Assembly: GCF_003722315.1 (NCBI RefSeq)
Contig: NZ_CP033580.1
Coordinates: 2,384,501 to 2,448,500, forward strand
Direction: 5' to 3'
DNA: 64,000 nt
Source: Thermoanaerobacter ethanolicus JW 200
GTDB taxonomy: Bacteria > Bacillota > Thermoanaerobacteria > Thermoanaerobacterales > Thermoanaerobacteraceae
The notes beneath the pieces were generated by a model. That model made no database searches, was not told the origin of the DNA, and saw only the letters and a program-made list of their open reading frames with translations. Shown here one piece after another: positions 1 through 64,000 of the stretch. Position 1 is the stretch's first letter, and every line of letters starts with the position of its first letter. Position numbers and translations under genes: made by a program.

Positions 1-120
1 AAAACGCTTAGGCCCTTCTCGTAGCTGCCATATTATGACCAGCTTCCATTTGCCAGCTACCACGTATTGAGTAACAGCTATAGGACATTTTACATTTAAC
101 AATCCTTTTCTTAATTCCAT
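1..120 (-). CDS. HxlR-family transcriptional regulator, N-terminal part (runs off the window)
   Basis: Forty codons read leftwards from an ATG at 120, preceded by AAAGGGGTG. The peptide includes CPIAVTQYVVAGKWKLVI, the hallmark start of HxlR/MarR-like winged-helix regulators, whose first Cys is often a redox or electrophile sensor. The gene is divergent from the azoreductase at 534, the usual arrangement for HxlR proteins that control quinone or azo reductases. The rest lies outside the window, so length and integrity are unknown. Family assignment is from motif recognition; its target is inferred from gene order. Confidence 0.8.
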   Translation of the reverse strand, partial: MELRKGLLNVKCPIAVTQYVVAGKWKLVIIWQLREGPKRF

Positions 121-533
121 CTTTACACCCCTTTAGTACGTTTTTTTATACTACGTATGAAAAATTGTTGTACTTGCGAAAAGTAATTTTATTTGATATT
201 ATTTTACCCGAACGTCAAAAAAACATCAATGCCTGGAGGTGGAATATAAGAAACATATTTAATTTCTTAATAGAAAGCACTGGATAAAGCCACAGTAGCT
301 TCCATCTGAACAAGGAGACATATTTTGTTTGTGAACATTCAATACTAAAAATGTATAAAACTCCATGCATAATTTCAAAGACGCCCAGCGACATAATTAT
401 AAATCAGTAGACAATTCATTTTCTGAGGTATTTTATATAGAGCATAGCAAAAGATTTTTATTCAGCATACATATTCAAGTGCTCAAAAGTCAATTTTTTA
501 ACCAAAAATTTTTCGCACGAAAGGAGACTAAAT
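121..533. other. Intergenic region between divergent hxlR-like and azoreductase genes
   Basis: No convincing gene is seen here. The left part should carry the hxlR promoter: on the minus strand TATAAA lies at 146-151, with GTAC-containing half sites around it (AGTAC near 170, CGTACT near 140), the type of site HxlR proteins are reported to bind. An ACGTA-centred palindrome lies near 154. The right part contains only low-complexity sequence and a short frame at 365-556 that I do not believe. The azoreductase ribosome site GAAAGGAG lies just before 534. Confidence 0.4.
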
Positions 534-1139
534 ATGAGCAAATTATTGTATATTAAAGCAAATCCCAAAAATGATGATGCATCAAGGACTTTCAGGATAT
601 CTGAACAATTTATAAAGACCTATAAAGAATATAATCCTCAAGATGAGATAATCACTTTGGATCTATACAAAGAAAAAATACATTTTTTGACACTGGATGA
701 CATCAACAGCATTTTTGGACCCAAAACTGATAGCTCAAAGGATCATCCAATATTAAAATATGCTTATCAATTTGCAGAAGCTGACAAGTACGTCATAGCT
801 GCTCCTATGTGGAACTTAGGTATTCCCTCCATTTTAAAAGCCTACATCGACTATATAACAGTATCAGGTATAACATTCAAATATACAGAGCAAGGGGCCG
901 TGGGGCTGATGAAGGGCAAAAAAGCTGTCCACATCATGGCCACTGGCGGGGAATACACTCATGGACCTTTTTCAGGATTTGAAATGGCAAACAGATATAT
1001 AAAGGCAATACTTACCTTTATGGGAATTGAAGTAGTAGAAACTATAGTAGCAGAAAGACTGGATATAATAGGAGAAGATGTAGAAAAAATAGTGTCAGAG
1101 GCAACCAAACGAGCTCAGGAAGTTGCTAAAACATTTTAA
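534..1139 (+). CDS. azoR: FMN-dependent NADH-azoreductase / NAD(P)H quinone oxidoreductase
   Basis: 201-residue flavodoxin-fold protein. The N-terminal strand LLYIKANPK and the later segments APMWNLGIPSILKAYID (around residue 88) and MATGGEY are typical of the AzoR family, which reduces azo dyes and quinones by two-electron transfer from NAD(P)H through FMN. Length fits the family. The ATG is preceded by GAAAGGAGACTAAAT. It is divergent from a HxlR-type regulator, so induction by quinones or other electrophiles is a reasonable inference. The protein should be cytosolic. No defects are seen. Confidence 0.9.
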   Translation: MSKLLYIKANPKNDDASRTFRISEQFIKTYKEYNPQDEIITLDLYKEKIHFLTLDDINSIFGPKTDSSKDHPILKYAYQFAEADKYVIAAPMWNLGIPSILKAYIDYITVSGITFKYTEQGAVGLMKGKKAVHIMATGGEYTHGPFSGFEMANRYIKAILTFMGIEVVETIVAERLDIIGEDVEKIVSEATKRAQEVAKTF

Positions 1140-1153
1140 TACAAAAGTCTTCC

Positions 1154-1498
1154 ATGAGTAATTTAGAAAGGCCAGATAGATATTTTATCGTAACCCAATG
1201 CGAAGATGAACCTCATGTTGTTAATGCATGGAATAGCTATGTCAATGTTACACTTGGGCGTTAATTCCTGTCGGTAAATGAACAAGGCGGAAAAAAAGAT
1301 AGAAATGAGCAATCGGGTTAAATCGACAATTTGGAATCGAATAGTTCAGCGAAAAATATACAAAGGAATAAGTTTTTTGAACACTGGAACTACAAAATTC
1401 ATAAAAGAACGTTCCCATTTGACATGAGGAAAGAGAAATTTCCATGGTTTAGAACTATTCTAGAAATAACCATTGATACTGCTAAACAAACCTTTTAA
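1154..1498 (+). pseudogene. Decayed pyridoxamine 5'-phosphate oxidase-like flavin-binding protein
   Basis: Reading from ATG 1154 gives a family-like start (YFIVTQCEDEPHVVNAWNSY) that breaks at a stop near 1262. The similarity then continues in other frames: MNKAEKKIEMSNRVKSTIWN from 1275, then MRKEKFPWFRTILEITIDT up to the stop at 1498. Joined, these make a near full-length (about 115 residue) small flavin-nucleotide-binding protein of the PNPOx-like family. At least two frameshifts separate the pieces, so no functional product is expected. It lies just downstream of the azoreductase and may once have been cotranscribed with it. Family call is from remembered sequence patterns. Confidence 0.55.
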
Positions 1499-1534
1499 AA
1501 TTAGTTTAGCATTATCATTATTTCTAATATTTAT

Positions 1535-1563
1535 AAAGACCCCATTTGATGCGGGGTCTTTTT
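1535..1563 (+). terminator. Intrinsic terminator after the azoreductase region
   Basis: AAAGACCCC and GGGGTCTTT form a 9-bp stem around a short ATTTGATGC loop, followed by T residues. It would end rightward transcription from azoR and the pseudogene. Confidence 0.85.
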
Positions 1564-1776
1564 ATGCACTTTCATGTATTTTTTAAAAGCTTATAAACTT
1601 TTTGCTATTTTTGTTTTAATACTCTTATAAATATTACCATTAATTTTTAATGTTTTTTCTTTCTTAAGAATTGCCATTAAGCTGCGCAAAACACCCTGTT
1701 ATTTTGTTTTCAGAAAGGTATAATAAAATAATATATGCAAATACTATTTTTGATAATAAAAAGCGAGGTGTGTCAC

Positions 1777-1929
1777 ATGTCAGCAGAAAATGTAGTTAAA
1801 TGTTCAGTAAATACTTGTAGTTACTGGAAAGATATGAAATGTCATGCTCCATCGATTGAAATAAATTCAAAAGTAATGTCTGCAAAAACTAGTGCAGAAA
1901 CAGAATGCACAACATTTAAACCAAGATAA
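1777..1929 (+). CDS. DUF1540 small cysteine-rich protein
   Basis: Fifty residues from ATG 1777, preceded by GCGAGGTGTGTCAC; an upstream in-frame ATG at 1735 lacks a ribosome site. The pattern CSVNTCSYW, then KCHAPSIEI, then AETECTTF matches the DUF1540 domain, a short metal-binding-type domain common in spore-forming clostridia and of unknown function. A TATAAT box lies near 1717, so the gene is probably transcribed alone. Its original terminator hairpin has been duplicated by the element at 1965-2227. Confidence 0.75.
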   Translation: MSAENVVKCSVNTCSYWKDMKCHAPSIEINSKVMSAKTSAETECTTFKPR

Positions 1930-1938
1930 CGCAAAGAA

Positions 1939-2253
1939 AAGCATTGATATTTCATTCAATGCTTCAGACTGTAGACAAACTTTCGAAAATAGGATATTTT
2001 GCAATCGGTGCGACTTGTGACAAAGCGTCAACAAAACTTAACAAGACCGAGGGTGGAGGCAGGGCCGTAGCCACGGATGGCGGAGGCGGGCACTAAGACA
2101 GGGATGTCGAATGTGCCCGGTACCCTGCCGGAACCCGAAGGTCGAGTTTAGTTTTGTCGCTTTGGAACATCGGAGTGACGATGCAAAATATCCTATTTTA
2201 AAATTTTTTGACTTTGTCAACAAACTGAAGCATTGATATTTCATTCAATGCTT
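1939..2253. mobile_element. 263-bp structured non-autonomous element flanked by 26-bp direct repeats
   Basis: The hairpin AAGCATTGATATTTC...CAATGCTT (26 bp) occurs at 1939-1964 and again at 2228-2253. Between them, 1965-2227 begins CAGACTGTAGACAAA and ends TTTGTCAACAAACTG, a 15-bp imperfect terminal inverted repeat. Inside are AAAATAGGATATTTTGCA and its complement, then CAAAGCG...CAAAACT pairing with AGTTTTGTCGCTTTG, and a core much richer in G+C than its surroundings. Removing the element and one repeat restores an ordinary terminator hairpin after DUF1540. No protein is encoded. It could be a MITE-like element or a structured RNA that targets terminators; the family is unknown to me. Confidence 0.65.
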
Positions 2254-2281
2254 TTCTTTCATTTAAATTTTTTAATAGGTA

Positions 2282-2506
2282 TTATACTTCATATCCGGTA
2301 TCAATAATTGCTTTTTTCATATCATCTACAGAAACTTTAGCAGGATCATATGTTACCGTAACATTACCTTTGTCAAGGTCAACAATAGCTTTCGATACCC
2401 CATTTAATTTCTTTAGTGCAGTTTCGACAGACATTTTGCAATGATTGCATGACATTCCTTTAACATTTATAACGATAGTCTCACCTTTAGTTCCAAACAG
2501 GCCCAT
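2282..2506 (-). CDS. Heavy-metal-associated (HMA) domain protein, CopZ-like metal chaperone
   Basis: 74 residues from ATG 2506, preceded by GGGGAAGATGGATT. A single HMA ferredoxin-like fold with GMSCNHCK near residue 17, the CxxC site that binds Cu(I) or another soft metal. After a short lead (MGLFGTKGET) the length matches free-standing CopZ-type chaperones. No copper ATPase lies in the window, so its partner is elsewhere. It is in the same direction as, and downstream of, the DedA gene. The metal is inferred from the family. Confidence 0.85.
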   Translation of the reverse strand: MGLFGTKGETIVINVKGMSCNHCKMSVETALKKLNGVSKAIVDLDKGNVTVTYDPAKVSVDDMKKAIIDTGYEV

Positions 2507-2593
2507 AATCCATCTTCCCCTTTCATAAAATTTAAAATATATTAAATAAATATTATATCGAAGCAGCACACATTTTATCAAAAACTTCCTGCA

Positions 2594-3229
2594 TCAACGT
2601 TTTTTCCTTTTTAAAAAGCTTATAATTGCGGGTATTAACGATATGACAATTATCGCAATTGTCACCAATCCAAAATGGTCTCTCACTATTTGCAAATTCC
2701 CAAAATAGTACCCACCTAAAGTAAAAAGTAAAACCCACAGCGTTCCTCCTAATGCATTGTAAAATAAAAACTTAAAATATCTCATTTGTCCAATACCCGC
2801 TACAAAAGGGACAAAAGTTCTAATAATTGGTATAAATCTTCCTACAACAATAGTAATAGAACCATACTTTTCATAAAAGTCACGAGCTTCCAGCAAATGC
2901 TCTCTTTTTATTAACCGTAGGTTTTCTCTTTCATAAATTTTTCCCCCCACAAATTTCCCTATATGATAGTTTATTGTATCTCCTAATATGGCAGCAAAGG
3001 CCAAAAGTATAACGACATAAAATATATTTAAACTGCCAATTGCTGCAAAAGTCCCTGCTGCAAAGAGAAGAGAATCTCCAGGCAAAAAAGGCGTCACCAC
3101 AAAGCCAGTCTCAAGGAAAATAATAAAAAACAAAATGCTGTAAGTATATGTGCCATAAGTTTGAATAACACTGCCTAAATACTTATCAAGATGCAATACA
3201 ATATCAATGAAGTTTTTTATAAGGTCCAT
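2594..3229 (-). CDS. DedA-family membrane protein
   Basis: 211 residues with several hydrophobic segments. The family signature segments ETGFVVTPFLPGDSLLF (around residue 41) and GRFIPIIRTFVPFVAGIGQM (around residue 130) are intact, and the C-terminus is basic (LKRKKR). DedA proteins are inner-membrane proteins implicated in lipid-carrier flipping and membrane homeostasis. The ATG at 3229 is preceded by GAAAGGATGGAGTAA, part of which lies in the right arm of an 18-bp inverted repeat. No defects are seen. Confidence 0.9.
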   Translation of the reverse strand: MDLIKNFIDIVLHLDKYLGSVIQTYGTYTYSILFFIIFLETGFVVTPFLPGDSLLFAAGTFAAIGSLNIFYVVILLAFAAILGDTINYHIGKFVGGKIYERENLRLIKREHLLEARDFYEKYGSITIVVGRFIPIIRTFVPFVAGIGQMRYFKFLFYNALGGTLWVLLFTLGGYYFGNLQIVRDHFGLVTIAIIVISLIPAIISFLKRKKR

Positions 3230-3238
3230 TTACTCCAT

Positions 3239-3297
3239 CCTTTCATATATATAGTAATTCTAATTCACAGCATTAATTATACTATATATATGAAAGG
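3239..3297. promoter_or_regulatory. 18-bp perfect inverted repeat over the dedA promoter
   Basis: CCTTTCATATATATAGTA (3239-3256) and its exact complement (3280-3297) flank 23 bp that include, on the minus strand, a TATAAT-like -10 box near 3276-3281. One arm carries the dedA Shine-Dalgarno region. It could be an operator or a structure in the 5' leader; which one cannot be told from sequence alone. Confidence 0.5.
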
Positions 3298-3330
3298 TTT
3301 TGTAAAAATATATGAAAATTTAATAGAATT

Positions 3331-3687
3331 TTAATCTTCTCCACCCCAGTGGCCATGCCTATGGCGCATACCTCTATGACCTCTTTGTTCTTCTTCATAA
3401 ACTCTGTAATTTCCACCTTCCACTCTTATCGCTTTACCATTAACTAAAGCATCCGCTACTTTTTGTCTAGCTGAATTGATTATTCTAAAAAAGGTGGGTC
3501 TCGACACCTTCATCATATCAGCACATTCTTCTTGCTCTAAACCTTCCAAATCCTTAAGCCTTATAGCCTCTAATTCCTCTACTGTTAGTATAACTTCATC
3601 TAACATAGACATAGGCACACCTACTGGTTTAAAATGAGTTACATTTGGTTCACTTCTAACCCATCTGCATTTTGGAGGTCTTGGCAT
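3331..3687 (-). CDS. DUF134-family predicted DNA-binding protein
   Basis: 118 residues starting MPRPPKCRWV, the usual DUF134 start. It then has LTVEELEAIRLKDLEGLEQ and a sigma-70 region 4-like helix-turn-helix (ECADMMKVSRPTFFRIINSA). The tail is His-rich (HRGMRHRHGHWGGED). DUF134 proteins often occur near NifX/MinD and metal-related genes in anaerobes, and such genes lie 17-20 kb to the right here. DNA binding is inferred from the fold; the ligand is unknown. The start is the first Met, and the gene stands alone. Confidence 0.8.
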   Translation of the reverse strand: MPRPPKCRWVRSEPNVTHFKPVGVPMSMLDEVILTVEELEAIRLKDLEGLEQEECADMMKVSRPTFFRIINSARQKVADALVNGKAIRVEGGNYRVYEEEQRGHRGMRHRHGHWGGED

Positions 3688-3754
3688 TTTATCACACCCT
3701 ATTGTTTAATAAATGACGATTACTTTAATATTTTATACTTTTTAAAGAAAAATA

Positions 3755-6559
3755 TCAATCCTTCATAAAGGCTAAAAATTTTTCAACAAGAATAGGGTCA
3801 AATTGTATCCCCGCCATCTTTCTAATCTCTTTTAGCGCTTGCTCTTTAGAAAGCCCCTTCCCTTCTTCATCTATCATCTGCACATAAGCATCTACTATAG
3901 CCAAAATTCTACATTCGTAAGGAATATCCTCTCCTTTTACAGCAAGTGGATAACCTTGTCCATTCCACCATTCATGATGCATTAAAATCATATCCGCAAG
4001 GTGAGCTAAATCAGGGGAAGACATGGCGATTCTATAACCTATTTCACAATGTTTTTGAAATTCCAATTTTTCTTCTTCATTTAAGTTATCTACCTTATCT
4101 AGTATTTTATCTGAAATTCCTATCATTCCAATATCATGAAACTCAGCCAGAAGCTCTAAATTTTTTATCCGCACTTGAGAAAGTTTTAAATATTCGGCAA
4201 AGTTTGCTAAAATTTCTTTGACTGCATTTAGATGCTTTTGTAGCTTAGGCTGTCGTATTTCAAACATCTTTAAGATAGAATCTAATACTTTTCTATAACT
4301 GCTTCTTTTATGAAATAGCTTCTCTCTATACATGTTATTATCTGCTTCTTTAAAAACTTCCTCAATTTTTTTAAAACTATTATTCTTCACTGCATAGCCT
4401 ATTGACATACTTAAAGGTATGTTTTCTTTTTCAAAAGTAAATTTACTATTTTCAACCATTTTTCTTATTCTATCAACCGCTTCTTCTACAATCTCAATGC
4501 TAGCGTTAGGCAGTATTACAGCAAATTCATCTCCTCCTATTCGGGCGATAATGTCCTGTCCTCTAAAACATTTTCTCAGCACATCCGCCGCTGTTTTTAA
4601 AAGCATGTCTCCTGCCTTATGTACTATTGTATCATTGATAAGTTTTAATCCGTCTACATCACAAATTATCAAACCAGTCGGCACTATATTCTGTTTATCA
4701 ACAAAAGCTAATTTTTCTTCAAAGAAGTTTCTATTGTAAAGGCCAGTAAGTATATCATGGGTGCCCAAGTGCTCAAGCTTCTCTTGCGCTAACTTCCTTT
4801 CTGTTATATCTCTTATTATCGTCATAATAAGCTTTTCATTTTCAAAATCAACACTTACTACATTGGCCTCCACATAAAACTCGCTACCGTCTTTTCTCTT
4901 ATGTTGTAAGTTCAGCAAAACACCCCTTTCAGCTTCAACATCTAACAATTGAGTCAACTCCTCTTTCTCACAATTACAAAGCTCAAAAATATCCATCTTT
5001 AAAAGTTCTTCCATTTCATAGCCATAAGCCTTTATTGCAGCTTTATTCACCTCTATAATCTTGCCATCTTCATATCTTGCAAATAAAATTATGTCATTTA
5101 TATTGTCAAAAAGCAGTTTATATCTTCTTAAAATTTGTTCGGTTTTTTTGTTTTTTGTAATATCACGGGAAATAAAAGATATACCAATATATCTACCTAA
5201 CTCATCTTTTAAACCAGCAAGTGAAACAAGCACATGTATAGTTTTTCCCTCTTTTGTAATCCGCATTCCTTCATAACTTTTTATTTCTTCTCCTTTTAAC
5301 AATCTTTGTAAAATATTTTTGACTTTTTCTTTTTCAAAATCTGGCATCAAAGTGTATATGCTCTTGCCTATCATTTCATCAGCTTTATAGCCGTATATTT
5401 TTTCACATCCTTTATTCCAAGTTTGAATAATGCCTTCAAGGTCAAAACTCCCAATTCCTTCATTAGAAGATTCTACAATAAATTCATACTGTTTCAATAG
5501 CTTTTCATACTCTCTTTTATCGCTTATGTCTCTAAAAACCATAACTGTCCCAATTACATTTCCCTCTGAGTCTTTTATGGGAGCAGCAGAATCGGCAATG
5601 GATATCACACGAGCATCTTTTGATATCAAAGCAGTATGATTTGCAAGCCCTGTAATTTCACCAGTTTTTAAAACTTTTTCTATTGGAATTTCTACCTTCT
5701 CTTTTGTATCTTCATTGATTATATTAAAAACCTCATCAATTCTCTTTCCTAATACCTCTCCTTCTTTATACCCTGTAAGCTTTTCTGCAGTAGGATTCAT
5801 AAACTCTATATTGCCGTTTGCATCCGTAGCAATAACTCCGTCTCCAATGCTCTTTAATGTAACACGAAGCCATTCTTTTTCTTTATTCAAAGATTTCATA
5901 AGTTCTTCTTGTTTGTGAAAAATAATAGCTAATATATTGCTTGCAATTTCATAGAAATGCATCAGTAAAGCAATCGCTAATATAACTTTTAAGGAATACA
6001 AAAGGTCAAAATCAACTAAATAATTTATCAAATTAAAGTGTTTTATAACGGGAAATGTAATCTCACGAATGCCCATTAAAATAAGTAATATTCCTATGAC
6101 TAAACTAGAAATCACTTTTGAGGATTTGAAATTTTTAAATATCAATGTACCAGAAAATATACTCATAACCCCTAAAAAAATATACATTGGAATCACAGCT
6201 ATATAATTACTACTTTCTAAAATTTTATTTACTGCATACCACCCTAAACTTAGTGAAATAATCCATAAACCCTTTTGCAAAAAATTTACTTCAAAAAAAG
6301 ATTGAAAACCATAAGTAAACAATATAGAACTTATTACAAGCAAACCATATACTATCACCTGTATCAAAAATGTATTAGGCATATCCCCATATTCTATTGC
6401 ATATTCCATGGCGTATCTTATTAAATCAAGTCCCCATGCACTTCCCCAAAATAGAATATATTTTTCCTTTCCTGCATTATGCACTAATAAATAAAATATT
6501 GCTAAAATCAACAAAATTAATATCTGGTAATTTATTGAAATATGTATATTGCTAGCCAT
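3755..6559 (-). CDS. Membrane sensor with three PAS domains, GGDEF and HD-GYP-like domains
   Basis: 934 residues. The first about 215 residues hold about seven hydrophobic helices, a membrane sensor module. Three PAS domains follow (near 230-350, 355-475 and 480-595). Next is a GGDEF domain with DILTGLYNRN and an intact IGGDEF signature. The C-terminal HD domain has HDIG, then HHEWWNGQGYP, close to the HD-GYP pattern. GGDEF domains make c-di-GMP and HD-GYP domains degrade it, so this may be a bifunctional switch. Some HD-GYP spacing deviates (HDIGMIGISD), so the hydrolase activity is less certain. No defects are seen. Confidence 0.88.
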   Translation of the reverse strand: MASNIHISINYQILILLILAIFYLLVHNAGKEKYILFWGSAWGLDLIRYAMEYAIEYGDMPNTFLIQVIVYGLLVISSILFTYGFQSFFEVNFLQKGLWIISLSLGWYAVNKILESSNYIAVIPMYIFLGVMSIFSGTLIFKNFKSSKVISSLVIGILLILMGIREITFPVIKHFNLINYLVDFDLLYSLKVILAIALLMHFYEIASNILAIIFHKQEELMKSLNKEKEWLRVTLKSIGDGVIATDANGNIEFMNPTAEKLTGYKEGEVLGKRIDEVFNIINEDTKEKVEIPIEKVLKTGEITGLANHTALISKDARVISIADSAAPIKDSEGNVIGTVMVFRDISDKREYEKLLKQYEFIVESSNEGIGSFDLEGIIQTWNKGCEKIYGYKADEMIGKSIYTLMPDFEKEKVKNILQRLLKGEEIKSYEGMRITKEGKTIHVLVSLAGLKDELGRYIGISFISRDITKNKKTEQILRRYKLLFDNINDIILFARYEDGKIIEVNKAAIKAYGYEMEELLKMDIFELCNCEKEELTQLLDVEAERGVLLNLQHKRKDGSEFYVEANVVSVDFENEKLIMTIIRDITERKLAQEKLEHLGTHDILTGLYNRNFFEEKLAFVDKQNIVPTGLIICDVDGLKLINDTIVHKAGDMLLKTAADVLRKCFRGQDIIARIGGDEFAVILPNASIEIVEEAVDRIRKMVENSKFTFEKENIPLSMSIGYAVKNNSFKKIEEVFKEADNNMYREKLFHKRSSYRKVLDSILKMFEIRQPKLQKHLNAVKEILANFAEYLKLSQVRIKNLELLAEFHDIGMIGISDKILDKVDNLNEEEKLEFQKHCEIGYRIAMSSPDLAHLADMILMHHEWWNGQGYPLAVKGEDIPYECRILAIVDAYVQMIDEEGKGLSKEQALKEIRKMAGIQFDPILVEKFLAFMKD

Positions 6560-6644
6560 CCTATTCCCTCTCTCCCTAGAAAAACAAATGTTTCTAAATA
6601 CATTATAAATCCATTTTTAATTTATGTCCATTATCAAGTTCATT

Positions 6645-6679
6645 TTTCCGAAAAATAAAAAGAGAGAGGTGCCTCTCTC
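6645..6679 (-). terminator. Intrinsic terminator at the end of nrdDG
   Basis: On the minus strand GAGAGAGG and CCTCTCTC pair immediately after (and overlapping) the nrdG stop, followed by TTTTTATTTTT. Confidence 0.8.
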
Positions 6680-7364
6680 ATTCTCTTATTAATATTTCGC
6701 CAAAATTTCCATTCAGTTTTTCTTTTATTTTTTTTAAAAAGCTAATATCATAATCTTGAATTTCACTTTTCTCCTTATCTAATACTCCTTCAGCATACTT
6801 GTACCTTTGTAAAACATACCTTTTTGCAGGAGAAATCCAATCAGCTAAAGCCTCAAAATCTTCTAAAGTAAGTAGTTTGTCATTTACAGTAGTTCTAAAT
6901 TCGTAATCTATATTAGAATTTTTAACTATCTCTACACTTTTTTGAATATTATCTATATCTTTTTTGTTTTTTAAAAATATGCCATATTTTTCTATTGGCG
7001 CTTTTATATCCATAGCTATATAATCGAGCAATCCTTCATCTAATAGATCTTCTAACACTTGTGGCCTTGATCCATTAGTGTCAAGCTTAACACTAAAATT
7101 TAAATCCTTTATATTTTTTATAAAATCTTGTAATCCTTTCCAAAGAGTAGGTTCTCCGCCTGTAATACACACTCCTTCTATTAAATTTGCTCTCTTTTTA
7201 AGGTAATCAAAAAACTCCTTTTCACTCCGTATACCTTCCCTTATTTGAATTAAATAAGAGTTATGGCAGTAAGGACACTTAAAATTGCAGCCACTTACAA
7301 AAACAGTGGCTGCAATTTTTCCTGGGAAATCAGCAAAAGAAACAGGCATAAAATCGTACATCAT
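6678..7364 (-). CDS. nrdG: Anaerobic ribonucleoside-triphosphate reductase activating protein (radical SAM)
   Basis: 228 residues. The N-terminal VSGCNFKCPYCHNS has the CxxxCxxC motif that binds the radical-SAM 4Fe-4S cluster, followed by CITGGEPTLW, the SAM-binding GGE segment. The enzyme generates the glycyl radical on NrdD under anaerobiosis. The ATG overlaps the nrdD stop (ATGA), so the two are translationally coupled. It is longer than the about 155-residue E. coli NrdG and matches the longer clostridial/archaeal type. The operon ends at the terminator directly after the stop. Confidence 0.93.
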   Translation of the reverse strand: MMYDFMPVSFADFPGKIAATVFVSGCNFKCPYCHNSYLIQIREGIRSEKEFFDYLKKRANLIEGVCITGGEPTLWKGLQDFIKNIKDLNFSVKLDTNGSRPQVLEDLLDEGLLDYIAMDIKAPIEKYGIFLKNKKDIDNIQKSVEIVKNSNIDYEFRTTVNDKLLTLEDFEALADWISPAKRYVLQRYKYAEGVLDKEKSEIQDYDISFLKKIKEKLNGNFGEILIRE

Positions 7365-9439
7365 ACAACAAATTCCTTTCTGTCCTTAAACTCTTTTTTC
7401 TTCCCTTCATTCCAATTCTTTACTGGCCTATAATATCCAACTACGCGGCTGTAAACCTCACATTCTTTCCCACAGTAAGGACATTCAAAATGTTCCCCAG
7501 AAATATACCCATGGTCTTCACAGATTGAAAAAGTTGGAGTTATAGTGTAATAAGGAATTCTATAATTATAAGCTATTTTTTTGACTAGAGCTTTGCAGGT
7601 GTTCACATCGTTTATACTCTCTCCAATAAATCCGTGAAATACTGTACCTCCTGTGTATTTTGTTTGTAACTCTTCTTGTAAGTCTAAAGCAGTAAATATA
7701 TCTTCCGTAAAGTCTACAGGAAGCTGTGTTGAATTAGTATAGTAAGGCACATCGCTACCTGCAGTTATTATGTCGGGGAATAATTCTTTATCTTTTTTAG
7801 CCAATCTATAGGAAGCTCCTTCTGCAGGGGAGGCTTCTAAATTGTACATGAAATTAGATTCTAATTGATATTGTTCTAATTTATGCCTCATAAAATCTAA
7901 TACTTCAAGTGCAAATTTCCTTCCCTCTTCACTGGCTATGCTTACTCCCATGAAATTTAATAGTGCTTCATTCATTCCAATGAGTCCTATCGTGTTAAAA
8001 TGATTTTTCCAGTAAAATCCAAATCTCTTTTTTATATCTCTTAAGTAAAATTTTGAATAAGGATACAATCCCATTTCAGTCATTTTCTCTAAAACTTCTC
8101 TCTTTATTTCAAGGCTTGTTTTTGCAATATCCATAAGCCTTTCTAACCTTTGGAAAAACTCTTCTTTTGATTTAGATAAATATCCAATTCTTGGAATATT
8201 TATTGTTACAACTCCTATTGAACCTGTAAGAGGATTCGCTCCAAAAAGCCCTCCTCCACGCTTTCTTAATTCTCTGTTGTCCAACCTTAGCCGACAGCAC
8301 ATACTACGCACATCATTGGGATCTAAATCACTATTTACAAAATTGCTAAAATAGGGTAAACCATACTTCGCAGTCATTTCCATTATTTTATTTATGACAG
8401 GACTATTCCAGTCAAAATTTTTAGTTATATTATAAGTAGGTATTGGAAAAGTAAATATCCTCCCGCTGGCATCTCCTTCCATCATAACTTCTGCAAATGC
8501 TATATTTAACATGTCCATTTCTTTTTGAAATTCTTTATATGTTTTATCCATCAATTGACCACCAATTATAACAGGTTCATCTGCCATAATCTCCGGTACC
8601 ACAAGATCCATAGTTATGTTTGTAAAAGGAGTTTGAAATCCCACTCTAGTTGGAACATTTATGTTAAATATAAACTCCTGTAAAGCTTGCTTAACCTCTT
8701 TGTAAGAAAGATTATCGTAATATATAAAAGGTGCCAAATAGGTATCAAAATTAGAAAAAGCTTGTGCACCGGCTGCTTCCCCTTGAAGTGTATAGAAAAA
8801 ATTGACAATCTGTCCAAGAGCGGACCTAAAGTGCTTTGGAGGTTTGCTTTGAACTTTCCCCTCTACCCCTGTAAATCCAGAAAGCAGTAAATCCCTTAAA
8901 TCCCATCCACAGCAATACACAGATAAAAGGCCTAAGTCATGAATGTGCAAATCTCCATTTACATGGGCATCTCTAACTTCTGGAGGATATATTTTGTTTA
9001 ACCAGTAATGAGCTGTTATCGTACTGGAGATATGATTATTTAAACCTTGAAGTGAATAACTCATATTGCTATTTTCATTTACTCTCCAATCTTGTTTCCC
9101 TATGTATTCATCCACCATTTTTTCAATGTCCATAAACATTTTTTTAAATTCTCTTATCTCTTGATGCTGTTTTCTGTACAAAATATAGGCCTTTGCCGCT
9201 TTAGCATGACCATGCTTTATTAAGTATTGCTCTACAATATCTTGAATCTGCTCTACACTGGCTATTCCTTCTAAATTATTTTCTACGTACTCTGTCACTT
9301 CATCTGCTATTTCAAGGGCATCTTTGTATTCCCCTTCTTCCACTGCCTTAAAAGCTTTGTATATAGCATTTGCAATCTTTATCTTATCAAACTCAACTTC
9401 CCTTCCATCTCTTTTTATAACCTTCATAGCAATTCTCAT
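7361..9439 (-). CDS. nrdD: Anaerobic (class III) ribonucleoside-triphosphate reductase
   Basis: 692 residues. An N-terminal ATP-cone (KVIKRDGREVEFDKIKIANA) gives allosteric control. The catalytic barrel contains SMCCRLRLDNRELRKRGGG and GSIGVVTINIPRIGYLS. The C-terminus has a zinc site (CPYCGKEC) followed by RVVGYYRPV, with the radical glycine near residue 668. The enzyme makes deoxynucleotides without oxygen. The chosen ATG has GGAGG about 9 bases upstream; the second Met (MKVIKRDG) does not. A cobalamin riboswitch with its own terminator lies upstream, implying repression when B12 is plentiful, probably because a B12-dependent class II enzyme exists elsewhere. Confidence 0.95.
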   Translation of the reverse strand: MRIAMKVIKRDGREVEFDKIKIANAIYKAFKAVEEGEYKDALEIADEVTEYVENNLEGIASVEQIQDIVEQYLIKHGHAKAAKAYILYRKQHQEIREFKKMFMDIEKMVDEYIGKQDWRVNENSNMSYSLQGLNNHISSTITAHYWLNKIYPPEVRDAHVNGDLHIHDLGLLSVYCCGWDLRDLLLSGFTGVEGKVQSKPPKHFRSALGQIVNFFYTLQGEAAGAQAFSNFDTYLAPFIYYDNLSYKEVKQALQEFIFNINVPTRVGFQTPFTNITMDLVVPEIMADEPVIIGGQLMDKTYKEFQKEMDMLNIAFAEVMMEGDASGRIFTFPIPTYNITKNFDWNSPVINKIMEMTAKYGLPYFSNFVNSDLDPNDVRSMCCRLRLDNRELRKRGGGLFGANPLTGSIGVVTINIPRIGYLSKSKEEFFQRLERLMDIAKTSLEIKREVLEKMTEMGLYPYSKFYLRDIKKRFGFYWKNHFNTIGLIGMNEALLNFMGVSIASEEGRKFALEVLDFMRHKLEQYQLESNFMYNLEASPAEGASYRLAKKDKELFPDIITAGSDVPYYTNSTQLPVDFTEDIFTALDLQEELQTKYTGGTVFHGFIGESINDVNTCKALVKKIAYNYRIPYYTITPTFSICEDHGYISGEHFECPYCGKECEVYSRVVGYYRPVKNWNEGKKKEFKDRKEFVV

Positions 9440-9461
9440 GATTTTAAACCTCCATTCTTTT

Positions 9462-9505
9462 GTAAAAATAATTAAACCCCTTAACTTCTACGGCAAGTTA
9501 AGAGG
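9462..9505 (-). terminator. Terminator in the expression platform of the nrdD cobalamin riboswitch
   Basis: On the minus strand CCTCTTAACTT pairs with AAGTTAAGGGG across GCCGTAG, followed by TTTAATTATTTTT, between the aptamer and the nrdD ribosome site. Confidence 0.8.
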
Positions 9506-9555
9506 TGTGCAAAGTACCTCACCTCCTCTATCGACCGTAGAGCAAGTGTAATCCA

Positions 9556-9757
9556 AATACAGGCAGGTCTCCTGACTTAGGTTCATCGCTCTTTACGCCT
9601 TCCCACCTTTCAAACATCGGGGACGGTTCCTTTTGTTTGAACAGACAGTGGCTTTTTGTAAAGAGCTCACCATCACAGTGGCGGGACCGTGCAGGATTCT
9701 CACCTGCTTCCCTTTTAACCCAATTCCCCTTTGAAATTGGGCACCTGTATCTGTGTA
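9556..9757 (-). promoter_or_regulatory. Cobalamin (adenosylcobalamin-type) riboswitch
   Basis: The minus strand carries the conserved B12 elements in order: ATACAGGTGCC, AAGCAGGTGAGAATCCTGC, ACGGTCCCGCCACTGTGA (the B12 core), AAGCCACTG, and AGTCAGGAGACCTGCCTGTAT closing the first helix. The spacing is normal except for one peripheral arm enlarged by a REP-like hairpin (9610-9640). Downstream is a terminator and then nrdD. Inferred logic: bound cobalamin favours termination, shutting off the class III reductase. Confidence 0.95.
9610..9640. repeat. REP-like hairpin inside a peripheral arm of the cobalamin riboswitch
   Basis: TCAAACA...TGTTTGA flanks CGGGGACGGTTCC, the same loop core as the two hairpins at 13479-13542. 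It forms an extra stem-loop in a variable region of the riboswitch, outside the conserved cobalamin core. Confidence 0.65.
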
Positions 9758-9841
9758 TATTCTCTTTTGCACAAAATCTAGTATATTATTTATTAATATC
9801 CCCAACATGTAGTATACCACTGCTTTCTTTCATTGTCAATA

Positions 9842-9895
9842 CAAAAAATGATTTAAAATAGGCCATTATTTTTGCCTATTTTAAATCATTTTTTA
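9842..9895. terminator. Long bidirectional terminator hairpin
   Basis: AAAAAATGATTTAAAATAGGC (9843-9863, one base over 20 in total, arms exactly complementary) and its complement at 9874-9894 flank a 10-base loop, with A/T runs on both sides. It overlaps the stop codon of the Fur-like gene and lies upstream of the riboswitch promoter region. Confidence 0.8.
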
Positions 9896-10345
9896 TAGCC
9901 CTTTTACAATTACTGCATATTCCATAAAAATTCAATTCTCCATAATACACATCAAAGTCATATTTTTTATCTATCATTTTTATATACTTTACCAAATTTG
10001 GGCTGTAATATTCGTCTATACTACCACAATATTTGCAAATTAAATGAGCGTGAATCTTTTTTTGTTAAACATTTTAAGTTCATAGTATTTTTTGTTTCCT
10101 ATTATATTTTCTGATAATATTCCCTTATCTACAAAAATTCCTAAATTCCTATAAAGAGTTGCTACACCATAATGGGACCATTCTTTCCTAACTTCCTCAA
10201 GGAGTGTATCAAAATCAAAGTGAATATTAGGGCTCTTCAAAAATACCTCTATTAAAATTTGGCGTTTCTCAGTTATCTTTAAGCCATTTGCTTTCAATGT
10301 TTTTATTATTAATGACATCAAATCGTTTTTGTTTTTATACATCAT
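9876..10345 (-). pseudogene. Fur-family metalloregulator, frameshifted in a run of seven A residues
   Basis: From ATG 10345 (preceded by GGTGG) the frame encodes a Fur winged helix: LKANGLKITEKRQILIEVF and YGVATLYRNLGIFVDKG. The frame breaks after MFNKK in a run of seven A residues (minus strand; T run at 10057-10063) and ends at 10040. Shifting frame there gives IHAHLICKYCGSIDEYYS and FYGICSNCKRAIKNDL, ending at TAG 9876-9878. That is the missing C-terminal domain with two CxxC zinc sites. Eight A residues would restore the whole gene (about 155 residues). It may be a real mutation, a sequencing error or slippage. Metal specificity is unknown. Confidence 0.8.
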
Positions 10346-10378
10346 AGACCACCATATTTTTAACATATGTTCAATTTA

Positions 10379-10410
10379 AATATACACATTTTATTGACAT
10401 ATGTCAATAA
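10379..10410 (-). promoter_or_regulatory. Promoter and 20-bp palindromic operator of the Fur-like gene
   Basis: TTATTGACATATGTCAATAA (10391-10410) is a perfect palindrome. On the minus strand its TTGACA acts as a -35 box, exactly 17 bp from TATATT (10384-10379). The same motif overlaps -35 boxes at 24.37 and 24.92 kb. Autoregulation by the Fur-like protein is inferred. Confidence 0.75.
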
Positions 10411-10534
10411 TTATTAGTACATTTTTTCCCATTTATTCCACAAGGCATTGTTTATCTCATCCACCAATACCGAGTTAAATTGCATTCCTTTATTGAAAAT
10501 TACCTATTTTTTATTTTTTCTAATTCATATGTTA

Positions 10535-10575
10535 ATAAAAAAAGAGGCTTCATACAAAAAGTATAATGCCTCTTT
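10535..10575 (-). terminator. Intrinsic terminator after the DUF1847 gene remnant
   Basis: On the minus strand AAAGAGGC pairs with GCCTCTTT, followed by TTTTTATTAAC. It is the original terminator of the interrupted DUF1847 gene. Confidence 0.75.
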
Positions 10576-10583
10576 ATACTAAA

Positions 10584-10807
10584 TTACACATTAACAAGTT
10601 CTAATCCTTTTACAGGACAGTGAGCGTATTTTCTGTCCTTTGCCACCAGTGTTGTGACTAACCCTTTAGAATATTTATTAAAAAGTATGTCATGGCCTAC
10701 GCAAAGACCTATTACTACATTGAGTTCTGTATTTTCTTGGTTCATTATCTCTGCCTGTGTTATAGGATTGCAAGTAGCAACAAATCCCTCTTTATCTTTT
10801 TGAATGT
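10584..10807 (-). pseudogene. DUF1847 protein, C-terminal part (split by an insertion sequence)
   Basis: Encodes KDKEGFVATCNPITQAEIMN and VVIGLCVGHDILFNKYSKGL, the conserved C-terminal half of DUF1847 metal-binding-type proteins. The 5' part of the gene lies on the other side of the insertion sequence, at 12453-12841. Deleting the element plus one copy of TTTTGAATGT fuses the halves in frame to a 200-residue protein (..DIEDIDIQKDKEGF..). The local frame continues a few codons into the IS end (MSVEWLKLRL...), which is not native sequence. Function of DUF1847 is unknown; Cys patterns suggest metal or Fe-S binding. Confidence 0.85.
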
Positions 10808-12451
10808 AGACTTGTGCAAAATTCAGAAGCCTTAATTTAAGCCATTCTACAGACATACTTTTTTCCTATCACTCTTGAATTTTTTATCTTTTATGTAGGA
10901 TTTCCCCTCCCATTTGTCGAATTATTATATATACACTATAAAAAATTTTTTAAGAAGGAGGAAATTCTACATGTACCAGCTTCAATTGCTTTTAAATATA
11001 CCTGAACTCTTTACCTCTCAGTCTAAAATTGATTTCTATTCTTCTATGTTTGAAAATCTTGACCTGTCTTCAATACCTGAATTCCCTTCCTCTAGTCCTG
11101 GCCGTAAGGGTTATTCTCACCATGCACTTTTTAGAGCTTTTATTGTCATGAAAGCTGAAAGATTCGGCACAATTTCTGACCTTTTAGATTATCTCCGCAA
11201 TAATCTTATCATTGCTCATCTTTGTGGCTTCGACATTTCTAAACCTCTTCCTTCTTATTGGACTTTTCGCCGTTTTATTAATGACTTCTCTCATGATTAT
11301 TTGACCTCTATTTTTCAAAATCAGGTCAATATCCTCAAAAATATGGGTATTATCTCCGGTGAGTTTATTTCCATGGATTCTACCCCTATTAAAGCTAACA
11401 CTAAGTTAAATAACCCTAAGTCTTTTTCTAAAAATAAATTCTCTAAAGATAATCAGCCTAAGTCAGATAAGGATTGTAAATTAGGCGTTTATTCTGCTTC
11501 TAACGATTCTTCTAATAAACGCTATAAGTTTTATTGGGGCTATAAAAATCACATTATTGTTGATGCTATCTCTGGTTTACCCATCGCTGAAACTACTACC
11601 CCCGCTGATGCCCCTGATTTTGAAGCCGCTTTATCTTTGCTTGAGAAGACTAATAAGTGGTTTAACCTTAAGTATGTTAATTTTATTGCCGATAAGGGGT
11701 ATGATGTTAAGAGAGTTTATAATTTTGTTAGAGATACTCTCCATGGTCATTGTTTTATTCCTCTTAACAAGCGTAATTCTAAAAATCCCCCACTGACTGA
11801 TGATGGTTATATGGTTTGTGAAGCAGGTATTAAAATGCTCAAAGATGGCAAGCAATATTTTGATGGTTTTATTAAGCAAAAATTTGTTTGCAAGTTCTGT
11901 AATTCTAAAGATGACTCTGCCTGCCCTATTCAGCATCCTAAATATTTTAATGGCAAAAAGCATAGAGGCTGTACTAAGTATGCTATTATATCTTCTGATT
12001 ATAGGTCCTCTATTAATAGAGACTCCCTATATTTTAAGGCTGTCTATAAATTGAGGATTGAATCAGAAAGATATAATTCCCGCTTTAAAGCTCTAGATTT
12101 TGAAAAAGCTTATGTTAGAAATATTAATTCTGTCAGCAACCTTAATACTTTTGGCCATATTACTTTGCTTACTGTCGCTATTGTAGCTATTAAACTGGGT
12201 AAATTTGATGAGTTTAGATCTCTTGTTGCTTTGATGCAATCGGCCTAATTTTTATTGAATCTATTTCATGCCATTTTTTAACATTTGACTTCTACAGGAT
12301 ATTTATGCCCTTTTTTAGCTCCTCTTTTTGTCTTTTCTTTTCCCTTACCACTTCCTTTATGTTTGATTGTCAGTGTTGATTACTATATATTGTATGTAAT
12401 ACATATTTTGGTTTTTGATTATGATTATTTTAATTAATTTTGCACATCCCT
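10808..12451 (+). mobile_element. Insertion sequence with DDE transposase, inserted in a DUF1847 gene
   Basis: The left end AGACTTGTGCAAAATT (10808-10823) and the complement of the right end, AGGGATGTGCAAAATT, match at 13 of 16 positions. TTTTGAATGT is repeated directly outside both ends (10798-10807 and 12453-12462), a 10-bp target duplication. The element is about 1.64 kb with a single gene, and 12249-12451 is noncoding. The exact in-frame reconstruction of the interrupted gene confirms the borders to within a base. Family not certain; the transposase resembles the IS1182/IS4-like DDE group. Confidence 0.85.
10971..12248 (+). CDS. DDE transposase (IS1182/IS4-like)
   Basis: 425 residues from ATG 10971, with AAGGAGG 8 bases upstream; the longer frame from 10914 lacks a ribosome site. 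An N-terminal DUF772-like region (GRKGYSHHALFRAFIVMKAE) precedes the catalytic core: FISMDSTPIKA (first Asp), FIADKGYDV (second Asp) and LRIESERYNSRFK (Glu region). A Cys cluster (CKFCNSKDDSACPI) lies in the C-terminal half. It appears intact, so the element could be active. Confidence 0.85.
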   Translation: MYQLQLLLNIPELFTSQSKIDFYSSMFENLDLSSIPEFPSSSPGRKGYSHHALFRAFIVMKAERFGTISDLLDYLRNNLIIAHLCGFDISKPLPSYWTFRRFINDFSHDYLTSIFQNQVNILKNMGIISGEFISMDSTPIKANTKLNNPKSFSKNKFSKDNQPKSDKDCKLGVYSASNDSSNKRYKFYWGYKNHIIVDAISGLPIAETTTPADAPDFEAALSLLEKTNKWFNLKYVNFIADKGYDVKRVYNFVRDTLHGHCFIPLNKRNSKNPPLTDDGYMVCEAGIKMLKDGKQYFDGFIKQKFVCKFCNSKDDSACPIQHPKYFNGKKHRGCTKYAIISSDYRSSINRDSLYFKAVYKLRIESERYNSRFKALDFEKAYVRNINSVSNLNTFGHITLLTVAIVAIKLGKFDEFRSLVALMQSA

Positions 12452-12452
12452 A

Positions 12453-12841
12453 TTTTGAATGTCTATATCTTCTATATCAATAGAACCGACTTTACAGCAA
12501 ACAGGAACAATTTTTAAATCATATTGTTCTAATAATTTTACAAATTGTTTCGCTTCTTTACTCGTAGAATAACAAAATGCAACGCCAATAGTTTTAAATC
12601 CCATCTGCTTAATAAACTCTATTATTTCTTCTGCCCTACTTCTCAATTCTCCATTTTCCTTCTTAGGAAGAGTATTGGCGAAGTTCATTATCTTATGAAC
12701 CATTTCATCTTGTTTGTATATCGCAACTGACTGTTCTACAATATCTCTTTTTTCAATAGTAGGACAATTTTTAGGAAAATTCCCCTCCCCTTTAGCACAA
12801 GGCTTTTTTGGACATACTCCACAGGTATAAATTGACTTCAT
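12453..12841 (-). pseudogene. DUF1847 protein, N-terminal part (split by an insertion sequence)
   Basis: From ATG 12841 (preceded by AGAGGTGAATAAA), with Cys-rich start IYTCGVCPKKPCAKGEGNFP, then RAEEIIEFIKQMGFKTIGVA and IVPVCCKVGSIDIED. These are hallmarks of DUF1847. After DIQ it runs into the IS end and stops at 12434. The C-terminal half is at 10584-10807. Upstream are a TTGCAC/TATAAT promoter and a GntR-like palindrome. The longer frame from 12913 has no ribosome site. Not expected to be functional while the element is present. Confidence 0.85.
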
Positions 12842-12853
12842 TTTATTCACCTC

Positions 12854-12913
12854 TTGTATACTGTATACAATATTCGCTAAAAAAATTATAGCATATCCCT
12901 CTCCCCTGTGCAA
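12854..12913 (-). promoter_or_regulatory. Promoter and GntR-like operator of the DUF1847 gene
   Basis: On the minus strand TTGCAC (12913-12908) and TATAAT (12890-12885) are 17 bp apart. TTGTATACTGTATACAA (12854-12870) is a perfect palindrome around one central base, placed just after the start site where a repressor would block. The pattern resembles GntR-family operators; the regulator is not in the window. Confidence 0.65.
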
Positions 12914-12918
12914 GGGGA

Positions 12919-12996
12919 TTATTCTTCAAAGCAATCTATACAGACCTTTTTCCCGCCTTTAAATCTTATCTCATTCTCCGCAGCGTATTGCCACAT
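12919..12996 (-). other. Possible gene remnant with a Cys pair (FmdE-like tail?)
   Basis: A 25-codon frame ending in RFKGGKKVCIDCFEE lies just downstream of trmO. It looks like the last zinc-binding segment of an FmdE-type or zinc-ribbon protein. FmdE-domain proteins sometimes neighbour trmO and FecCD-type transporters, which would fit, but the piece is too short to be sure. Confidence 0.2.
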
Positions 12997-13020
12997 ATTT
13001 TAACTGTATTGAAGGGTATA

Positions 13021-13437
13021 TTACAATGTATCCTCTGGACCTTTTATGCTGTCAAGTTCATAAACATAAGGCTTTATATCCAGTATAGGACTTCCATCTA
13101 AGGCATCCACACCTTTTACATAAAGTTTATTTCCTTCAATTTTTACAAGGTCAGCCACACAAAAAGCTATAGGGTTTGGCCTTGAAGGAGAACGAGTGGC
13201 AAATACTCCTTTTATCTCTGGCCCCCATGGAGTGGCAGTTTTTATGACATCTCTTTTCCCTAAATGGCACCAGTAAAGAACTATTATGTGCTTTTTACTC
13301 TCTATATCCTGAAGCCCTTCTTGAAACTCAGGATATATTTCCAACACTGCTTCCTTATCGCTCACCCTTCCTTGATGAGGCGCTTCCCCTCTCTTTTTAT
13401 AGGGACTGTGTATCACACCTATATGTATCAATTCCAC
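13021..13437 (-). CDS. trmO: tRNA (N6-threonylcarbamoyladenosine-N6)-methyltransferase TrmO-like
   Basis: 138 residues from GTG 13437 with GGAAGGGAT upstream. The family signatures are present: IGVIHSPYKKRGEAPHQGR (substrate/SAM region), LYWCHLGKR, and FATRSPSRPNPIAFCVADLV (the UPF0066/TsaA motif), then VDALDGSPILDIKPYVYE. TrmO methylates t6A37 in threonine tRNAs with SAM. This short form lacks the C-terminal extension of E. coli TrmO; in anaerobes such forms often lie with metal-uptake ABC genes, as here. A truncated second copy of its start lies upstream (13537-13582). Confidence 0.8.
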   Translation of the reverse strand: MELIHIGVIHSPYKKRGEAPHQGRVSDKEAVLEIYPEFQEGLQDIESKKHIIVLYWCHLGKRDVIKTATPWGPEIKGVFATRSPSRPNPIAFCVADLVKIEGNKLYVKGVDALDGSPILDIKPYVYELDSIKGPEDTL

Positions 13438-13478
13438 GGCAATTATCCCTTCCTTTCCGTTAAAGTGGAATGAAAGTT

Positions 13479-13542
13479 CAGACGGAAGGGACGGTTCCCC
13501 ATGTCCGAAAACTCAGACGGAAGGAACCGTCCCCCTTGTCTG
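13479..13542. repeat. Pair of REP-like hairpins in opposite orientation
   Basis: CAGAC-ggaa-GGGACGGTTCCCC-atGTCCG (13479-13507) and CAGAC-ggaa-GGAACCGTCCCCC-ttGTCTG (13514-13542). Each can fold alone through CAGAC/GTCTG, and the two loop cores are reverse complements, so the pair can form one longer stem. The same core lies in the riboswitch at 9.6 kb. This resembles dispersed REP sequences mobilised by RAYT transposases in other clostridia; no such transposase is in the window. Confidence 0.7.
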
Positions 13543-13582
13543 TATAAGGACTGTGAATAATTCCTATTGGTATTAAATTCAA
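13537..13582 (-). pseudogene. Truncated second trmO start
   Basis: From TTG 13582, preceded by GAAAGGGG, the minus strand encodes LNLIPIGIIHSPYTD, closely matching the real TrmO start (ELIHIGVIHSPYKK). It then runs straight into the REP-like hairpins and stops. It appears to be the N-terminal scrap of a duplicated trmO. Confidence 0.5.
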
Positions 13583-13605
13583 GCTAAACTACCCCTTTCT
13601 ACAAT

Positions 13606-14358
13606 TTAGAGTGGTATAACTATTGGTATATTACGGCATTTTTCTACTGCAACAGGTATACCATAAACAGCTTCTATATTTTCCTCAGTCATGACTTCCA
13701 TTCCACCATAAGCAAAAATGGTATTATCTTTTAAAAGTAAAAATTTATCAGAAAATCTAAGTGCCAAATTTAAATCGTGGCTTATAACAATTGCTGCTAT
13801 ATTTTGCTCTTTCACTGTCTCTTTCACAATTCTTAAAACCTCGATTTGGTTTTTCAAATCCAAATTATTCGTCGGCTCATCCAAAAGCATTACAATAGGT
13901 TGCTGTGCTAAAGCCCTCGCTATGACTACCTTTTGCAATTCTCCTCCACTTAACTCATTTAAATAGCACAGTGATAATTTTTCTAAATCAAATTTTTTTA
14001 ACACCTCATTTACAATCTTTATATCCCTTTCAGTCACATCCCACTTTATATGAGGTTTTCTTCCTAAAAGTACCGCATCAAATACAGTAAATCGACCATT
14101 CTCATTCCTTTGCGCCACATATCCTATTCTTTTAGCTACCTCTATTCTACTTAATTTTGAAATTTCATCTTTTTCGATATATATTGCTCCTTTGTGAGGT
14201 TTTAGAATTTTATTTATACACTTCAAAAGAGTAGATTTCCCCGCCCCATTGTTTCCTAAAATAGAAAGTAACTCTCCTCTTTGAAGAGTAAATTTAACAT
14301 CTTTTAAAACGGGTACACTGGTATAACTGAATTCAATACCATCTATATCTAAAATCAT
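13606..14358 (-). CDS. FecE/BtuD-type ABC transporter ATP-binding protein
   Basis: 250 residues. Walker A GNNGAGKSTLL near residue 36, signature LSGGELQKV, Walker B VMLLDEPTNNLDL and switch His in VISHDLN are all intact. It belongs to the iron-siderophore/cobalamin/metal-chelate importer class. Its start overlaps the permease stop by 4 bases (ATGA), so the genes are coupled. The substrate cannot be read from the sequence: iron complexes, cobalamin or an oxyanion are possible. The partner binding protein upstream is broken, so import through this operon may be lost. Confidence 0.9.
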   Translation of the reverse strand: MILDIDGIEFSYTSVPVLKDVKFTLQRGELLSILGNNGAGKSTLLKCINKILKPHKGAIYIEKDEISKLSRIEVAKRIGYVAQRNENGRFTVFDAVLLGRKPHIKWDVTERDIKIVNEVLKKFDLEKLSLCYLNELSGGELQKVVIARALAQQPIVMLLDEPTNNLDLKNQIEVLRIVKETVKEQNIAAIVISHDLNLALRFSDKFLLLKDNTIFAYGGMEVMTEENIEAVYGIPVAVEKCRNIPIVIPL

Positions 14359-15419
14359 CTCTTATACCCCCTTGAAAGCACATAGAGGAAAACCGGTGCT
14401 CCCAAAAAGGAGGTTATAGCGCCCACAGGTAATACTACCGGTGAAATAATAGTTCTGCCTAAAGTGTCTGATGCTAAAAGTATTAAACCTCCCATTACAG
14501 AAGAAGCAGGAATCAAAAATCTATGGTCTCCTCCAATTAATCTCCTCATTATGTGAGGTCCAACAAGTCCAATAAAGCCTATAATTCCTACAAAAGAGGT
14601 AATAACGGCAGCAATTAAAGAAGAGACAAACATGCCTAATAATCTTACTCTTTCCACGTCAACTCCAAGACCTTTTGCCGTTTCTTCTCCACTGTCTAAA
14701 GCATTATAGTTCCATCTGTTAAACATAAAATGTATCAGAGAAATACCTACAACTACAGACATTATGCCCAAATCCTTCCATGATGCCCTTCCTATATCTC
14801 CAAATGTCCAAAAAACTACATAAGCCACTTTTACATCATCAGCAAAATACTGCAAAATCATAGTAACAGCTGAAAACAAAGACCCTAAAGCTACTCCTGC
14901 CAAAACCATCGCTTCAGGAGTTACTCTAAAGCTTTTTGCCAACATCAATACGACTATTGTCGAACCCATTGAACCCAAAAAAGCAAAAAAAACTACCAAA
15001 TAAGGATTGTTTATAATCACAGAATCAGAATTTGCAGTACTACCTGCACCAAACACAATTATAGCTACTGCTGCTCCAAAAGCTGCTCCTTGAGAAATAC
15101 CTAAAGTGAAAGGAGAGGCTAAGGGATTTCTTAAAATGCTTTGGGTTACACATCCTGCAACTGAAAGACCAATTCCTGCTACAATTGCTGTTAAAACCCT
15201 TGGCATCCTAATGTTCCAAACTATGATACGAAATCTCTCTTCTCCCTTACCTAACAACGTTTTTATGACATCATAGGTACTAATGCCAGCCGAACCTGCA
15301 TTTATAGCATATACTGCAAGTACAAATGTAGCCAAAGCTGTTAAAAATATAATCAATATTTTTCTTTTGATATATTTATTATAGCTATCCGGTACAGTAT
15401 ATATAAATGACTGTCTCAA
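14355..15419 (-). CDS. FecCD-family ABC transporter permease
   Basis: 354 residues with about ten hydrophobic helices. Family landmarks are RMPRVLTAIVAGIGLSVAGC near residue 75, LRNPLASPFTLGISQGAAFG and GFIGLVGPHIMRRLIG, the cytoplasmic loop that docks with the ATPase. It pairs with the downstream ATPase and the upstream binding-protein pseudogene. The extra N-terminal basic stretch (MRQSFIYTVPDSYNKYIKRK) precedes the first helix. No frameshift is seen. Confidence 0.9.
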   Translation of the reverse strand: MRQSFIYTVPDSYNKYIKRKILIIFLTALATFVLAVYAINAGSAGISTYDVIKTLLGKGEERFRIIVWNIRMPRVLTAIVAGIGLSVAGCVTQSILRNPLASPFTLGISQGAAFGAAVAIIVFGAGSTANSDSVIINNPYLVVFFAFLGSMGSTIVVLMLAKSFRVTPEAMVLAGVALGSLFSAVTMILQYFADDVKVAYVVFWTFGDIGRASWKDLGIMSVVVGISLIHFMFNRWNYNALDSGEETAKGLGVDVERVRLLGMFVSSLIAAVITSFVGIIGFIGLVGPHIMRRLIGGDHRFLIPASSVMGGLILLASDTLGRTIISPVVLPVGAITSFLGAPVFLYVLSRGYKR

Positions 15420-15480
15420 AGCTTCATCCCCTTATCTTTGTAATTCCCCCACTCGAAAAGCGGAGGAATTATGTTATACT

Positions 15481-16617
15481 CTAAAACTTAATTTTTTCAA
15501 AACCCCCATACACTTCTTCCATTTTGTCATACACATTTTTTCCGTAATCTCCAAAAAACAAACTATAAATTTCTTTTGCCTTTTCTACAGGATCGATATC
15601 TTTAAATGCTTCTGGATAAAGAACTTTTCCAACCCAATAGGAATCTACCAAAGCTGTGTCAATATTTGTAGTGTAATTGTTGTAAGGTAAAATTCCATAT
15701 ACATTGTCATTTTTAACAGCCTTCAAACTTTTATAAAAATCAGTATTTTTTTGATAATCTTGTTTAACTAAATCAAAGTTCCCTTCATCAATGAATATTA
15801 TATCAGGATTCCAATCTAATAATTTTTCTCTTTCTATCATGATACTTCCTTTTTGTCCTAAAGTATCAGCTACATTTTTTGCATTTACAGCCATAAAAGG
15901 CGGATAATTCCCTTGTGTACTCTCTATACCGTGTGCACCTTTAAATCCTAGTGCACCTATATAAACAGTTGGCTTTTTATCCTCTGATATATCCTTTGTC
16001 CTGTCCTGTAAATCTTTTTGAATTCCTTTGATGTAGTCAACTACTTCTTTAGCTCTATCCTCTTTTCCCATAATCTTTCCTATAATCTCTAATTAGGTAT
16101 ATACATCCTCTTCAAAAGTACCGAGTTTGCCATAGCTTAAAACTACCACAGGAATTCCTGTTTTGGCCTGCAAGTCATCAGCTTTGGCTTTGTCGAGCAA
16201 AGATATCACAAAAATAACGTCAGGATTTACTTCAACTAATTTCTCTGCATCTGCTGTAGAATCAGGACCACCTTGTCCAATAGTAGGAAGTTGAGCTAAT
16301 TTCTCTTGAAAAATCATATTGTAGGTTCTACCATCTACAAGTTTTTTGTCTATATTTTCTACTCCTGCGACTCTATCAATCCCATCTATATAGGTTATAA
16401 GTCTTAAAGCTCCTGGACCTATCCCTACAACTTTATGTACTGGGGTCTTTATCTCTACCTGTCTTCCAACTAAATCTGTAACTGTTTGAACTGTTTCCTT
16501 GGAAGTTTGAGAAGTTTGAGATTGATTTTGTGAAGCTTTACTACAAGCTGTCAAAGAAATGACAATCACTAACAAAATAACAACTATTCCATTAAATTTT
16601 TTTAATTGTTTTGACAC
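15481..16617 (-). pseudogene. ABC transporter substrate-binding lipoprotein with an in-frame TAA
   Basis: From GTG 16617 the protein has a signal peptide ending in a lipobox (VISLTACSK). A periplasmic-binding-protein domain follows (VTDLVGRQVEIKTPVHKVVG; VEVNPDVIFVISLLDKA). Translation stops at TAA 16093-16095 after FEEDVYT, but the same frame continues directly with [20 protein letters not shown] and a normal C-terminal lobe to 15481. Only one nonsense codon breaks an otherwise intact 378-codon frame. It belongs to the FecCD-type operon downstream. IS110 copy 1 ends 8 bases before the start codon, separating it from its upstream region. Confidence 0.85.
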
Positions 16618-16625
16618 TAATTACC

Positions 16626-17138
16626 CCTCCCTCTATTATCTTTTATTTTCTCTTAATATCTTAGTTTTTCTTTAATTTTCTCATCACAACAAGAGCATCT
16701 CATGGCTTATATTATCATTTCTTACTTATCTAACCATTAAATAGGTAAGTTTAATAAACCTCATATCCTATTTCCATATTATGGCGGGATAGCTCCACTT
16801 ATCTCATGGGGTTTACCCTCCCATGTCTCACTGGATCTTAGTCCTTAATTCCTTCGTTCTACCTGCCATGAGGTGGATGTCATTTCTGCTCCATTGCAGG
16901 GTCTTTGCCCGTATGGTGATTATTCTTGTATGACAATTCCCGCTCTTGTTGTCAATATACCATCTTGACTAGTTGTTTTTGTTTTATTCCTTACTTTACC
17001 TTTTATGTCACGTCGTTCACACTTTCGTTTTCCCTAAAAATTAATTCTTCTTAAGGGTCAGCTTTTTAGATGTGAGTAATTTAAAGCTGAAGAGAAGATG
17101 ATTAACCCTTAATTGATTTGATAGTATGTTAGCACTTT
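16626..17138 (-). other. Long noncoding end of the IS110 element (candidate bridge RNA region)
   Basis: 513 bp downstream of the transposase with no gene. It contains repeated self-complementary segments (CATCTCATGGC, TCTCATGGGG, CCATGAGGTGG, CCATTGCAGGG). Bridge RNAs of IS110-family elements come from such noncoding ends, and in the IS1111 subgroup from the end downstream of the gene. A bridge RNA here is inference; no loop has been matched to target and donor. Confidence 0.4.
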
Positions 17139-18422
17139 TTATGCAGCTTCCTGTAAGGCTGGCCTCTTTATGTCCTTCATCATCTTGATTGGGTCATATT
17201 TTACTCCTTTTTTTAATATGACATAAAATACCCTTATCAGTTTGTTGCACAATACTATTAGTGATTGCTTCTTTTTTAGCGGGTTTTGCGCTCTGGTAGT
17301 GTAATATTTGTGTAGTTCACGAAACTCTTCGTTTTTTGCAACCAAGGCCATTACTGCATTAAATAGTACTCTCCTCAATCGCTTCCTCCCTCTTTTACTT
17401 ATTGTCGTTTCTCCTTTATGTTTACCAGAGCTATTCTCTACTAGGTTTAATCCTCCTAGTTTTTGTATCTGTTTTGGATGTTCATATTTCTCAATATCTC
17501 CTACTTCTGCAATAAAACCTGCTACTGTATTTACTCCTATCCCTTTGATTTCTAGTAGTTCTTTAACCCCTGGTATCTCAACTATTAATTCTTCTATCTT
17601 CTTCTCTATTTCTTCAATTTGTTTTTTGAGAAATTCGTATTGTTCAATGAGAGTCTTTATCTCGTATTCCGCCATCTTTATGCCCTGCTTCTTCCCTATG
17701 CTCTCCTTAGCAGTTTCTATCAGCTTTATAGCCCTTTTTTCTCCTACCCCTCTTTGTACTTCTTTCTTCCATATCGATATTATTTCTTCAGCACTCTTTT
17801 TTGCTATCTTCTCAGGCGTTGGAAATTCTCTTAATGTGATAAGTGCTGCTTTCCCTTCCCAGTCTGAAAATACGGTGTTAAACTCCGGAAAGTATATGTC
17901 CATCCATCTTGTTATTTGATTTTTTGTCATCCCTATTTGTTTGTTCAACCTGTCTTTTATGTCCATCGCTACCCTTAATTCTGCATATACTCCTTCAGGT
18001 ATTGTCGGCTCTACATATCTCCCATCTTTTACTAGCATTGCTATTGTTTTTGGGTCTTTTTTATCGCTTTTTGTGGGAGAATTGTCATCTAATTCTTTGC
18101 TCCTCTTTACATGAAATGGATTAACCAATACTACCTTTATGTTATTGTCTTTAAGGTATTGGGCAAAACATAGCCAATATTGCCCTGTCGGTTCTATCCC
18201 TACTATTAGTTTGTTTTTCTTATGTCTCTCCATCAACTCTTTTGCCCATCTAAAAAATTTTGTCATACCTTCTCTATTGTTTTCAAATCTTAGGTATTTC
18301 CCATATTCTACTCCTCTGTAGTCAAATGCTCTGGCATAATGGCTTTCTTTTGCTATGTCTACTCCCGCAATTAATGTGTCTTCTGTTACTTGCAAAATCT
18401 TTTCATTTTGTGTATACTTCAT
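17139..18422 (-). CDS. IS110-family transposase (DEDD), copy 1
   Basis: 427 residues. The N-terminal RuvC-like DEDD domain shows IAGVDIAKESHYA (first Asp), VGIEPTGQYW (Glu) and PTKSDKKDPKTIAML (paired Asp). The C-terminal Transposase_20 domain has EIKGIGVNTVAGFIAEVGD and NLVENSSGKHKGETTISKRG, which holds the catalytic Ser region. A coiled coil (about residues 240-285) links them. Identical to the protein at 47403-48686. The ATG is preceded by CAGGAGGTACC. It looks intact and potentially active. Confidence 0.93.
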   Translation of the reverse strand: MKYTQNEKILQVTEDTLIAGVDIAKESHYARAFDYRGVEYGKYLRFENNREGMTKFFRWAKELMERHKKNKLIVGIEPTGQYWLCFAQYLKDNNIKVVLVNPFHVKRSKELDDNSPTKSDKKDPKTIAMLVKDGRYVEPTIPEGVYAELRVAMDIKDRLNKQIGMTKNQITRWMDIYFPEFNTVFSDWEGKAALITLREFPTPEKIAKKSAEEIISIWKKEVQRGVGEKRAIKLIETAKESIGKKQGIKMAEYEIKTLIEQYEFLKKQIEEIEKKIEELIVEIPGVKELLEIKGIGVNTVAGFIAEVGDIEKYEHPKQIQKLGGLNLVENSSGKHKGETTISKRGRKRLRRVLFNAVMALVAKNEEFRELHKYYTTRAQNPLKKKQSLIVLCNKLIRVFYVILKKGVKYDPIKMMKDIKRPALQEAA

Positions 18423-18664
18423 TTTAGGTACCTCCTGTTTATTTTGATAATTCGAGGTAAGTTCTAGAACTTACACTCTGTATTTTATCAGGAGGTACTT
18501 ATTTTTTCAAAGTTCATTCTTCCTTATTTTTTATTCATTACAGGAATGCTCCATTAATAAATTTTTACTATTATCGGTCCATGTATAATGTATACGAGTA
18601 GTATAATACGGTGTTACTTTTTTAAAAATTATAACACGAAAAAATAGCGAAAACAATAGGCATT

Positions 18665-18697
18665 AAAAAAACAGACCAAATTTGGCCTGTTTTTTTA
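18665..18697. terminator. Bidirectional terminator after the flavoprotein gene
   Basis: AAAAAAACAG-A-CCAAATTTGG-C-CTGTTTTTTT forms a stem with one mismatch and A/T runs on both sides, just downstream of the gene ending at 18711. Confidence 0.75.
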
Positions 18698-18710
18698 ATT
18701 CTTAAAATTC

Positions 18711-20051
18711 TCATATCTTTGACATAGCATCTAAAGCAGCTGAATTTATTGGGTATGACACAGGAGAAGATGTGAGTAGTGGATGTGTCGCCACTTGGAA
18801 GGTATTTAATTCTGACGCTGTTGTTCCTTTTTGTATTGCAAGACTTAAAATATTAATCATTTCACCAACATTTTCTCCTCCTGCTATTTGAGCTCCTAAC
18901 ATGACTCCAGAATATCTTGAGAAAATCAATTTTATCTTCACACTCTTTGCATTAGGCAAAGTTCCAGGATGTTTGTCCATTGTGCTAAATTCTCCGATTA
19001 CTATATCAAAGCCTTCAGCTTTTGCTTGCGTTTCTGTAAGACCTGCAGCAGCAAAAGCAGTATTGTATATCTTTGTAGAAAAAGCACTTATTGTACCTTT
19101 ATTTTCCCTAACCAATCTTAATTGAAATACATTTACACCTGCAATTTTTGCCTCATTAGCCGCAGTAGAGGCAAGAAGTATAGGAACATTCTTTCTTGTA
19201 AAGAAACACTTCTTTTCTGCACAGTCACCAACAGCAAATATATCTGGATCGTTAGTTCTCATGTATTCATCAACTGTTATTGCTCCTCTTTCATTGAGTT
19301 TTATACCTGCAGCTTCAGCTAACTTAGTATTTGGTTTCACTCCCATAGCTAATATGACAACGTCAGCTTTTATTCTTTCACCTGTATGCAGTTCTACTTC
19401 TTTTACTTTTGTATCCCCTATAAGTTTTGTAACTTTTGTATTTGTTTTTATTGTTATACCATGTTCTTTTAATGTAGCTTCTGCCATATCACTATATTCA
19501 GGGTCAAAGGCTTGCCACAAAAGCTTGTCAGCAACCTCAATTATTGTTACATTTTTGCCAAGAAGTTGCACCTGCTCTGCCATTTCAACACCAATAAATC
19601 CACCGCCAATTACTACAACATCCTGAGCCTCGTTAATCTTTTGCTGAACAAATTTTAAGTATTCTTCGTCTTTTTTTATTGTAAATACATTTTCTAAGTC
19701 ATGCCCTGGTATAAAAGTAGGAACTATTGGCAAAGAACCTGTCGCTAAAATTAGTTTTTTGTAGGAAATTTCTCCACTCTTTTTAGCATTAACTTTTTTG
19801 TTTTCCCTATCAATTGAAAGAACTTCATCTATTATTAAATCAATACCAGCATTGGTAAGCATTGCATCGGGTATAACATTTTTAGATGTGTCTTTTAATG
19901 TTCCAAAAATGTACGGAATACCGCAAGGAACCATTACCCGTTCTCCCATTCTTACAACAGTAACTTTCTTATCTTTGTAAGTTTTTTTAGCAGATAAAGC
20001 TGCTAAAATTCCACCTGCGCTTCCTCCAATGACCAAAACATCAGTTTCCAT
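18711..20051 (-). CDS. CoA-disulfide / persulfide reductase-like FAD oxidoreductase
   Basis: 446 residues from ATG 20051, with GGAGG 13 bases upstream. FAD-binding VLVIGGSAGGILAAL at the N-terminus; active-site Cys in VPCGIPYIFG near residue 43, the single-Cys arrangement of CoA-disulfide reductases and NADH oxidases. The NAD site is VVVIGGGFIGVEMAEQ and the second FAD motif is DIFAVGDCAEK. No rhodanese domain is attached. Likely reduces CoA-disulfide, CoA-persulfide or sulfur, or acts as NADH oxidase; sequence alone cannot decide. A CsoR/CstR-like operator at its start site favours a sulfur or metal role. Confidence 0.85.
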   Translation of the reverse strand: METDVLVIGGSAGGILAALSAKKTYKDKKVTVVRMGERVMVPCGIPYIFGTLKDTSKNVIPDAMLTNAGIDLIIDEVLSIDRENKKVNAKKSGEISYKKLILATGSLPIVPTFIPGHDLENVFTIKKDEEYLKFVQQKINEAQDVVVIGGGFIGVEMAEQVQLLGKNVTIIEVADKLLWQAFDPEYSDMAEATLKEHGITIKTNTKVTKLIGDTKVKEVELHTGERIKADVVILAMGVKPNTKLAEAAGIKLNERGAITVDEYMRTNDPDIFAVGDCAEKKCFFTRKNVPILLASTAANEAKIAGVNVFQLRLVRENKGTISAFSTKIYNTAFAAAGLTETQAKAEGFDIVIGEFSTMDKHPGTLPNAKSVKIKLIFSRYSGVMLGAQIAGGENVGEMINILSLAIQKGTTASELNTFQVATHPLLTSSPVSYPINSAALDAMSKI

Positions 20052-20098
20052 CACTTCTATTACCTCCTATATTTTGCATTTTGCTAGAAACTACCCCC

Positions 20099-20152
20099 TA
20101 CCCTGTAGGGTACCTCTACGTAAATTATAGGATTATAATAAACTTATGTCAA
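20099..20152 (-). promoter_or_regulatory. Promoter with CsoR/CstR-like operator for the flavoprotein gene
   Basis: On the minus strand TTGACA (20152-20147) and TATAAT (20129-20124) are 17 bp apart. TACCCTACAGGGTA (20112-20099) lies just downstream. The TACCC...GGGTA pattern resembles operators of CsoR-type copper and CstR-type persulfide repressors. The -35 region also reads TTGACATAAGT, a half site of the CATATG palindrome. Confidence 0.6.
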
Positions 20153-20213
20153 TAAAATATCAAAAATTTGTTAAGAAAATAGTTTAACAATTTTATTGAT
20201 TTTTTATTAACAA

Positions 20214-20687
20214 TTGTTTTATACGTTAGAAATGCTGGCACAAGACCTCATATTCTTTAAAAAAATAGATGCAGATATGCTAGGAATAGGTCCTTTTATA
20301 CCTTGCGAAAACACACCTTTAGAAAGGGAAAAAGGCGGCAATGTGGAAATTGTATTAAAAATGTTGGCTTTATCAAGACTACTATTGCCTGACATTAACA
20401 TACCTGCTACTACTGCTTTGGCTGTTAAAGACAAAGCAGGTTATATTAAAGGACTAAAGTGTGGAGCTAATGTAATAATGCCAAATATAGGTATAGATGA
20501 GTATAAAAATTTATATAAACTTTATCCTGGAAAAGTACCTGACAATCCCTCTGAAGCTGTAAATAGCCTTGAAAATATCAAAAAGCTTATTTTATCCCAA
20601 AATAGGACAATTGGAAAAGATAAAGGCTATCGTAAAAAAATATTAAATAACAATCGTTCCTTTCTTTACAAAAATTTTTTAGAATAA
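20214..20687 (+). pseudogene. HydE ([FeFe]-hydrogenase maturase), C-terminal fragment
   Basis: 157 codons. IGPFIPCENTPLEREKGG, KMLALSRLLLPDINIPATTA, then GLKCGANVIMPNIG and YKLYPGK match the C-terminal half of HydE, the radical-SAM enzyme that helps build the H-cluster. The N-terminal half with CxxxCxxC is absent, and the start (TTG 20214) has no ribosome site. It is therefore a remnant, not an enzyme. Its 3' end overlaps the convergent NifX-type gene by 22 bases. Confidence 0.8.
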
Positions 20688-21001
20688 AGTTCTATAGCTT
20701 CCTCAACAGTGTCTACATCTTTCGCTACTATAGGAGTTTTATTCCATTCTTCTTTTATTCTCCTTTGGCTCTCTTTACCCATTGCCTTGCCAATAAAAAC
20801 TTGACAGTCCTTTAAAACTTCCATTATCTCATCTGTCTCAGCATGTTTATGTTTATCTCCCCCATAGGGATTTTCCCTTCCTTCAACTTTTTTGTAGCTA
20901 TTATTTTCATCTACTTCAAAGATTATAAAATACTTGCTCATGCCAAAATGCTTATCTGATAAATGTATCTTGTCGTTAGAGCCTATTGCTACTTTTATCA
21001 C
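20666..21001 (-). CDS. NifX/NifB-type (MTH1175-like) cofactor-binding domain protein
   Basis: 111 residues: VAIGSNDKIHLSDKHFGMSKYFIIFEV, then MEVLKDCQVFIGKAMGKES, the dinitrogenase iron-molybdenum cofactor (NifX-like) fold. It carries a HKHAE segment where relatives have ligand residues. Last gene of the likely operon starting near 24.3 kb. Such proteins bind metal-sulfur clusters, as shown for the orange protein of Desulfovibrio; the cluster here is unknown. Confidence 0.85.
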   Translation of the reverse strand: MIKVAIGSNDKIHLSDKHFGMSKYFIIFEVDENNSYKKVEGRENPYGGDKHKHAETDEIMEVLKDCQVFIGKAMGKESQRRIKEEWNKTPIVAKDVDTVEEAIELYSKKFL

Positions 21002-21020
21002 AAAAAGTCCTCCTCATCTG

Positions 21021-21839
21021 TTAAACAATAATTGATGAACTGGTAGTCAAATAAGATAGTTTGTCTTTTAAAACAGATTTTAGGATTCCATATTCGTCTA
21101 TTCCCGTGTAATGACCTGTATATATTTTCTCTATTCCATAGCTATCTATTTTTTTGGCTATTTCTATGATTTCTTCTTCTGGCATACCTCTTAAATGAAA
21201 ACCTCCAATTAATGACTTGAGAGAACTTCCTTCAAAACGCCTTTTTGCCGTTCCCAAAATATTTAATATACCTGCATGGGAACATCCCGTAATTACATTA
21301 ATTCCATCTTCCTCTTTTACTACCACAAAAACCTCATCTAAAAAATTATCCTTTATTTTTTCTCCTTTTTCTTCAATTAAAAAATTCTTAGTAGTGAATT
21401 CATTGTCATAAACTATGTCAGTGCTTGTGATCACAAAAAAATCTTTTTCTACTTCTGTATCTTCCTCTATTAGCACAAAATTATTTTTGTATTTATTGTA
21501 AATTGCTAAGTTAAAACCTATCTCATCTATATTTCCATTTTCCCTCAATGCATATTTTTTATCTAAAATCCGCTTATGAGCATATATTTTTACATTGGGA
21601 TTCTTTTCAAGTAACCCTTTTAGTCCTCCGATGTGGTCATAATGTCCATGAGTAAGCACTACTTTTTGTAATCTTTCCACTTCTATCCCCATTAAACCAC
21701 AGTTTTTCATAAAGTTTTCACTCTGGCCGGTATCCACCAAAACTTCTTTATCATCTTTTTTTACTAAAATTGATAATCCATGTTCTGCTACAAAATTTTT
21801 ATTAAACACCACATTTTCTATAAGCACCTGTATTTCCAA
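21021..21839 (-). CDS. MBL-fold metallo-hydrolase
   Basis: 272 residues. The metallo-beta-lactamase motif THGHYDHIGG lies near residue 64. A later His lies in ITGCSHAGILNI, and the C-terminal YTGHYTG segment supplies another, typical of the subgroup annotated as dihydropterin ribofuranosylaminobenzene-phosphate synthase-like. The metal site looks complete. It lies between two NifX-type genes in the same operon, so a role linked to Fe-S or metal-cofactor handling is inferred. The precise reaction is unknown. Confidence 0.85.
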   Translation of the reverse strand: MEIQVLIENVVFNKNFVAEHGLSILVKKDDKEVLVDTGQSENFMKNCGLMGIEVERLQKVVLTHGHYDHIGGLKGLLEKNPNVKIYAHKRILDKKYALRENGNIDEIGFNLAIYNKYKNNFVLIEEDTEVEKDFFVITSTDIVYDNEFTTKNFLIEEKGEKIKDNFLDEVFVVVKEEDGINVITGCSHAGILNILGTAKRRFEGSSLKSLIGGFHLRGMPEEEIIEIAKKIDSYGIEKIYTGHYTGIDEYGILKSVLKDKLSYLTTSSSIIV

Positions 21840-21858
21840 TTACTCTCTCCTCCCCTCT

Positions 21859-22203
21859 TTAGTGATGATGTTCGTGTTTTTCACAAGGGCTGTTAGAAGA
21901 TGTCAAAGTACCATTGATGTACTTCTCTACTGCTTCTTTTGCATCTCCTTCAGCACCAGTTATTATATCTATTCCGTAACTATTAAAAAGCTCAATAGCA
22001 CTGGTACCCATACCTCCAGAAATTATACAATCAACTCCTTTGTCTTTTAAAAACCCTGGGAGAAATCCTGGCCTATGACCGGGATTAGGTAAAAAAGTAG
22101 AGTCTTTTATTTTACCATTCTCCACATCAAAAATCCAAAAACCTTCACAATGTCCAAAATGCATTGAAACTTCTTCGCCTTCTGAAGCAACAGCAATTTT
22201 CAT
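21859..22203 (-). CDS. NifX/NifB-type cofactor-binding protein with a His-rich tail
   Basis: 114 residues. VASEGEEVSMHFGHCEGFWI start, IISGGMGTSAIELFNSYGI core and a metal-binding tail CEKHEHHH. The start overlaps the upstream MinD stop by 4 bases. Same family as the proteins at 20666 and 23935; three diverged copies in one operon suggest separate cluster-carrier roles. The His tail probably binds metal. Confidence 0.88.
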   Translation of the reverse strand: MKIAVASEGEEVSMHFGHCEGFWIFDVENGKIKDSTFLPNPGHRPGFLPGFLKDKGVDCIISGGMGTSAIELFNSYGIDIITGAEGDAKEAVEKYINGTLTSSNSPCEKHEHHH

Positions 22204-23075
22204 TTACTTTCCACCCCTTCATCTAAAATTTCTTTAATCCTAAGCCACATTTTATAAATTTGCTGGTAAGCAGTGCTGTCAGGATAACTACTTAAGCTTT
22301 GTAAATTTTTTAGAGCTTTTACAACTGTTTCATCAAAATCTATTTTCCCAACAACCACAATGTTGTTTTCCTCACAATATTTTTCTATTTGTTGTGATAC
22401 TTCTTTATTTAAATCCCATTTATTGACACACACCACGGAAGGAACTTTAAAGCTTTCTATCGCTGACAACACTCTCTTCATGTCAGCAAAACCAGAAAGT
22501 GTAGGTTCTGTAACAATTAATACCAAATCAGCACCCGTAGCAGAAGCAAGGACAGGACATCCTATTCCTGGAGTGCCATCAATTATCAAATACTCATCGT
22601 TATCGTCACTTACTTCCTTCGCCTTCTTTCTCACCTCTGTCACCAATTTCCCTGAACCATCTGCTCCAGGAAAAAGCTCTGCATATACTACTTTTTCTCC
22701 AGACTTTGTCTTGGCATATACTACATGGCCTGTTTTTTCCTCTACCAATTTAATCGCTTCAACAGGGCATTTATACATGCAAAGGCCACAACCTTCACAA
22801 TAATAAGGATTTACCTCAAAATTTGAAATAGCATCAAACCTGCAAAGTCTTTCACAAAGTCCGCATTCAATACACTTGTCTTTGTCAATTACTGCTGTCT
22901 CTTTGCCGTAAAAGTCTTGCTTTTCTATTATTTCTCCTTGCAAAACTATATTTAGGTTAGGAGCTTCTACGTCACAATCCGCCATAATCTTATTTTTAAT
23001 AATGGTGCTCAAAGTAGTGGCAACTGTTGTCTTCCCTGTACCACCTTTCCCGCTTAAAATTGCTAACTGCTTCAT
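22200..23075 (-). CDS. MinD/Mrp-type ATPase with inserted 2x[4Fe-4S] ferredoxin domain (second copy)
   Basis: 291 residues. A deviant Walker A at the start (LSGKGGTGKTTVA) is followed by CIECGLCERLCRFDAI and CEGCGLCMYKCPVEAI, a ferredoxin-like insertion with eight Cys. The switch segment DGTPGIGCPVLAS follows. These ATPases are thought to load or move Fe-S or metal clusters. The start overlaps the previous MinD stop (ATGA), so the pair probably forms a heterodimer, as ORP8/ORP9 are proposed to do in the Desulfovibrio orp cluster. Confidence 0.92.
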   Translation of the reverse strand: MKQLAILSGKGGTGKTTVATTLSTIIKNKIMADCDVEAPNLNIVLQGEIIEKQDFYGKETAVIDKDKCIECGLCERLCRFDAISNFEVNPYYCEGCGLCMYKCPVEAIKLVEEKTGHVVYAKTKSGEKVVYAELFPGADGSGKLVTEVRKKAKEVSDDNDEYLIIDGTPGIGCPVLASATGADLVLIVTEPTLSGFADMKRVLSAIESFKVPSVVCVNKWDLNKEVSQQIEKYCEENNIVVVGKIDFDETVVKALKNLQSLSSYPDSTAYQQIYKMWLRIKEILDEGVESK

Positions 23076-23920
23076 TTTTTTATCAACTCCAATGCATCAA
23101 TCGTCAACTTCTCAAATATTCCTTTTACCTCTTCATTAACCTCAATCAACAATTTCCCTTTTGAATAAGCCTCTGCAAACTCTTTTTTAAAAGGAATCTT
23201 CGCTAAAACTTTTATGCCTTCTTTTTCGCAGTATTCCTCGATAATATTGTCCCCTTCCCCAGCTTTATTAATGACAGCGGCCATAGGAATGCCCATCTGT
23301 TTTACAAGCTGTACCGCTAAATCAAAGTCGTGCAAACCATAAGGAGTAGGTTCTGTAACCAGAATGCACAAATCACTTCCTTCAATAGAATGTATAACTG
23401 GGCAAGAAGTCCCTGGCGGGCTATCCACTATTACAGGTTTATCTACATTCTCAATCAATTTATTAATCTCTTTTAAAATAGGCACTCCAGTCGCTTCTCC
23501 ATAATTTAATTTTCCGTCTATAAAATCCACGCTTTGGGCTTTGCCCTTCCTTATCGTACCAATAGGTTTGTATTTTTCTACTATGGCATCATAAGGACAC
23601 ATCTCAAAACAAGCTCCGCAGGAATGACATAAGTGGTCAAACACGAGAATTTTTTTGATTAATTTTGTTAAAGCTCCAAATCTACACGCTTTTACACACT
23701 CACCACATAATGTGCATTTGTCGGAGTTTATTTCAGGTATTATGACTTCAACCGTTTTTTCATCTTCTATTTGAGGATTTAAAAATAAATAGCCATTAGG
23801 CTCTTCTACATCGCAATCAACATACAGGCTATTATTAAAAGTTTTGGCAAGGTTAACAGAAACAGTTGTTTTTCCTGTCCCACCTTTACCACTCAATACA
23901 GAAATCTTGACTCTTCTCAT
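23072..23920 (-). CDS. MinD/Mrp-type ATPase with inserted 2x[4Fe-4S] ferredoxin domain (first copy)
   Basis: 282 residues from ATG 23920, with AGGAG 8 bases upstream; a TTG two codons earlier is too near the ribosome site. VLSGKGGTGKTTVSVNLAK is the Walker A, CTLCGECVKACRFGAL and CHSCGACFEMCPYDAI are the cluster motifs, and VDSPPGTSCPVI is the switch. Paralogue and probable partner of the next gene. The pair is flanked by NifX-type proteins, an Orp-like arrangement seen in many anaerobes. Confidence 0.92.
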   Translation of the reverse strand: MRRVKISVLSGKGGTGKTTVSVNLAKTFNNSLYVDCDVEEPNGYLFLNPQIEDEKTVEVIIPEINSDKCTLCGECVKACRFGALTKLIKKILVFDHLCHSCGACFEMCPYDAIVEKYKPIGTIRKGKAQSVDFIDGKLNYGEATGVPILKEINKLIENVDKPVIVDSPPGTSCPVIHSIEGSDLCILVTEPTPYGLHDFDLAVQLVKQMGIPMAAVINKAGEGDNIIEEYCEKEGIKVLAKIPFKKEFAEAYSKGKLLIEVNEEVKGIFEKLTIDALELIKK

Positions 23921-23934
23921 CTTCAATGCTCCTT

Positions 23935-24297
23935 TTAATGATGGTGATGTCCTTGATTTGTCGCTTCTGTTATCTTTTCAAGGCTTCCATTTTTAAAAAG
24001 CTCTATGTTTGTTTTTACATCTCCTTCTATTGCTTTATAAACTGGAATTTCTGCTGCTTTAAATACTTCCATAGCGTTTGGTCCTACACTGCTTGAGATG
24101 AGAACTTGTACGCCTTCATCTATAAGAGTCTGTGCCGCTTTAGTGCCCGCACCACTGCTTTGGGCTACTGCAGCGTTGTCAATAACTTTATAATCCATCG
24201 TCTCACTATCAACTATAATAAAATATTGAGCTCGTCCAAATCTTGAATCCACCTTAGCTTCAAGAGTTTTTCCTTCTGAGGAAATAGCTATTTTCAT
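23935..24297 (-). CDS. NifX/NifB-type cofactor-binding protein with a terminal GHHHH
   Basis: 120 residues. AISSEGKTLEAKVDSRFGRA start and SSSVGPNAMEVFKAAEIPVY core; the tail ends GHHHH. First gene of the cluster, with promoter and two CATATG operators just upstream. ATG 24297 has GGAGG 6-7 bases upstream. The role is inferred as an Fe-S or metal-cofactor carrier, like the other two family members in the operon. Confidence 0.9.
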   Translation of the reverse strand: MKIAISSEGKTLEAKVDSRFGRAQYFIIVDSETMDYKVIDNAAVAQSSGAGTKAAQTLIDEGVQVLISSSVGPNAMEVFKAAEIPVYKAIEGDVKTNIELFKNGSLEKITEATNQGHHHH

Positions 24298-24314
24298 ATT
24301 GCATCCTCCATTTC

Positions 24315-24375
24315 ATTATTGACATATGTTACTTACATTTATTAATATATTATTATTTTTGTCATATGTCAATAA
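24315..24375 (-). promoter_or_regulatory. Promoter of the NifX/MinD operon with two CATATG operators
   Basis: On the minus strand TTGACA (24372-24367) and TATATT (24349-24344) are 17 bp apart. The -35 lies in TTGACATATGACAA; a second site, TAACATATGTCAATAA, lies past the start site at 24315-24330. Both are one or two bases from TTGACATATGTCAA, the perfect palindrome before the Fur-like gene. Confidence 0.75.
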
Positions 24376-24491
24376 ATTTATTAAACAAAAAGCGCACTTA
24401 ATCTGTTTTACTATAACACTTTAGCCAAATTATATCAAATTAAAGCATAAAAATAAGCAGCCACTTGCGTGACTGCGACTTTTAAAACTAA

Positions 24492-24851
24492 TTATTCCTC
24501 TTTTTTATCGTCTTTTTTCTCTAATTGGTCCAATCTTTCTTTTATATATTTTAATTGGTCTTCCAAATATTTTGCTTCAGCACTTAAAACATCTTTTTCA
24601 TTTATATTGTAGCCAGGATATTGAGGATACCCATAACCATACCATCCTCTTGCCCAACCAGGAAGTCCTGTTAAATAGTACATATGTCTAAATCCTCTTC
24701 CTCTGCCGAACCAACCGAAGCCTCTGCCAAATCCCCAGTATGCTCCTACAGGATTTAAATAACCAGGTACATTATATCCTGAACAATATCCTAAGCCTCT
24801 TCCTGTTCTTGGGCCTAAACCCATTGGACCTGTTCCATCTCCTCTTGGCAT
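24492..24851 (-). CDS. DUF5320-family Gly/Tyr-rich protein
   Basis: 119 residues starting MPRGDGTGPMGLGPRTGRGLGYCSGY, a start typical of DUF5320 proteins, followed by a Gly/Phe/Trp/Tyr-rich stretch and a C-terminal coiled coil (AKYLEDQLKYIKERLDQLEK). Function unknown; genes of this type commonly sit beside NifX/MinD clusters in anaerobes. Its own promoter carries the same operator motif as the cluster, so coregulation is likely. Confidence 0.8.
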   Translation of the reverse strand: MPRGDGTGPMGLGPRTGRGLGYCSGYNVPGYLNPVGAYWGFGRGFGWFGRGRGFRHMYYLTGLPGWARGWYGYGYPQYPGYNINEKDVLSAEAKYLEDQLKYIKERLDQLEKKDDKKEE

Positions 24852-24873
24852 ATCAATCCCTCCTCTTTTATTT

Positions 24874-24928
24874 TGGTCATATGACCATTACCTAGTTATA
24901 TAATATCACTGTTATGGACTTATGTCAA
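24874..24928 (-). promoter_or_regulatory. Promoter of the DUF5320 gene with CATATG operators
   Basis: On the minus strand TTGACA (24928-24923) and TATTAT (24905-24900) are 17 bp apart. The -35 begins TTGACATAAGTCCA, close to the palindrome. TGGTCATATGACCA (24874-24887) is a perfect palindrome just downstream. Confidence 0.7.
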
Positions 24929-24999
24929 TAATATTTTACCCAAAAAAATATTTTTTATTGTTGAATTTTTAAATTCTTTCACTTATATACTTCACTATA

Positions 25000-26763
25000 T
25001 TATTTCAACATATTTAAAACATGCTCTAATTCTTCACGTATTTTTTCAATATCTTTTAGCAATGTCTGATAACAAGCTTTTTCTCTTTCGAAGCTATCTC
25101 TATCAAATTTATAATCCTTTATTGACTTAGCAAGTAGTTCTTTTACAGTATCATACATCGTTTGTAATTTAAAATTCATATCTTTTTCAAATTCACTAAA
25201 ACTTTCTTCAATCCTTGTTAATAAATCATAACGAATGCGACCTATGTTTCTGTCAACATCAATGTCTACTCTATCTAAAATCCTTTTTAAAATAATTTTT
25301 CCAGCAAATTTTTTAGGCAAAAAATAGGTAAAATACACAGGGTCTATTTCCAATGCACCAACATCATATCCTATCTTGTATGTAAATTTACTCTCTGCCG
25401 TAATACCACCTACGCTTTTAAAATATTCCAGATTTATGCCGAACAATTCGTTTGCTACTGTTTTTACTTCATCAATGACTGCATTGAGCCTTAAAAGATA
25501 AATAGACAAAGCTTTACTATATTGTTCTTCAATATCCCTTTCAATATGACCTTTTAATTTTTCAAATTCTTCTATAATAGCTCTTTCGAGGTACTTTTCA
25601 AGCTCTTTTTTCTGATTAATTCGACTAAAGTCACGAATACCGTGGTAATATCCTTTTATCTTTTCTGATACTCTTATACTGATAAACTGTTTATATTCTT
25701 CCATCTTTTTATCAAAATTCTGTAAAATATTTTTCATATCACCTTGAAACAATAAGGATATTTCTTTTTTGCTTTTTTCAACTTCTTTAATAAAGTTCTC
25801 AAAAGATTTTATATTAGATTCAAGACGCTCTAATGGAATTTGTTTCAATTTTATACTGCTTTCAAAAAAAGTTTGGCACATCGAAATAATTCTTTCAATA
25901 TTTTTGGCATAGCTTTCAAGCAACACTTTTTCTTTTTCTTTTATTAAAAAATTCTGCAAATCATTTTCCAGCTTTTGAGTTCCACTCTTTTCAATTGCTT
26001 TATTATCTTTTGATATTTTGCCTTCTAATGCCAATTTAGCAGAAATTGGATAAATAGAAATGTTATTATTCTTTGTAATTTCTCTTACAATATTTTCATT
26101 AAAATTGATTATTTCCTTTAGCTCCATTTCATTTACATAGTCAATTTTATTTAAAACAAAAAATATTTTATTAACATTTTCAGATATTTTAGACAAAAAC
26201 TCCCTTTCCAGTTCACTTATAGGAGGGTCTACTGAAAGCAAAAAAATCACAGCATCAGCTTTATTTATATAACTATATGCAACATCTGTATTATGTTTAT
26301 AGACTGAACCAATTCCCGGTGTATCTATGATTACTACGTCATTACTTATAAACTCAAAAGGATATCCTATATGTATTTCCTTGACTCCTTTTATGTTTTT
26401 AGGGTTGTTTTTTTCTGTGCAATACAAATCCAATTCTTTAATGTCAATATTTTCACTTCTGCCATCATCATATAGAACTTTTGCCCATATATCAGGGCTA
26501 TATTGGATTTTTGTTATAACAGATGTTAAAGGAACAACACCTGTTGGAAGTATATCAGCTCCTAACATATAATTAGTAAATGTTGATTTTCCTCTTTTAA
26601 ATTGTCCTAATATCACAAGATAAAAAATATTATTGCAAAATTTATTTTTAACTTCTGAAACAGCTTCTCCTACTGCTTTAATATTGATATCTTTTGATAT
26701 TCTTTCTATTTTTTCAAATATCACATCTAAACTTTTTTTAATCTGGTCATATTGTTTCTTCAT
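25000..26763 (-). CDS. Dynamin-family GTPase
   Basis: 587 residues. GTPase motifs in order: P-loop GQFKRGKSTFTNYMLG near residue 53, switch I Thr in PLTSVITKIQY, DTPGIGS, and NKIDYVNE. Long helical segments follow, with a short hydrophobic patch (FTYFLPKKFAGK) as a possible membrane-contact paddle. Bacterial dynamin-like proteins bind and remodel membranes and can protect against membrane stress. ATG 26763 has TAGGAGG upstream. A fluoride-type riboswitch ends 73 bases before the start, so expression is probably fluoride-induced. It seems monocistronic. Confidence 0.88.
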   Translation of the reverse strand: MKKQYDQIKKSLDVIFEKIERISKDINIKAVGEAVSEVKNKFCNNIFYLVILGQFKRGKSTFTNYMLGADILPTGVVPLTSVITKIQYSPDIWAKVLYDDGRSENIDIKELDLYCTEKNNPKNIKGVKEIHIGYPFEFISNDVVIIDTPGIGSVYKHNTDVAYSYINKADAVIFLLSVDPPISELEREFLSKISENVNKIFFVLNKIDYVNEMELKEIINFNENIVREITKNNNISIYPISAKLALEGKISKDNKAIEKSGTQKLENDLQNFLIKEKEKVLLESYAKNIERIISMCQTFFESSIKLKQIPLERLESNIKSFENFIKEVEKSKKEISLLFQGDMKNILQNFDKKMEEYKQFISIRVSEKIKGYYHGIRDFSRINQKKELEKYLERAIIEEFEKLKGHIERDIEEQYSKALSIYLLRLNAVIDEVKTVANELFGINLEYFKSVGGITAESKFTYKIGYDVGALEIDPVYFTYFLPKKFAGKIILKRILDRVDIDVDRNIGRIRYDLLTRIEESFSEFEKDMNFKLQTMYDTVKELLAKSIKDYKFDRDSFEREKACYQTLLKDIEKIREELEHVLNMLK

Positions 26764-26835
26764 AATCTCACCTCCTAGCCACAGTATAATCGAAATTCAG
26801 ATATGGAGTGACATTTTTACTTTACTATCACCCCC

Positions 26836-26921
26836 TAAAAAGCAAAATAGTTCCTACTGGCTTTTACACCAAGTAGGAACTATCAGCCTTTCGGCGGTTG
26901 AAGTGAGTTCCATCACTTTTT
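26836..26921 (-). promoter_or_regulatory. Fluoride riboswitch (crcB motif) with terminator, upstream of the dynamin-like gene
   Basis: The minus strand reads AGTGATGGAACTCACT, then TCAACCGCCGAAAGGCTGAT, then AGTTCCTAC. This matches the crcB/fluoride motif part for part: first stem with GATGG, the AACCGCC...GGCTGAT stem, and the terminal CCTAC strand. GGAAC in the first loop pairs with GTTCC, the diagnostic pseudoknot. The terminator ATAGTTCCTAC/GTAGGAACTAT followed by TTTTGCTTTTT (26836-26883) reuses the pseudoknot strand, so ligand binding would prevent termination. Confidence 0.92.
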
Positions 26922-26938
26922 ATACAATTGTCAATATC

Positions 26939-26967
26939 ATTATACCCAAAATGTAAAAACTTTGCAA
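26939..26967 (-). promoter_or_regulatory. Promoter for the riboswitch-dynamin transcript
   Basis: On the minus strand TTGCAA (26967-26962) and TATAAT (26944-26939) are separated by 17 bp, with the start expected about 10 bases before the aptamer. Confidence 0.75.
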
Positions 26968-27113
26968 GATAGTAAAAGCTAAAGATATGCGTGCATTATA
27001 TTTTTTGTTATATGATATAATGAAAGCAAGGGGAGGTTTATTAAACTGTGACTTTCAAAGAATAAGCATAGAAAAGTGGATAAAAATTTAAGTTTTAGAA
27101 AGGATGAGAAATT

Positions 27114-27743
27114 ATGCCTAAAATATCTGCTTTTGAAAAACATTTTGACAGATATGAAGAATGGTTTGAAAAAAATGAATACGCCTATCAATCGGAATTA
27201 GATGCTGTAAAATTGCTTATGCCGAAATTTGAAAAAGGGTTGGAAGTAGGAATCGGAACTGGAAAGTTTGCAGTACCTCTAGGTATAAAAAGCGGAGTAG
27301 AACCTTCTTATCAAATGAGAAAAATAGCTTTAGAACGGGGTCTTAATGTGGTAGATGGAGTAGCAGAAAATCTTCCGTTTGAAGACAACTCTTTTGACCT
27401 TGTTTTAATGGTGACGACTGTATGTTTTGTAGACGATGTGCTAAAATCCTTCAAAGAATGTTTTAGAGTACTTAAAAATAGCGGTACAATTTTAATAGGC
27501 TTTGTAGATAGAGAGAGCACAATTGGCAAAATATATCAAGCAAATAAAGAAAAAAGTCTATTTTACAAAGAAGCAACGTTTTATTCTACAAGTGAAATAG
27601 TTGAATTGCTTTACGAAGCAGGATTTAAAAATTTCAATTTCTCACAGACCATTTTTAAAAAACTTGATGAAATAAAAGAAAAAGAACCTGTAAGATATGG
27701 CTTTGGCAAAGGCTCCTTCATAGTAATAAGCGCTAAAAAATGA
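27114..27743 (+). CDS. Class I SAM-dependent methyltransferase
   Basis: 209 residues. SAM-binding LEVGIGTGKFAVPLG near residue 45, then GVAENLPFEDNSFDLVLMVT and FKECFRVLKNSGTILIGFVD, the order of motifs in Methyltransf_11 proteins. The substrate is unknown. ATG 27114 is preceded by GAAAGGATGAGAAATT. It is divergent from the dynamin-like gene, with a TATAAT-like box near 27017. No link to fluoride is visible on this strand. Confidence 0.85.
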   Translation: MPKISAFEKHFDRYEEWFEKNEYAYQSELDAVKLLMPKFEKGLEVGIGTGKFAVPLGIKSGVEPSYQMRKIALERGLNVVDGVAENLPFEDNSFDLVLMVTTVCFVDDVLKSFKECFRVLKNSGTILIGFVDRESTIGKIYQANKEKSLFYKEATFYSTSEIVELLYEAGFKNFNFSQTIFKKLDEIKEKEPVRYGFGKGSFIVISAKK

Positions 27744-27760
27744 TATTTGAACTACACTTT

Positions 27761-28186
27761 TTAAAACAAAGCTTTTATTACGTTGTCTAAAAAATCCCCT
27801 TCTTTGGGTTGCGTATCCTCTTTTGATTCTATTTTTTCTATCAATGTACCTGATAAAACAATTTGCACATTTTGATTTCTATCCACAATTATTGAGATAG
27901 GTTCCAAAGCTCCGCTAAGTATACCTAAAATAACCATTATCTGTGAAGGGGTTAAGACTCCCTTCTTTTTTTCATCTCCTCCTTTTCCACCTGTATTATC
28001 TTTTTCACCATTTTCCCCATTCCCTTTATCACCATTCCCTCCATCTACATCAGGATGTTCTCCACCTTCTTCATCTTTATCCTCCTCCTTATTTTCTTTT
28101 TGACCATTCTCTTCGCTATTTTCCCTTAATCCTAGCTTTAATAGCAAATCTTTCAATTGGGATTCTAAATTATCCGATGAAAACAT
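27761..28186 (-). CDS. Hypothetical acidic, low-complexity protein
   Basis: 141 residues. An N-terminal amphipathic stretch (SDNLESQLKDLLLKLGLREN) is followed by a Glu/Asp/Gly/Asn-rich linker of about 50 residues and a hydrophobic C-terminal region (SQIMVILGILSGALEPISII). No family recognised. ATG 28186 is preceded by GGGGGAG. It follows a 43-residue single-helix membrane protein in the same direction, so the pair may work together, possibly in sporulation or at the membrane; that is speculation. Confidence 0.6.
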   Translation of the reverse strand: MFSSDNLESQLKDLLLKLGLRENSEENGQKENKEEDKDEEGGEHPDVDGGNGDKGNGENGEKDNTGGKGGDEKKKGVLTPSQIMVILGILSGALEPISIIVDRNQNVQIVLSGTLIEKIESKEDTQPKEGDFLDNVIKALF

Positions 28187-28213
28187 GTATTTTCTCCCCC
28201 TATAACTTTTATG

Positions 28214-28345
28214 TCATCTTATTGGCAGTGGAAAAATTATTATCGCTGGCTCTTCAGGTTTTGCATAACCCAAACCGAAATAGAGAATCAACGAAAGTAC
28301 AATTACAAGCAAATAAGCATTTAATCCTTCTTTTTCTTCTTTCAT
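28214..28345 (-). CDS. Small single-helix membrane protein
   Basis: 43 codons from ATG 28345 (weak AGAGTGATCG upstream): a charged start (MKEEKEG), one hydrophobic helix (AYLLVIVLSLILYFGLGY), then KPEEPAIIIFPLPIR. It ends 28 bases before the next gene in the same direction. No family recognised; codon usage and a proper membrane-helix layout suggest a real gene. Confidence 0.45.
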   Translation of the reverse strand: MKEEKEGLNAYLLVIVLSLILYFGLGYAKPEEPAIIIFPLPIR

Positions 28346-28421
28346 AGCGATCACTCTTTTCATAAAATTTTATATACTCATTTTTACATATGATTTTATA
28401 GTTTGTCTTGTGCTTGTACTG

Positions 28422-28461
28422 AATAATAAATATAGGCCTCCACATTAGTATGGAAGCCTAT
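28422..28461 (-). terminator. Intrinsic terminator after bpsA
   Basis: On the minus strand ATAGGCTTCCA pairs with TGGAGGCCTAT (one mismatch), followed by ATTTATTATT; the stem overlaps the bpsA stop codon. Confidence 0.75.
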
Positions 28462-29534
28462 GCTTTGTCTCCTCTGTATATTAAAGCTTCTTCGTCTACG
28501 TATAATTCACAAGGTTTATATTCATTTTCAATTCCTTTTGAATCTTTTAAGGTCTCTATACGATACATAGAAGACCGGTACCAATTAAGTTTTGGCTCTA
28601 CTTGCACAAATTCATATTGTTTACCTACTGTATTTAAAAGATAGTCCCAATTTACATAATGATTAAAGTTATGGATAATATCTGTCACTACCACTTTAAA
28701 TTTACTTGCTAAAATTTGCTGGAAAACATTCCACTTTTCCAATGAGGCCTCTATCGACGTCAGTCCAAAATACCCCGCACACCCTTCTTTGGAAAGAGCA
28801 GAAATCCCTCTTCCTATGCAAATTTCCAAAGCTTCTATAGTCTCTGGCGGGTCAGTAATAAAAGTATCAAAATACCCTACATATTCCTCTGGTAGTTTGT
28901 CTCTAAAATCGTATTTCATGGCTTTTATAGGCAGATTATATTTATTTGCCACCTCATTGATGTATTCCACTAGTCTATCGTCTATTTCCATCACAACAAT
29001 TTCCGTTGGCATACCTGAAAGTCCTGCTGCTATACTTACAAGGTCATCATCACCTAAAACTAAAAGCTTTTTCCCCTCTAAATCTCCTCTTTCAGCCAGG
29101 AGAGCTATTCTGCCCACCACTGTTTGTGTCGTAACAAAACCTTGGTCATAATCGCTAATAGCTTTTGGGCGATTTACTGTCACTTGGTCAAATTTTTTGA
29201 TCAAGTCTTCTAATTTAGAAAAGTTTATCCCTCGTCCTTCACACGCGTGACAAGTATATGTTCTTTTTGGAGCTATTTTAAGACTCACAAGATATTCTAA
29301 ACCTTTAGAATTAAATTTTATATCTCCATTTTTCTCAACTTTCAACAAATTTTTTTGACGTAGTAACTCAATTATTTCTGCTACAACTGAAAAAGGTTTT
29401 TGTGAAAGAGTTATAATCTCCCAAAAATGCGGAGTTGCTGCAGCAGCTGACAATATTTTTTCCACATCCTTAGAGGAAGTCATAACCCCTGTTTTTTGGT
29501 AGATTTGGTGCGCTATATCTTGTAGACTTTCCAT
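28458..29534 (-). CDS. bpsA: N4-bis(aminopropyl)spermidine synthase (branched-chain polyamine synthase)
   Basis: 358 residues. The N-terminal part is winged-helix-like, then CHACEGRG. The SAM-type fold has VLGDDDLVSIAAGLSG, VMEIDDRLVEYI and DTFITDPPETIEAL. The GDDD and DPPE motifs are those of BpsA from Thermococcus and Thermus, which adds aminopropyl groups to spermidine to make quaternary branched polyamines that protect nucleic acids at high temperature. Length fits. Its presence supports a thermophilic host. A CsoR-like sequence lies about 50 bp upstream. Confidence 0.88.
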   Translation of the reverse strand: MESLQDIAHQIYQKTGVMTSSKDVEKILSAAAATPHFWEIITLSQKPFSVVAEIIELLRQKNLLKVEKNGDIKFNSKGLEYLVSLKIAPKRTYTCHACEGRGINFSKLEDLIKKFDQVTVNRPKAISDYDQGFVTTQTVVGRIALLAERGDLEGKKLLVLGDDDLVSIAAGLSGMPTEIVVMEIDDRLVEYINEVANKYNLPIKAMKYDFRDKLPEEYVGYFDTFITDPPETIEALEICIGRGISALSKEGCAGYFGLTSIEASLEKWNVFQQILASKFKVVVTDIIHNFNHYVNWDYLLNTVGKQYEFVQVEPKLNWYRSSMYRIETLKDSKGIENEYKPCELYVDEEALIYRGDKA

Positions 29535-29582
29535 CTTCTCACCCCCATAATAGTATTTCTACAAGCTTTTTACACCTTCAAA

Positions 29583-29599
29583 ATACCATACAGGGGTAT
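29583..29599. promoter_or_regulatory. CsoR/CstR-like palindrome upstream of bpsA
   Basis: ATACCATACAGGGGTAT resembles the B. subtilis CsoR operator pattern (TACCC-N4-GGGGTA) with one mismatch in the left arm. It lies 49-65 bases before the bpsA start. Function is uncertain. Confidence 0.35.
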
Positions 29600-29677
29600 A
29601 TTCCATTTAAGCCAATATTTAGGCCAGCACATAAAATTATACATTTAATTGAATAAAAAAGTCAAGAGAGGTCAAAA

Positions 29678-30652
29678 TTACGTAGTCTCCCTCTCTATCA
29701 GAGTTATAGGCAAAATATTTTCTTTTTCCACCTTTTCACCATCTATTTGGCGTAATATCAGTTCAATAGCTTTTCTTGCTATTTCTTTAATTGGTTGTCT
29801 TACGGTTGTTAAAGATGGAACTACCAAATTAGCGACATTTATATCATCATAACCTACAATTTTCAAATCTTGAGGTATTTTTTTATTTAACTCTTTAGCC
29901 ACACTTATTACAGAAGCAGCGATTAAATCGCCACTGGCAAATATACCGTCAATGTCTGGATGTTCTTTAAAAAGGCCTCTTACTATTTTTTTATATTCTT
30001 CTATCTCAAACCTGTTTAACTTTGTTTCTACAACAAAATACTCAACATTCTCTTGTGTTGCTACCTCTTTGAACGCTTTATAACGATTATTTGCCGGTGT
30101 ATTCAAAATCAATGGGCCGCTTATGTGAGCAATTTTTTTACATCCCTTTTGTATTAAAAGTTTTGTAGCCAAAATTCCACCTTTATAATTGTCTGAAGCT
30201 ACATAAGGTATATTGGAATAATATCTATCAATTGCCACAATAGGAAGTTTCACATTTAAATATTGCTCTGCTTCTAAGGTATGACTGCCAATAATTATAC
30301 CATCAACTTGATGCCTTTTCAGCATATCTATATACTCTTTTTCCTTGCTACTATCTTGCCCAGAATTGCACAACAAAATTTTATAACCTTCTTGATAAGC
30401 ATAATATTCTATATAACCGGTCAATTCTGCAAAAAAAGGGTGCGCTACATTGGGAATTAATAAACCTATTAAATAGGATTTTTTTCTGTATAAGGACCTT
30501 GCTAACTCGTTAGGCTGGTAATTTAACTCTTTCATCGCCTCATAAACTTTTTTTCTCGTTACCTCGCTTATATAGCCTCTGTTATTTAAAACCCTCGATA
30601 CAGTCGTAACTGTAACTCCTGCTTTTTTCGCTACGTCTTTTATAGTTGGCAT
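29678..30652 (-). CDS. LacI-family repressor of the sucrose operon
   Basis: 324 residues from ATG 30652 (GAAGGTGATAGAC upstream). LacI helix-turn-helix and hinge: MPTIKDVAKKAGVTVTTVSR and VLNNRGYISE, then a periplasmic-binding-type sensor domain (LIGLLIPNVAHPFFAELTG; GYDDINVANLVVPSLTTVRQ). Last gene of the sucrose cluster and the likely ligand of the two operators near 36.45 kb, giving autoregulation if the operon is one transcript. The effector (sucrose, fructose or a phosphorylated form) is unknown. Confidence 0.88.
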   Translation of the reverse strand: MPTIKDVAKKAGVTVTTVSRVLNNRGYISEVTRKKVYEAMKELNYQPNELARSLYRKKSYLIGLLIPNVAHPFFAELTGYIEYYAYQEGYKILLCNSGQDSSKEKEYIDMLKRHQVDGIIIGSHTLEAEQYLNVKLPIVAIDRYYSNIPYVASDNYKGGILATKLLIQKGCKKIAHISGPLILNTPANNRYKAFKEVATQENVEYFVVETKLNRFEIEEYKKIVRGLFKEHPDIDGIFASGDLIAASVISVAKELNKKIPQDLKIVGYDDINVANLVVPSLTTVRQPIKEIARKAIELILRQIDGEKVEKENILPITLIERETT

Positions 30653-30739
30653 GTCTATCACCTTCTATTACTACTTTTTGTCTCCTCTTCTATTATACCT
30701 TTATCGTAATTACAATTAAAGTCTTCATAATGGCATATT

Positions 30740-31708
30740 TTACAACGATTTTACACCATGTACTAGTAAATATTTTACCTCTTCTAATGTTGGCATTGCA
30801 GGAATTGCTCCTCTTTTAGTTGTGCATAGTCCACCGGTAGCATTAGCAAAGTCAATAATTTTTTCGAGTTCTTGAGTTTTTAATTTATCTAGGGGATAAT
30901 CTATTTTTGATATATTATAAAGAACTCCTCCTAAAAAAGCATCTCCAGCTCCTGTTGTATCTACCACATTTACACGATATGCAGGTATATGTCCTGTGCC
31001 CGATGTATGTCTATAATAGCAACCTTTTGCTCCTAAAGTTACTAAAACTAGTTTTATCCCCATATCAAATAATGTTTTACTGCCATATTCCAAGTTTGAT
31101 TCTCCCGTCAGAAATTGTAGTTCGTCTTCAGATAATTTCACTATATCTGCATATTGTAATCCCAAAACCATTTCTTTTTTCGCAACAGTTTCATTTTCCC
31201 ATAAAGGTGGTCTCCAATTTGGGTCATATGAAATAATTTTTTTATTTTGTTTTGCATATTCAATAGCTTTTAATGTGGCACTTCTCGAAGGTTCATCTGT
31301 CATAGATAAAGACCCAAAATGAAATATTTTTCCTTTTTCTATTAAATCCAGTTCAATATCCTCTTCTTCCAACATTGTGTCAGCTCCCGGATTTCGATAA
31401 AAAGTAAAGCTTCTGTCTCCTTTGTCATCAAGATGTACAAAAGCAAGAGTTGTATTTGCTTTTGTAGTAAATTTTAAACCATCTGTGTTAATTTGATTAT
31501 TTTCAAGCACTTTTTTTAAAAAATATCCAAATTGGTCATCACCTACTTTACCTATAAAAGCACCTTTTCCTCCTAATTTTGTAACAGCAGTTAACACATT
31601 TGCAGGTGCTCCCCCAGGATTCATTTCAAATAGTGTATTTCCATTATCAGAAAACCCTGCAGGAGTAAAATCAATCAGCAACTCACCTAAAGCTATAACA
31701 TCATACAT
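30740..31708 (-). CDS. scrK: Fructokinase (PfkB/ribokinase family)
   Basis: 322 residues from ATG 31708 with GGGGTGATTATA upstream. PfkB signatures: GGAPANVLTAVTKLGGKGAF near residue 31 and DTTGAGDAFLGGVLYN near residue 247, the latter with the catalytic Asp. It would phosphorylate the fructose released by the GH32 hydrolase next to it. Gene order with LacI, GH32 and the importer supports fructokinase over other sugar kinases. Confidence 0.88.
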   Translation of the reverse strand: MYDVIALGELLIDFTPAGFSDNGNTLFEMNPGGAPANVLTAVTKLGGKGAFIGKVGDDQFGYFLKKVLENNQINTDGLKFTTKANTTLAFVHLDDKGDRSFTFYRNPGADTMLEEEDIELDLIEKGKIFHFGSLSMTDEPSRSATLKAIEYAKQNKKIISYDPNWRPPLWENETVAKKEMVLGLQYADIVKLSEDELQFLTGESNLEYGSKTLFDMGIKLVLVTLGAKGCYYRHTSGTGHIPAYRVNVVDTTGAGDAFLGGVLYNISKIDYPLDKLKTQELEKIIDFANATGGLCTTKRGAIPAMPTLEEVKYLLVHGVKSL

Positions 31709-31774
31709 TATAATCACCCCACACAGATTTTATTTTACACTGTGGTAACGCTCACTTTAAATTTATCAATAAAT

Positions 31775-33250
31775 TTAATCTACAACAATATCCCATTTAT
31801 TTAAATAATTAATTTTGCATTCCCCTTTGGAATATACAGATATATTTACCGAATTTTTGCTAGGATATATCCTTCCACTCATTACTTTTTCCCAATCATT
31901 AATAAATATCTCAACCGAACTTACATCTACAAATACTCTGAGTTTAAGTTTATTATTTTTTAAAGCTACATTTATTTTCCTTTCTCCTTTAGGTCCTATA
32001 CCTGATTTATTGCGGTCAAATATAAATAATGATTCATCTCTTTTATATGATAAAATAGTTTCTTCATTGTCTCCTTTTCTTATTTTTAAACCAAATTCCT
32101 CTGCTTTACCCCCCTCAAACTCAACTTCAAGTTCATAACAGTCACCATATGTGTCTAAGTTTTTTTCTCCATCTATCTTTAAGTTTATAAGCTTATAATG
32201 ATTTTTTCTGTAGTTTTCTATTTCTTTAATCGGCCTAAAATATAATTTACCATTAACCATTAAAATTTCCCTTGGTAATGTCATGGCTCCAGCCCAATTA
32301 TGGCCTCTTTCCTGTGTTGGCATAACTTCCCCCCACATATCCATCCATGCAACCATAAGCCTTCTTCCCAATTTATCACTAGTAGTTTGTGGAGCATAAA
32401 AGTCAAATCCATAGTCAATCTGTTGATAACCATCAATATCAAACTTAAATATCCCTTTGTTTATGTCTAAATCTCCAATAAAATATATAGATGAGTGAGT
32501 ACTATTAAAATCATTCCCTCTAGTCTTTATATGTTCTGCAGATACCATCAGTACATGCCTGCCCTCTAATTCAAATAAATCAGGACATTCCCAATTGTAA
32601 CCTGTGTTTTCATTCCCTCTCGCAAGTATATTTACAAAATCCCAATCTTTTAAATTTGTTGATTTATACAATAATACCTGCCCGTGTCCATTTCCATCAT
32701 TTGAACCTAACATCATGTAATAATATTGTCCGTTTTTAAAAACTTTAGGGTCTCTAAAATCCTTTTTACTTGCTTCTTCTGGAATTTGTTTTTCTCCAAT
32801 TACAGGATTTTTACTGTATTTTATGAAATTAATGCCATCTTTCGAGTAAGCCAAATTTTGAACCTGCTTATAATCTTTACTCTTATCAGGTCCTGTATAT
32901 ATGTGTCCAGTATACAGTAAACATAACATATCGTCTTTTTCAATGGCACTACCTGAAAAACACCCATCTTTGTCAAAATCATCTCCCGGCACTAACGCTA
33001 TTGGAAGATAAGTCCATTTAACCAAATCCTTACTAATCGCATGCCCCCAATGCATTGGACCCCAAACTGCTTCATAAGGGTTGTGCTGATAAAACAAATG
33101 GTAATTACCTTTGTAATATATAAATCCATTAGGGTCATTAATCCAACCATATTCACCCATTAGATGGTATTTCAATCTATACTGTAAATTTAATCTACTC
33201 TTATTTGCTTGAATATACTTATTTGCATCATTTATATTTCTCAATTCCAA
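31775..33250 (-). CDS. scrB: Sucrose(-6-phosphate) hydrolase / invertase, GH32
   Basis: 491 residues from TTG 33250 with GGAGG 8 bases upstream. GH32 signatures: WINDPNGF near residue 36 (nucleophile Asp), FRDPKVF (transition-state Asp), WECPDLFEL (acid/base Glu) and a C-terminal beta-sandwich (VDVSSVEIFIND). It cleaves beta-fructosides such as sucrose. Because import here is by an ABC system and not a PTS, the natural substrate is probably free sucrose or fructo-oligosaccharides. No signal peptide, so cytosolic. Confidence 0.92.
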   Translation of the reverse strand: MELRNINDANKYIQANKSRLNLQYRLKYHLMGEYGWINDPNGFIYYKGNYHLFYQHNPYEAVWGPMHWGHAISKDLVKWTYLPIALVPGDDFDKDGCFSGSAIEKDDMLCLLYTGHIYTGPDKSKDYKQVQNLAYSKDGINFIKYSKNPVIGEKQIPEEASKKDFRDPKVFKNGQYYYMMLGSNDGNGHGQVLLYKSTNLKDWDFVNILARGNENTGYNWECPDLFELEGRHVLMVSAEHIKTRGNDFNSTHSSIYFIGDLDINKGIFKFDIDGYQQIDYGFDFYAPQTTSDKLGRRLMVAWMDMWGEVMPTQERGHNWAGAMTLPREILMVNGKLYFRPIKEIENYRKNHYKLINLKIDGEKNLDTYGDCYELEVEFEGGKAEEFGLKIRKGDNEETILSYKRDESLFIFDRNKSGIGPKGERKINVALKNNKLKLRVFVDVSSVEIFINDWEKVMSGRIYPSKNSVNISVYSKGECKINYLNKWDIVVD

Positions 33251-33269
33251 TTCTACTACCTCCAGACCT

Positions 33270-34100
33270 TTATTTTATTGAACCCTTTAAAACGCCTTCT
33301 ATAATCTGCTTTTGCATTAGTAAATATGCAATTATTACAGGAATTGTAGCTAACATAAGAGCTGCCATAGCAGGCCCATATTCAATCGTGTAAGTTCCAT
33401 AAAAATAGAAAACAGAAAGCGGTAAAGTTCTCTGCTCTGGCGCCATGAGTACTAAATATGGCAATAGAAAGTCATTCCATATCCACAAAATATCCAATAT
33501 AGCTATTGTTGTTGTTACTGGCTTCAAAAGCGGAAAAACAATTTTAAAGAAAGTCTGAAGCTGGCTGCACCCATCAATAGTAGCAGCCTCTTCTAATTCC
33601 AATGGTATACTCTTTATAAAACCGTGATACATAAATACGGCCAAAGATGCACCAAAACCTACATACATATAAATCAATGCCCATTTGCTATTCATCATGC
33701 CGATAGAACCATATATTTTTACAAGGGGTATCATTATCCCTTGGAAAGGAATAATCATAGATGCCACCATAAAAAAGAACATAAACTGATTGAATTTCCA
33801 CTTTTTTCTTACAAAAATATAAGCAGTCATTGATGACAGCAATGTAATCAAAAATACACTAAAAGCAGTTATAATCAAAGAATTCAAAAAAGCATGTAGA
33901 TAATTCATTTTTGTAAAAGCATCAATGTAATTGCTTAAATTCAGCACCGACGGAAGCTTGAGTGGGTTTTCTAGTATTTCCTTTCTCTCTTTAAAGGAAT
34001 TAATTAAAACTATAAAAAATGGAAATATATAAAGTACCAAAAAAATACTTAAAGCAAAAAATTTTATTCCACCAAGTAGGCGATTATTCTTTTCCATCAA
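33270..34100 (-). CDS. Sugar ABC transporter permease, MalG type
   Basis: 276 residues with six hydrophobic helices and the ATPase-docking loop LEEAATIDGCSQLQTFFKIV near residue 180. The N-terminal part (LSIFLVLYIFPFFIVLINSF) is typical of CUT1 permeases. Its start overlaps the upstream permease stop by 4 bases. The ATPase (MsmK type) is not in the window and is probably shared. Confidence 0.92.
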   Translation of the reverse strand: MMEKNNRLLGGIKFFALSIFLVLYIFPFFIVLINSFKERKEILENPLKLPSVLNLSNYIDAFTKMNYLHAFLNSLIITAFSVFLITLLSSMTAYIFVRKKWKFNQFMFFFMVASMIIPFQGIMIPLVKIYGSIGMMNSKWALIYMYVGFGASLAVFMYHGFIKSIPLELEEAATIDGCSQLQTFFKIVFPLLKPVTTTIAILDILWIWNDFLLPYLVLMAPEQRTLPLSVFYFYGTYTIEYGPAMAALMLATIPVIIAYLLMQKQIIEGVLKGSIK

Positions 34101-34981
34101 TTTTCCACCTCCAGCTTTTTGCTAAAATACACTTGAAGCAACGTGACAGCCGCTACCACAAAAAAGAGAAAAAACGCCTCTGCTTGACCAATACCATACT
34201 GCTGACTTAAAAAAGCAGTGTTATATATGTGAAGTGATATGAGTTCGGTGCTTTTATATGGTCCTCCATTTGTCAAAGCCAAGTTTATATCGTAAACCAT
34301 AAACCCTCTTTGTAAAGTCAAAAAAACACTTATAGTAAAAGAAGGCACCATTAATGGAAGTATCACATTTTTTAGTCTTTGATAAGTATTTGCTCCGTCT
34401 ATACTTGCTGCTTCTAACAAATCTCTCGGTATATTCATAAAACCTGAAATATATATCACCATCATATAACCAGTATACTGCCAGACTGTCACAATCACCA
34501 AAGCCCAAAAAGCTTTGTCAGGATCTGACAACCAAGAGCCTGACAAAATTGGTATATTATATGATTTTCCTAAATATACTAAAATGTTTGAAAAAATAAA
34601 TTGCCATATAAAACCTAACAATATTCCGCCTATCAAATTGGGAGTAAAAAACCCTGCTCTAAAGAAATTTTGGCCTTTTACGCCACTCGTTAACATATAA
34701 GCCAAGAAAAAAGCTATGACATTAATTAATATTACTGTGAAAAATACATATTTTAGTGTCAATAAAAAAGATGTCCAAAATACTTTATCTTTAAATACTT
34801 GTAAATAATTTGAAAAACCTACAAAAGCATGTGTAGCAGAAATACCATTCCAATCAGTAAAAGTTAAATATATTCCATATAAAAACGGTAGTATTATTAC
34901 TGTGAGAAAAGCAAAGGTAGTAGGTCCTGCAAATATCAAGTACGTTTTGAGTTTAGCCAACAAAGTTTTTTCTTGTTCCAC
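34097..34981 (-). CDS. Sugar ABC transporter permease, MalF type
   Basis: 294 residues if started at GTG 34981, which has AAGGAGG 8 bases upstream; an ATG at 34987 is only 2 bases from the ribosome site. Six helices and the docking motif LLEAASIDGANTYQRLKNVI near residue 200. Partner of the MalG-type permease and of the binding protein upstream in a CUT1 sucrose-type importer. Confidence 0.9.
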   Translation of the reverse strand: MEQEKTLLAKLKTYLIFAGPTTFAFLTVIILPFLYGIYLTFTDWNGISATHAFVGFSNYLQVFKDKVFWTSFLLTLKYVFFTVILINVIAFFLAYMLTSGVKGQNFFRAGFFTPNLIGGILLGFIWQFIFSNILVYLGKSYNIPILSGSWLSDPDKAFWALVIVTVWQYTGYMMVIYISGFMNIPRDLLEAASIDGANTYQRLKNVILPLMVPSFTISVFLTLQRGFMVYDINLALTNGGPYKSTELISLHIYNTAFLSQQYGIGQAEAFFLFFVVAAVTLLQVYFSKKLEVEN

Positions 34982-35061
34982 ACTCATATCCTCCTTCACT
35001 TTTATATTGAATAACGGATAGACAATAACATTCTATCCGTTATTCAATCAAATCTTACGTA

Positions 35062-36381
35062 TTATTGAACATTTTTCCAATAATTTTCTATTTCATCAAT
35101 CAAGCCTTTTCTGTCAATTTTCCCTGCCAAATACTTTTGCATTGAAGCTCCTAACTTTGACCAGTGGTCAGGTGGCAATGTAGTCATAAACTCTAAAGTA
35201 TTACCACTCTTAACATACTGCAAAATAGATTTAGCAAGGGGATCTTGCGGTTGTAAAGTTATATTTTTAAATGCAGGTATAATGTTAAGTTTGTTCACAA
35301 GCATGTCTTGACCTGTAGAGCTGTATACCAACCAATCTAAAAATTTCTTAGCTGCATCTTGCTGCTCAGCACTATTTTGTGTTTTATCTATGCCGATAAA
35401 TTTTGTTACACCTACAGGTATACCTGAATTACCATAGTCATCTGGGTTATTGCTGATTGGTACAGGTATAAAGCCGTATTGTCCATTTGCAGTATCAAAT
35501 TCTTTTATCTGTGGCCATGCCCAATTTCCCATAAACCAAAATCCAACTTCACCTTTACCAATAAGCTCTGGTCCTCTATCATAAGTCGGAGATAATGGAT
35601 CATTTTTATCTATGTTGTACTTTTTCATCATGTCAAAAGTATCCATTAAGCCATTAAACACTTTATTATTTGCTAAATCAACTTTTCCCGCTTTTAAGTC
35701 TGATAAAAATTGAGCTACTTGAGCAGGATCTTTAGATTGATCCGCATACGCTATTGAAAGGAAATGTGCGCCTAAAGACCAATCCATTGGAGAAATTTCT
35801 AGTGCTTTAGCACCTGTTGCTTCTACTTTTTTAAATGCTTCTTCTAAAGCATCTCTCGTCTTTATAGAACTCGGATCAAAGTTTCCACCATAAGCCTTGT
35901 CCAGTACAGCCTTGTTGTAAATAAGTCCATATCCTTCAACAGCAAACGGAAACGCTATAACCTTTCCATCCACTGTAGCTGCATTTAAAGCACCATCTAT
36001 TGCATCTGAAACCCACTTTTCACTGCTTAAATCTAAGAATTTATCTTTGAATTTTGCTATATCACCTGGATCTAACATTGCCATTGTCGGTGCATTACCA
36101 GATGCATACATGGAGGTAACCTTTTCAAAAGGTGACTGACCGGCTGCTGCAGGAATGACTTCTACAGTAATATTCGGATTTTCTTTTGTAAAAGCTTTAG
36201 CTGCATCTTCTAATTGAGCCTGAATTTCCCCCTTAGAATTTAGCAAAGTAATTTTTACAGTCTTTGTTGCCGTGGCAGTACTATTACTTTCTCCATTATC
36301 GCTGCTTTTTGTACCACAGCCTGCCATGAGCGAAAAAACCAATGCAAACGTCAACATAATGGATAAAATTTTTCTCTTCAT
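35062..36381 (-). CDS. Sugar ABC transporter substrate-binding lipoprotein
   Basis: 439 residues. Signal peptide with lipobox (FSLMAGCGTKSS) at residues 16-27, then a family-1 extracellular solute-binding domain (KAFTKENPNITVEVIP; GEVGFWFMGNWAWPQ). First gene of the sucrose operon, with RBS AAAGGGGATTGTC. The promoter overlaps LacI-type operators. The ligand, probably sucrose, is inferred from the neighbouring GH32 and fructokinase genes. Confidence 0.92.
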   Translation of the reverse strand: MKRKILSIMLTFALVFSLMAGCGTKSSDNGESNSTATATKTVKITLLNSKGEIQAQLEDAAKAFTKENPNITVEVIPAAAGQSPFEKVTSMYASGNAPTMAMLDPGDIAKFKDKFLDLSSEKWVSDAIDGALNAATVDGKVIAFPFAVEGYGLIYNKAVLDKAYGGNFDPSSIKTRDALEEAFKKVEATGAKALEISPMDWSLGAHFLSIAYADQSKDPAQVAQFLSDLKAGKVDLANNKVFNGLMDTFDMMKKYNIDKNDPLSPTYDRGPELIGKGEVGFWFMGNWAWPQIKEFDTANGQYGFIPVPISNNPDDYGNSGIPVGVTKFIGIDKTQNSAEQQDAAKKFLDWLVYSSTGQDMLVNKLNIIPAFKNITLQPQDPLAKSILQYVKSGNTLEFMTTLPPDHWSKLGASMQKYLAGKIDRKGLIDEIENYWKNVQ

Positions 36382-36419
36382 GACAATCCCCTTTCTTTAA
36401 ATTTTTTAGATTTACTCTT

Positions 36420-36504
36420 ATTATACTTAATTAATTTTTATATGTCAACCGTTTGACATAAATTTTTTGATAAAATGTCAACCGTTTATAATACGGTTGA
36501 CATT
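36420..36504 (-). promoter_or_regulatory. Sucrose operon promoter with two LacI-type operators
   Basis: TATGTCAACCGTTTGACATA (36441-36460) is a near-perfect palindrome. Its TTGACA (minus strand) is a -35 box 17 bp from TATAAT (36425-36420). A second site, AATGTCAACCGT (36474-36485) with its complement ACGGTTGACATT (36493-36504), lies 39 bp away, a spacing that could support looping. Confidence 0.85.
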
Positions 36505-36521
36505 TTTGAAACTTATTAATA

Positions 36522-37385
36522 TTATAATAGATTGTATCTTGCTATTTTGTTAATTTGTTCAATTAATCCTTCTACCTTCTCCTTTTGTGAAAATTCAAAT
36601 CGTGACTTAAAAACATTAGAGCCAGATACATTAATAGATAAATTTAAAAACCCAGTTTCTTCCTCATCAATGTACGCATTTAAAATCTTATGTACAGGAA
36701 TGTAAATCCATATACCACCATATTTTACATCTTTTATAGACTTTGCATTTTCTTCTTGTAATATTATTAATTCTTTATTTGTAAATATAATCATATGAGA
36801 AGTTGATTTTAATTTTTTGAAGAATTTAAAGTAAGGAACTTTTATATCAGCTTGATATAAAAAATCTATTACTTTTTCGCCATTTAATACAGCTTTTTTT
36901 GCATAATTCATAAACTTGTAATTTATATCCCTCAAACAATCAAAGTCATCTATTTCTTTTTCCTTATCAGACGTTTCTATGTCACATAATAATATACGTA
37001 ATTTTTCAATTATAGGCTTAAATATATTTTCGACAACAGTGTTGTACTCAAGCACAAATGACCTCGTTTCACCTTCTATGTTCCCATTTATTTTTAGCCA
37101 TGAATATAACAATATAGACCCATTTTCAATGTAATTAATATTTTCAATAGGATACGAAACAGCATTAATACTATTTTTCATTTTTTCGAGAAAAACCACA
37201 TTATTTTCATACAAGAACATGAGTTTATCGTTTGTCTTTCTTCTACCCCAGCTATCAGCAGGAGTATATACAGCATTTAAAAAACGCGTCGAATCTTTAA
37301 AGTTTTTATCGTAATAAGATTTAAACATTTCAGGAATTTCACTGTAGTCTTTTATAGTTCTTGCCCAGGAATCTATAGACGGCAT
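36522..37385 (-). CDS. Uncharacterised protein with a PH/GRAM-like C-terminal domain
   Basis: 287 residues from ATG 37385 with AAAGGGGG upstream. No family recognised with confidence. The C-terminal third (MIIFTNKELIILQEENAK and IYIPVHKILNAYIDEEE) resembles bacterial PH/GRAM-like domains, which often contact membranes or proteins. The N-terminal half is mixed helix/strand with Tyr and Trp residues. Last gene of the five-gene operon under the 40-kb fluoride-type riboswitch; it begins 17 bases after the MFS stop. Confidence 0.65.
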   Translation of the reverse strand: MPSIDSWARTIKDYSEIPEMFKSYYDKNFKDSTRFLNAVYTPADSWGRRKTNDKLMFLYENNVVFLEKMKNSINAVSYPIENINYIENGSILLYSWLKINGNIEGETRSFVLEYNTVVENIFKPIIEKLRILLCDIETSDKEKEIDDFDCLRDINYKFMNYAKKAVLNGEKVIDFLYQADIKVPYFKFFKKLKSTSHMIIFTNKELIILQEENAKSIKDVKYGGIWIYIPVHKILNAYIDEEETGFLNLSINVSGSNVFKSRFEFSQKEKVEGLIEQINKIARYNLL

Positions 37386-37401
37386 TTCTCTCATCCCCCT
37401 T

Positions 37402-38589
37402 TTAACTTTTTTCAATTTTAAACAGTGTTATTAGAACAACTGCCATTATGGAACATAATGCTCCAAAGTAAAAGGGTGCAGCAGGAGATACTTTATCCCA
37501 CAAATATCCAGCAATAAAACTTGCCGGGAGTGCAAGTAGTCCCATCGATGCATTATACAACCCAAATGCAGTTCCTCTATTACTATCATCGACTATATGT
37601 GCAACAAGAGACTTTGCAACACCTTCCGTTGTTGAATAGTAAACTCCATATATCGCGTACAAAACCCAAATATGCCACGGCAATTTTGCTAATGCAAAAC
37701 CGAGATATGTAACTGCATAAATAATCCAGCCTAACCTGATTACATTAACTCTTCCTATTTTGTCAGACAATACTCCACTCGGTACTGACAACAACGCATA
37801 AAACAGATTAAACATAGCTATAATTATCGGTATCGTCGATTCACTTACACCTACACTGCGAGCTCTTAGAATCAAAAATGCATCACTACTGTTGCCAAGC
37901 GTAAAAACTAGCATTACAATGAAAAACAGCAGAAATTTTCCCTTAAAAACAGACAAATCTAATTTGAAAGATGAACTTACTCTTTCACCCTTTTGCTCCA
38001 CTACAAATAAACCTATGAGGATTATTGTGATAAAAGCTACAAGGCCAGCAATCAAAAATATTAATCTGTACTTTATAGAATCTATATATTTGGTAAACAA
38101 GAGCATTAAACCGGCAGTAATCAATGGCCCAAGGAAGGAACCTAATGTGTCAAGCATTCTTTGAAATCCAAACGAAAAGCCCATATTTTTAATTTTAGAA
38201 GATTTTGCAACAAGTGCATCTCTCGGCGCATCTTTTGTACCTTTTCCAATACCATCAACCAGTCTCAACCCAAAAGCCATGGCAGCACCATTCGTCAATG
38301 GCAGTAATACTCTTCCAATGGCAGAAAATAGATATCCAATAAACACAATAGATTTTCTTTTCCCAATCTTATCTGAAATTATTCCGGATATTATTCTCAT
38401 AAGGCTTACAACTGTAGTGACACTTCCCTCTATTAAACCTACCATTTCTTTACTCAGTCCCAGAATCTGCGTATAAAAAGTAGGCAAAATAGGTACAATC
38501 ATATCCTGACTTAATCCACCAAAAAATGCAACCCACCCCAAGACTTTAATGTTATTATTCACGTTGTTTTTTATCTCTTTATTTTCCAA
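37402..38589 (-). CDS. MFS transporter in the fluoride-riboswitch operon
   Basis: 395 residues from TTG 38589, with GGAAGGTGAG upstream and overlapping the previous stop by 11 bases; longer starts lie inside the HEAT gene. About twelve helices; MFS motif A GIISDKIGKRKSIVFIG near residue 70 and its second-half copy GVLSDKIGRVNVIRLG near residue 278. The nearest types are drug/proton-antiporter-like permeases. Its operon is under a fluoride-type riboswitch without crcB or CLC-F, so it is the best candidate in the window for moving fluoride or a fluoride-related compound. That is inference. Confidence 0.8.
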   Translation of the reverse strand: MENKEIKNNVNNNIKVLGWVAFFGGLSQDMIVPILPTFYTQILGLSKEMVGLIEGSVTTVVSLMRIISGIISDKIGKRKSIVFIGYLFSAIGRVLLPLTNGAAMAFGLRLVDGIGKGTKDAPRDALVAKSSKIKNMGFSFGFQRMLDTLGSFLGPLITAGLMLLFTKYIDSIKYRLIFLIAGLVAFITIILIGLFVVEQKGERVSSSFKLDLSVFKGKFLLFFIVMLVFTLGNSSDAFLILRARSVGVSESTIPIIIAMFNLFYALLSVPSGVLSDKIGRVNVIRLGWIIYAVTYLGFALAKLPWHIWVLYAIYGVYYSTTEGVAKSLVAHIVDDSNRGTAFGLYNASMGLLALPASFIAGYLWDKVSPAAPFYFGALCSIMAVVLITLFKIEKS

Positions 38590-39004
38590 TTGACTCACCT
38601 TCCTTATTTGCCACTCTTGTTTTAATTTTCTCCAAAGAATTTTCAATGATATTTTTTGTTAAAATTGAGAATTTATCTTTGTTTTCTAAAAGAAACCTGT
38701 GAGACTCTTCTCCGCCAATCTCTCCAAGAGCCCAAACAATAATCTGTTCAATATATGGGTCCTTTTTACCCCCATTATTGCGTAAATGTTCTATCAATAC
38801 TTTTTCTGCTTTCTTTATTTTAAGTTCCCCAATTATTTTTGCTGCCATGTAAGCAACATTATAGTCTGGATGATTTATAGCTTTTATAAGTTTTTCACTG
38901 TAATCATCCTTTGATATATTTTTAAAATCATATCCGCAATTCGAGCACTTTTCTTCTCCAATTTCAGCTATTTTAAAACACACAGGACATATATATCTCA
39001 TCAT
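38579..39004 (-). CDS. Zinc-ribbon plus HEAT-repeat protein
   Basis: 141 residues. N-terminal zinc ribbon YICPVCFKI...EKCSNCGYDF (two CxxC pairs), then HEAT-like helical repeats (PDYNVAYMAAKIIGELKIKK; IIVWALGEIGGEESHRFLLE). Likely a scaffold or adaptor, cytosolic. The start overlaps the upstream stop by 4 bases and its end overlaps the MFS start, so tight coupling with the permease is likely. Function unknown. Confidence 0.7.
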   Translation of the reverse strand: MMRYICPVCFKIAEIGEEKCSNCGYDFKNISKDDYSEKLIKAINHPDYNVAYMAAKIIGELKIKKAEKVLIEHLRNNGGKKDPYIEQIIVWALGEIGGEESHRFLLENKDKFSILTKNIIENSLEKIKTRVANKEGESIGK

Positions 39005-39330
39005 TCATCAACCCTTATACCTAAAGTTTTTTTAAGATATCTATTTTCAGACTCATAACCTTTTAATCTTATTTCAAGTGTTTGGTTGTCACGCATCAAC
39101 TGAAAATTTTTAAATTTCATTGCAGAGTATTTAGACGCCATAGAAATAAGCTGTCTTCTTAAGTCATCTTCATTAGGATTATCCCTTTCTATTTGATATG
39201 CTTTAATCCCCATTTCAAAAATAGCTCTATATGCATCTTCTTCTGTAAAACCATCTTTTTCAAAGTCAGCAACTAACTCTTTGATTTCTTCAAAGCTTTC
39301 ATCAGTAATTTCAAAAGAAATCCTAATCAT
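39001..39330 (-). CDS. Uncharacterised small coiled-coil protein
   Basis: 109 residues from ATG 39330, with GAGAGGTGG upstream; a GTG three codons earlier lies within that ribosome site. N-terminal strand-helix-helix part (IRISFEITDESFEEIKELVA) may be a ribbon-helix-helix-like fold, and the C-terminal half is a coiled coil (KFKNFQLMRDNQTLEIRLKG). It overlaps both neighbours by a few bases. A regulatory or scaffolding role is possible but not shown. Confidence 0.65.
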   Translation of the reverse strand: MIRISFEITDESFEEIKELVADFEKDGFTEEDAYRAIFEMGIKAYQIERDNPNEDDLRRQLISMASKYSAMKFKNFQLMRDNQTLEIRLKGYESENRYLKKTLGIRVDE

Positions 39331-39979
39331 AATAGCCACCTCTCAATAATTTCAATGCTCTTTCAAACGAATCCTTGGAGTCATACCATGGTTCATCATG
39401 AAATCTATAATCAAATTTTGTTATAAACCATTCAAGATCAGTAATATTTTTTTCAATTGCCGTTTCATTTATTTTAATTATTTTCTCAATTTGTGGTGTA
39501 ATATCCTTTTTAGCTTCTATAAGCATATTTAGGTGATGAAAACACAATTTAGACAACCCTTCACTATGCTTTTCAACAAATTCTTTATCAGTATGTAAAA
39601 TATCTATCAATATATGCATCTGGTATTTATCTCTTTCACTTAAATAATCACAAATAAGGCATTTGTTTTTTGTTTCTTTCGCTCTTTTTTTCTTTAAAGA
39701 CTTACGTTTGTCTGTAATCTGCTGCAATTTATAACTGATATTTGCTTTTAATGCAATTGCCAAACCCAATTTATCATATGAATTATTCAATAATTCCAAA
39801 TGATAATGGCAGAAATTTGTCTCTCTTATTTTGACATACATTTCAGGGTCTTTTAAAACCTCATCTTCAAACAAATGCTCACAATAGGCTTTTTCTTCGT
39901 CTTTTATAATCTTGCATATTGGACAACCTCCCTTATATTTTTCAAAAACCTCATACAATGGAATAAATTCTAACTTCAT
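39323..39979 (-). CDS. DUF6062-like Cys/His-rich protein, first gene of the riboswitch operon
   Basis: 218 residues from ATG 39979; the longer frame to 40060 would be read through the riboswitch terminator. Two repeats of CxxC followed by a C/H pair: GCPICKIIKDEEKAYCEHLF plus NFCHYHLELL, and KCLICDYLSERD plus KLCFHHLNMLI. This suggests a paired metal-binding module. Length and pattern resemble DUF6062 proteins of unknown function. Its GAGAGG ribosome site lies 12 bases upstream. First gene after the fluoride-type riboswitch at 40006-40085. Confidence 0.7.
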   Translation of the reverse strand: MKLEFIPLYEVFEKYKGGCPICKIIKDEEKAYCEHLFEDEVLKDPEMYVKIRETNFCHYHLELLNNSYDKLGLAIALKANISYKLQQITDKRKSLKKKRAKETKNKCLICDYLSERDKYQMHILIDILHTDKEFVEKHSEGLSKLCFHHLNMLIEAKKDITPQIEKIIKINETAIEKNITDLEWFITKFDYRFHDEPWYDSKDSFERALKLLRGGYYD

Positions 39980-40005
39980 GCAGATTCTCATCCTCTCTTT
40001 TTTGT

Positions 40006-40085
40006 CAAATAAACAAAAATGGCCTCTACATTCAACAATGTAGAAGCCATTAGCCTTCACGGCAATAAGGTGAGCTTCATCACCG
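40006..40085 (-). promoter_or_regulatory. Fluoride riboswitch (crcB motif, divergent) with terminator, controlling a five-gene operon
   Basis: The minus strand reads GGTGATGAAGCTCACC, then TTATTGCCGTGAAGGCTAAT, then GGCTTCTAC. It keeps the first stem with GATG, the GCC...GGCTAAT stem and the terminal CTAC strand. GAAGC in the first loop pairs with GCTTC, preserving the pseudoknot with different bases from the 26.9-kb copy, i.e. covariation. The joining strand is TATTGCC where the consensus has AACCGCC or AAACGC. A terminator, AATGGCTTCTACATT with its partner then TTTGTTTATTT (40006-40051), competes with the pseudoknot strand. Confidence 0.8.
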
Positions 40086-40110
40086 TCATTTAATTTTTCT
40101 CTATAATAAT

Positions 40111-40138
40111 ATTATACATTTTTTAAACAAAAATACAA
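40111..40138 (-). promoter_or_regulatory. Likely promoter of the second riboswitch operon
   Basis: On the minus strand TTGTAT (40138-40133) and TATAAT (40116-40111) are separated by 16 bp, about 26 bases before the aptamer. Confidence 0.6.
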
Positions 40139-40307
40139 GTGAAAAGGCTACATATTAAAGACTGTTTTTCGGTTTGGATTTATGATTTTTGCTTAGCATT
40201 TAATAAAGCTTAATTATTTTATCTTTTTATCTAATTATACCACAAAATATCTATGGTATAATTATATTGGATAAACAAAATCTTTATAAAAAGGGGTTAG
40301 AATAAAA

Positions 40308-41969
40308 TTGACATCATATGTAAAAAAACGAACATTTACTATATTCGTCTTTCTTACTATCATGTTTTTCGCCCTTATTGTAAGGCTTATATGGATACAG
40401 GGTATAAACTCCGAAAAACTTGCCATGGCAGTCGAAAGGCAAAGTACTGCTGATATCATATTAAAGCCTCAACGGGGCAATATTTATGATGTAAACGGGA
40501 ATATACTTGCCTGTAATGTTCCAGCAGGAGATGTATTTGCGGCTCCTAAATTTATAAAAAACCCAGAAAAAGTTTCTGAAGAACTCTATAAATATTTAAA
40601 TATGGACAAAGATTCACTTTATAAAATTCTTTCAAATAAAAAATCAGAATGGGCTGTACTTGGCAGGTCCATTCCTCTTGAAAATATAAATAAAATAAAA
40701 AGTCTTAACATACCAGGCATATATGTAGAAGATACTTTTATGAGAAATTATCCCAACGGCAAAATGCTATCACAAGTATTAGGGTTCACAGGAATTGATG
40801 GCAATGGTTTGTATGGCCTTGAATATTCTTTAAATAAATACTTAAGTGGTGTACCTGGCCGTGAAATCTCTCTTGTAGATGCAGAAGGTAGAAAAGTAGG
40901 AGTCCCAAGCAAGCTTTACAAACCTACAAATGGTGATAATATTGTCCTCACAATTGATTCTGTAATACAAAGTTATACAGAAAAAGCTATAAAAAATGGC
41001 TATGAAAAGTATAAACCGCAAGATGGTATAACAGCAATAGTTATGAATCCAAAAACGGGTGAAATACTTGCAATGGCTAACTTGCCTGATTTTGACCCAA
41101 ATAATCCGCAAGATGTACCTTCACAAGAATATTGGTCAAATCCTGCAATATCAAGTATTTACGAACCCGGTTCGGTATTTAAAGTGATAACCGCTTCTGC
41201 AGCATTAGAATCAGCTGTAGTTACGCCAAACGAAAAATTCTATGACCCTGGGTATTATATAGTCTCCGGTAGAAAAATTAGAAGTTGGACAGTTTTGGGA
41301 GATATAACTTTTTCGCAAGCTATTGAAAAATCAAGTGATACAGTTTTTATGCAGGTGGTAGAACGTTTAGGCCTTGACACTTTTTATAAATACATATATG
41401 CTTTTGGTTTTGGCTCGCCTACGGGGATTGAACTGCCCGGCGAAGCCAGTGGAATGATTTTGCTAAAGTCAAAAGTATACCCCGTAGACCTCGCCACTAT
41501 GTCATTTGGTCAGGGAATTGCCGTGACTCCTATTCAAATGATTACGGCTTTTTCCGCTGTAATAAACGGTGGAAACCTCATGGTTCCACATATTGTAAAA
41601 TATATTGAAGAGGGAGATAAAATAATTAAAGAATATAAACCTCAAATAGTCAGACAGGTAATTTCTAAAAAAACTTCCGATACAATGAAGTATATACTTG
41701 AAAAAACAGTAACAGAAGGCACTGCTCAAACAGCACAAGTACCTGGCTATACAGTAGGTGGAAAAACAGGTACAACGGAAAATTATGCTCCAGGAAAATA
41801 CGTAGCATCATTTGCTGGATTTGCACCAGTTGAAAACCCAAAAATTGCCGTATTAGTTCTTGTTAAAAATCCTACGCAAAATGGGTATATGGGAGGAGAA
41901 GTAGCCGCGCCAATAGCCCAGGAAATATTAAGAGACACTCTTAGATATTACGATACAGTAAAAAAATAA
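40308..41969 (+). CDS. SpoVD/FtsI-like class B penicillin-binding protein
   Basis: 553 residues from TTG 40308 with AAAGGGG upstream. One N-terminal membrane helix (TIFVFLTIMFFALIVRLIWI), a dimerisation domain (RGNIYDVNGNILA), and a transpeptidase domain. SxxK is in EPGSVFKVI, the second motif is SSD (not SxN) in EKSSDTVFM, and KTGT is in VGGKTGTT. No PASTA domain. Such PBPs cross-link peptidoglycan in division or in the spore cortex. It is divergent from the riboswitch operon and no division genes are nearby, so a sporulation role is a fair guess. Confidence 0.9.
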   Translation: MTSYVKKRTFTIFVFLTIMFFALIVRLIWIQGINSEKLAMAVERQSTADIILKPQRGNIYDVNGNILACNVPAGDVFAAPKFIKNPEKVSEELYKYLNMDKDSLYKILSNKKSEWAVLGRSIPLENINKIKSLNIPGIYVEDTFMRNYPNGKMLSQVLGFTGIDGNGLYGLEYSLNKYLSGVPGREISLVDAEGRKVGVPSKLYKPTNGDNIVLTIDSVIQSYTEKAIKNGYEKYKPQDGITAIVMNPKTGEILAMANLPDFDPNNPQDVPSQEYWSNPAISSIYEPGSVFKVITASAALESAVVTPNEKFYDPGYYIVSGRKIRSWTVLGDITFSQAIEKSSDTVFMQVVERLGLDTFYKYIYAFGFGSPTGIELPGEASGMILLKSKVYPVDLATMSFGQGIAVTPIQMITAFSAVINGGNLMVPHIVKYIEEGDKIIKEYKPQIVRQVISKKTSDTMKYILEKTVTEGTAQTAQVPGYTVGGKTGTTENYAPGKYVASFAGFAPVENPKIAVLVLVKNPTQNGYMGGEVAAPIAQEILRDTLRYYDTVKK

Positions 41970-42179
41970 TAATACCAGTTTATTTAGCACACCAATAAAA
42001 AAATAGGATGGTAAAAAAGTTATATTAAATAACGGCCCTATTATTCAAAAGCATTTTTTCTCTTTGAAAGAAACTCTTCATTAAATGTGTCACATTAAAG
42101 GGGATAAAGAAAGTATATGCCAATAAAAAGAAAGTGTCCAAGCCTATCATCATAATAAGAAAAAAACTATAAATACCCT

Positions 42180-43487
42180 TTACTGACTCACACTGTTTTT
42201 TATTTCCTCTGTTATATCAAAGGCATTTTTGTTATTCTTTATCCCTTCTTTTATTTTTTCTATCACTGTGTTGTTTATTTTACTCCATCCACCAAATTGT
42301 GGGATAATATTTGTATAATTAGTAGCTAATTCAATTCTTTTCATTTTATCGTCTTCAATAATTTTGTCTTTTTTAACTGGTACATAACCTAATTCAATTA
42401 CCTTTTGTTGGTCTTCTGTAATAAACTTTATAAACTTATATTCCATTTCAAGCTTTTTTTCATCCTTTTCTTTCTTTATACCATAGGCATATATTTTAGG
42501 TGATAATGTCAGTGGGATGCCGCTTTCCCCTTCAGGATACATCGCTACATCAAACTCAAACAGCTTTTCTTTTGACTGTAAATTTTTAAGCTGTGCTATT
42601 TTATAGCTTTCTTCTATTAATACAGCAGTGTTTTTAGTAGTAATAAAGTCTTGCCATAATTTTTCTCTGTCTCCCTCAAGTGAAACAGGATTGACCACCT
42701 TATATTTATTGAATAAATCCAAAACTTTTTGCACCCCTGAAACTGCTTGAGGGCCAAAAAAAGAATACTTTTCTTTGTCAAAAGCCCTCGCACCATCTAA
42801 AAGTAAAAACCCCCATAAATTATAGCTATAAGGCGCGAGAGAAAGACCTAATCCATAAAAATATTTTTTATCCTTTTTCCCTTCAGTGTAGGTGAGTTTT
42901 GCCATACTATCAACAAATTCTTCGTAATTCCATTCCCCATTTTCAGGCAATTGAATTTCTTTTTCGGCAAACATATCAACATTTAAAAAAAGAACATTAG
43001 TATACATTCCTAAAGGCATTCCATAAATATTGCCTTTATAACTTATAGCATCAATAACGCCTTCCTTGTATTGCTTCTTAAACGCTTCATCTACATATTT
43101 ATTGATAGGACTTAAATAATCCTTTGAAATAAAATAAAAATCTGCCCCAACAGGTAAAATATCTGGCAAAGAGCCATCTTTAGAAGAGTTAATCAGTTTT
43201 TCATATCCGTCTTTGTATGAAAGAGGCTCAAAATCTATTACCACACCCGGGTATTTGTACTGAAATAATTCTATTTTCTTTTTTATAAATTTAAATCCTC
43301 CCGGGTCTCCTATTGAAGGATGAGGAAAATCCCAAAAAGTTATTATCCCCCTAAACTCCTCTTCTACCTGATTTTTTTCTTGTATTTGTTCTTTTTCATA
43401 AAGATTCATATAGTAAGGCCAATATATAAGAAAAAATATCACTAACAAATATAACAAAATAGTAAAAGGCTTTCTCACATTAACCAC
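42180..43487 (-). CDS. Membrane-anchored family-1 extracellular solute-binding protein (orphan)
   Basis: 435 residues. One N-terminal hydrophobic helix (PFTILLYLLVIFFLIYWPYY) without a lipobox, then a sugar-type binding domain (IELFQYKYPGVVIDFEPLSY; GNIYGMPLGMYTNVLFLN). No permease or ATPase genes are beside it, so it either serves a transporter encoded elsewhere or acts as a sensor. ATG 43487 lies after AAGAGGTGGTTAATGTG. The IS1182 copy lies just upstream. Confidence 0.8.
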   Translation of the reverse strand: MVNVRKPFTILLYLLVIFFLIYWPYYMNLYEKEQIQEKNQVEEEFRGIITFWDFPHPSIGDPGGFKFIKKKIELFQYKYPGVVIDFEPLSYKDGYEKLINSSKDGSLPDILPVGADFYFISKDYLSPINKYVDEAFKKQYKEGVIDAISYKGNIYGMPLGMYTNVLFLNVDMFAEKEIQLPENGEWNYEEFVDSMAKLTYTEGKKDKKYFYGLGLSLAPYSYNLWGFLLLDGARAFDKEKYSFFGPQAVSGVQKVLDLFNKYKVVNPVSLEGDREKLWQDFITTKNTAVLIEESYKIAQLKNLQSKEKLFEFDVAMYPEGESGIPLTLSPKIYAYGIKKEKDEKKLEMEYKFIKFITEDQQKVIELGYVPVKKDKIIEDDKMKRIELATNYTNIIPQFGGWSKINNTVIEKIKEGIKNNKNAFDITEEIKNSVSQ

Positions 43488-43519
43488 CTCTTACTATCTA
43501 TATTCTAAAAATTACTCTT

Positions 43520-45456
43520 GATTCTAGTGTAAAAAGCCTCTTTTCTTTATGAAGAAGTATAAATATAAAATAGATTGAATAAATAAACATAAAAATATAG
43601 GTAGTACAAATTTTCATAGAATTATGTTAGAATCAAAGAAGCAAAAATTACAACAAATGGGGTGTTGCACTTGTTTAGAGAAAACAGCGACCATCTCCAA
43701 CAATCATTATTTGAAAGTGTTAACTTCATGGATTCAAGGATAAAGGCTAAACTAGAAAAATCATGGGCACCCATATTCTATAAATACGTGTTCTGCAACA
43801 TCGATGAAAAACCCTTTTCAGTTTTATACAGTGATACAGGAAGGCCTAATTTCCCGGTTAACATACTCCTTTCCCTGGAATACATAAAACACCTTAAAAA
43901 CTACTCTGATGATGAACTTATCGAAAACTTCAACTTCAATTACCTGATAAATTACGCTGTAGGAATAAGGACATTAGGAGGCATGAACCTTTCAGAGAAA
44001 ACCTTGTATGACTTTAGATCAAGAATATACCAATACCTCATAAAACATCCTGAACAAGAAGACTTGATATTCGGGCAGTTTTTAAATCTTACCAGGATTT
44101 TTGCCAAAGAAGCAGGCATATCCATAAAAGAACAGCGCATGGACTCCACCATGTTCATGTCAAACATCAAAAAAGCAGGAAGAATCGCCCTTGCCTTTGA
44201 TGTACTTTACAGGGCAGTAAAATCCATCCCTGAAGATAGACTTTCAGAGAACCTGAAAGAAGTTCTTAACCCTGAATTCAAGACAGAAGTGATACACAAA
44301 ACCAAGCCTTCAGAAAGCGAAAGCAGGCTCGAAATGCTCTTGAATCTGTGCCAGGAAGCAAAGGAAACAATCGAAAATATTCCCGGACTTGGGAAATCCG
44401 ATGCATATAGAATCCTCACAAGATTCCTGTCAGAACAGGCATACTACGACGAAAAAACCAAGAAGCTTAAGGCCAAAGACAGCAAAAGCATACCCAGCGA
44501 CTCCCTTCAGTCAGCATACGATGAGGATGCCACTTATCGCAAGAAGGGGAACAAAGTTGAAAGCGGATACGTTTTAAACCTTAGCGAAACCTGTTCAAAA
44601 GAAAATCCCTTCCAGCTCATAACAGACTATACGGTAGAAAAGAACATAAAAAGCGATGTAGAACTTTTAAAAGAAAGACTACCTATTGTAAAACAAAATA
44701 CCGAATGCCAAGAAGTCTATGTAGACGGTGGTTATTACTCCGAAGAAGTAGTGCAAATTGCAAAAGAAAACGGTGTGGAACTCCACTTTACCGACTTAAG
44801 CGGCAGGAAGCCTATTTCTAGGATATCAGTGACCGAATATGAAATAGATGAAGAAACGAAAGTGATAACGAAGTGCCCAAGGGGAATAATACCCATCCAT
44901 GCCGGTGTTAAGAAGGGGCAGACGGTGGCCCATTTTCCAAAAGAAGCCTGTGCAATGTGTGAATTGAAAAATCAATGTTACTGCAAAGAACAGAAAAAAG
45001 ATTACGTGGTGAGGATAAATCTAAAATCGATAGAAGCAGCCAAACAACGGGAAAAGATAGAATGTAGGTGTGAGGAAGACAAGAGCAAAAGAGCTGCAAT
45101 AGAAGGTACCAATTCAGCCTTGAAGAGGGGTCATGGTCTTTCGAAGCTTCGAGTAAGGGGACTTGTAAAATGTAGAGTAAACGTAGGCTTAAAGGTATTG
45201 GCCCAGAACTTTAAGCGTTTTGCAAGATACATGTTGGAGCGAGCTAAAAAAGCTATTCCAGAGATCCAAGGGGGAGGTGTGCCCATATTGGCCCAATAAA
45301 TGGTAATAACGTATTATAAAGGTAAAATGTAAGCTTTTCTCGGCAGACTTTACACTGGATTTTTGTTATCATAGGTGTAAATTACCACAATTTACCTAAA
45401 TAAATTGTCAAAGTACAGAAAAGCAGATTCTAAAATTGAGTTTTTACACTAGAATC
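43520..45456 (+). mobile_element. IS1182-family insertion sequence
   Basis: Perfect 16-bp terminal inverted repeats GATTCTAGTGTAAAAA (43520-43535) and TTTTTACACTAGAATC (45441-45456), flanked by a 6-bp direct repeat ACTCTT (43514-43519 and 45457-45462). 1937 bp with one transposase gene. All borders are clean, implying a recent insertion in an intergenic region. Confidence 0.93.
43671..45299 (+). CDS. IS1182-family transposase
   Basis: About 542 residues from TTG 43671 (GGGGTG upstream); a GTG at 43662 is also possible. N-terminal DUF772 domain (RPNFPVNILLSLEYIKHLKN), then DDE motifs: RMDSTMFMSN, VYVDGGYYSEE and AAIEGTNSALKRGHGLSKLR. A Cys cluster (CAMCELKNQCYC) is present. Intact and bounded by perfect terminal repeats. 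Confidence 0.93.
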   Translation: MFRENSDHLQQSLFESVNFMDSRIKAKLEKSWAPIFYKYVFCNIDEKPFSVLYSDTGRPNFPVNILLSLEYIKHLKNYSDDELIENFNFNYLINYAVGIRTLGGMNLSEKTLYDFRSRIYQYLIKHPEQEDLIFGQFLNLTRIFAKEAGISIKEQRMDSTMFMSNIKKAGRIALAFDVLYRAVKSIPEDRLSENLKEVLNPEFKTEVIHKTKPSESESRLEMLLNLCQEAKETIENIPGLGKSDAYRILTRFLSEQAYYDEKTKKLKAKDSKSIPSDSLQSAYDEDATYRKKGNKVESGYVLNLSETCSKENPFQLITDYTVEKNIKSDVELLKERLPIVKQNTECQEVYVDGGYYSEEVVQIAKENGVELHFTDLSGRKPISRISVTEYEIDEETKVITKCPRGIIPIHAGVKKGQTVAHFPKEACAMCELKNQCYCKEQKKDYVVRINLKSIEAAKQREKIECRCEEDKSKRAAIEGTNSALKRGHGLSKLRVRGLVKCRVNVGLKVLAQNFKRFARYMLERAKKAIPEIQGGGVPILAQ

Positions 45457-45470
45457 ACTCTTAAATAACT

Positions 45471-45511
45471 AAAAAAGCAGGATAGCTTTCCTAATTCTAC
45501 CCTGCTTTTTT
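45471..45511 (-). terminator. Terminator after the transaldolase gene
   Basis: AAAAAAGCAGGATAG and CTACCCTGCTTTTTT pair around a short loop, with one mismatch, just downstream of the stop at 45518. Confidence 0.8.
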
Positions 45512-45517
45512 ATCAAT

Positions 45518-46168
45518 TTATATTTTTAGCCCTGCTTTTCTCCAATCCTCTTTAAATCTTTCTATTCCCGCATCTGTCAACGGATGTTTTACCATCTGCA
45601 TGAGCACTTTATATGGTACTGTCGCTATATGTGCCCCTAGTTTTGCTGCCTGTAAAACATGTATAGGATGTCTTACACTTGCAGTTATTATCTCTGTATC
45701 TATGTCGTAATTATTGAATATCGTAACAATATCCTCAATAATCTGCAAGCCATCTGTATTTATATCATCAAGCCTTCCTACAAAAGGACTTACATATGTC
45801 GCACCTGCACGAGCTGCTAATAAAGCTTGATTTGCTGTAAATATTAGCGTCACATTTGTTTTAATTCCTTCTTTTGAAAGAACATTTACTGCTTTCAACC
45901 CTTCAGCCGTCATAGGAATTTTTATTACTATATTTTTATGTATCTTTGCCAATTCTCTTGCTTCCTTAATCATACCCTCATGGTCATCGCTTATAACTTC
46001 TGCACTTATAGGACCATCTACAATTTGAGTAATTTCTTTTACTACCTCAATAAAATCTCTTCCTTCTTTGGCAATAAGAGATGGGTTTGTAGTAACACCT
46101 GATATTACACCTAATGCATTAGCTTCTCTTATTTCGTCAACATTTGCAGTGTCAAGAAAAAATTTCAT
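45518..46168 (-). CDS. tal: Transaldolase (TalC/MipB-type)
   Basis: 216 residues from ATG 46168 with GGAGGGATGAAGTG upstream. The short TIM-barrel type: [17 protein letters not shown] start, [13 protein letters not shown], Schiff-base Lys in [13 protein letters not shown] near residue 83, and [17 protein letters not shown]. Converts sedoheptulose-7-P and glyceraldehyde-3-P to erythrose-4-P and fructose-6-P; some relatives are fructose-6-P aldolases. It follows a truncated AraM-like gene. Confidence 0.93.
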
Positions 46169-46272
46169 CACTTCATCCCTCCGTTATCAATTTATTTACC
46201 TTTATTATATATCTAACTTTAAAAAATTAAAAGCCATGCTTTATACTGTGGAAAATAAAGGTTATTTCATTT

Positions 46273-46889
46273 TTAAACTGTGCCTAAAAATTTTTTAACT
46301 TTTTTAAATAATTTTTCAATAGGAAAATTTATATCTTCTGCAAGTCTTAAGATCGTATAATTTTTTCTTATCTCTTTAGCATTATTTAACATATCGTAAA
46401 GTAAAACTTCATTTACCCCTATTTCATTTAATTCAGATGGAGCACCTATTGTTTGTAATAAATTCTGAATGGTTGCTGCATCAGGAACATTTATTTTTAC
46501 CCAATTTCTCATATGATCCCAGTTTTTAAGTATCTTCTCTTGTCTTTGTTTTCTTTTTACCTCATCTAAATAAAAATAATTTAAATTACTCAAAACTTCG
46601 TTAGCTATAGCACCATATGCATTTTTTATCCTCGCTTCAAATTCATCACCATTTAGTGAAAGTTTTTTTGACATAAGCTTTTTTATATCGTCCAGTGTAA
46701 ATGAAAATATGTAATGATAAATTTCTGAAATAATAACGCTGGTTACGCCGACTTTTGTCCCATGAAGATGATGTTCATTTTCAGATAATATTTCTCTCAT
46801 CTCTAAATAATGTGATAAATGATGTTCTGCGCCAGATGCAGGACGTGAATTACCAAATTTAAGCATTGCAATTCCTGAAATAATAAGCG
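46273..46889 (-). pseudogene. AraM/EgsA-like glycerol-1-phosphate dehydrogenase, C-terminal fragment cut by IS110
   Basis: The frame is open from the IS border (46889), reading EALIISGIAMLKFGNSRPASG then AEHHLSHYLEM, the metal-binding GAEHH..H region of AraM/EgsA dehydrogenases, and on to a full C-terminus. The N-terminal half, with the NAD site, is missing: the DNA beyond the IS (48817 on) does not continue the gene and has a stop in the expected frame. Unlike simple insertion, this needs a rearrangement. The Met at 46866 has no ribosome site. Confidence 0.75.
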
Positions 46890-48816
46890 CCTCCCTCTAT
46901 TATCTTTTATTTTCTCTTAATATCTTAGTTTTTCTTTAATTTTCTCATCACAACAAGAGCATCTCATGGCTTATATTATCATTTCTTACTTATCTAACCA
47001 TTAAATAGGTAAGTTTAATAAACCTCATATCCTATTTCCATATTATGGCGGGATAGCTCCACTTATCTCATGGGGTTTACCCTCCCATGTCTTACTGGAT
47101 CTTAGTCCTTAATTCCTTCGTTCTACCTGCCATGAGGTGGATGTCATTTCTGCTCCATTGCAGGGTCTTTGCCCGTATGGTGATTATTCTTGTATGACAA
47201 TTCCCGCTCTTGTTGTCAATATACCATCTTGACTAGTTGTTTTTGTTTTATTCCTTACTTTACCTTTTATGTCACGTCGTTCACACTTTCGTTTTCCCTA
47301 AAAATTAATTCTTCTTAAGGGTCAGCTTTTTAGATGTGAGTAATTTAAAGCTGAAGAGAAGATGATTAACCCTTAATTGATTTGATAGTATGTTAGCACT
47401 TTTTATGCAGCTTCCTGTAAGGCTGGCCTCTTTATGTCCTTCATCATCTTGATTGGGTCATATTTTACTCCTTTTTTTAATATGACATAAAATACCCTTA
47501 TCAGTTTGTTGCACAATACTATTAGTGATTGCTTCTTTTTTAGCGGGTTTTGCGCTCTGGTAGTGTAATATTTGTGTAGTTCACGAAACTCTTCGTTTTT
47601 TGCAACCAAGGCCATTACTGCATTAAATAGTACTCTCCTCAATCGCTTCCTCCCTCTTTTACTTATTGTCGTTTCTCCTTTATGTTTACCAGAGCTATTC
47701 TCTACTAGGTTTAATCCTCCTAGTTTTTGTATCTGTTTTGGATGTTCATATTTCTCAATATCTCCTACTTCTGCAATAAAACCTGCTACTGTATTTACTC
47801 CTATCCCTTTGATTTCTAGTAGTTCTTTAACCCCTGGTATCTCAACTATTAATTCTTCTATCTTCTTCTCTATTTCTTCAATTTGTTTTTTGAGAAATTC
47901 GTATTGTTCAATGAGAGTCTTTATCTCGTATTCCGCCATCTTTATGCCCTGCTTCTTCCCTATGCTCTCCTTAGCAGTTTCTATCAGCTTTATAGCCCTT
48001 TTTTCTCCTACCCCTCTTTGTACTTCTTTCTTCCATATCGATATTATTTCTTCAGCACTCTTTTTTGCTATCTTCTCAGGCGTTGGAAATTCTCTTAATG
48101 TGATAAGTGCTGCTTTCCCTTCCCAGTCTGAAAATACGGTGTTAAACTCCGGAAAGTATATGTCCATCCATCTTGTTATTTGATTTTTTGTCATCCCTAT
48201 TTGTTTGTTCAACCTGTCTTTTATGTCCATCGCTACCCTTAATTCTGCATATACTCCTTCAGGTATTGTCGGCTCTACATATCTCCCATCTTTTACTAGC
48301 ATTGCTATTGTTTTTGGGTCTTTTTTATCGCTTTTTGTGGGAGAATTGTCATCTAATTCTTTGCTCCTCTTTACATGAAATGGATTAACCAATACTACCT
48401 TTATGTTATTGTCTTTAAGGTATTGGGCAAAACATAGCCAATATTGCCCTGTCGGTTCTATCCCTACTATTAGTTTGTTTTTCTTATGTCTCTCCATCAA
48501 CTCTTTTGCCCATCTAAAAAATTTTGTCATACCTTCTCTATTGTTTTCAAATCTTAGGTATTTCCCATATTCTACTCCTCTGTAGTCAAATGCTCTGGCA
48601 TAATGGCTTTCTTTTGCTATGTCTACTCCCGCAATTAATGTGTCTTCTGTTACTTGCAAAATCTTTTCATTTTGTGTATACTTCATTTTAGGTACCTCCT
48701 GTTTATTTTGATAATTCGAGGTAAGTTCTAGAACTTACACTCTGTATTTTATCAGGAGGTACTTATTTTTTCAAAGTTCATTCTTCCTTATTTTTTATTC
48801 ATTACAGGAATGCTCC
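46890..48816 (-). mobile_element. IS110-family insertion sequence, copy 2
   Basis: 1927 bp, in the same orientation as copy 1 (16626-18552) and apparently identical to it apart from T at 47093 (C at 16829). Borders are again CCTCC and GCTCC (GGAG on the minus strand). The left flank is inside the AraM-like gene; the right flank is unrelated noncoding DNA. Confidence 0.9.
47403..48686 (-). CDS. IS110-family transposase (DEDD), copy 2
   Basis: 427 residues, identical in sequence to the copy at 17139-18422. DEDD motifs (VDIAKESHYA, GIEPTGQYW, SDKKDPKTIA) and the C-terminal Ser region (ENSSGKHKGETTISKRG) are intact. Two identical copies in direct orientation indicate recent transposition or gene conversion. 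Confidence 0.93.
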   Translation of the reverse strand: MKYTQNEKILQVTEDTLIAGVDIAKESHYARAFDYRGVEYGKYLRFENNREGMTKFFRWAKELMERHKKNKLIVGIEPTGQYWLCFAQYLKDNNIKVVLVNPFHVKRSKELDDNSPTKSDKKDPKTIAMLVKDGRYVEPTIPEGVYAELRVAMDIKDRLNKQIGMTKNQITRWMDIYFPEFNTVFSDWEGKAALITLREFPTPEKIAKKSAEEIISIWKKEVQRGVGEKRAIKLIETAKESIGKKQGIKMAEYEIKTLIEQYEFLKKQIEEIEKKIEELIVEIPGVKELLEIKGIGVNTVAGFIAEVGDIEKYEHPKQIQKLGGLNLVENSSGKHKGETTISKRGRKRLRRVLFNAVMALVAKNEEFRELHKYYTTRAQNPLKKKQSLIVLCNKLIRVFYVILKKGVKYDPIKMMKDIKRPALQEAA

Positions 48817-49006
48817 CTTCATTCATCAAACAATTTCATACTTTTTCATTTTTACTTTAACTCCTAGTAAGTCAGCCATACTGTAGTGAAAAATCAAGGC
48901 ATTGAAAATCAACAAATATAAGTGATATTTTTATACACCAATTTAAGTAGGAGCATATCCGGATATCCCATTTAATCTTTTAGGATATCCGGATATATTT
49001 TTTATT
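48817..49006. other. Noncoding stretch right of IS110 copy 2
   Basis: No gene is seen. ATATCCGGATATCC (48956-48969 region) and its complement (48982-48999 region) form a palindrome after the gene ending at 49007. T residues follow on the plus strand only, so it would stop rightward transcription, or act as a protein site. A 17-codon peptide (MADLLGVKVK...) near 48880 is too short to trust. Confidence 0.4.
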
Positions 49007-49840
49007 CTATTTTTTTATTTTTAAACTCTTAAATTTTTCAGCTTGAGCTTTTATTGCTAATTCGGTTGGCAGACGTTCCATACTGGATGCTCCAAAGAAA
49101 CCCACAATACCTTTTGTATGATCAAAAATATATTGTACATCTTCTGGTTCAGCAATAGGTCCACCATGGCACAAAACAAGGATATCTGGATTTACTTCTT
49201 TTGCTGCATCGTGTATAGCCTGAATTCGTTTAGCAGATTCTTCTAAAGTAAGAGCTGTTTTAGCACCAATTGATCCTTTTGTAGTTAATCCCATATGGGC
49301 TACCAAAATATCCGCACCTGCTTTAGCCATTTTAACTGCATCATCTTCATTAAACACATAAGGACATGTAAGCATATCTAATTCATGTGCAAGAGCTATC
49401 ATTTCTACTTCCTTGTAATACCCCATATCTGTTTCCTCTAAATTTTGGCGGAATTGACCATCTATCAAGCCAACTGTAGGGAAATTTTGAACACCTGTAA
49501 ATCCCATTTCTTTTAATTGTTTTAAAAAAACCGGCATTAACCTAAACGGATCTGTGCCACAAACTCCTGCAAGAACAGCAGTATCCCTCACTAGTGGCAA
49601 AACTTCGCTTGCCATTTCAACAACAATTTGATTTGCATCACCATAAGGCATCAACCCCGCAAGAGAGCCTCGCCCTGCCATTCTATAACGACCTGAATTG
49701 TAAATAATGATTAGGTCCACACCACCTTGTACGGAAAACTTAGCTGAAATTCCCGTACCAGCTCCTGCACCAATTATAGGTTTCCCTTCTTCGACTACTT
49801 TTTTTAACCTGCTTAACGCAACTTCTCTGCTAATTGCCAT
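49007..49840 (-). CDS. TIM-barrel 'signal transduction' / phosphoenolpyruvate hydrolase-family protein
   Basis: 277 residues. [20 protein letters not shown] near residue 19, [20 protein letters not shown] and [20 protein letters not shown] are conserved features of the PEP-mutase-like TIM-barrel family. Together with the UPF0261 protein upstream it makes the two halves of plant Tm-1-like proteins, where the domains are fused. Second gene of a probable sigma-54-dependent pair. Its own homologue forms the N-terminal domain of the regulator at 51265. The reaction is unknown. Confidence 0.85.
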
Positions 49841-49857
49841 TTTTTATCCCCTCCATT

Positions 49858-51078
49858 TTACTTTTTAATCAATTGAAGCAATGTTTTAGCCATTGCTTCG
49901 GCAAATTCAGGATCATTAATGTGGCAATTCATTTCTCTAATCTCGACATGCGGTTTTAAGTGTTCTTTAATAGATTCAAACAATGCAGCATCTGCTTCCG
50001 GATCATAAAAAGGCATACCTTCTCGATCAATAGCAGAAACTCCTTTCAGTGGAATAAATAATACTACTGGCCCTTTAGCTTTATTGAGTTTTTCGGCTAT
50101 AATTTCTCCTAATTTGCGATTTTCTTCTACGGTAGTTCTCATCAATGTTACAGTAGGATTATGTTTATATAATTTCCTCGACCTAAATTTCTCTGGTACT
50201 GTATCCATTGGTCCAAAATTAACCATATCCAATGCTCCTACAGACACTACTTGAGGTATACCTGCTTTCCCTGCAGCATCTAGCCTGGTTGGGCCTGCAG
50301 AAAGTACGCCTCCAACAAGTTCGTCACACCATTCTGTTGTAGTAATATCAGCCACAGCGTTAATAAAGCCGCTTTCAATTAAACTTTCCATAGCCATTCC
50401 GCCTGTTCCTGTTGCATGAAAAACCAGCACTTCGCAGCCGTTTTCTTCAAGAATAGAGCGTACTCTTTCTACACAAGGAGTAGTTACTCCAAACATAGTA
50501 GCACCAATAAGAGGTTTTTCACCAGAAGCTTTACTTTTCTTAGGTAATTCAACCTCTACCATCCCACAAATAGCACCTGCAGCATTTGTCAAAATAGAAG
50601 CTGATAATCTGTTTATTCCAGAAATATCTACTACCGAATACATCATTGAGATATCTTTGACACCAACATATGGCTTTGTATCGCCAGACGCCATTGTTGA
50701 CACCATTACTTTGGGAATTCCCACTGGCAGTGTCCTCATAGCGGCTGTTGCTAATGCAGTGCCTCCAGAACCACCTAAGCTGATAATTCCGTCTAGCTTG
50801 CCCTCTTTATAAAGTTCTTGGACAATTGCAGAGGCACCTTTAGACATTATGTCTATAGCAAATCCCCTATCTTTTTTTGAAACTAGCTCCTCAATTGTAG
50901 AGCCACCCTTGAAAGCCACTTCTTTTCGAGAAATATCTGGCTGTATTAGTGGCGAGCCCATAATTCCTGCATCGATTAATATAGTTTGATGGCCACGTTT
51001 CTCGATTATTTCTTTAATGTACGCAAATTCTCGTCCTTTAGTATCAAAGGTTCCAAGTAATACGATTGTTTTCGACAC
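49858..51078 (-). CDS. UPF0261 / Tm-1-like ATP-binding domain protein
   Basis: 406 residues. VLLGTFDTKGREFAYIKEII at the N-terminus and the Gly-rich GIISLGGSGGTALATAAMR near residue 100 mark UPF0261, with a C-terminal segment LFIPLKGVSAIDREGMPFYD. Structures of the Tm-1 homologue show ATP binding in this fold. The next gene starts 17 bases after it, so the two are one operon. A -24/-12 promoter lies about 50-65 bases upstream. Substrate unknown. Confidence 0.85.
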   Translation of the reverse strand: MSKTIVLLGTFDTKGREFAYIKEIIEKRGHQTILIDAGIMGSPLIQPDISRKEVAFKGGSTIEELVSKKDRGFAIDIMSKGASAIVQELYKEGKLDGIISLGGSGGTALATAAMRTLPVGIPKVMVSTMASGDTKPYVGVKDISMMYSVVDISGINRLSASILTNAAGAICGMVEVELPKKSKASGEKPLIGATMFGVTTPCVERVRSILEENGCEVLVFHATGTGGMAMESLIESGFINAVADITTTEWCDELVGGVLSAGPTRLDAAGKAGIPQVVSVGALDMVNFGPMDTVPEKFRSRKLYKHNPTVTLMRTTVEENRKLGEIIAEKLNKAKGPVVLFIPLKGVSAIDREGMPFYDPEADAALFESIKEHLKPHVEIREMNCHINDPEFAEAMAKTLLQLIKK

Positions 51079-51126
51079 TATTGCACCTCCTTCCTTGTTT
51101 TGTTTATCGTTTACTCTAAATTATTA

Positions 51127-51142
51127 TGCAAAATCAATGCCA
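51127..51142 (-). promoter_or_regulatory. Sigma-54 (-24/-12) promoter of the UPF0261 operon
   Basis: On the minus strand TTGGCATTGATTTTGCAT matches TGGCAC-N5-TTGCW, with GG and GC in the required phase (10 bases between). It is 50-65 bases before the start at 51078 and next to a sigma-54 activator gene. Confidence 0.8.
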
Positions 51143-51191
51143 ATATTCTTAAGCCATTTTTTCTTTACTTTAATGAGTGGTACTATAAAAC

Positions 51192-51236
51192 AAGGGGTAA
51201 CACTTTGTTTCTTTAAGTAACAATGTGTTACCCCTT
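51192..51236. promoter_or_regulatory. Palindromic upstream activating site
   Basis: AAGGGGTAACAC (51192-51203) and GTGTTACCCCTT (51225-51236) are exact complements 21 bp apart, about 60-95 bases upstream of the -24/-12 promoter. Its place fits an enhancer for the adjacent activator; it could also act as that gene's terminator. Confidence 0.65.
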
Positions 51237-51264
51237 ACAAAATTCCTAATATACACTTAAAAGA

Positions 51265-53115
51265 TTATTTAAGTCCAAGTTCCTTTAATTTTTTGTAAAG
51301 TGTTTTTCGACTTATCTTTAATTCTTGTGCAGTTTTTGTAATATTCCACCGGTTTTTTGCCAAAAGTTTTTGATAAAATTCTTTATTATTGGTATCTTGA
51401 ATCTCAGGTTTATGATTTTCTAACTCAGCAATTTCCGGCATCCTATCTAATGCTGTATTAGAATATTTTTGTAAATATAATGGTAAATCTTTTAATTCGA
51501 TACTCCTTTTATTACTCAACACAGCTGCATGTTCTAGTACATTTTTAAGTTCTCTAACATTACCTGGCCAGTCATATTCAAGTAAAACTTGAAAAGCACT
51601 CGGAGATATTCGTTCGATATCGAATCCAAATTTTTCATTTATATTTTTAACAAAATAGCTTACTAATGCAGGAATATCATCTTTTCTTTCTCTCAAAGGA
51701 GGCACGCGAATTTCTACAACATTTAATCTATAGTACAAATCCTCTCTAAATTTTTTCTCTTCAATAGTTTTTTGTAAGTCCCTATTAGTAGCAGAAATAA
51801 TCCTCACGTCTGAATGAATAGTTTTAAGTCCTCCAATTCTTTCAAATTCTTTTTCTTGAATAACCCTCAATAATTTTGCTTGCAAAGGGAGTTCCATTTC
51901 TCCAATTTCATCTAAAAAAAGTGTCCCATCTTGCGCCAATTCAAAACGCCCCAATTTCCTTTGCAATGCCCCGGTAAAAGCACCTTTTTCATACCCAAAT
52001 AATTCGCTTTCTAAAAGTGTCAATGGCAGCGTAGCACAATTAACGGTAATAAAAGGTCCATTTCTTCTATTGCTATGTAAGTGAATTGCTCTGGCAACAA
52101 GGTCTTTCCCTGTCCCAGTTTCACCAGTAATTAAAACATTCACATCTGTTTCTGCTACTTTTACTATAAGGTCATAAAGCTCTTGCATAACCTTAGAATT
52201 ACCGATAATTTTATCAAAACCTTGTTTTTTGGCTAATTCTTGTTTTAAATAAATATTTTCTTTTTGAAGCATGTAAATGCTTTTGAATCTAGAAGTAGTT
52301 TCTGAAATGCTGCTTTCAACAGGAATTCTTTCTATGGCAGAGCCTCCAATATATCCTTGAGCATCTGTAGTTTCTACTATATATTGAAAATCATTAGGAT
52401 ATGTAATTGGTCCTCCATATACCAGTTTAATGATATCTGGTTTTATACGACTTGCAGCAGAAAAAATTTGTTGAGCTTTTTCGGCTGCTTGTTGTAAAGT
52501 AAATCCGTATTTAATTCCACTTTTCCCACCCACAGTAAATCCAAAATTTATACATAGGATATCAACATCAACTTTAGCCATGGCTTCAGCATCTTGTACA
52601 TCATGTACATAAGCTATAGTAACTAATCCTGCTCTGGAAGCCTCTCTCATAAAATTTACTTCATTTTCAAATCCTAAACCTGTTTCTTCTAAATATTGTC
52701 GATATTGTCCATCGATGAGACATACAGTGGGATAATTAATAACTCCTGTAAAACCAATTCTTTTAATTCTAGTAAAAAAATAGTCATAGTTTAACAATGG
52801 ATCAGTAGCACAAACTCCAAATATTACGGGAATTTTTTTAACTCTGGGTATTATCTCTGTTTCACCTGTGTTCATTACCATTTCATTTGAAGATTTAAAA
52901 GGCAAGTACGAGGCAATGGAAGGTATACCAGCACTTCGAAATATGCCTGCATTCAATATAAGAATAAAATCCGCTCCTCCTTCCTCTGCATACCTTGCTG
53001 CTGAGCCGGACCCTACAGCAACTCCAACAATCGCTTTTCCTTTTGAAATATTTTCTTTTAAACGTTTTAAAATTTCATCTCTTCGCATATTAGATTCTGT
53101 TGAACTCCTATTCAT
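51265..53115 (-). CDS. Sigma-54-dependent activator with an N-terminal TIM-barrel sensor domain
   Basis: 616 residues. Residues about 10-275 form a TIM-barrel domain homologous to the protein at 49007 ([40 protein letters not shown]). The AAA+ domain has Walker [22 protein letters not shown] (contacts sigma-54) and LFLDEIGEM. The C-terminal Fis-type helix-turn-helix ends [20 protein letters not shown]. It should sense the ligand of the barrel family and activate the UPF0261-barrel operon, which starts 187 bases downstream. RBS AAGGGGGTGAGAC. Confidence 0.92.
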
Positions 53116-53392
53116 TTTGTCTCACCCCCTTTTTAAAAAGTCTCCATCTTTTTACTATCCGCGTTCTTTATTATTCTTTTATAGTTTTATTATACTATAA
53201 ATTACCATATTGTTATATAAAAAATATTTACGCATTTGAAAGTTTAAAAAATTTTATTTTTTAATAGAAATCAACCAAACACCCCATAATTAAAAAATTT
53301 TAGTAATTTAAAAATTTTAACCTTGAATAACAAATTTTTAGGTAGTATAATGGTCTAAAATTCACTCTAAAATGAAAAGGGGGATTGAGAAT

Positions 53393-54292
53393 ATGATACA
53401 CAAATTATCTAAAGAAAATCATATATTTAGTTTTTCCAAAGATAATAAACCTGTACTTTTTGTAAAAAGCGGAGACGAAATAGAAATTGAGACTTTGGAT
53501 TGCTTTTCAAATCAAATCCAAACAAATGAGGATAAATTAGAACAAATGGATTGGAACAAAGTAAACCCTGCAACAGGCCCTATTTATGTTGAAGGTGCTA
53601 AAGAAGGAGATGTTTTGGAAGTCACAATTAAAAATATTGAAATAGCTGATAAAGGTGTAGTGGCAACAGGCAAAGACCTAGGAGTATTGGGTGATTTAAT
53701 GGATGAACTGTATTCCCGAGTGGTTAATATAAAAGATGGGAAAATTATTTTTGATGAAAAAATTTTTATTCCAATTAAACCTATGATAGGAGTAATTGGC
53801 GTTTCACCAAAGAATGGTAATATAAACTGTGGAACACCTGGTTCTCATGGTGGAAATATGGACACTGCACTTATCGGTGAAGGTTCAAAACTTTTTTTGC
53901 CAGTATTTGTAGATGGTGCTTTGTTAGCTTTGGGAGATTTACACGCTGTAATGGGAGATGGAGAAGTAGGTGTATCAGGCGTAGAAGTAGCAGGCTCAGT
54001 TACAGTAGAAGTTAGAGTTGTAAAAAATTTAAAACTTGTAAATCCTCTCGTAAAAACACCAGAGGTAACAGCAACAATAGCATCAGATGAATCTTTGGAT
54101 AAAGCAGTAAAAATAGCAGTTCACGATATGGCAAACTTATTTCAAAGTTTTACCAACTTATCAATAGAGGAGATAGCTACACTTTTTAGCATAGCAGGAA
54201 ATGTACAGATTTCACAAGTAGTAGATCCACTTAAAACTGCACGCTTTAGTTTGCCAAACTGGGTATTGGATAGCTATAACATAGTGTTCTAA
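53393..54292 (+). CDS. Acetamidase/formamidase family protein
   Basis: 299 residues from ATG 53393 (GGGGG upstream; a Met 7 codons earlier overlaps that site). Signatures: NPATGPIYVEGAKEGDVLEV near residue 59, GVIGVSPKNG and CGTPGSHGGNMDTALIGEGS, then LGDLHAVMGDGEVGVSGVEV, the metal-site region of the FmdA/AmdA fold. Hydrolyses short amides or related compounds. Divergent from the sigma-54 regulator and coupled with an APC permease 13 bases downstream, which probably imports the substrate. Confidence 0.9.
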   Translation: MIHKLSKENHIFSFSKDNKPVLFVKSGDEIEIETLDCFSNQIQTNEDKLEQMDWNKVNPATGPIYVEGAKEGDVLEVTIKNIEIADKGVVATGKDLGVLGDLMDELYSRVVNIKDGKIIFDEKIFIPIKPMIGVIGVSPKNGNINCGTPGSHGGNMDTALIGEGSKLFLPVFVDGALLALGDLHAVMGDGEVGVSGVEVAGSVTVEVRVVKNLKLVNPLVKTPEVTATIASDESLDKAVKIAVHDMANLFQSFTNLSIEEIATLFSIAGNVQISQVVDPLKTARFSLPNWVLDSYNIVF

Positions 54293-54305
54293 GGGAGGAA
54301 AAGCT

Positions 54306-55667
54306 ATGGAAAATAAGAATGATACATCATTAGAGAATTTTGGATATAAGCAAGAATTAAAAAGAGCTTTGACAATTTGGGACTTAATAATATATGGGCT
54401 CATCTTTATGGTTCCTATTGCGCCATTTGGTATTTATGGGTTTGTCGCTGATATATCAAAAGGAATGGTTGCGCTTGCCTACGCAATTGGAATAGTAGGA
54501 ATGATATTTACTGCTTTTAGTTATGCATCAATGTCTGAAGCTTTTCCGATTGCTGGTTCTGTTTATTCATACGCAACTAAAGGTTTGAATAAAGTTATAG
54601 GATTCTTTACTGGCTGGGTCATTTTGCTAGATTATTTATTAGTTCCTGCTCTTCTTTACGTTGTCAGTGCAGCTGCTTTAAATGGTATATTTCCAGCTAT
54701 TCCTGTAATAGTGTGGGCATTAGCATTCATTTTAATAAATACAATAATTAACATTGTAGGAATCGAAATTACAGCTAAGTTTAATAAAATTGTACTAATA
54801 CTTGAACTTATAGTTTTAGCGGTTTTTATAGGAGTTGGTGCTTTTGCAATTTCTCATGGTATAGATGGAGCAAAATTTTCATTTAAAGCTTTTTATGACC
54901 CGCAAAATTTTAGCTTAGGTCTTGTAATGAGTGCTGTTTCTATAGCAGTTTTAAGTTTTCTTGGTTTTGACGGTATAAGTACCCTTGCTGAAGAAACAAT
55001 AGGTGGTAAAAAAACTGTAGGAAGAGCAACTGTACTTGCACTTTTATTCGCTGGCATATTGTTTATACTTCAAACATGGGTAGCATCAATGGTATGGCCT
55101 GATTACAAAGCTTTTTCCAATCTAGACGTAGCTTTTTATGAAGTTGCTAATCGTGCAGGAGGAAAATGGCTCATGCTTACTACTTCTTTGGCAACAGCTT
55201 TCGCTTGGGGAATAGCAAACTCATTGGCAGCTCAAGCTGCTGTTTCAAGGGTATTATTCAGTATGGCAAGAGACCAAAACTTACCCCAATTTCTTTCAAA
55301 GGTTCATCCAAAATATAAAACTCCTTATATAGCAACTATTTTTATCGCTATACTTTCAGCTGTCCTCGTAGCAATCTATAGTGACAGGATAGCTGATCTT
55401 ACATCTGTTATAAACTTTGGAGCTTTAACTTCGTTTTTAGTTCTCCACATCACCGTTATAACATATTTTATGATAAAAAATCATTCTAGCAATATATGGA
55501 AACACTTAATATCTCCAATTTTAGGCTTTCTAGTTATCTTCTATGTATGGATAAGCCTTAATGTACATGCCAAAATCCTTGGCGCTGCATGGACTTTGAT
55601 AGGAATAATTTACTACATCATATTAAAATTTATATTAAAACGTAAGCCAGAAGAACTTAATGTATAA
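54306..55667 (+). CDS. APC-family amino acid/amine permease
   Basis: 453 residues with about twelve hydrophobic helices. APC features: IWDLIIYGLIFMVPIAPFGI, AFPIAGSVYSYATKGLNKVI and FLGFDGISTLAEETIGGKK. Ribosome site AAGGGAGGAAAAGCT. It lies directly after the acetamidase/formamidase gene and ahead of a terminator, so the two form an operon. Substrate could be an amide, amine or amino acid. Confidence 0.9.
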   Translation: MENKNDTSLENFGYKQELKRALTIWDLIIYGLIFMVPIAPFGIYGFVADISKGMVALAYAIGIVGMIFTAFSYASMSEAFPIAGSVYSYATKGLNKVIGFFTGWVILLDYLLVPALLYVVSAAALNGIFPAIPVIVWALAFILINTIINIVGIEITAKFNKIVLILELIVLAVFIGVGAFAISHGIDGAKFSFKAFYDPQNFSLGLVMSAVSIAVLSFLGFDGISTLAEETIGGKKTVGRATVLALLFAGILFILQTWVASMVWPDYKAFSNLDVAFYEVANRAGGKWLMLTTSLATAFAWGIANSLAAQAAVSRVLFSMARDQNLPQFLSKVHPKYKTPYIATIFIAILSAVLVAIYSDRIADLTSVINFGALTSFLVLHITVITYFMIKNHSSNIWKHLISPILGFLVIFYVWISLNVHAKILGAAWTLIGIIYYIILKFILKRKPEELNV

Positions 55668-55693
55668 AATATTTCTTTAACGTTTAAGTTGTA

Positions 55694-55731
55694 ACCCCAC
55701 TTTATAATTAATACAAAAAGTGGGGTATTTT
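55694..55731 (+). terminator. Terminator after the APC permease
   Basis: ACCCCACTTT (55694-55703) and AAAGTGGGGT (55717-55726) form a stem followed by ATTTTGC. Confidence 0.85.
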
Positions 55732-55944
55732 GCATTCGCTTTTCTTATGCCCATTCAAAAATCTTTTTGATCTTCTCGAGTAACTTCATATACTCCTTTT
55801 CCCTGCTTAATCACCTACTTAAATTTTGTACTATCAATTAAAATTAACGCTACATCATTAAAATCTATTTAGAACAAAAGGAGTATATCACATGGAGAAC
55901 TTGAATATAAAAAAGTTAATCTTGAACATAAGGAGACAAATATT

Positions 55945-56143
55945 ATGAATAAATGTTTTAAGTGTGGTTGTGAAGAACTAATAAAAACAAAAGTCACTCT
56001 CAAAAAATTGCAAAATAAAACATCCTTTCTATAATATAGTTGCTCTCTGTTAAGCATGGAGGGTGAATACGAAATCTCTGTGTATGCATTTGAAAGTTTA
56101 AATATATATTTAAAAACAATAGACAAGAAAAAAACAATATGAT
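55945..56143 (+). pseudogene. Possible decayed zinc-finger protein
   Basis: ATG 55945, preceded by ATAAGGAGACAAATATT, reads MNKCFKCGCEELIKTKVTLK, then stops at 56034. A second frame gives EGEYEISVYAFESLNIYLK up to 56143. Together they look like a small zinc-ribbon protein broken by a frameshift. The surrounding stretch 55732-56185 shows no other gene; one frame at about 55760-55870 on the minus strand has scattered stops. Confidence 0.3.
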
Positions 56144-56185
56144 AATCTATAAAAAGAAAGTAAAAATCAATTTGGAGGGCCTTAA

Positions 56186-57550
56186 ATGAGTAAAATTTTT
56201 GATATTGATAGAAATGATGAATGTATTTGTGGAAGTGGGAAAAAATATAAAAAATGCTGTCTTCCTAACATAGAAAAAATTGAAAAAAACCTCTTAAGAG
56301 AAATAGAAAAGGAAGATGTATTTTTACCTTATGATTATGAATTTATACGAATATTAAGTGTAATGTATGGAATTAAGCTGGATAATAAAAATGAGGCTGT
56401 AAATGTGGAAAAATTAAAAGTATTACTAATAGAATCATTGAGAGAAAGAAAACAACAACTGGAAGAACTTAATGAAGAAAATGAAGATGAAATAACCGAA
56501 GAGTTATTTAGAAAAATTGTAAGTATATTCAGAAAAAATGAAGGGTTGAAAGACTTAAGAGTCCCAGTTACTTTTATAATGAATCTAGATCTTGATAATG
56601 AAGAAGAAATGGAAAGAGTTTTAGATAAAATATCTAATACATCTTTTTTAGAAAACTATTTATTGAATTTAGCCTATTCTCTACGTACAGAAAAATTTAC
56701 CGAAGAAGAAATGAAGAATATCTTTATCTGGCTTTCGATAGCATTTATAGATAAAACTTATAAGATATTTACAACACCTATCTTAGAAGCAACGGAATTT
56801 GACCTTATAGATGGAGAAGATGAATTAGAAAAAGTTTTAAATGATGCAGAAAAATTACCTCAAGACTTAGTAAATAAGAAAGTGATGGAAATCTTCTACA
56901 AATATCCTATATTTGCCGAATATTTAAGTGCCAATATGTTTATGGAAATGGGAGATGATTTAAATTATATTTTAGACCCTGAAATGGAAATTGAAATACC
57001 ATTTTATGCATTTTATATTTTTTATTTAAAGTTCCTTACAAAAGCTGCTGAACTCTTTAAAAAGAAAAACACAGAACAACAAGAACTTTTTGATTCTATA
57101 TTTGACGAAGTGATAGATGAAATTTTTGATGAAGATATAGTTGCAGAAAAAGTGTATTCTTCTATATTAGGCAAAATAGTAGAAATAGAAAAAACTACAA
57201 AAAATAATGACCTCAAAGAAAAGCTTCAAAACATATTAGAATTTTTAGCTATACCAACAAATGCCCAGATTAGTTTAATAAAGATAAGATTCGTTATATC
57301 CCTATCTAAGTATGTTAATAATTTACCTCAAAGAATAGATGATAGCGATATGATTTTAGAAAATCTAGAACAGCTATTATCAAGAAAATTTTTTAATGAA
57401 TATATGTCCTATTTAGAGTCAAAGGATTTTGAAGAAGTACAATACTTAAAACAGCTTTACAATAAAATCGAAGAGCAAAAAGTGATTATATATGATAATA
57501 TGAATGCAATCGTAAATGCATTGGTCAATCGTACATTATTAACCACATAA
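56186..57550 (+). CDS. SEC-C metal-binding domain protein
   Basis: 454 residues. An N-terminal SEC-C motif DECICGSGKKYKKCC at residues 12-26 binds zinc; the rest is highly charged and helical (LNEENEDEITEELFRKIVSI) without a family I recognise. SEC-C modules are found at the SecA C-terminus and in many otherwise unrelated proteins, often as protein or nucleic-acid contact sites. RBS TTGGAGGGCCTTAA. Single gene with no close neighbours. Confidence 0.75.
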   Translation: MSKIFDIDRNDECICGSGKKYKKCCLPNIEKIEKNLLREIEKEDVFLPYDYEFIRILSVMYGIKLDNKNEAVNVEKLKVLLIESLRERKQQLEELNEENEDEITEELFRKIVSIFRKNEGLKDLRVPVTFIMNLDLDNEEEMERVLDKISNTSFLENYLLNLAYSLRTEKFTEEEMKNIFIWLSIAFIDKTYKIFTTPILEATEFDLIDGEDELEKVLNDAEKLPQDLVNKKVMEIFYKYPIFAEYLSANMFMEMGDDLNYILDPEMEIEIPFYAFYIFYLKFLTKAAELFKKKNTEQQELFDSIFDEVIDEIFDEDIVAEKVYSSILGKIVEIEKTTKNNDLKEKLQNILEFLAIPTNAQISLIKIRFVISLSKYVNNLPQRIDDSDMILENLEQLLSRKFFNEYMSYLESKDFEEVQYLKQLYNKIEEQKVIIYDNMNAIVNALVNRTLLTT

Positions 57551-57652
57551 TAAAAGTACAATTGCTTATATAGCAACTGGTGGGGATAGTTGATTATAGA
57601 GATATTGTCTTTTTAAGAAAAAGTGGTAAGCAAGTATAAATGACTATAAATA

Positions 57653-57726
57653 AATCGAGTAGGAGGCGGTGACTAACCGCCGTCCTCTCACACCACCGTA
57701 CGTACCGTTCGGTATACGGCGGTTCG
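57653..57726 (-). ncRNA. Group II intron 3'-end remnant (domains V-VI)
   Basis: The minus strand contains GAACCGCCGTATACCGAAC then GGTACGTACGGTGGTGTGAGA, a domain V-like hairpin, followed by GGACGGCGGTTAGTCACCGCC and TCCTACTCGATT, a domain VI-like hairpin and typical 3' end. No reverse transcriptase or 5' part is present. The stretch 57551-57890 holds nothing else I can support. Confidence 0.65.
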
Positions 57727-57890
57727 GTAAATAAATAAGTGAGATTACTTCCATTTTTATTTTTTATATTTTATTCGAAAGCATGTATAATTTTTAGTGG
57801 GGTATTTTAAAAATAGTTCTTTTAGTTCTTACATATGCCAAAAGCAACAACATAGAAATTGATAAATATATCAGTAGGATTGTCCTTAAT

Positions 57891-59189
57891 TTAAATAAAT
57901 GAATTTACAAATTGCCCTGATGGCAGCAACATTGACCAGATTAAAGAAGTATCCAACATTCCAAGTGAATTATAAAGCCCCATATAATTATTACCTATTG
58001 GCACCATTTCATTTGCATAGGCTGTGAGGGGACTCTCGGCTATTTGCTCGGCAAGTTGACCCACATTTACAGCTAAACCATTGTAACCAGCAAAAGCTGT
58101 TTGGACCGTATTAAAATTATTCTGCAGCGCACTGTTTAAGGTATTTTGATCGATAGAGAGAGTCATATCTGGATTTTGAATAATTCCGATCGCTTGCAAA
58201 TTTGCTGCTTGATATTCATAACTTTGCACAAGTTCCGAAGTAACAAGGGGGCTTATATATTGCTGGTTTTGATTTACATATGTTATCATTTTGTTGTATT
58301 CATTAACAAAATTATTGATACTGTTGCTTATAGCTTGTATATCATGTGTAACTGTAACAGTGACATTACTTGCCGTTTTATTAAATGTTATGGCTAAATT
58401 GTTATTGTCAAGATAAATAGTATTTGATTGAGAGGTATTACTCACACCATTAATAGTATAAGTTGCATTTGCTGCTGCCACTGATACTGTATTTGCACCG
58501 GTATAAGAAACTGCATTGCCAGTAACATCAGTCAATGTAAATGCATTATTTGTTCCAGTGCTATTTGCATTCAATACTAACTGGCTTGTACCAAGATACG
58601 GATCATTATTTACAATAGCTGTAATTCCCATATTAGCAGAGTTAATTGCTTGAGCCATATTATTTAAAACAGTTTGATTTGTATCACCTTGATTAACATT
58701 GAAGGATATATTATACTGCTTACCACCTACTTGTACAGTAAAGCTGTAAGTCCCAGGTGTAAGGCTTGTAATGCTGTTACTTGCTAAGCTCGTTCCAATA
58801 TTTTGTTGAGCCACAGCAAGCTGATTTACAGATACATTATAAGTAGAAGCAGTTGCACCCGCTTGAGCTGTTGCACTTATGGAATTTGGGTCACTGGATG
58901 TAGCAACCATCTGATTAAAGACACTATTTGGTGATGTAAGTTGAAGTTGGGCTGCTGTATCTGCTAGATTGTTCGCATAGCTATTTAACATTACAAGAAC
59001 ATTAGTTATTTGCGTTGGCAATTGTTGATTCTCATTATTTATATACATCGCTTGCTGTGCAATTTCAAATATATTACTTGGTGTAATATTTTGTATTGAA
59101 GTCAATGGATTAGTCATATTAAAAAGATAACTATACTCACTGTAATAAGGATACATATACCAATAATTTGTATCAATGAGGCTTGCCAT
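57891..59189 (-). CDS. FliD (flagellar cap)-like protein, orphan
   Basis: 432 residues. STYNVSVNQLAVAQQNIGTS near residue 112, just after SSDPNSISATAQAGA, is the FliD N-terminal signature. The middle is Asn/Thr/Ser-rich beta domain, and the helical C-terminal part (AISNSINNFVNEYNKMITYV) matches FliD_C. The N-terminus (YWYMYPYYSEYSYLF) is unlike normal FliD. No flagellin, fliS or other flagellar genes are nearby, so it may be a paralogous cap or an adhesin. Its Asn-rich composition differs from its neighbours. Confidence 0.65.
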   Translation of the reverse strand: MASLIDTNYWYMYPYYSEYSYLFNMTNPLTSIQNITPSNIFEIAQQAMYINNENQQLPTQITNVLVMLNSYANNLADTAAQLQLTSPNSVFNQMVATSSDPNSISATAQAGATASTYNVSVNQLAVAQQNIGTSLASNSITSLTPGTYSFTVQVGGKQYNISFNVNQGDTNQTVLNNMAQAINSANMGITAIVNNDPYLGTSQLVLNANSTGTNNAFTLTDVTGNAVSYTGANTVSVAAANATYTINGVSNTSQSNTIYLDNNNLAITFNKTASNVTVTVTHDIQAISNSINNFVNEYNKMITYVNQNQQYISPLVTSELVQSYEYQAANLQAIGIIQNPDMTLSIDQNTLNSALQNNFNTVQTAFAGYNGLAVNVGQLAEQIAESPLTAYANEMVPIGNNYMGLYNSLGMLDTSLIWSMLLPSGQFVNSFI

Positions 59190-59294
59190 ATTTCCACCCC
59201 CAATTCTCTTTTGTTTTTGTTTAATTTATTCATCGACAAAACTTGTAAAAACTTTAGATTAAATTTAGTATATGATTAAACCATATTTCAGCAT

Positions 59295-60023
59295 CTACTC
59301 CGTAGGTAAATATTTTTTCATCATAGAAGACATATCTTGAAAGCCATATCCACAAACGCCATTGCGAGGAGAATTTGCAATCCCATTCGCAATTTTCTCT
59401 ATCATTTCCTCATGATATAAATGTTGTTTTACACAATTTTCACACAAAAATTCTCCACATTCATAGCAAAAATATTCAGCTTTTTCCTGACAATTATCAC
59501 AATAGTAAATCGGGGCAATATTTTGTGCCAAAACAACTACTTTCTTTTTCTGTGGAAGTAATTGTCTTTTTAAAACTTTCAATTCCAAGTGCGTGGTTGA
59601 ACCAAAATCATACTCATAATCAAACTTCATGTTTTCCGTTATAACATTTGTTAATTTATAGTTCATACTTTTCGGTTTTGGTCCAAAAAAGAAAGGTTCA
59701 TCTAACCACCCTTTCGGATCTATATCATATATTTCACCATCAATTTTAAATTGGCTCAAATGTCCACAACACTCAAGCCAAAAATCACGCAAAAACTTGT
59801 CAATATCTCTTAAGGTAGCTTTTGTATCCACAGAAACATATAGCCAATAAAGTGATGAATCGTATTTAGGATATACGCTTAAAATAAAAACTTCCTTTTC
59901 TTTTATCCCTTCTTCATCTGACAGCTTTGAAAAATACTCTTTCATACTTTTACATGAAAGAATATGTCTCAACATTGAAGATTTTTCAAATTCTTTCATA
60001 CAAAAATAGCAAGTCCCTTTCAT
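59295..60023 (-). CDS. Plasmid pRiA4b ORF-3-like domain protein with zinc-finger motifs
   Basis: 242 residues. An N-terminal finger CYFCMKEF...LRHILSC, the ORF-3-like core (LRDIDKFLRDFWLECCGHLS; FDYEYDFGSTTHLELKVLKR), and a C-terminal CDNCQEKAEYFCYECGEFLC cluster. The YDFGS segment is diagnostic of the family, often found with IS or plasmid genes; function unknown. RBS AAAGGAAGAATTTTT. The N-terminus faces an efflux operon with no clear link. Confidence 0.75.
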   Translation of the reverse strand: MKGTCYFCMKEFEKSSMLRHILSCKSMKEYFSKLSDEEGIKEKEVFILSVYPKYDSSLYWLYVSVDTKATLRDIDKFLRDFWLECCGHLSQFKIDGEIYDIDPKGWLDEPFFFGPKPKSMNYKLTNVITENMKFDYEYDFGSTTHLELKVLKRQLLPQKKKVVVLAQNIAPIYYCDNCQEKAEYFCYECGEFLCENCVKQHLYHEEMIEKIANGIANSPRNGVCGYGFQDMSSMMKKYLPTE

Positions 60024-60117
60024 AAAAATTCTTCCTTTCCAAAAAAATTTTAAATACTTTTTGTTCTACGTTAATTTTACCATAAAAACTTTCTCCGTAA
60101 TAAATACTTTTTCAGGT

Positions 60118-61242
60118 TTAGTCCAGTCTCTTTCTAAATCTCAATATGGCCACTGTCAAAAGAAAAACTGACATAAGAGTAATTATCACTATTTGATGTA
60201 CAAGAAGAGAAGCATCTATACCCTTTATTATTATCCCTCTCAAAATAACTAGAAAATATGTAAGTGGAAAAATATCTCCAACTGCTCTTATAACAGTAGG
60301 CATTTGTTCCCTCGGAAAAATAAATCCTGACAATATTATGGTTGGAAGCAATACGAAAAATGCCCCCTGCATTGCTTGAGTTTGAGTCTGCGCTACTGTT
60401 GAGATAAGTATTCCTATTGCAAGAGCACAGGTTATAAAATCAAGTCCTAATAAAAGCAATAGATATATATTACCTCTAACAGGCACGCCAAACCAATACA
60501 TGCTAAGCCCTAAAACCATTAAAAAATCTGTGTAACCAATTAGAATGTAAGGTAAAAGTTTTCCAATCATTAATTCTGAAGATTTTATAGGGGTTACAAT
60601 CAATTGTTCTATTGTGCCCCTTTCTTTTTCTCTCACAAGCGCAAAAGCCGTCAATATTATGGTGATGTTTTGCATGATTAGACCCAAAAGCCCCGGAATT
60701 GTAAACACTTGCGTGTTGAGTTCTGGATTGTATTCTACTTTTGTAGAAAGGTCTATTCCAATGGAAGGCATTTTCATGCCTTTGACTTTCAATTCTTTTT
60801 GTACAATATTGTTTGAAAACATTTGAGATATCATAATACCGCTTGATAAAGCAGTCCTTGCTGTGGTAGGATCAGAACCATCAATTTTAAGTAAAGGCTG
60901 TACCATTTTTACTTTATACTGCGAAAAATCCGGCGGTATAATAAGACCTGCTTTTACCTTTCCTTCATCCAGTAAACGATTTAACTCATCTATACTACTT
61001 ACATAAAAATCCGGATTAAAATACAGTGAATTTTTGTATGCTTCAATATAGTTTCTGCTTTCATAGGTCTTGCTTTGGTCAAAAACTGCCATTGGTATAT
61101 GGTCAACTTCTGTTGCAACAGCATAGCCAAAGAGCAAAAGCATTGTAATAGGCATAATAAATGAAATAACTAAACTTATCCTGTCTCTTCTTATATGTAT
61201 AATTTCTTTTTTAATAATTGCAAAAAGCCTCGTCTTATTCAT
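60118..61242 (-). CDS. ABC-2 type transporter permease (YhhJ/YbhR-like)
   Basis: 374 residues. One N-terminal helix (LVISFIMPITMLLLFGYAVA), a large extracellular loop, then five helices; REKERGTIEQLIVTPIKSSELMIG near residue 207 is the conserved ABC2 segment. Start overlaps the ATPase stop. With the ATPase and the HlyD-like protein it forms a drug or lipid efflux system of the YbhGFSR type. It has a single permease gene, so it probably forms a homodimer. Confidence 0.9.
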   Translation of the reverse strand: MNKTRLFAIIKKEIIHIRRDRISLVISFIMPITMLLLFGYAVATEVDHIPMAVFDQSKTYESRNYIEAYKNSLYFNPDFYVSSIDELNRLLDEGKVKAGLIIPPDFSQYKVKMVQPLLKIDGSDPTTARTALSSGIMISQMFSNNIVQKELKVKGMKMPSIGIDLSTKVEYNPELNTQVFTIPGLLGLIMQNITIILTAFALVREKERGTIEQLIVTPIKSSELMIGKLLPYILIGYTDFLMVLGLSMYWFGVPVRGNIYLLLLLGLDFITCALAIGILISTVAQTQTQAMQGAFFVLLPTIILSGFIFPREQMPTVIRAVGDIFPLTYFLVILRGIIIKGIDASLLVHQIVIITLMSVFLLTVAILRFRKRLD

Positions 61243-61969
61243 TATTCATCATCCTTACGTATTTAATAAAGACATCTTCAAGCGAATCAAGATTATTTTC
61301 TCTTTTTATCTCATAGGGGGTACCAAAAGCCATCAACTTTCCATTAAACATAAAAGCTGTGAGGTCACATATTTCTGCTTCTTCCATATAATGAGTAGTC
61401 AATAAAATTGACATACCATCATTAGCAAGGCTTTTTATGATATCCCAAAACATCCTTCTTGATAAAGGGTCCACTCCTGATGTAGGTTCATCAAGTATAA
61501 GCAATTTAGGATTATGTAATATAGCACAGCCTAAAGCAAGCCTCTGCTTCAATCCTCCTGATAATGTACCAGCAATTTGCTTTCCTCTCTCCTCTAATCC
61601 AACAATATCAAGAACTTCTTTGATTCTTTGTTTCATCTCTTTTTTACTTAGTCCATACACACTCGCATAAAAATTTAAATTTTCTCTCACAGTTAAATCT
61701 TCGTAAAGGCTAAATTTTTGAGACATATACCCTATAGATTTTTTTATTTTCTCACTTTCTTTTTCTATATCATAGCCTAGAACAGCTCCCTCTCCTGATG
61801 TGGGCTTTAAAATGCCACAAATCATCCGTATAGTGGTGGATTTTCCTGAGCCGTTTGGCCCTAATAGGCCGAATATTTTATAAGTCGGAACTTGTAACGT
61901 AAGCTTGTCTACAGCAGTTATATTGCCAAATCGTTTTGTCAATTCTTTCAATTCTATTACATATTCCAT
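61235..61969 (-). CDS. ABC transporter ATP-binding protein (efflux)
   Basis: 244 residues. Walker A GLLGPNGSGKSTTIRM near residue 34, signature LSGGLKQRLALG, Walker B LLILDEPTSGVDPLSRR, switch His LTTHYMEEAE. Typical of CcmA/YbhF-class exporters. The start is 12 bases after the HlyD-like gene and its end overlaps the permease by 8 bases. The operon order is adaptor, ATPase, permease. Confidence 0.93.
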   Translation of the reverse strand: MEYVIELKELTKRFGNITAVDKLTLQVPTYKIFGLLGPNGSGKSTTIRMICGILKPTSGEGAVLGYDIEKESEKIKKSIGYMSQKFSLYEDLTVRENLNFYASVYGLSKKEMKQRIKEVLDIVGLEERGKQIAGTLSGGLKQRLALGCAILHNPKLLILDEPTSGVDPLSRRMFWDIIKSLANDGMSILLTTHYMEEAEICDLTAFMFNGKLMAFGTPYEIKRENNLDSLEDVFIKYVRMMNNE

Positions 61970-61981
61970 TATCTACACCTT

Positions 61982-62731
61982 CTATTCATTTACAATGACA
62001 TCTGCCAACATTCCAGGTTTTAAATCTTTTATGTGGTCAAGGATTTGAACTTTTACTTGGTATACTACATCTTCTTTTGATGACTTTGTCACAGTGTTTT
62101 TGGGAGTGAATTCGCCGTTTGGTGAAATATAAGTAATCTTTCCTTTAATTAAATCTTTTATAGAATCTACTTTTATACTTACTTCTTGGTTTAAAGAAAC
62201 TTTATGCAAATTCTTTTCTGGTATGTATATTTTTATAAAAAGATTCTTTAAATCAGATATTTGAGCAATATTTCCTCCTGCCATAGCTATTTCGCCAGCA
62301 TTAATGTAAATATTAGTTATAGTACCATCAATCGGAGAAGTTATTGTTCCCTTTTTAATCATAAGGTTGGTTAAATCATAATTTGCTTGCGCTTGGTCTA
62401 CGTTTAATCTCGCTATATCAGCTTGATTCTTAGGTCCATTTTTAACTTGGTCATACTTTAACTTTGCTATTTCCAAATTGGCTTTAGCTATTTTTGCTTG
62501 TTCTTCATATTGACTTACATCAAGTAAAGCTATCTTATCTCCTTTTCTAATTTCATCTCCTTCTTTTACATATAAATCAGTGATAAGACCAGATATCTCT
62601 GATTGTACATACAAAGTTTCGGCTTCTATTGTTCCCGTATAAAGATTTTCTTGTGAATTTGAATTAGAACAACCTGAAGTAATGATACTAAATGCAATTA
62701 ACATAATAAATGCCAAATATTGTCTCTTCAT
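61982..62731 (-). CDS. HlyD-family periplasmic adaptor lipoprotein
   Basis: 249 residues. Signal peptide with lipobox (FSIITSGCSNSN) near residues 14-25, then a biotinyl-lipoyl-like half (VQSEISGLITDLYVKEGDEI), a coiled-coil hairpin (AKANLEIAKLKYDQVKNGPK) and the second half (GTITSPIDGTITNIYINAGE). Membrane-fusion proteins of this type extend ABC exporters across the envelope. In a Gram-positive it would stay anchored on the outer face of the membrane. RBS AGGAGAG. Confidence 0.9.
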   Translation of the reverse strand: MKRQYLAFIMLIAFSIITSGCSNSNSQENLYTGTIEAETLYVQSEISGLITDLYVKEGDEIRKGDKIALLDVSQYEEQAKIAKANLEIAKLKYDQVKNGPKNQADIARLNVDQAQANYDLTNLMIKKGTITSPIDGTITNIYINAGEIAMAGGNIAQISDLKNLFIKIYIPEKNLHKVSLNQEVSIKVDSIKDLIKGKITYISPNGEFTPKNTVTKSSKEDVVYQVKVQILDHIKDLKPGMLADVIVNE

Positions 62732-62859
62732 AATTAATGCTCCTCTCCTATATCTTCTATATCTCTTAACAGTTTTTTTATTATTTTGTTTTCATTATAT
62801 TTTATTTAAGAAAAATCTGTCAATATTATAATCTTTCAGCTTCTATTTGCATGATAAAA

Positions 62860-62889
62860 TCAAAAAACCACCGCACAGGGTGGGTTTTT
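62860..62889 (-). terminator. Terminator after the GH2 gene
   Basis: On the minus strand AAACCCACC pairs with GGTGGTTT around CTGTGC, followed by TTTTGATTTT; it begins at the GH2 stop codon. Confidence 0.75.
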
Positions 62890-64000
62890 AATATCCTATT
62901 GACTTAGTTTTTATAGATACATTGCTTTCTTCCGCTACATAATGAGATTTAGCTTTTAAAATTATTTCTCCCGGCTTTCGTGTCGATTTTACATAAACTG
63001 CTCCTCTGCCAGTTTCTAATGTCAACGGATTTTCTCCAATCAGTTTTCCTTCACCTTCTATTTCAAATGATACAGGTATATTAGCATATGGGAGAATAGA
63101 GCCGTTTTCATCCACAACACTTATAACAACCCGTGTACAATCAGCGCCATCTGCCATAATCTCATTATCATCACAAGAAAAAATTAATTTATGTGGTTTC
63201 CCATATGGCCTTAATGTATGTCTTGCTACTTCCTTACCGTCTATCAAACCTACCGCAGTAATAGAAGCATTATTAACTCTTACCTCCATATAGTTGATTC
63301 CGCATTCCTTTATTGAAAATTCAAAAGGTGGATGTGGTAAACTAGGAAAGTCAACTCTATTGGGCATTTGTCTTTTCACAAATTTATCATTTATATAAAG
63401 TTCCACTTCTTCACAATTACTAAATACAAGCAATTTATCACCATTTTCCTCTTCAAATGATGGTATTAAGTACGAAGCTATAAACACATAGGGCCCATAT
63501 AAGTGAGGATCGGCCTGGCTTCTGTAAAAATGAGCTGCAAATTTTGGAAGTCTAAATATATCACAGACTCCATGATAGCATATATTGTCTCCTGAACCAA
63601 AAGCACTTGTGGTATTATAATCAAATGCACACCAGCCTGATGCACCAGCCATGTTTGGTATCCCATATTGTTTGTCTTGAATAAGAGCATGCAACCTTGC
63701 ATGAGTAATAAGTCTATTAAGGTTATCATATGATTTTGTCGGATACATATGGCCCATATATTCTGTTACCATATACTTTTTGTGATTTGGAAGTTGTATT
63801 TTCCCTTCTAAATCATATATAAAGTCGTTATATGTAAATACATCTTCAAGTTTTTCACTATCTCTTAAATATCTAACACCACATGTTGGTCTACTCCTAT
63901 CCAGGTTATGAGCTATTTCATTTGTCTCTGTATAAAAATCGTGGTCATCTAAAGACTCATTTATTCGCACACCCCAAATAAATACACAAGGATGATTTCT
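62888..64000 (-). CDS. Glycoside hydrolase family 2 protein, C-terminal part (runs off the window)
   Basis: 371 codons, open at the right edge. It starts RNHPCVFIWGVRINESLDDH, the GH2 acid/base region (Glu in RINE). Then YMVTEYMGHMYPTKSYDN holds the nucleophile Glu, and beta-sandwich domains follow (LLVFSNCEEVELYINDKFVK; VVISVVDENGSILPYANIPV), including a Big-like domain. Relatives are beta-galactosidases or beta-glucuronidases with extra Ig-like domains. No secretion signal can be judged. Substrate is undetermined. Confidence 0.88.
   Translation of the reverse strand, partial: RNHPCVFIWGVRINESLDDHDFYTETNEIAHNLDRSRPTCGVRYLRDSEKLEDVFTYNDFIYDLEGKIQLPNHKKYMVTEYMGHMYPTKSYDNLNRLITHARLHALIQDKQYGIPNMAGASGWCAFDYNTTSAFGSGDNICYHGVCDIFRLPKFAAHFYRSQADPHLYGPYVFIASYLIPSFEEENGDKLLVFSNCEEVELYINDKFVKRQMPNRVDFPSLPHPPFEFSIKECGINYMEVRVNNASITAVGLIDGKEVARHTLRPYGKPHKLIFSCDDNEIMADGADCTRVVISVVDENGSILPYANIPVSFEIEGEGKLIGENPLTLETGRGAVYVKSTRKPGEIILKAKSHYVAEESNVSIKTKSIGY

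Follow-up and report, generated by a model that had tools for sequence, protein, structure and literature searches.

Regulators of the Fur/PerR family (Pfam FUR, PF01475) combine an N-terminal winged-helix DNA-binding domain with a C-terminal domain whose role is dimerisation. Genes broken within short runs of A are also familiar: in Blochmannia, poly(A) tracts are reportedly the site of broken frames or pseudogenes. In Desulfovibrio, the MrpORP system is said to contain MinD/Mrp-type Fe-S ATPases with a NifX-like partner domain. Here we describe a Fur-like gene of Thermoanaerobacter ethanolicus JW 200 that is assembled in two frames and whose putative targets include genes of the NifX and MinD type. 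The genome is a single contig of 2,911,280 bases, and all positions given below are those of the 64-kb stretch of it that we analyzed (64,000 nucleotides, hereafter the window).

Layout of the Fur-like gene and its surroundings

The Fur-like gene lies on the minus strand. Its 5′ part (10040–10345) consists of the winged-helix DNA-binding half followed by five out-of-frame codons and a stop at 10040–10042; it was delimited as an open reading frame with a Pfam FUR match, and its start was placed by eye. The start as listed (ATG, 10366) falls within a palindrome of the promoter region, and the true start is likely 10345 or 10342, judging by eye from a GGTGG just upstream and from the starts in relatives. 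The 3′ part lies in another frame (9876–10058, minus strand) and, when translated from 10058, gives 60 residues (KIHAHLICKYCG...YGELNFYGICSNCKRAIKNDLK) that make up the dimerisation and zinc-binding half with its HxHLICxxC and CxxC motifs, ending in a stop at 9876–9878. The plus-strand run of T at 10057–10063 is seven bases long, so the minus-strand gene has seven As at the site of the frame break, which we located from the sequence and from an alignment with relatives.

Pfam FUR matches the two halves one by one, and each exceeds the cut-off of 23.1 bits. The DNA-binding domain is present in the first frame (profile positions 2–77, 50.6 bits), and the dimerisation domain, which has the HxH and two CxxC motifs, is encoded in the other (profile positions 72–121, 24.0 bits). 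The residues H98, H100, C103, C106, C143, and C146 are invariant in eleven intact homologues. The original prediction of a frame break in a seven-A run is thus borne out by the two frames and the two separate Pfam matches. Four further places in the JW 200 genome belong to the FUR family according to Pfam FUR.

The gene sits between a DUF1847 gene and a cobalamin riboswitch, with a gene that we named by eye as a class III ribonucleotide reductase coming next. The riboswitch (9545–9763, 123.7 bits) precedes this gene, nrdD, which we take to encode the B12-independent class III enzyme; cobalamin riboswitches ahead of such genes are of a known kind. At 10584–12913, the DUF1847 gene is split by an inserted element, whereas its two parts adjoin in three relatives (G001, G002, and G005), so that two adjacent genes are broken in JW 200. 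The insert has imperfect inverted repeats, an apparent direct repeat, TTTTGAATGT, that we recognized by eye, and a long open reading frame at 10914–12248 that by eye is a transposase; a 224-kb portion of JW 200 holds three further open reading frames of equal length. Elsewhere in the window there are two fluoride riboswitches on the minus strand (26867–26926 and 40034–40093).

Origin of the frame break

When JW 200 was aligned with six full-length homologues from relatives, one column was gapped in JW 200 alone, and this column falls within the A run. All six relatives are in frame; four have eight As, in T. wiegelii Rt8.B1 (G041) a G interrupts the run, and in G003 a G replaces the eighth A. 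The run in JW 200 is therefore one base short, as had been predicted. Outside this set, the A run was not seen in the Thermoanaerobacterium homologues compared.

We then surveyed 20 genomes of the family, JW 200 included, with a profile of eleven intact homologues. Thirteen of the 20 have the Fur-like gene in one open frame without stops, with both Fur domains in it as a dimeric repressor requires, namely six within the genus as delimited here (G002, G003, G004, G005, G007, and G041) and seven outside it (G009–G014 and G017). T. wiegelii Rt8.B1, which is classed in the same species as JW 200, is among those with an intact gene. The other seven are without an intact copy: JW 200 has the two-frame gene; what is left in G016 starts at about codon 71 and is preceded by foreign sequence, an insertion sequence as judged by eye; G008 has a decayed remnant ahead of nrdD; and in G001 the gene has been cleanly deleted together with the promoter element. 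No Fur-like gene was found in the stretch ahead of nrdD in G006, and the profile search gave only lower-scoring FUR-family matches in G015 and in G018, a fragmented draft. Since these seven lack an intact copy by different routes, loss of the gene is both tolerated and recurrent. Two side observations concern individual genomes of the survey. In G008 (94 percent complete, 6 percent contamination), the matches to nrdD and to nrdG are both split in two, possibly through assembly errors. G005, besides its intact gene elsewhere, has on contig G005:C7 (L069, 7300–7600) a second copy of the regulator promoter region, after which comes a gene start that, as judged by eye, has decayed, with open reading frames resembling HD-GYP and FeoB nearby.

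We therefore consider it probable that JW 200 has undergone a recent, strain-level inactivating mutation, in which replication slippage would have removed one A from a run of eight in the gene of an autoregulated Fur-family repressor. Relatives have the gene whole or have lost it otherwise, so the break looks like ordinary recent gene decay unless it is a sequencing slip. The changes private to JW 200 within the gene, counted by eye in the alignment, are two or three that alter an amino acid and one that is silent, which is a weak hint of relaxed constraint. In the C-terminal half, comparison of 51 codons with G002 and with G004 gives one amino-acid difference and no silent one. A half so nearly unchanged is what is expected either of a very recent mutation or of an error.

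A local sequencing or assembly error, which would leave the gene intact in JW 200 itself, is the main rival to a recent loss of one A, and we regard it as possible, if clearly the less probable of the two. The site lies within an A run, the downstream half is otherwise nearly unchanged, and the assembly (CP033580) is a hybrid in which MinION R9.4 and MiSeq reads were joined with MaSuRCA (PMC6346170). To gauge how often bases are missing from homopolymers, we compared 424 kb of JW 200 with 440 kb of T. wiegelii. The latter contains 382 open reading frames of at least 100 codons, and for 283 of these JW 200 has a counterpart that is at least 70 percent identical. With coverage cut at 93 percent, 271 of the 283 counterparts are intact, 9 are partial, and 3 are split; the 9 partial ones are rearranged, repeated, cut by the edge of the sample, or interrupted, to judge from their pieces. 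A stricter recount of the same 283 gives 260 that are full within 5 residues at both ends, 4 that adjoin a frame break, and 19 that stop more than 5 residues short with no such break beside them. Two of the four frame breaks are one-base homopolymer losses. One is that of the Fur-like gene, and the other is in a gene beginning MLKSIKFRLLMYGV, which is one T short in a run of Ts (G000:C1 near 2258870, outside the window) and which stayed above the 93 percent cut because its break is near the gene start. The third is a two-base difference, and the fourth, which precedes a Shine–Dalgarno sequence and an ATG, probably falls outside the gene.

Nanopore errors tend toward homopolymer contraction, and both one-base breaks in JW 200 are contractions, so the second among the 283 genes speaks for an error. 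Against it, only two such breaks occur among the 283, and the T. wiegelii record has more frame breaks when the comparison is reversed (15 rows of 288, two of them at one place). In addition, the adjacent nrdD and nrdG are full length in JW 200, and other relatives have lost the Fur-like gene anyway. The JW 200 genes scored as intact at 93 percent coverage contain 255 long A or T runs, 237 of seven and 18 of eight, and with only 18 of eight the power for that length is low. One-base differences in runs of at least 5 within T. wiegelii open reading frames number 15, with JW 200 shorter in 8 and longer in 7; nearly all are close to the ends of the reading frames, and at least some reflect breaks in the T. 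wiegelii record. From the run counts and the comparison of 283 reading frames, in which homopolymer breaks are few, we conclude that the JW 200 assembly is mostly sound, and we reject a general corruption of it at homopolymers. Two contractions in 424 kb fit real decay and residual errors alike, and a local error is possible.

That a programmed ribosomal frameshift or RNA-polymerase slippage yields full-length protein from the two frames is very improbable. An A run does lie at the junction, the shift required is −1, and A runs are known sites for −1 shifts. However, conservation of the two-frame arrangement in relatives, which the original prediction had named as a finding that would speak against decay, is absent: all 13 full-length homologues that we found in the family are in one frame. 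The in-frame heptamer is by eye C AAA AAA, which departs from the X XXY YYZ rule for slippery heptamers; a Shine–Dalgarno-like stretch is absent, by eye, upstream of the run; and a stretch of 111 nucleotides that starts inside the run has no more stable a fold than shuffled sequences (z +1.02). We rejected a programmed frameshift on the one-frame homologues, the heptamer, and the fold. The further suggestion that polymerase slippage on the seven As could rescue the protein is not supported. A published analysis of transcriptional slippage covered runs of nine and allows for slippage at shorter ones in some bacteria (PMC1088944). Some full-length product may be made from the seven-A run at a low level.

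A reversible phase switch, in which the run would gain and lose an A within the population and toggle the repressor on and off, is also very improbable. A or T strings of at least eight are reportedly mutable in Salmonella (PMC8538453), and eight As are present in 4 of the 6 aligned relatives. Against this, the run is interrupted in the other 2, T. wiegelii and G003, and unseen in the Thermoanaerobacterium homologues, which suggests that it is not maintained for switching; the run would be accounted for by Lys-Lys-Lys being encoded in an AT-rich genome. Equally remote is a reading under which eight As at the domain boundary would form a hypermutable on/off point, cultures would mix cells that repress and do not repress the NifX/MinD Fe-S genes, JW 200 would have been sequenced in the off state, and each of the family's scattered losses would be a fixed result of that same pressure toward derepression.

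CATATG elements and putative targets

The putative promoter of the regulator (minus strand) has TTGACA at 10407–10402 and TATATT at 10384–10379, with a spacing of 17. The −35-like hexamer is overlapped by the perfect palindrome TTGACATATGTCAA (10394–10407), and a second CATATG palindrome (10360–10373) lies downstream of the −10-like hexamer. Both palindromes are present in the six aligned relatives, with less perfect forms farther out. Another paired CATATG element, in a promoter laid out in the same way, is found at 24319–24372 (minus strand), ahead of a group of genes at 20666–24297 (minus strand) that by Pfam encode three Nitro_FeMo-Co (NifX-like) proteins, two MinD-like Fe-S ATPases, and one protein of the metallo-beta-lactamase fold. 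The paired element and its layout are thus common to the regulator and NifX promoters, and they are retained in relatives.

Promoter scans say little alone, as 3 and 2 sites fitted the consensus where shuffled sequences would give 1.5. Similarly, exact matches to ACATATG, 12 to 40 bases, ACATATG lie in JW 200 at the two promoters and within one repeated unit that is present nine times (12 rows in all, with the regulator site counted on both strands), and the genome read backwards as a control gives 2 matches, so pair counts alone prove nothing and the case for a CATATG regulon comes from position and conservation. The repeated unit itself, which has its two ACATATG 19 bases apart, is also found in several relatives and may belong to a mobile element.

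From the position of the elements, we infer that the Fur-like regulator would repress its own promoter and that of the NifX/MinD genes, and with the paired element in both promoters a loss of NifX/MinD repression in JW 200 is plausible. The original prediction that JW 200 has lost the regulator of a CATATG regulon, and that its NifX/MinD cluster may be constitutive, is supported in part: the paired element stands at both promoters and is retained in relatives, but presence of the regulator and presence of the putative targets do not go together throughout the family, and the four other FUR-family places of JW 200 also stand against a simple account. The NifX-like gene nifX1 has matches in 17 of the 20 genomes, including three congeners without an intact regulator (G001, G006, and G008), and in G013 the regulator is present and the search gave no nifX1 match. 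Another nifX1 match, in G018, is 99 percent identical and on a short contig and may be contamination. Both NifX sites are unchanged in G001 and G008, and G006 has one changed base in the second site. Among the open-access papers searched, we found none on this Fur-like regulator or on the NifX/MinD operon.

Consequences and relation to known systems

The Fur-like gene of JW 200 is probably a real, recent, and ordinary pseudogene, and the regulator that it encoded was probably dispensable and autoregulated. If the frame break is present in the DNA of living JW 200, the truncated product would be the DNA-binding half alone, which could not dimerise and so would not repress, and the regulator's own promoter and that of the NifX/MinD genes would then be partly or wholly derepressed. 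The reference strain of an ethanol-producing thermophile would in that case be naturally without a repressor still present in several relatives, and a comparison of JW 200 with T. wiegelii would offer a ready-made test of the targets of an uncharacterised Fur-like protein. Annotators should be wary of calling a functional Fur at this locus; otherwise, this is ordinary gene decay.

To return to the systems introduced at the outset, a profile built from the intact homologues matches solved Fur/PerR structures over most of its length, the best match being 9ire_A (E 2.2e-23), with PerR 2fe3_A also matched (E 1.2e-17), and the JW 200 copy differs from these in having its two domains in different frames. 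As in Blochmannia, the frame is broken at a short A run while the remainder of the gene is preserved, but JW 200 is a free-living thermophile and nothing suggests that the run is maintained or rescued. As with MrpORP, JW 200 is an anaerobe in which MinD-like Fe-S ATPases are found, by Pfam, beside Nitro_FeMo-Co proteins; unlike MrpORP, it has them as separate genes behind a putative Fur-type operator.
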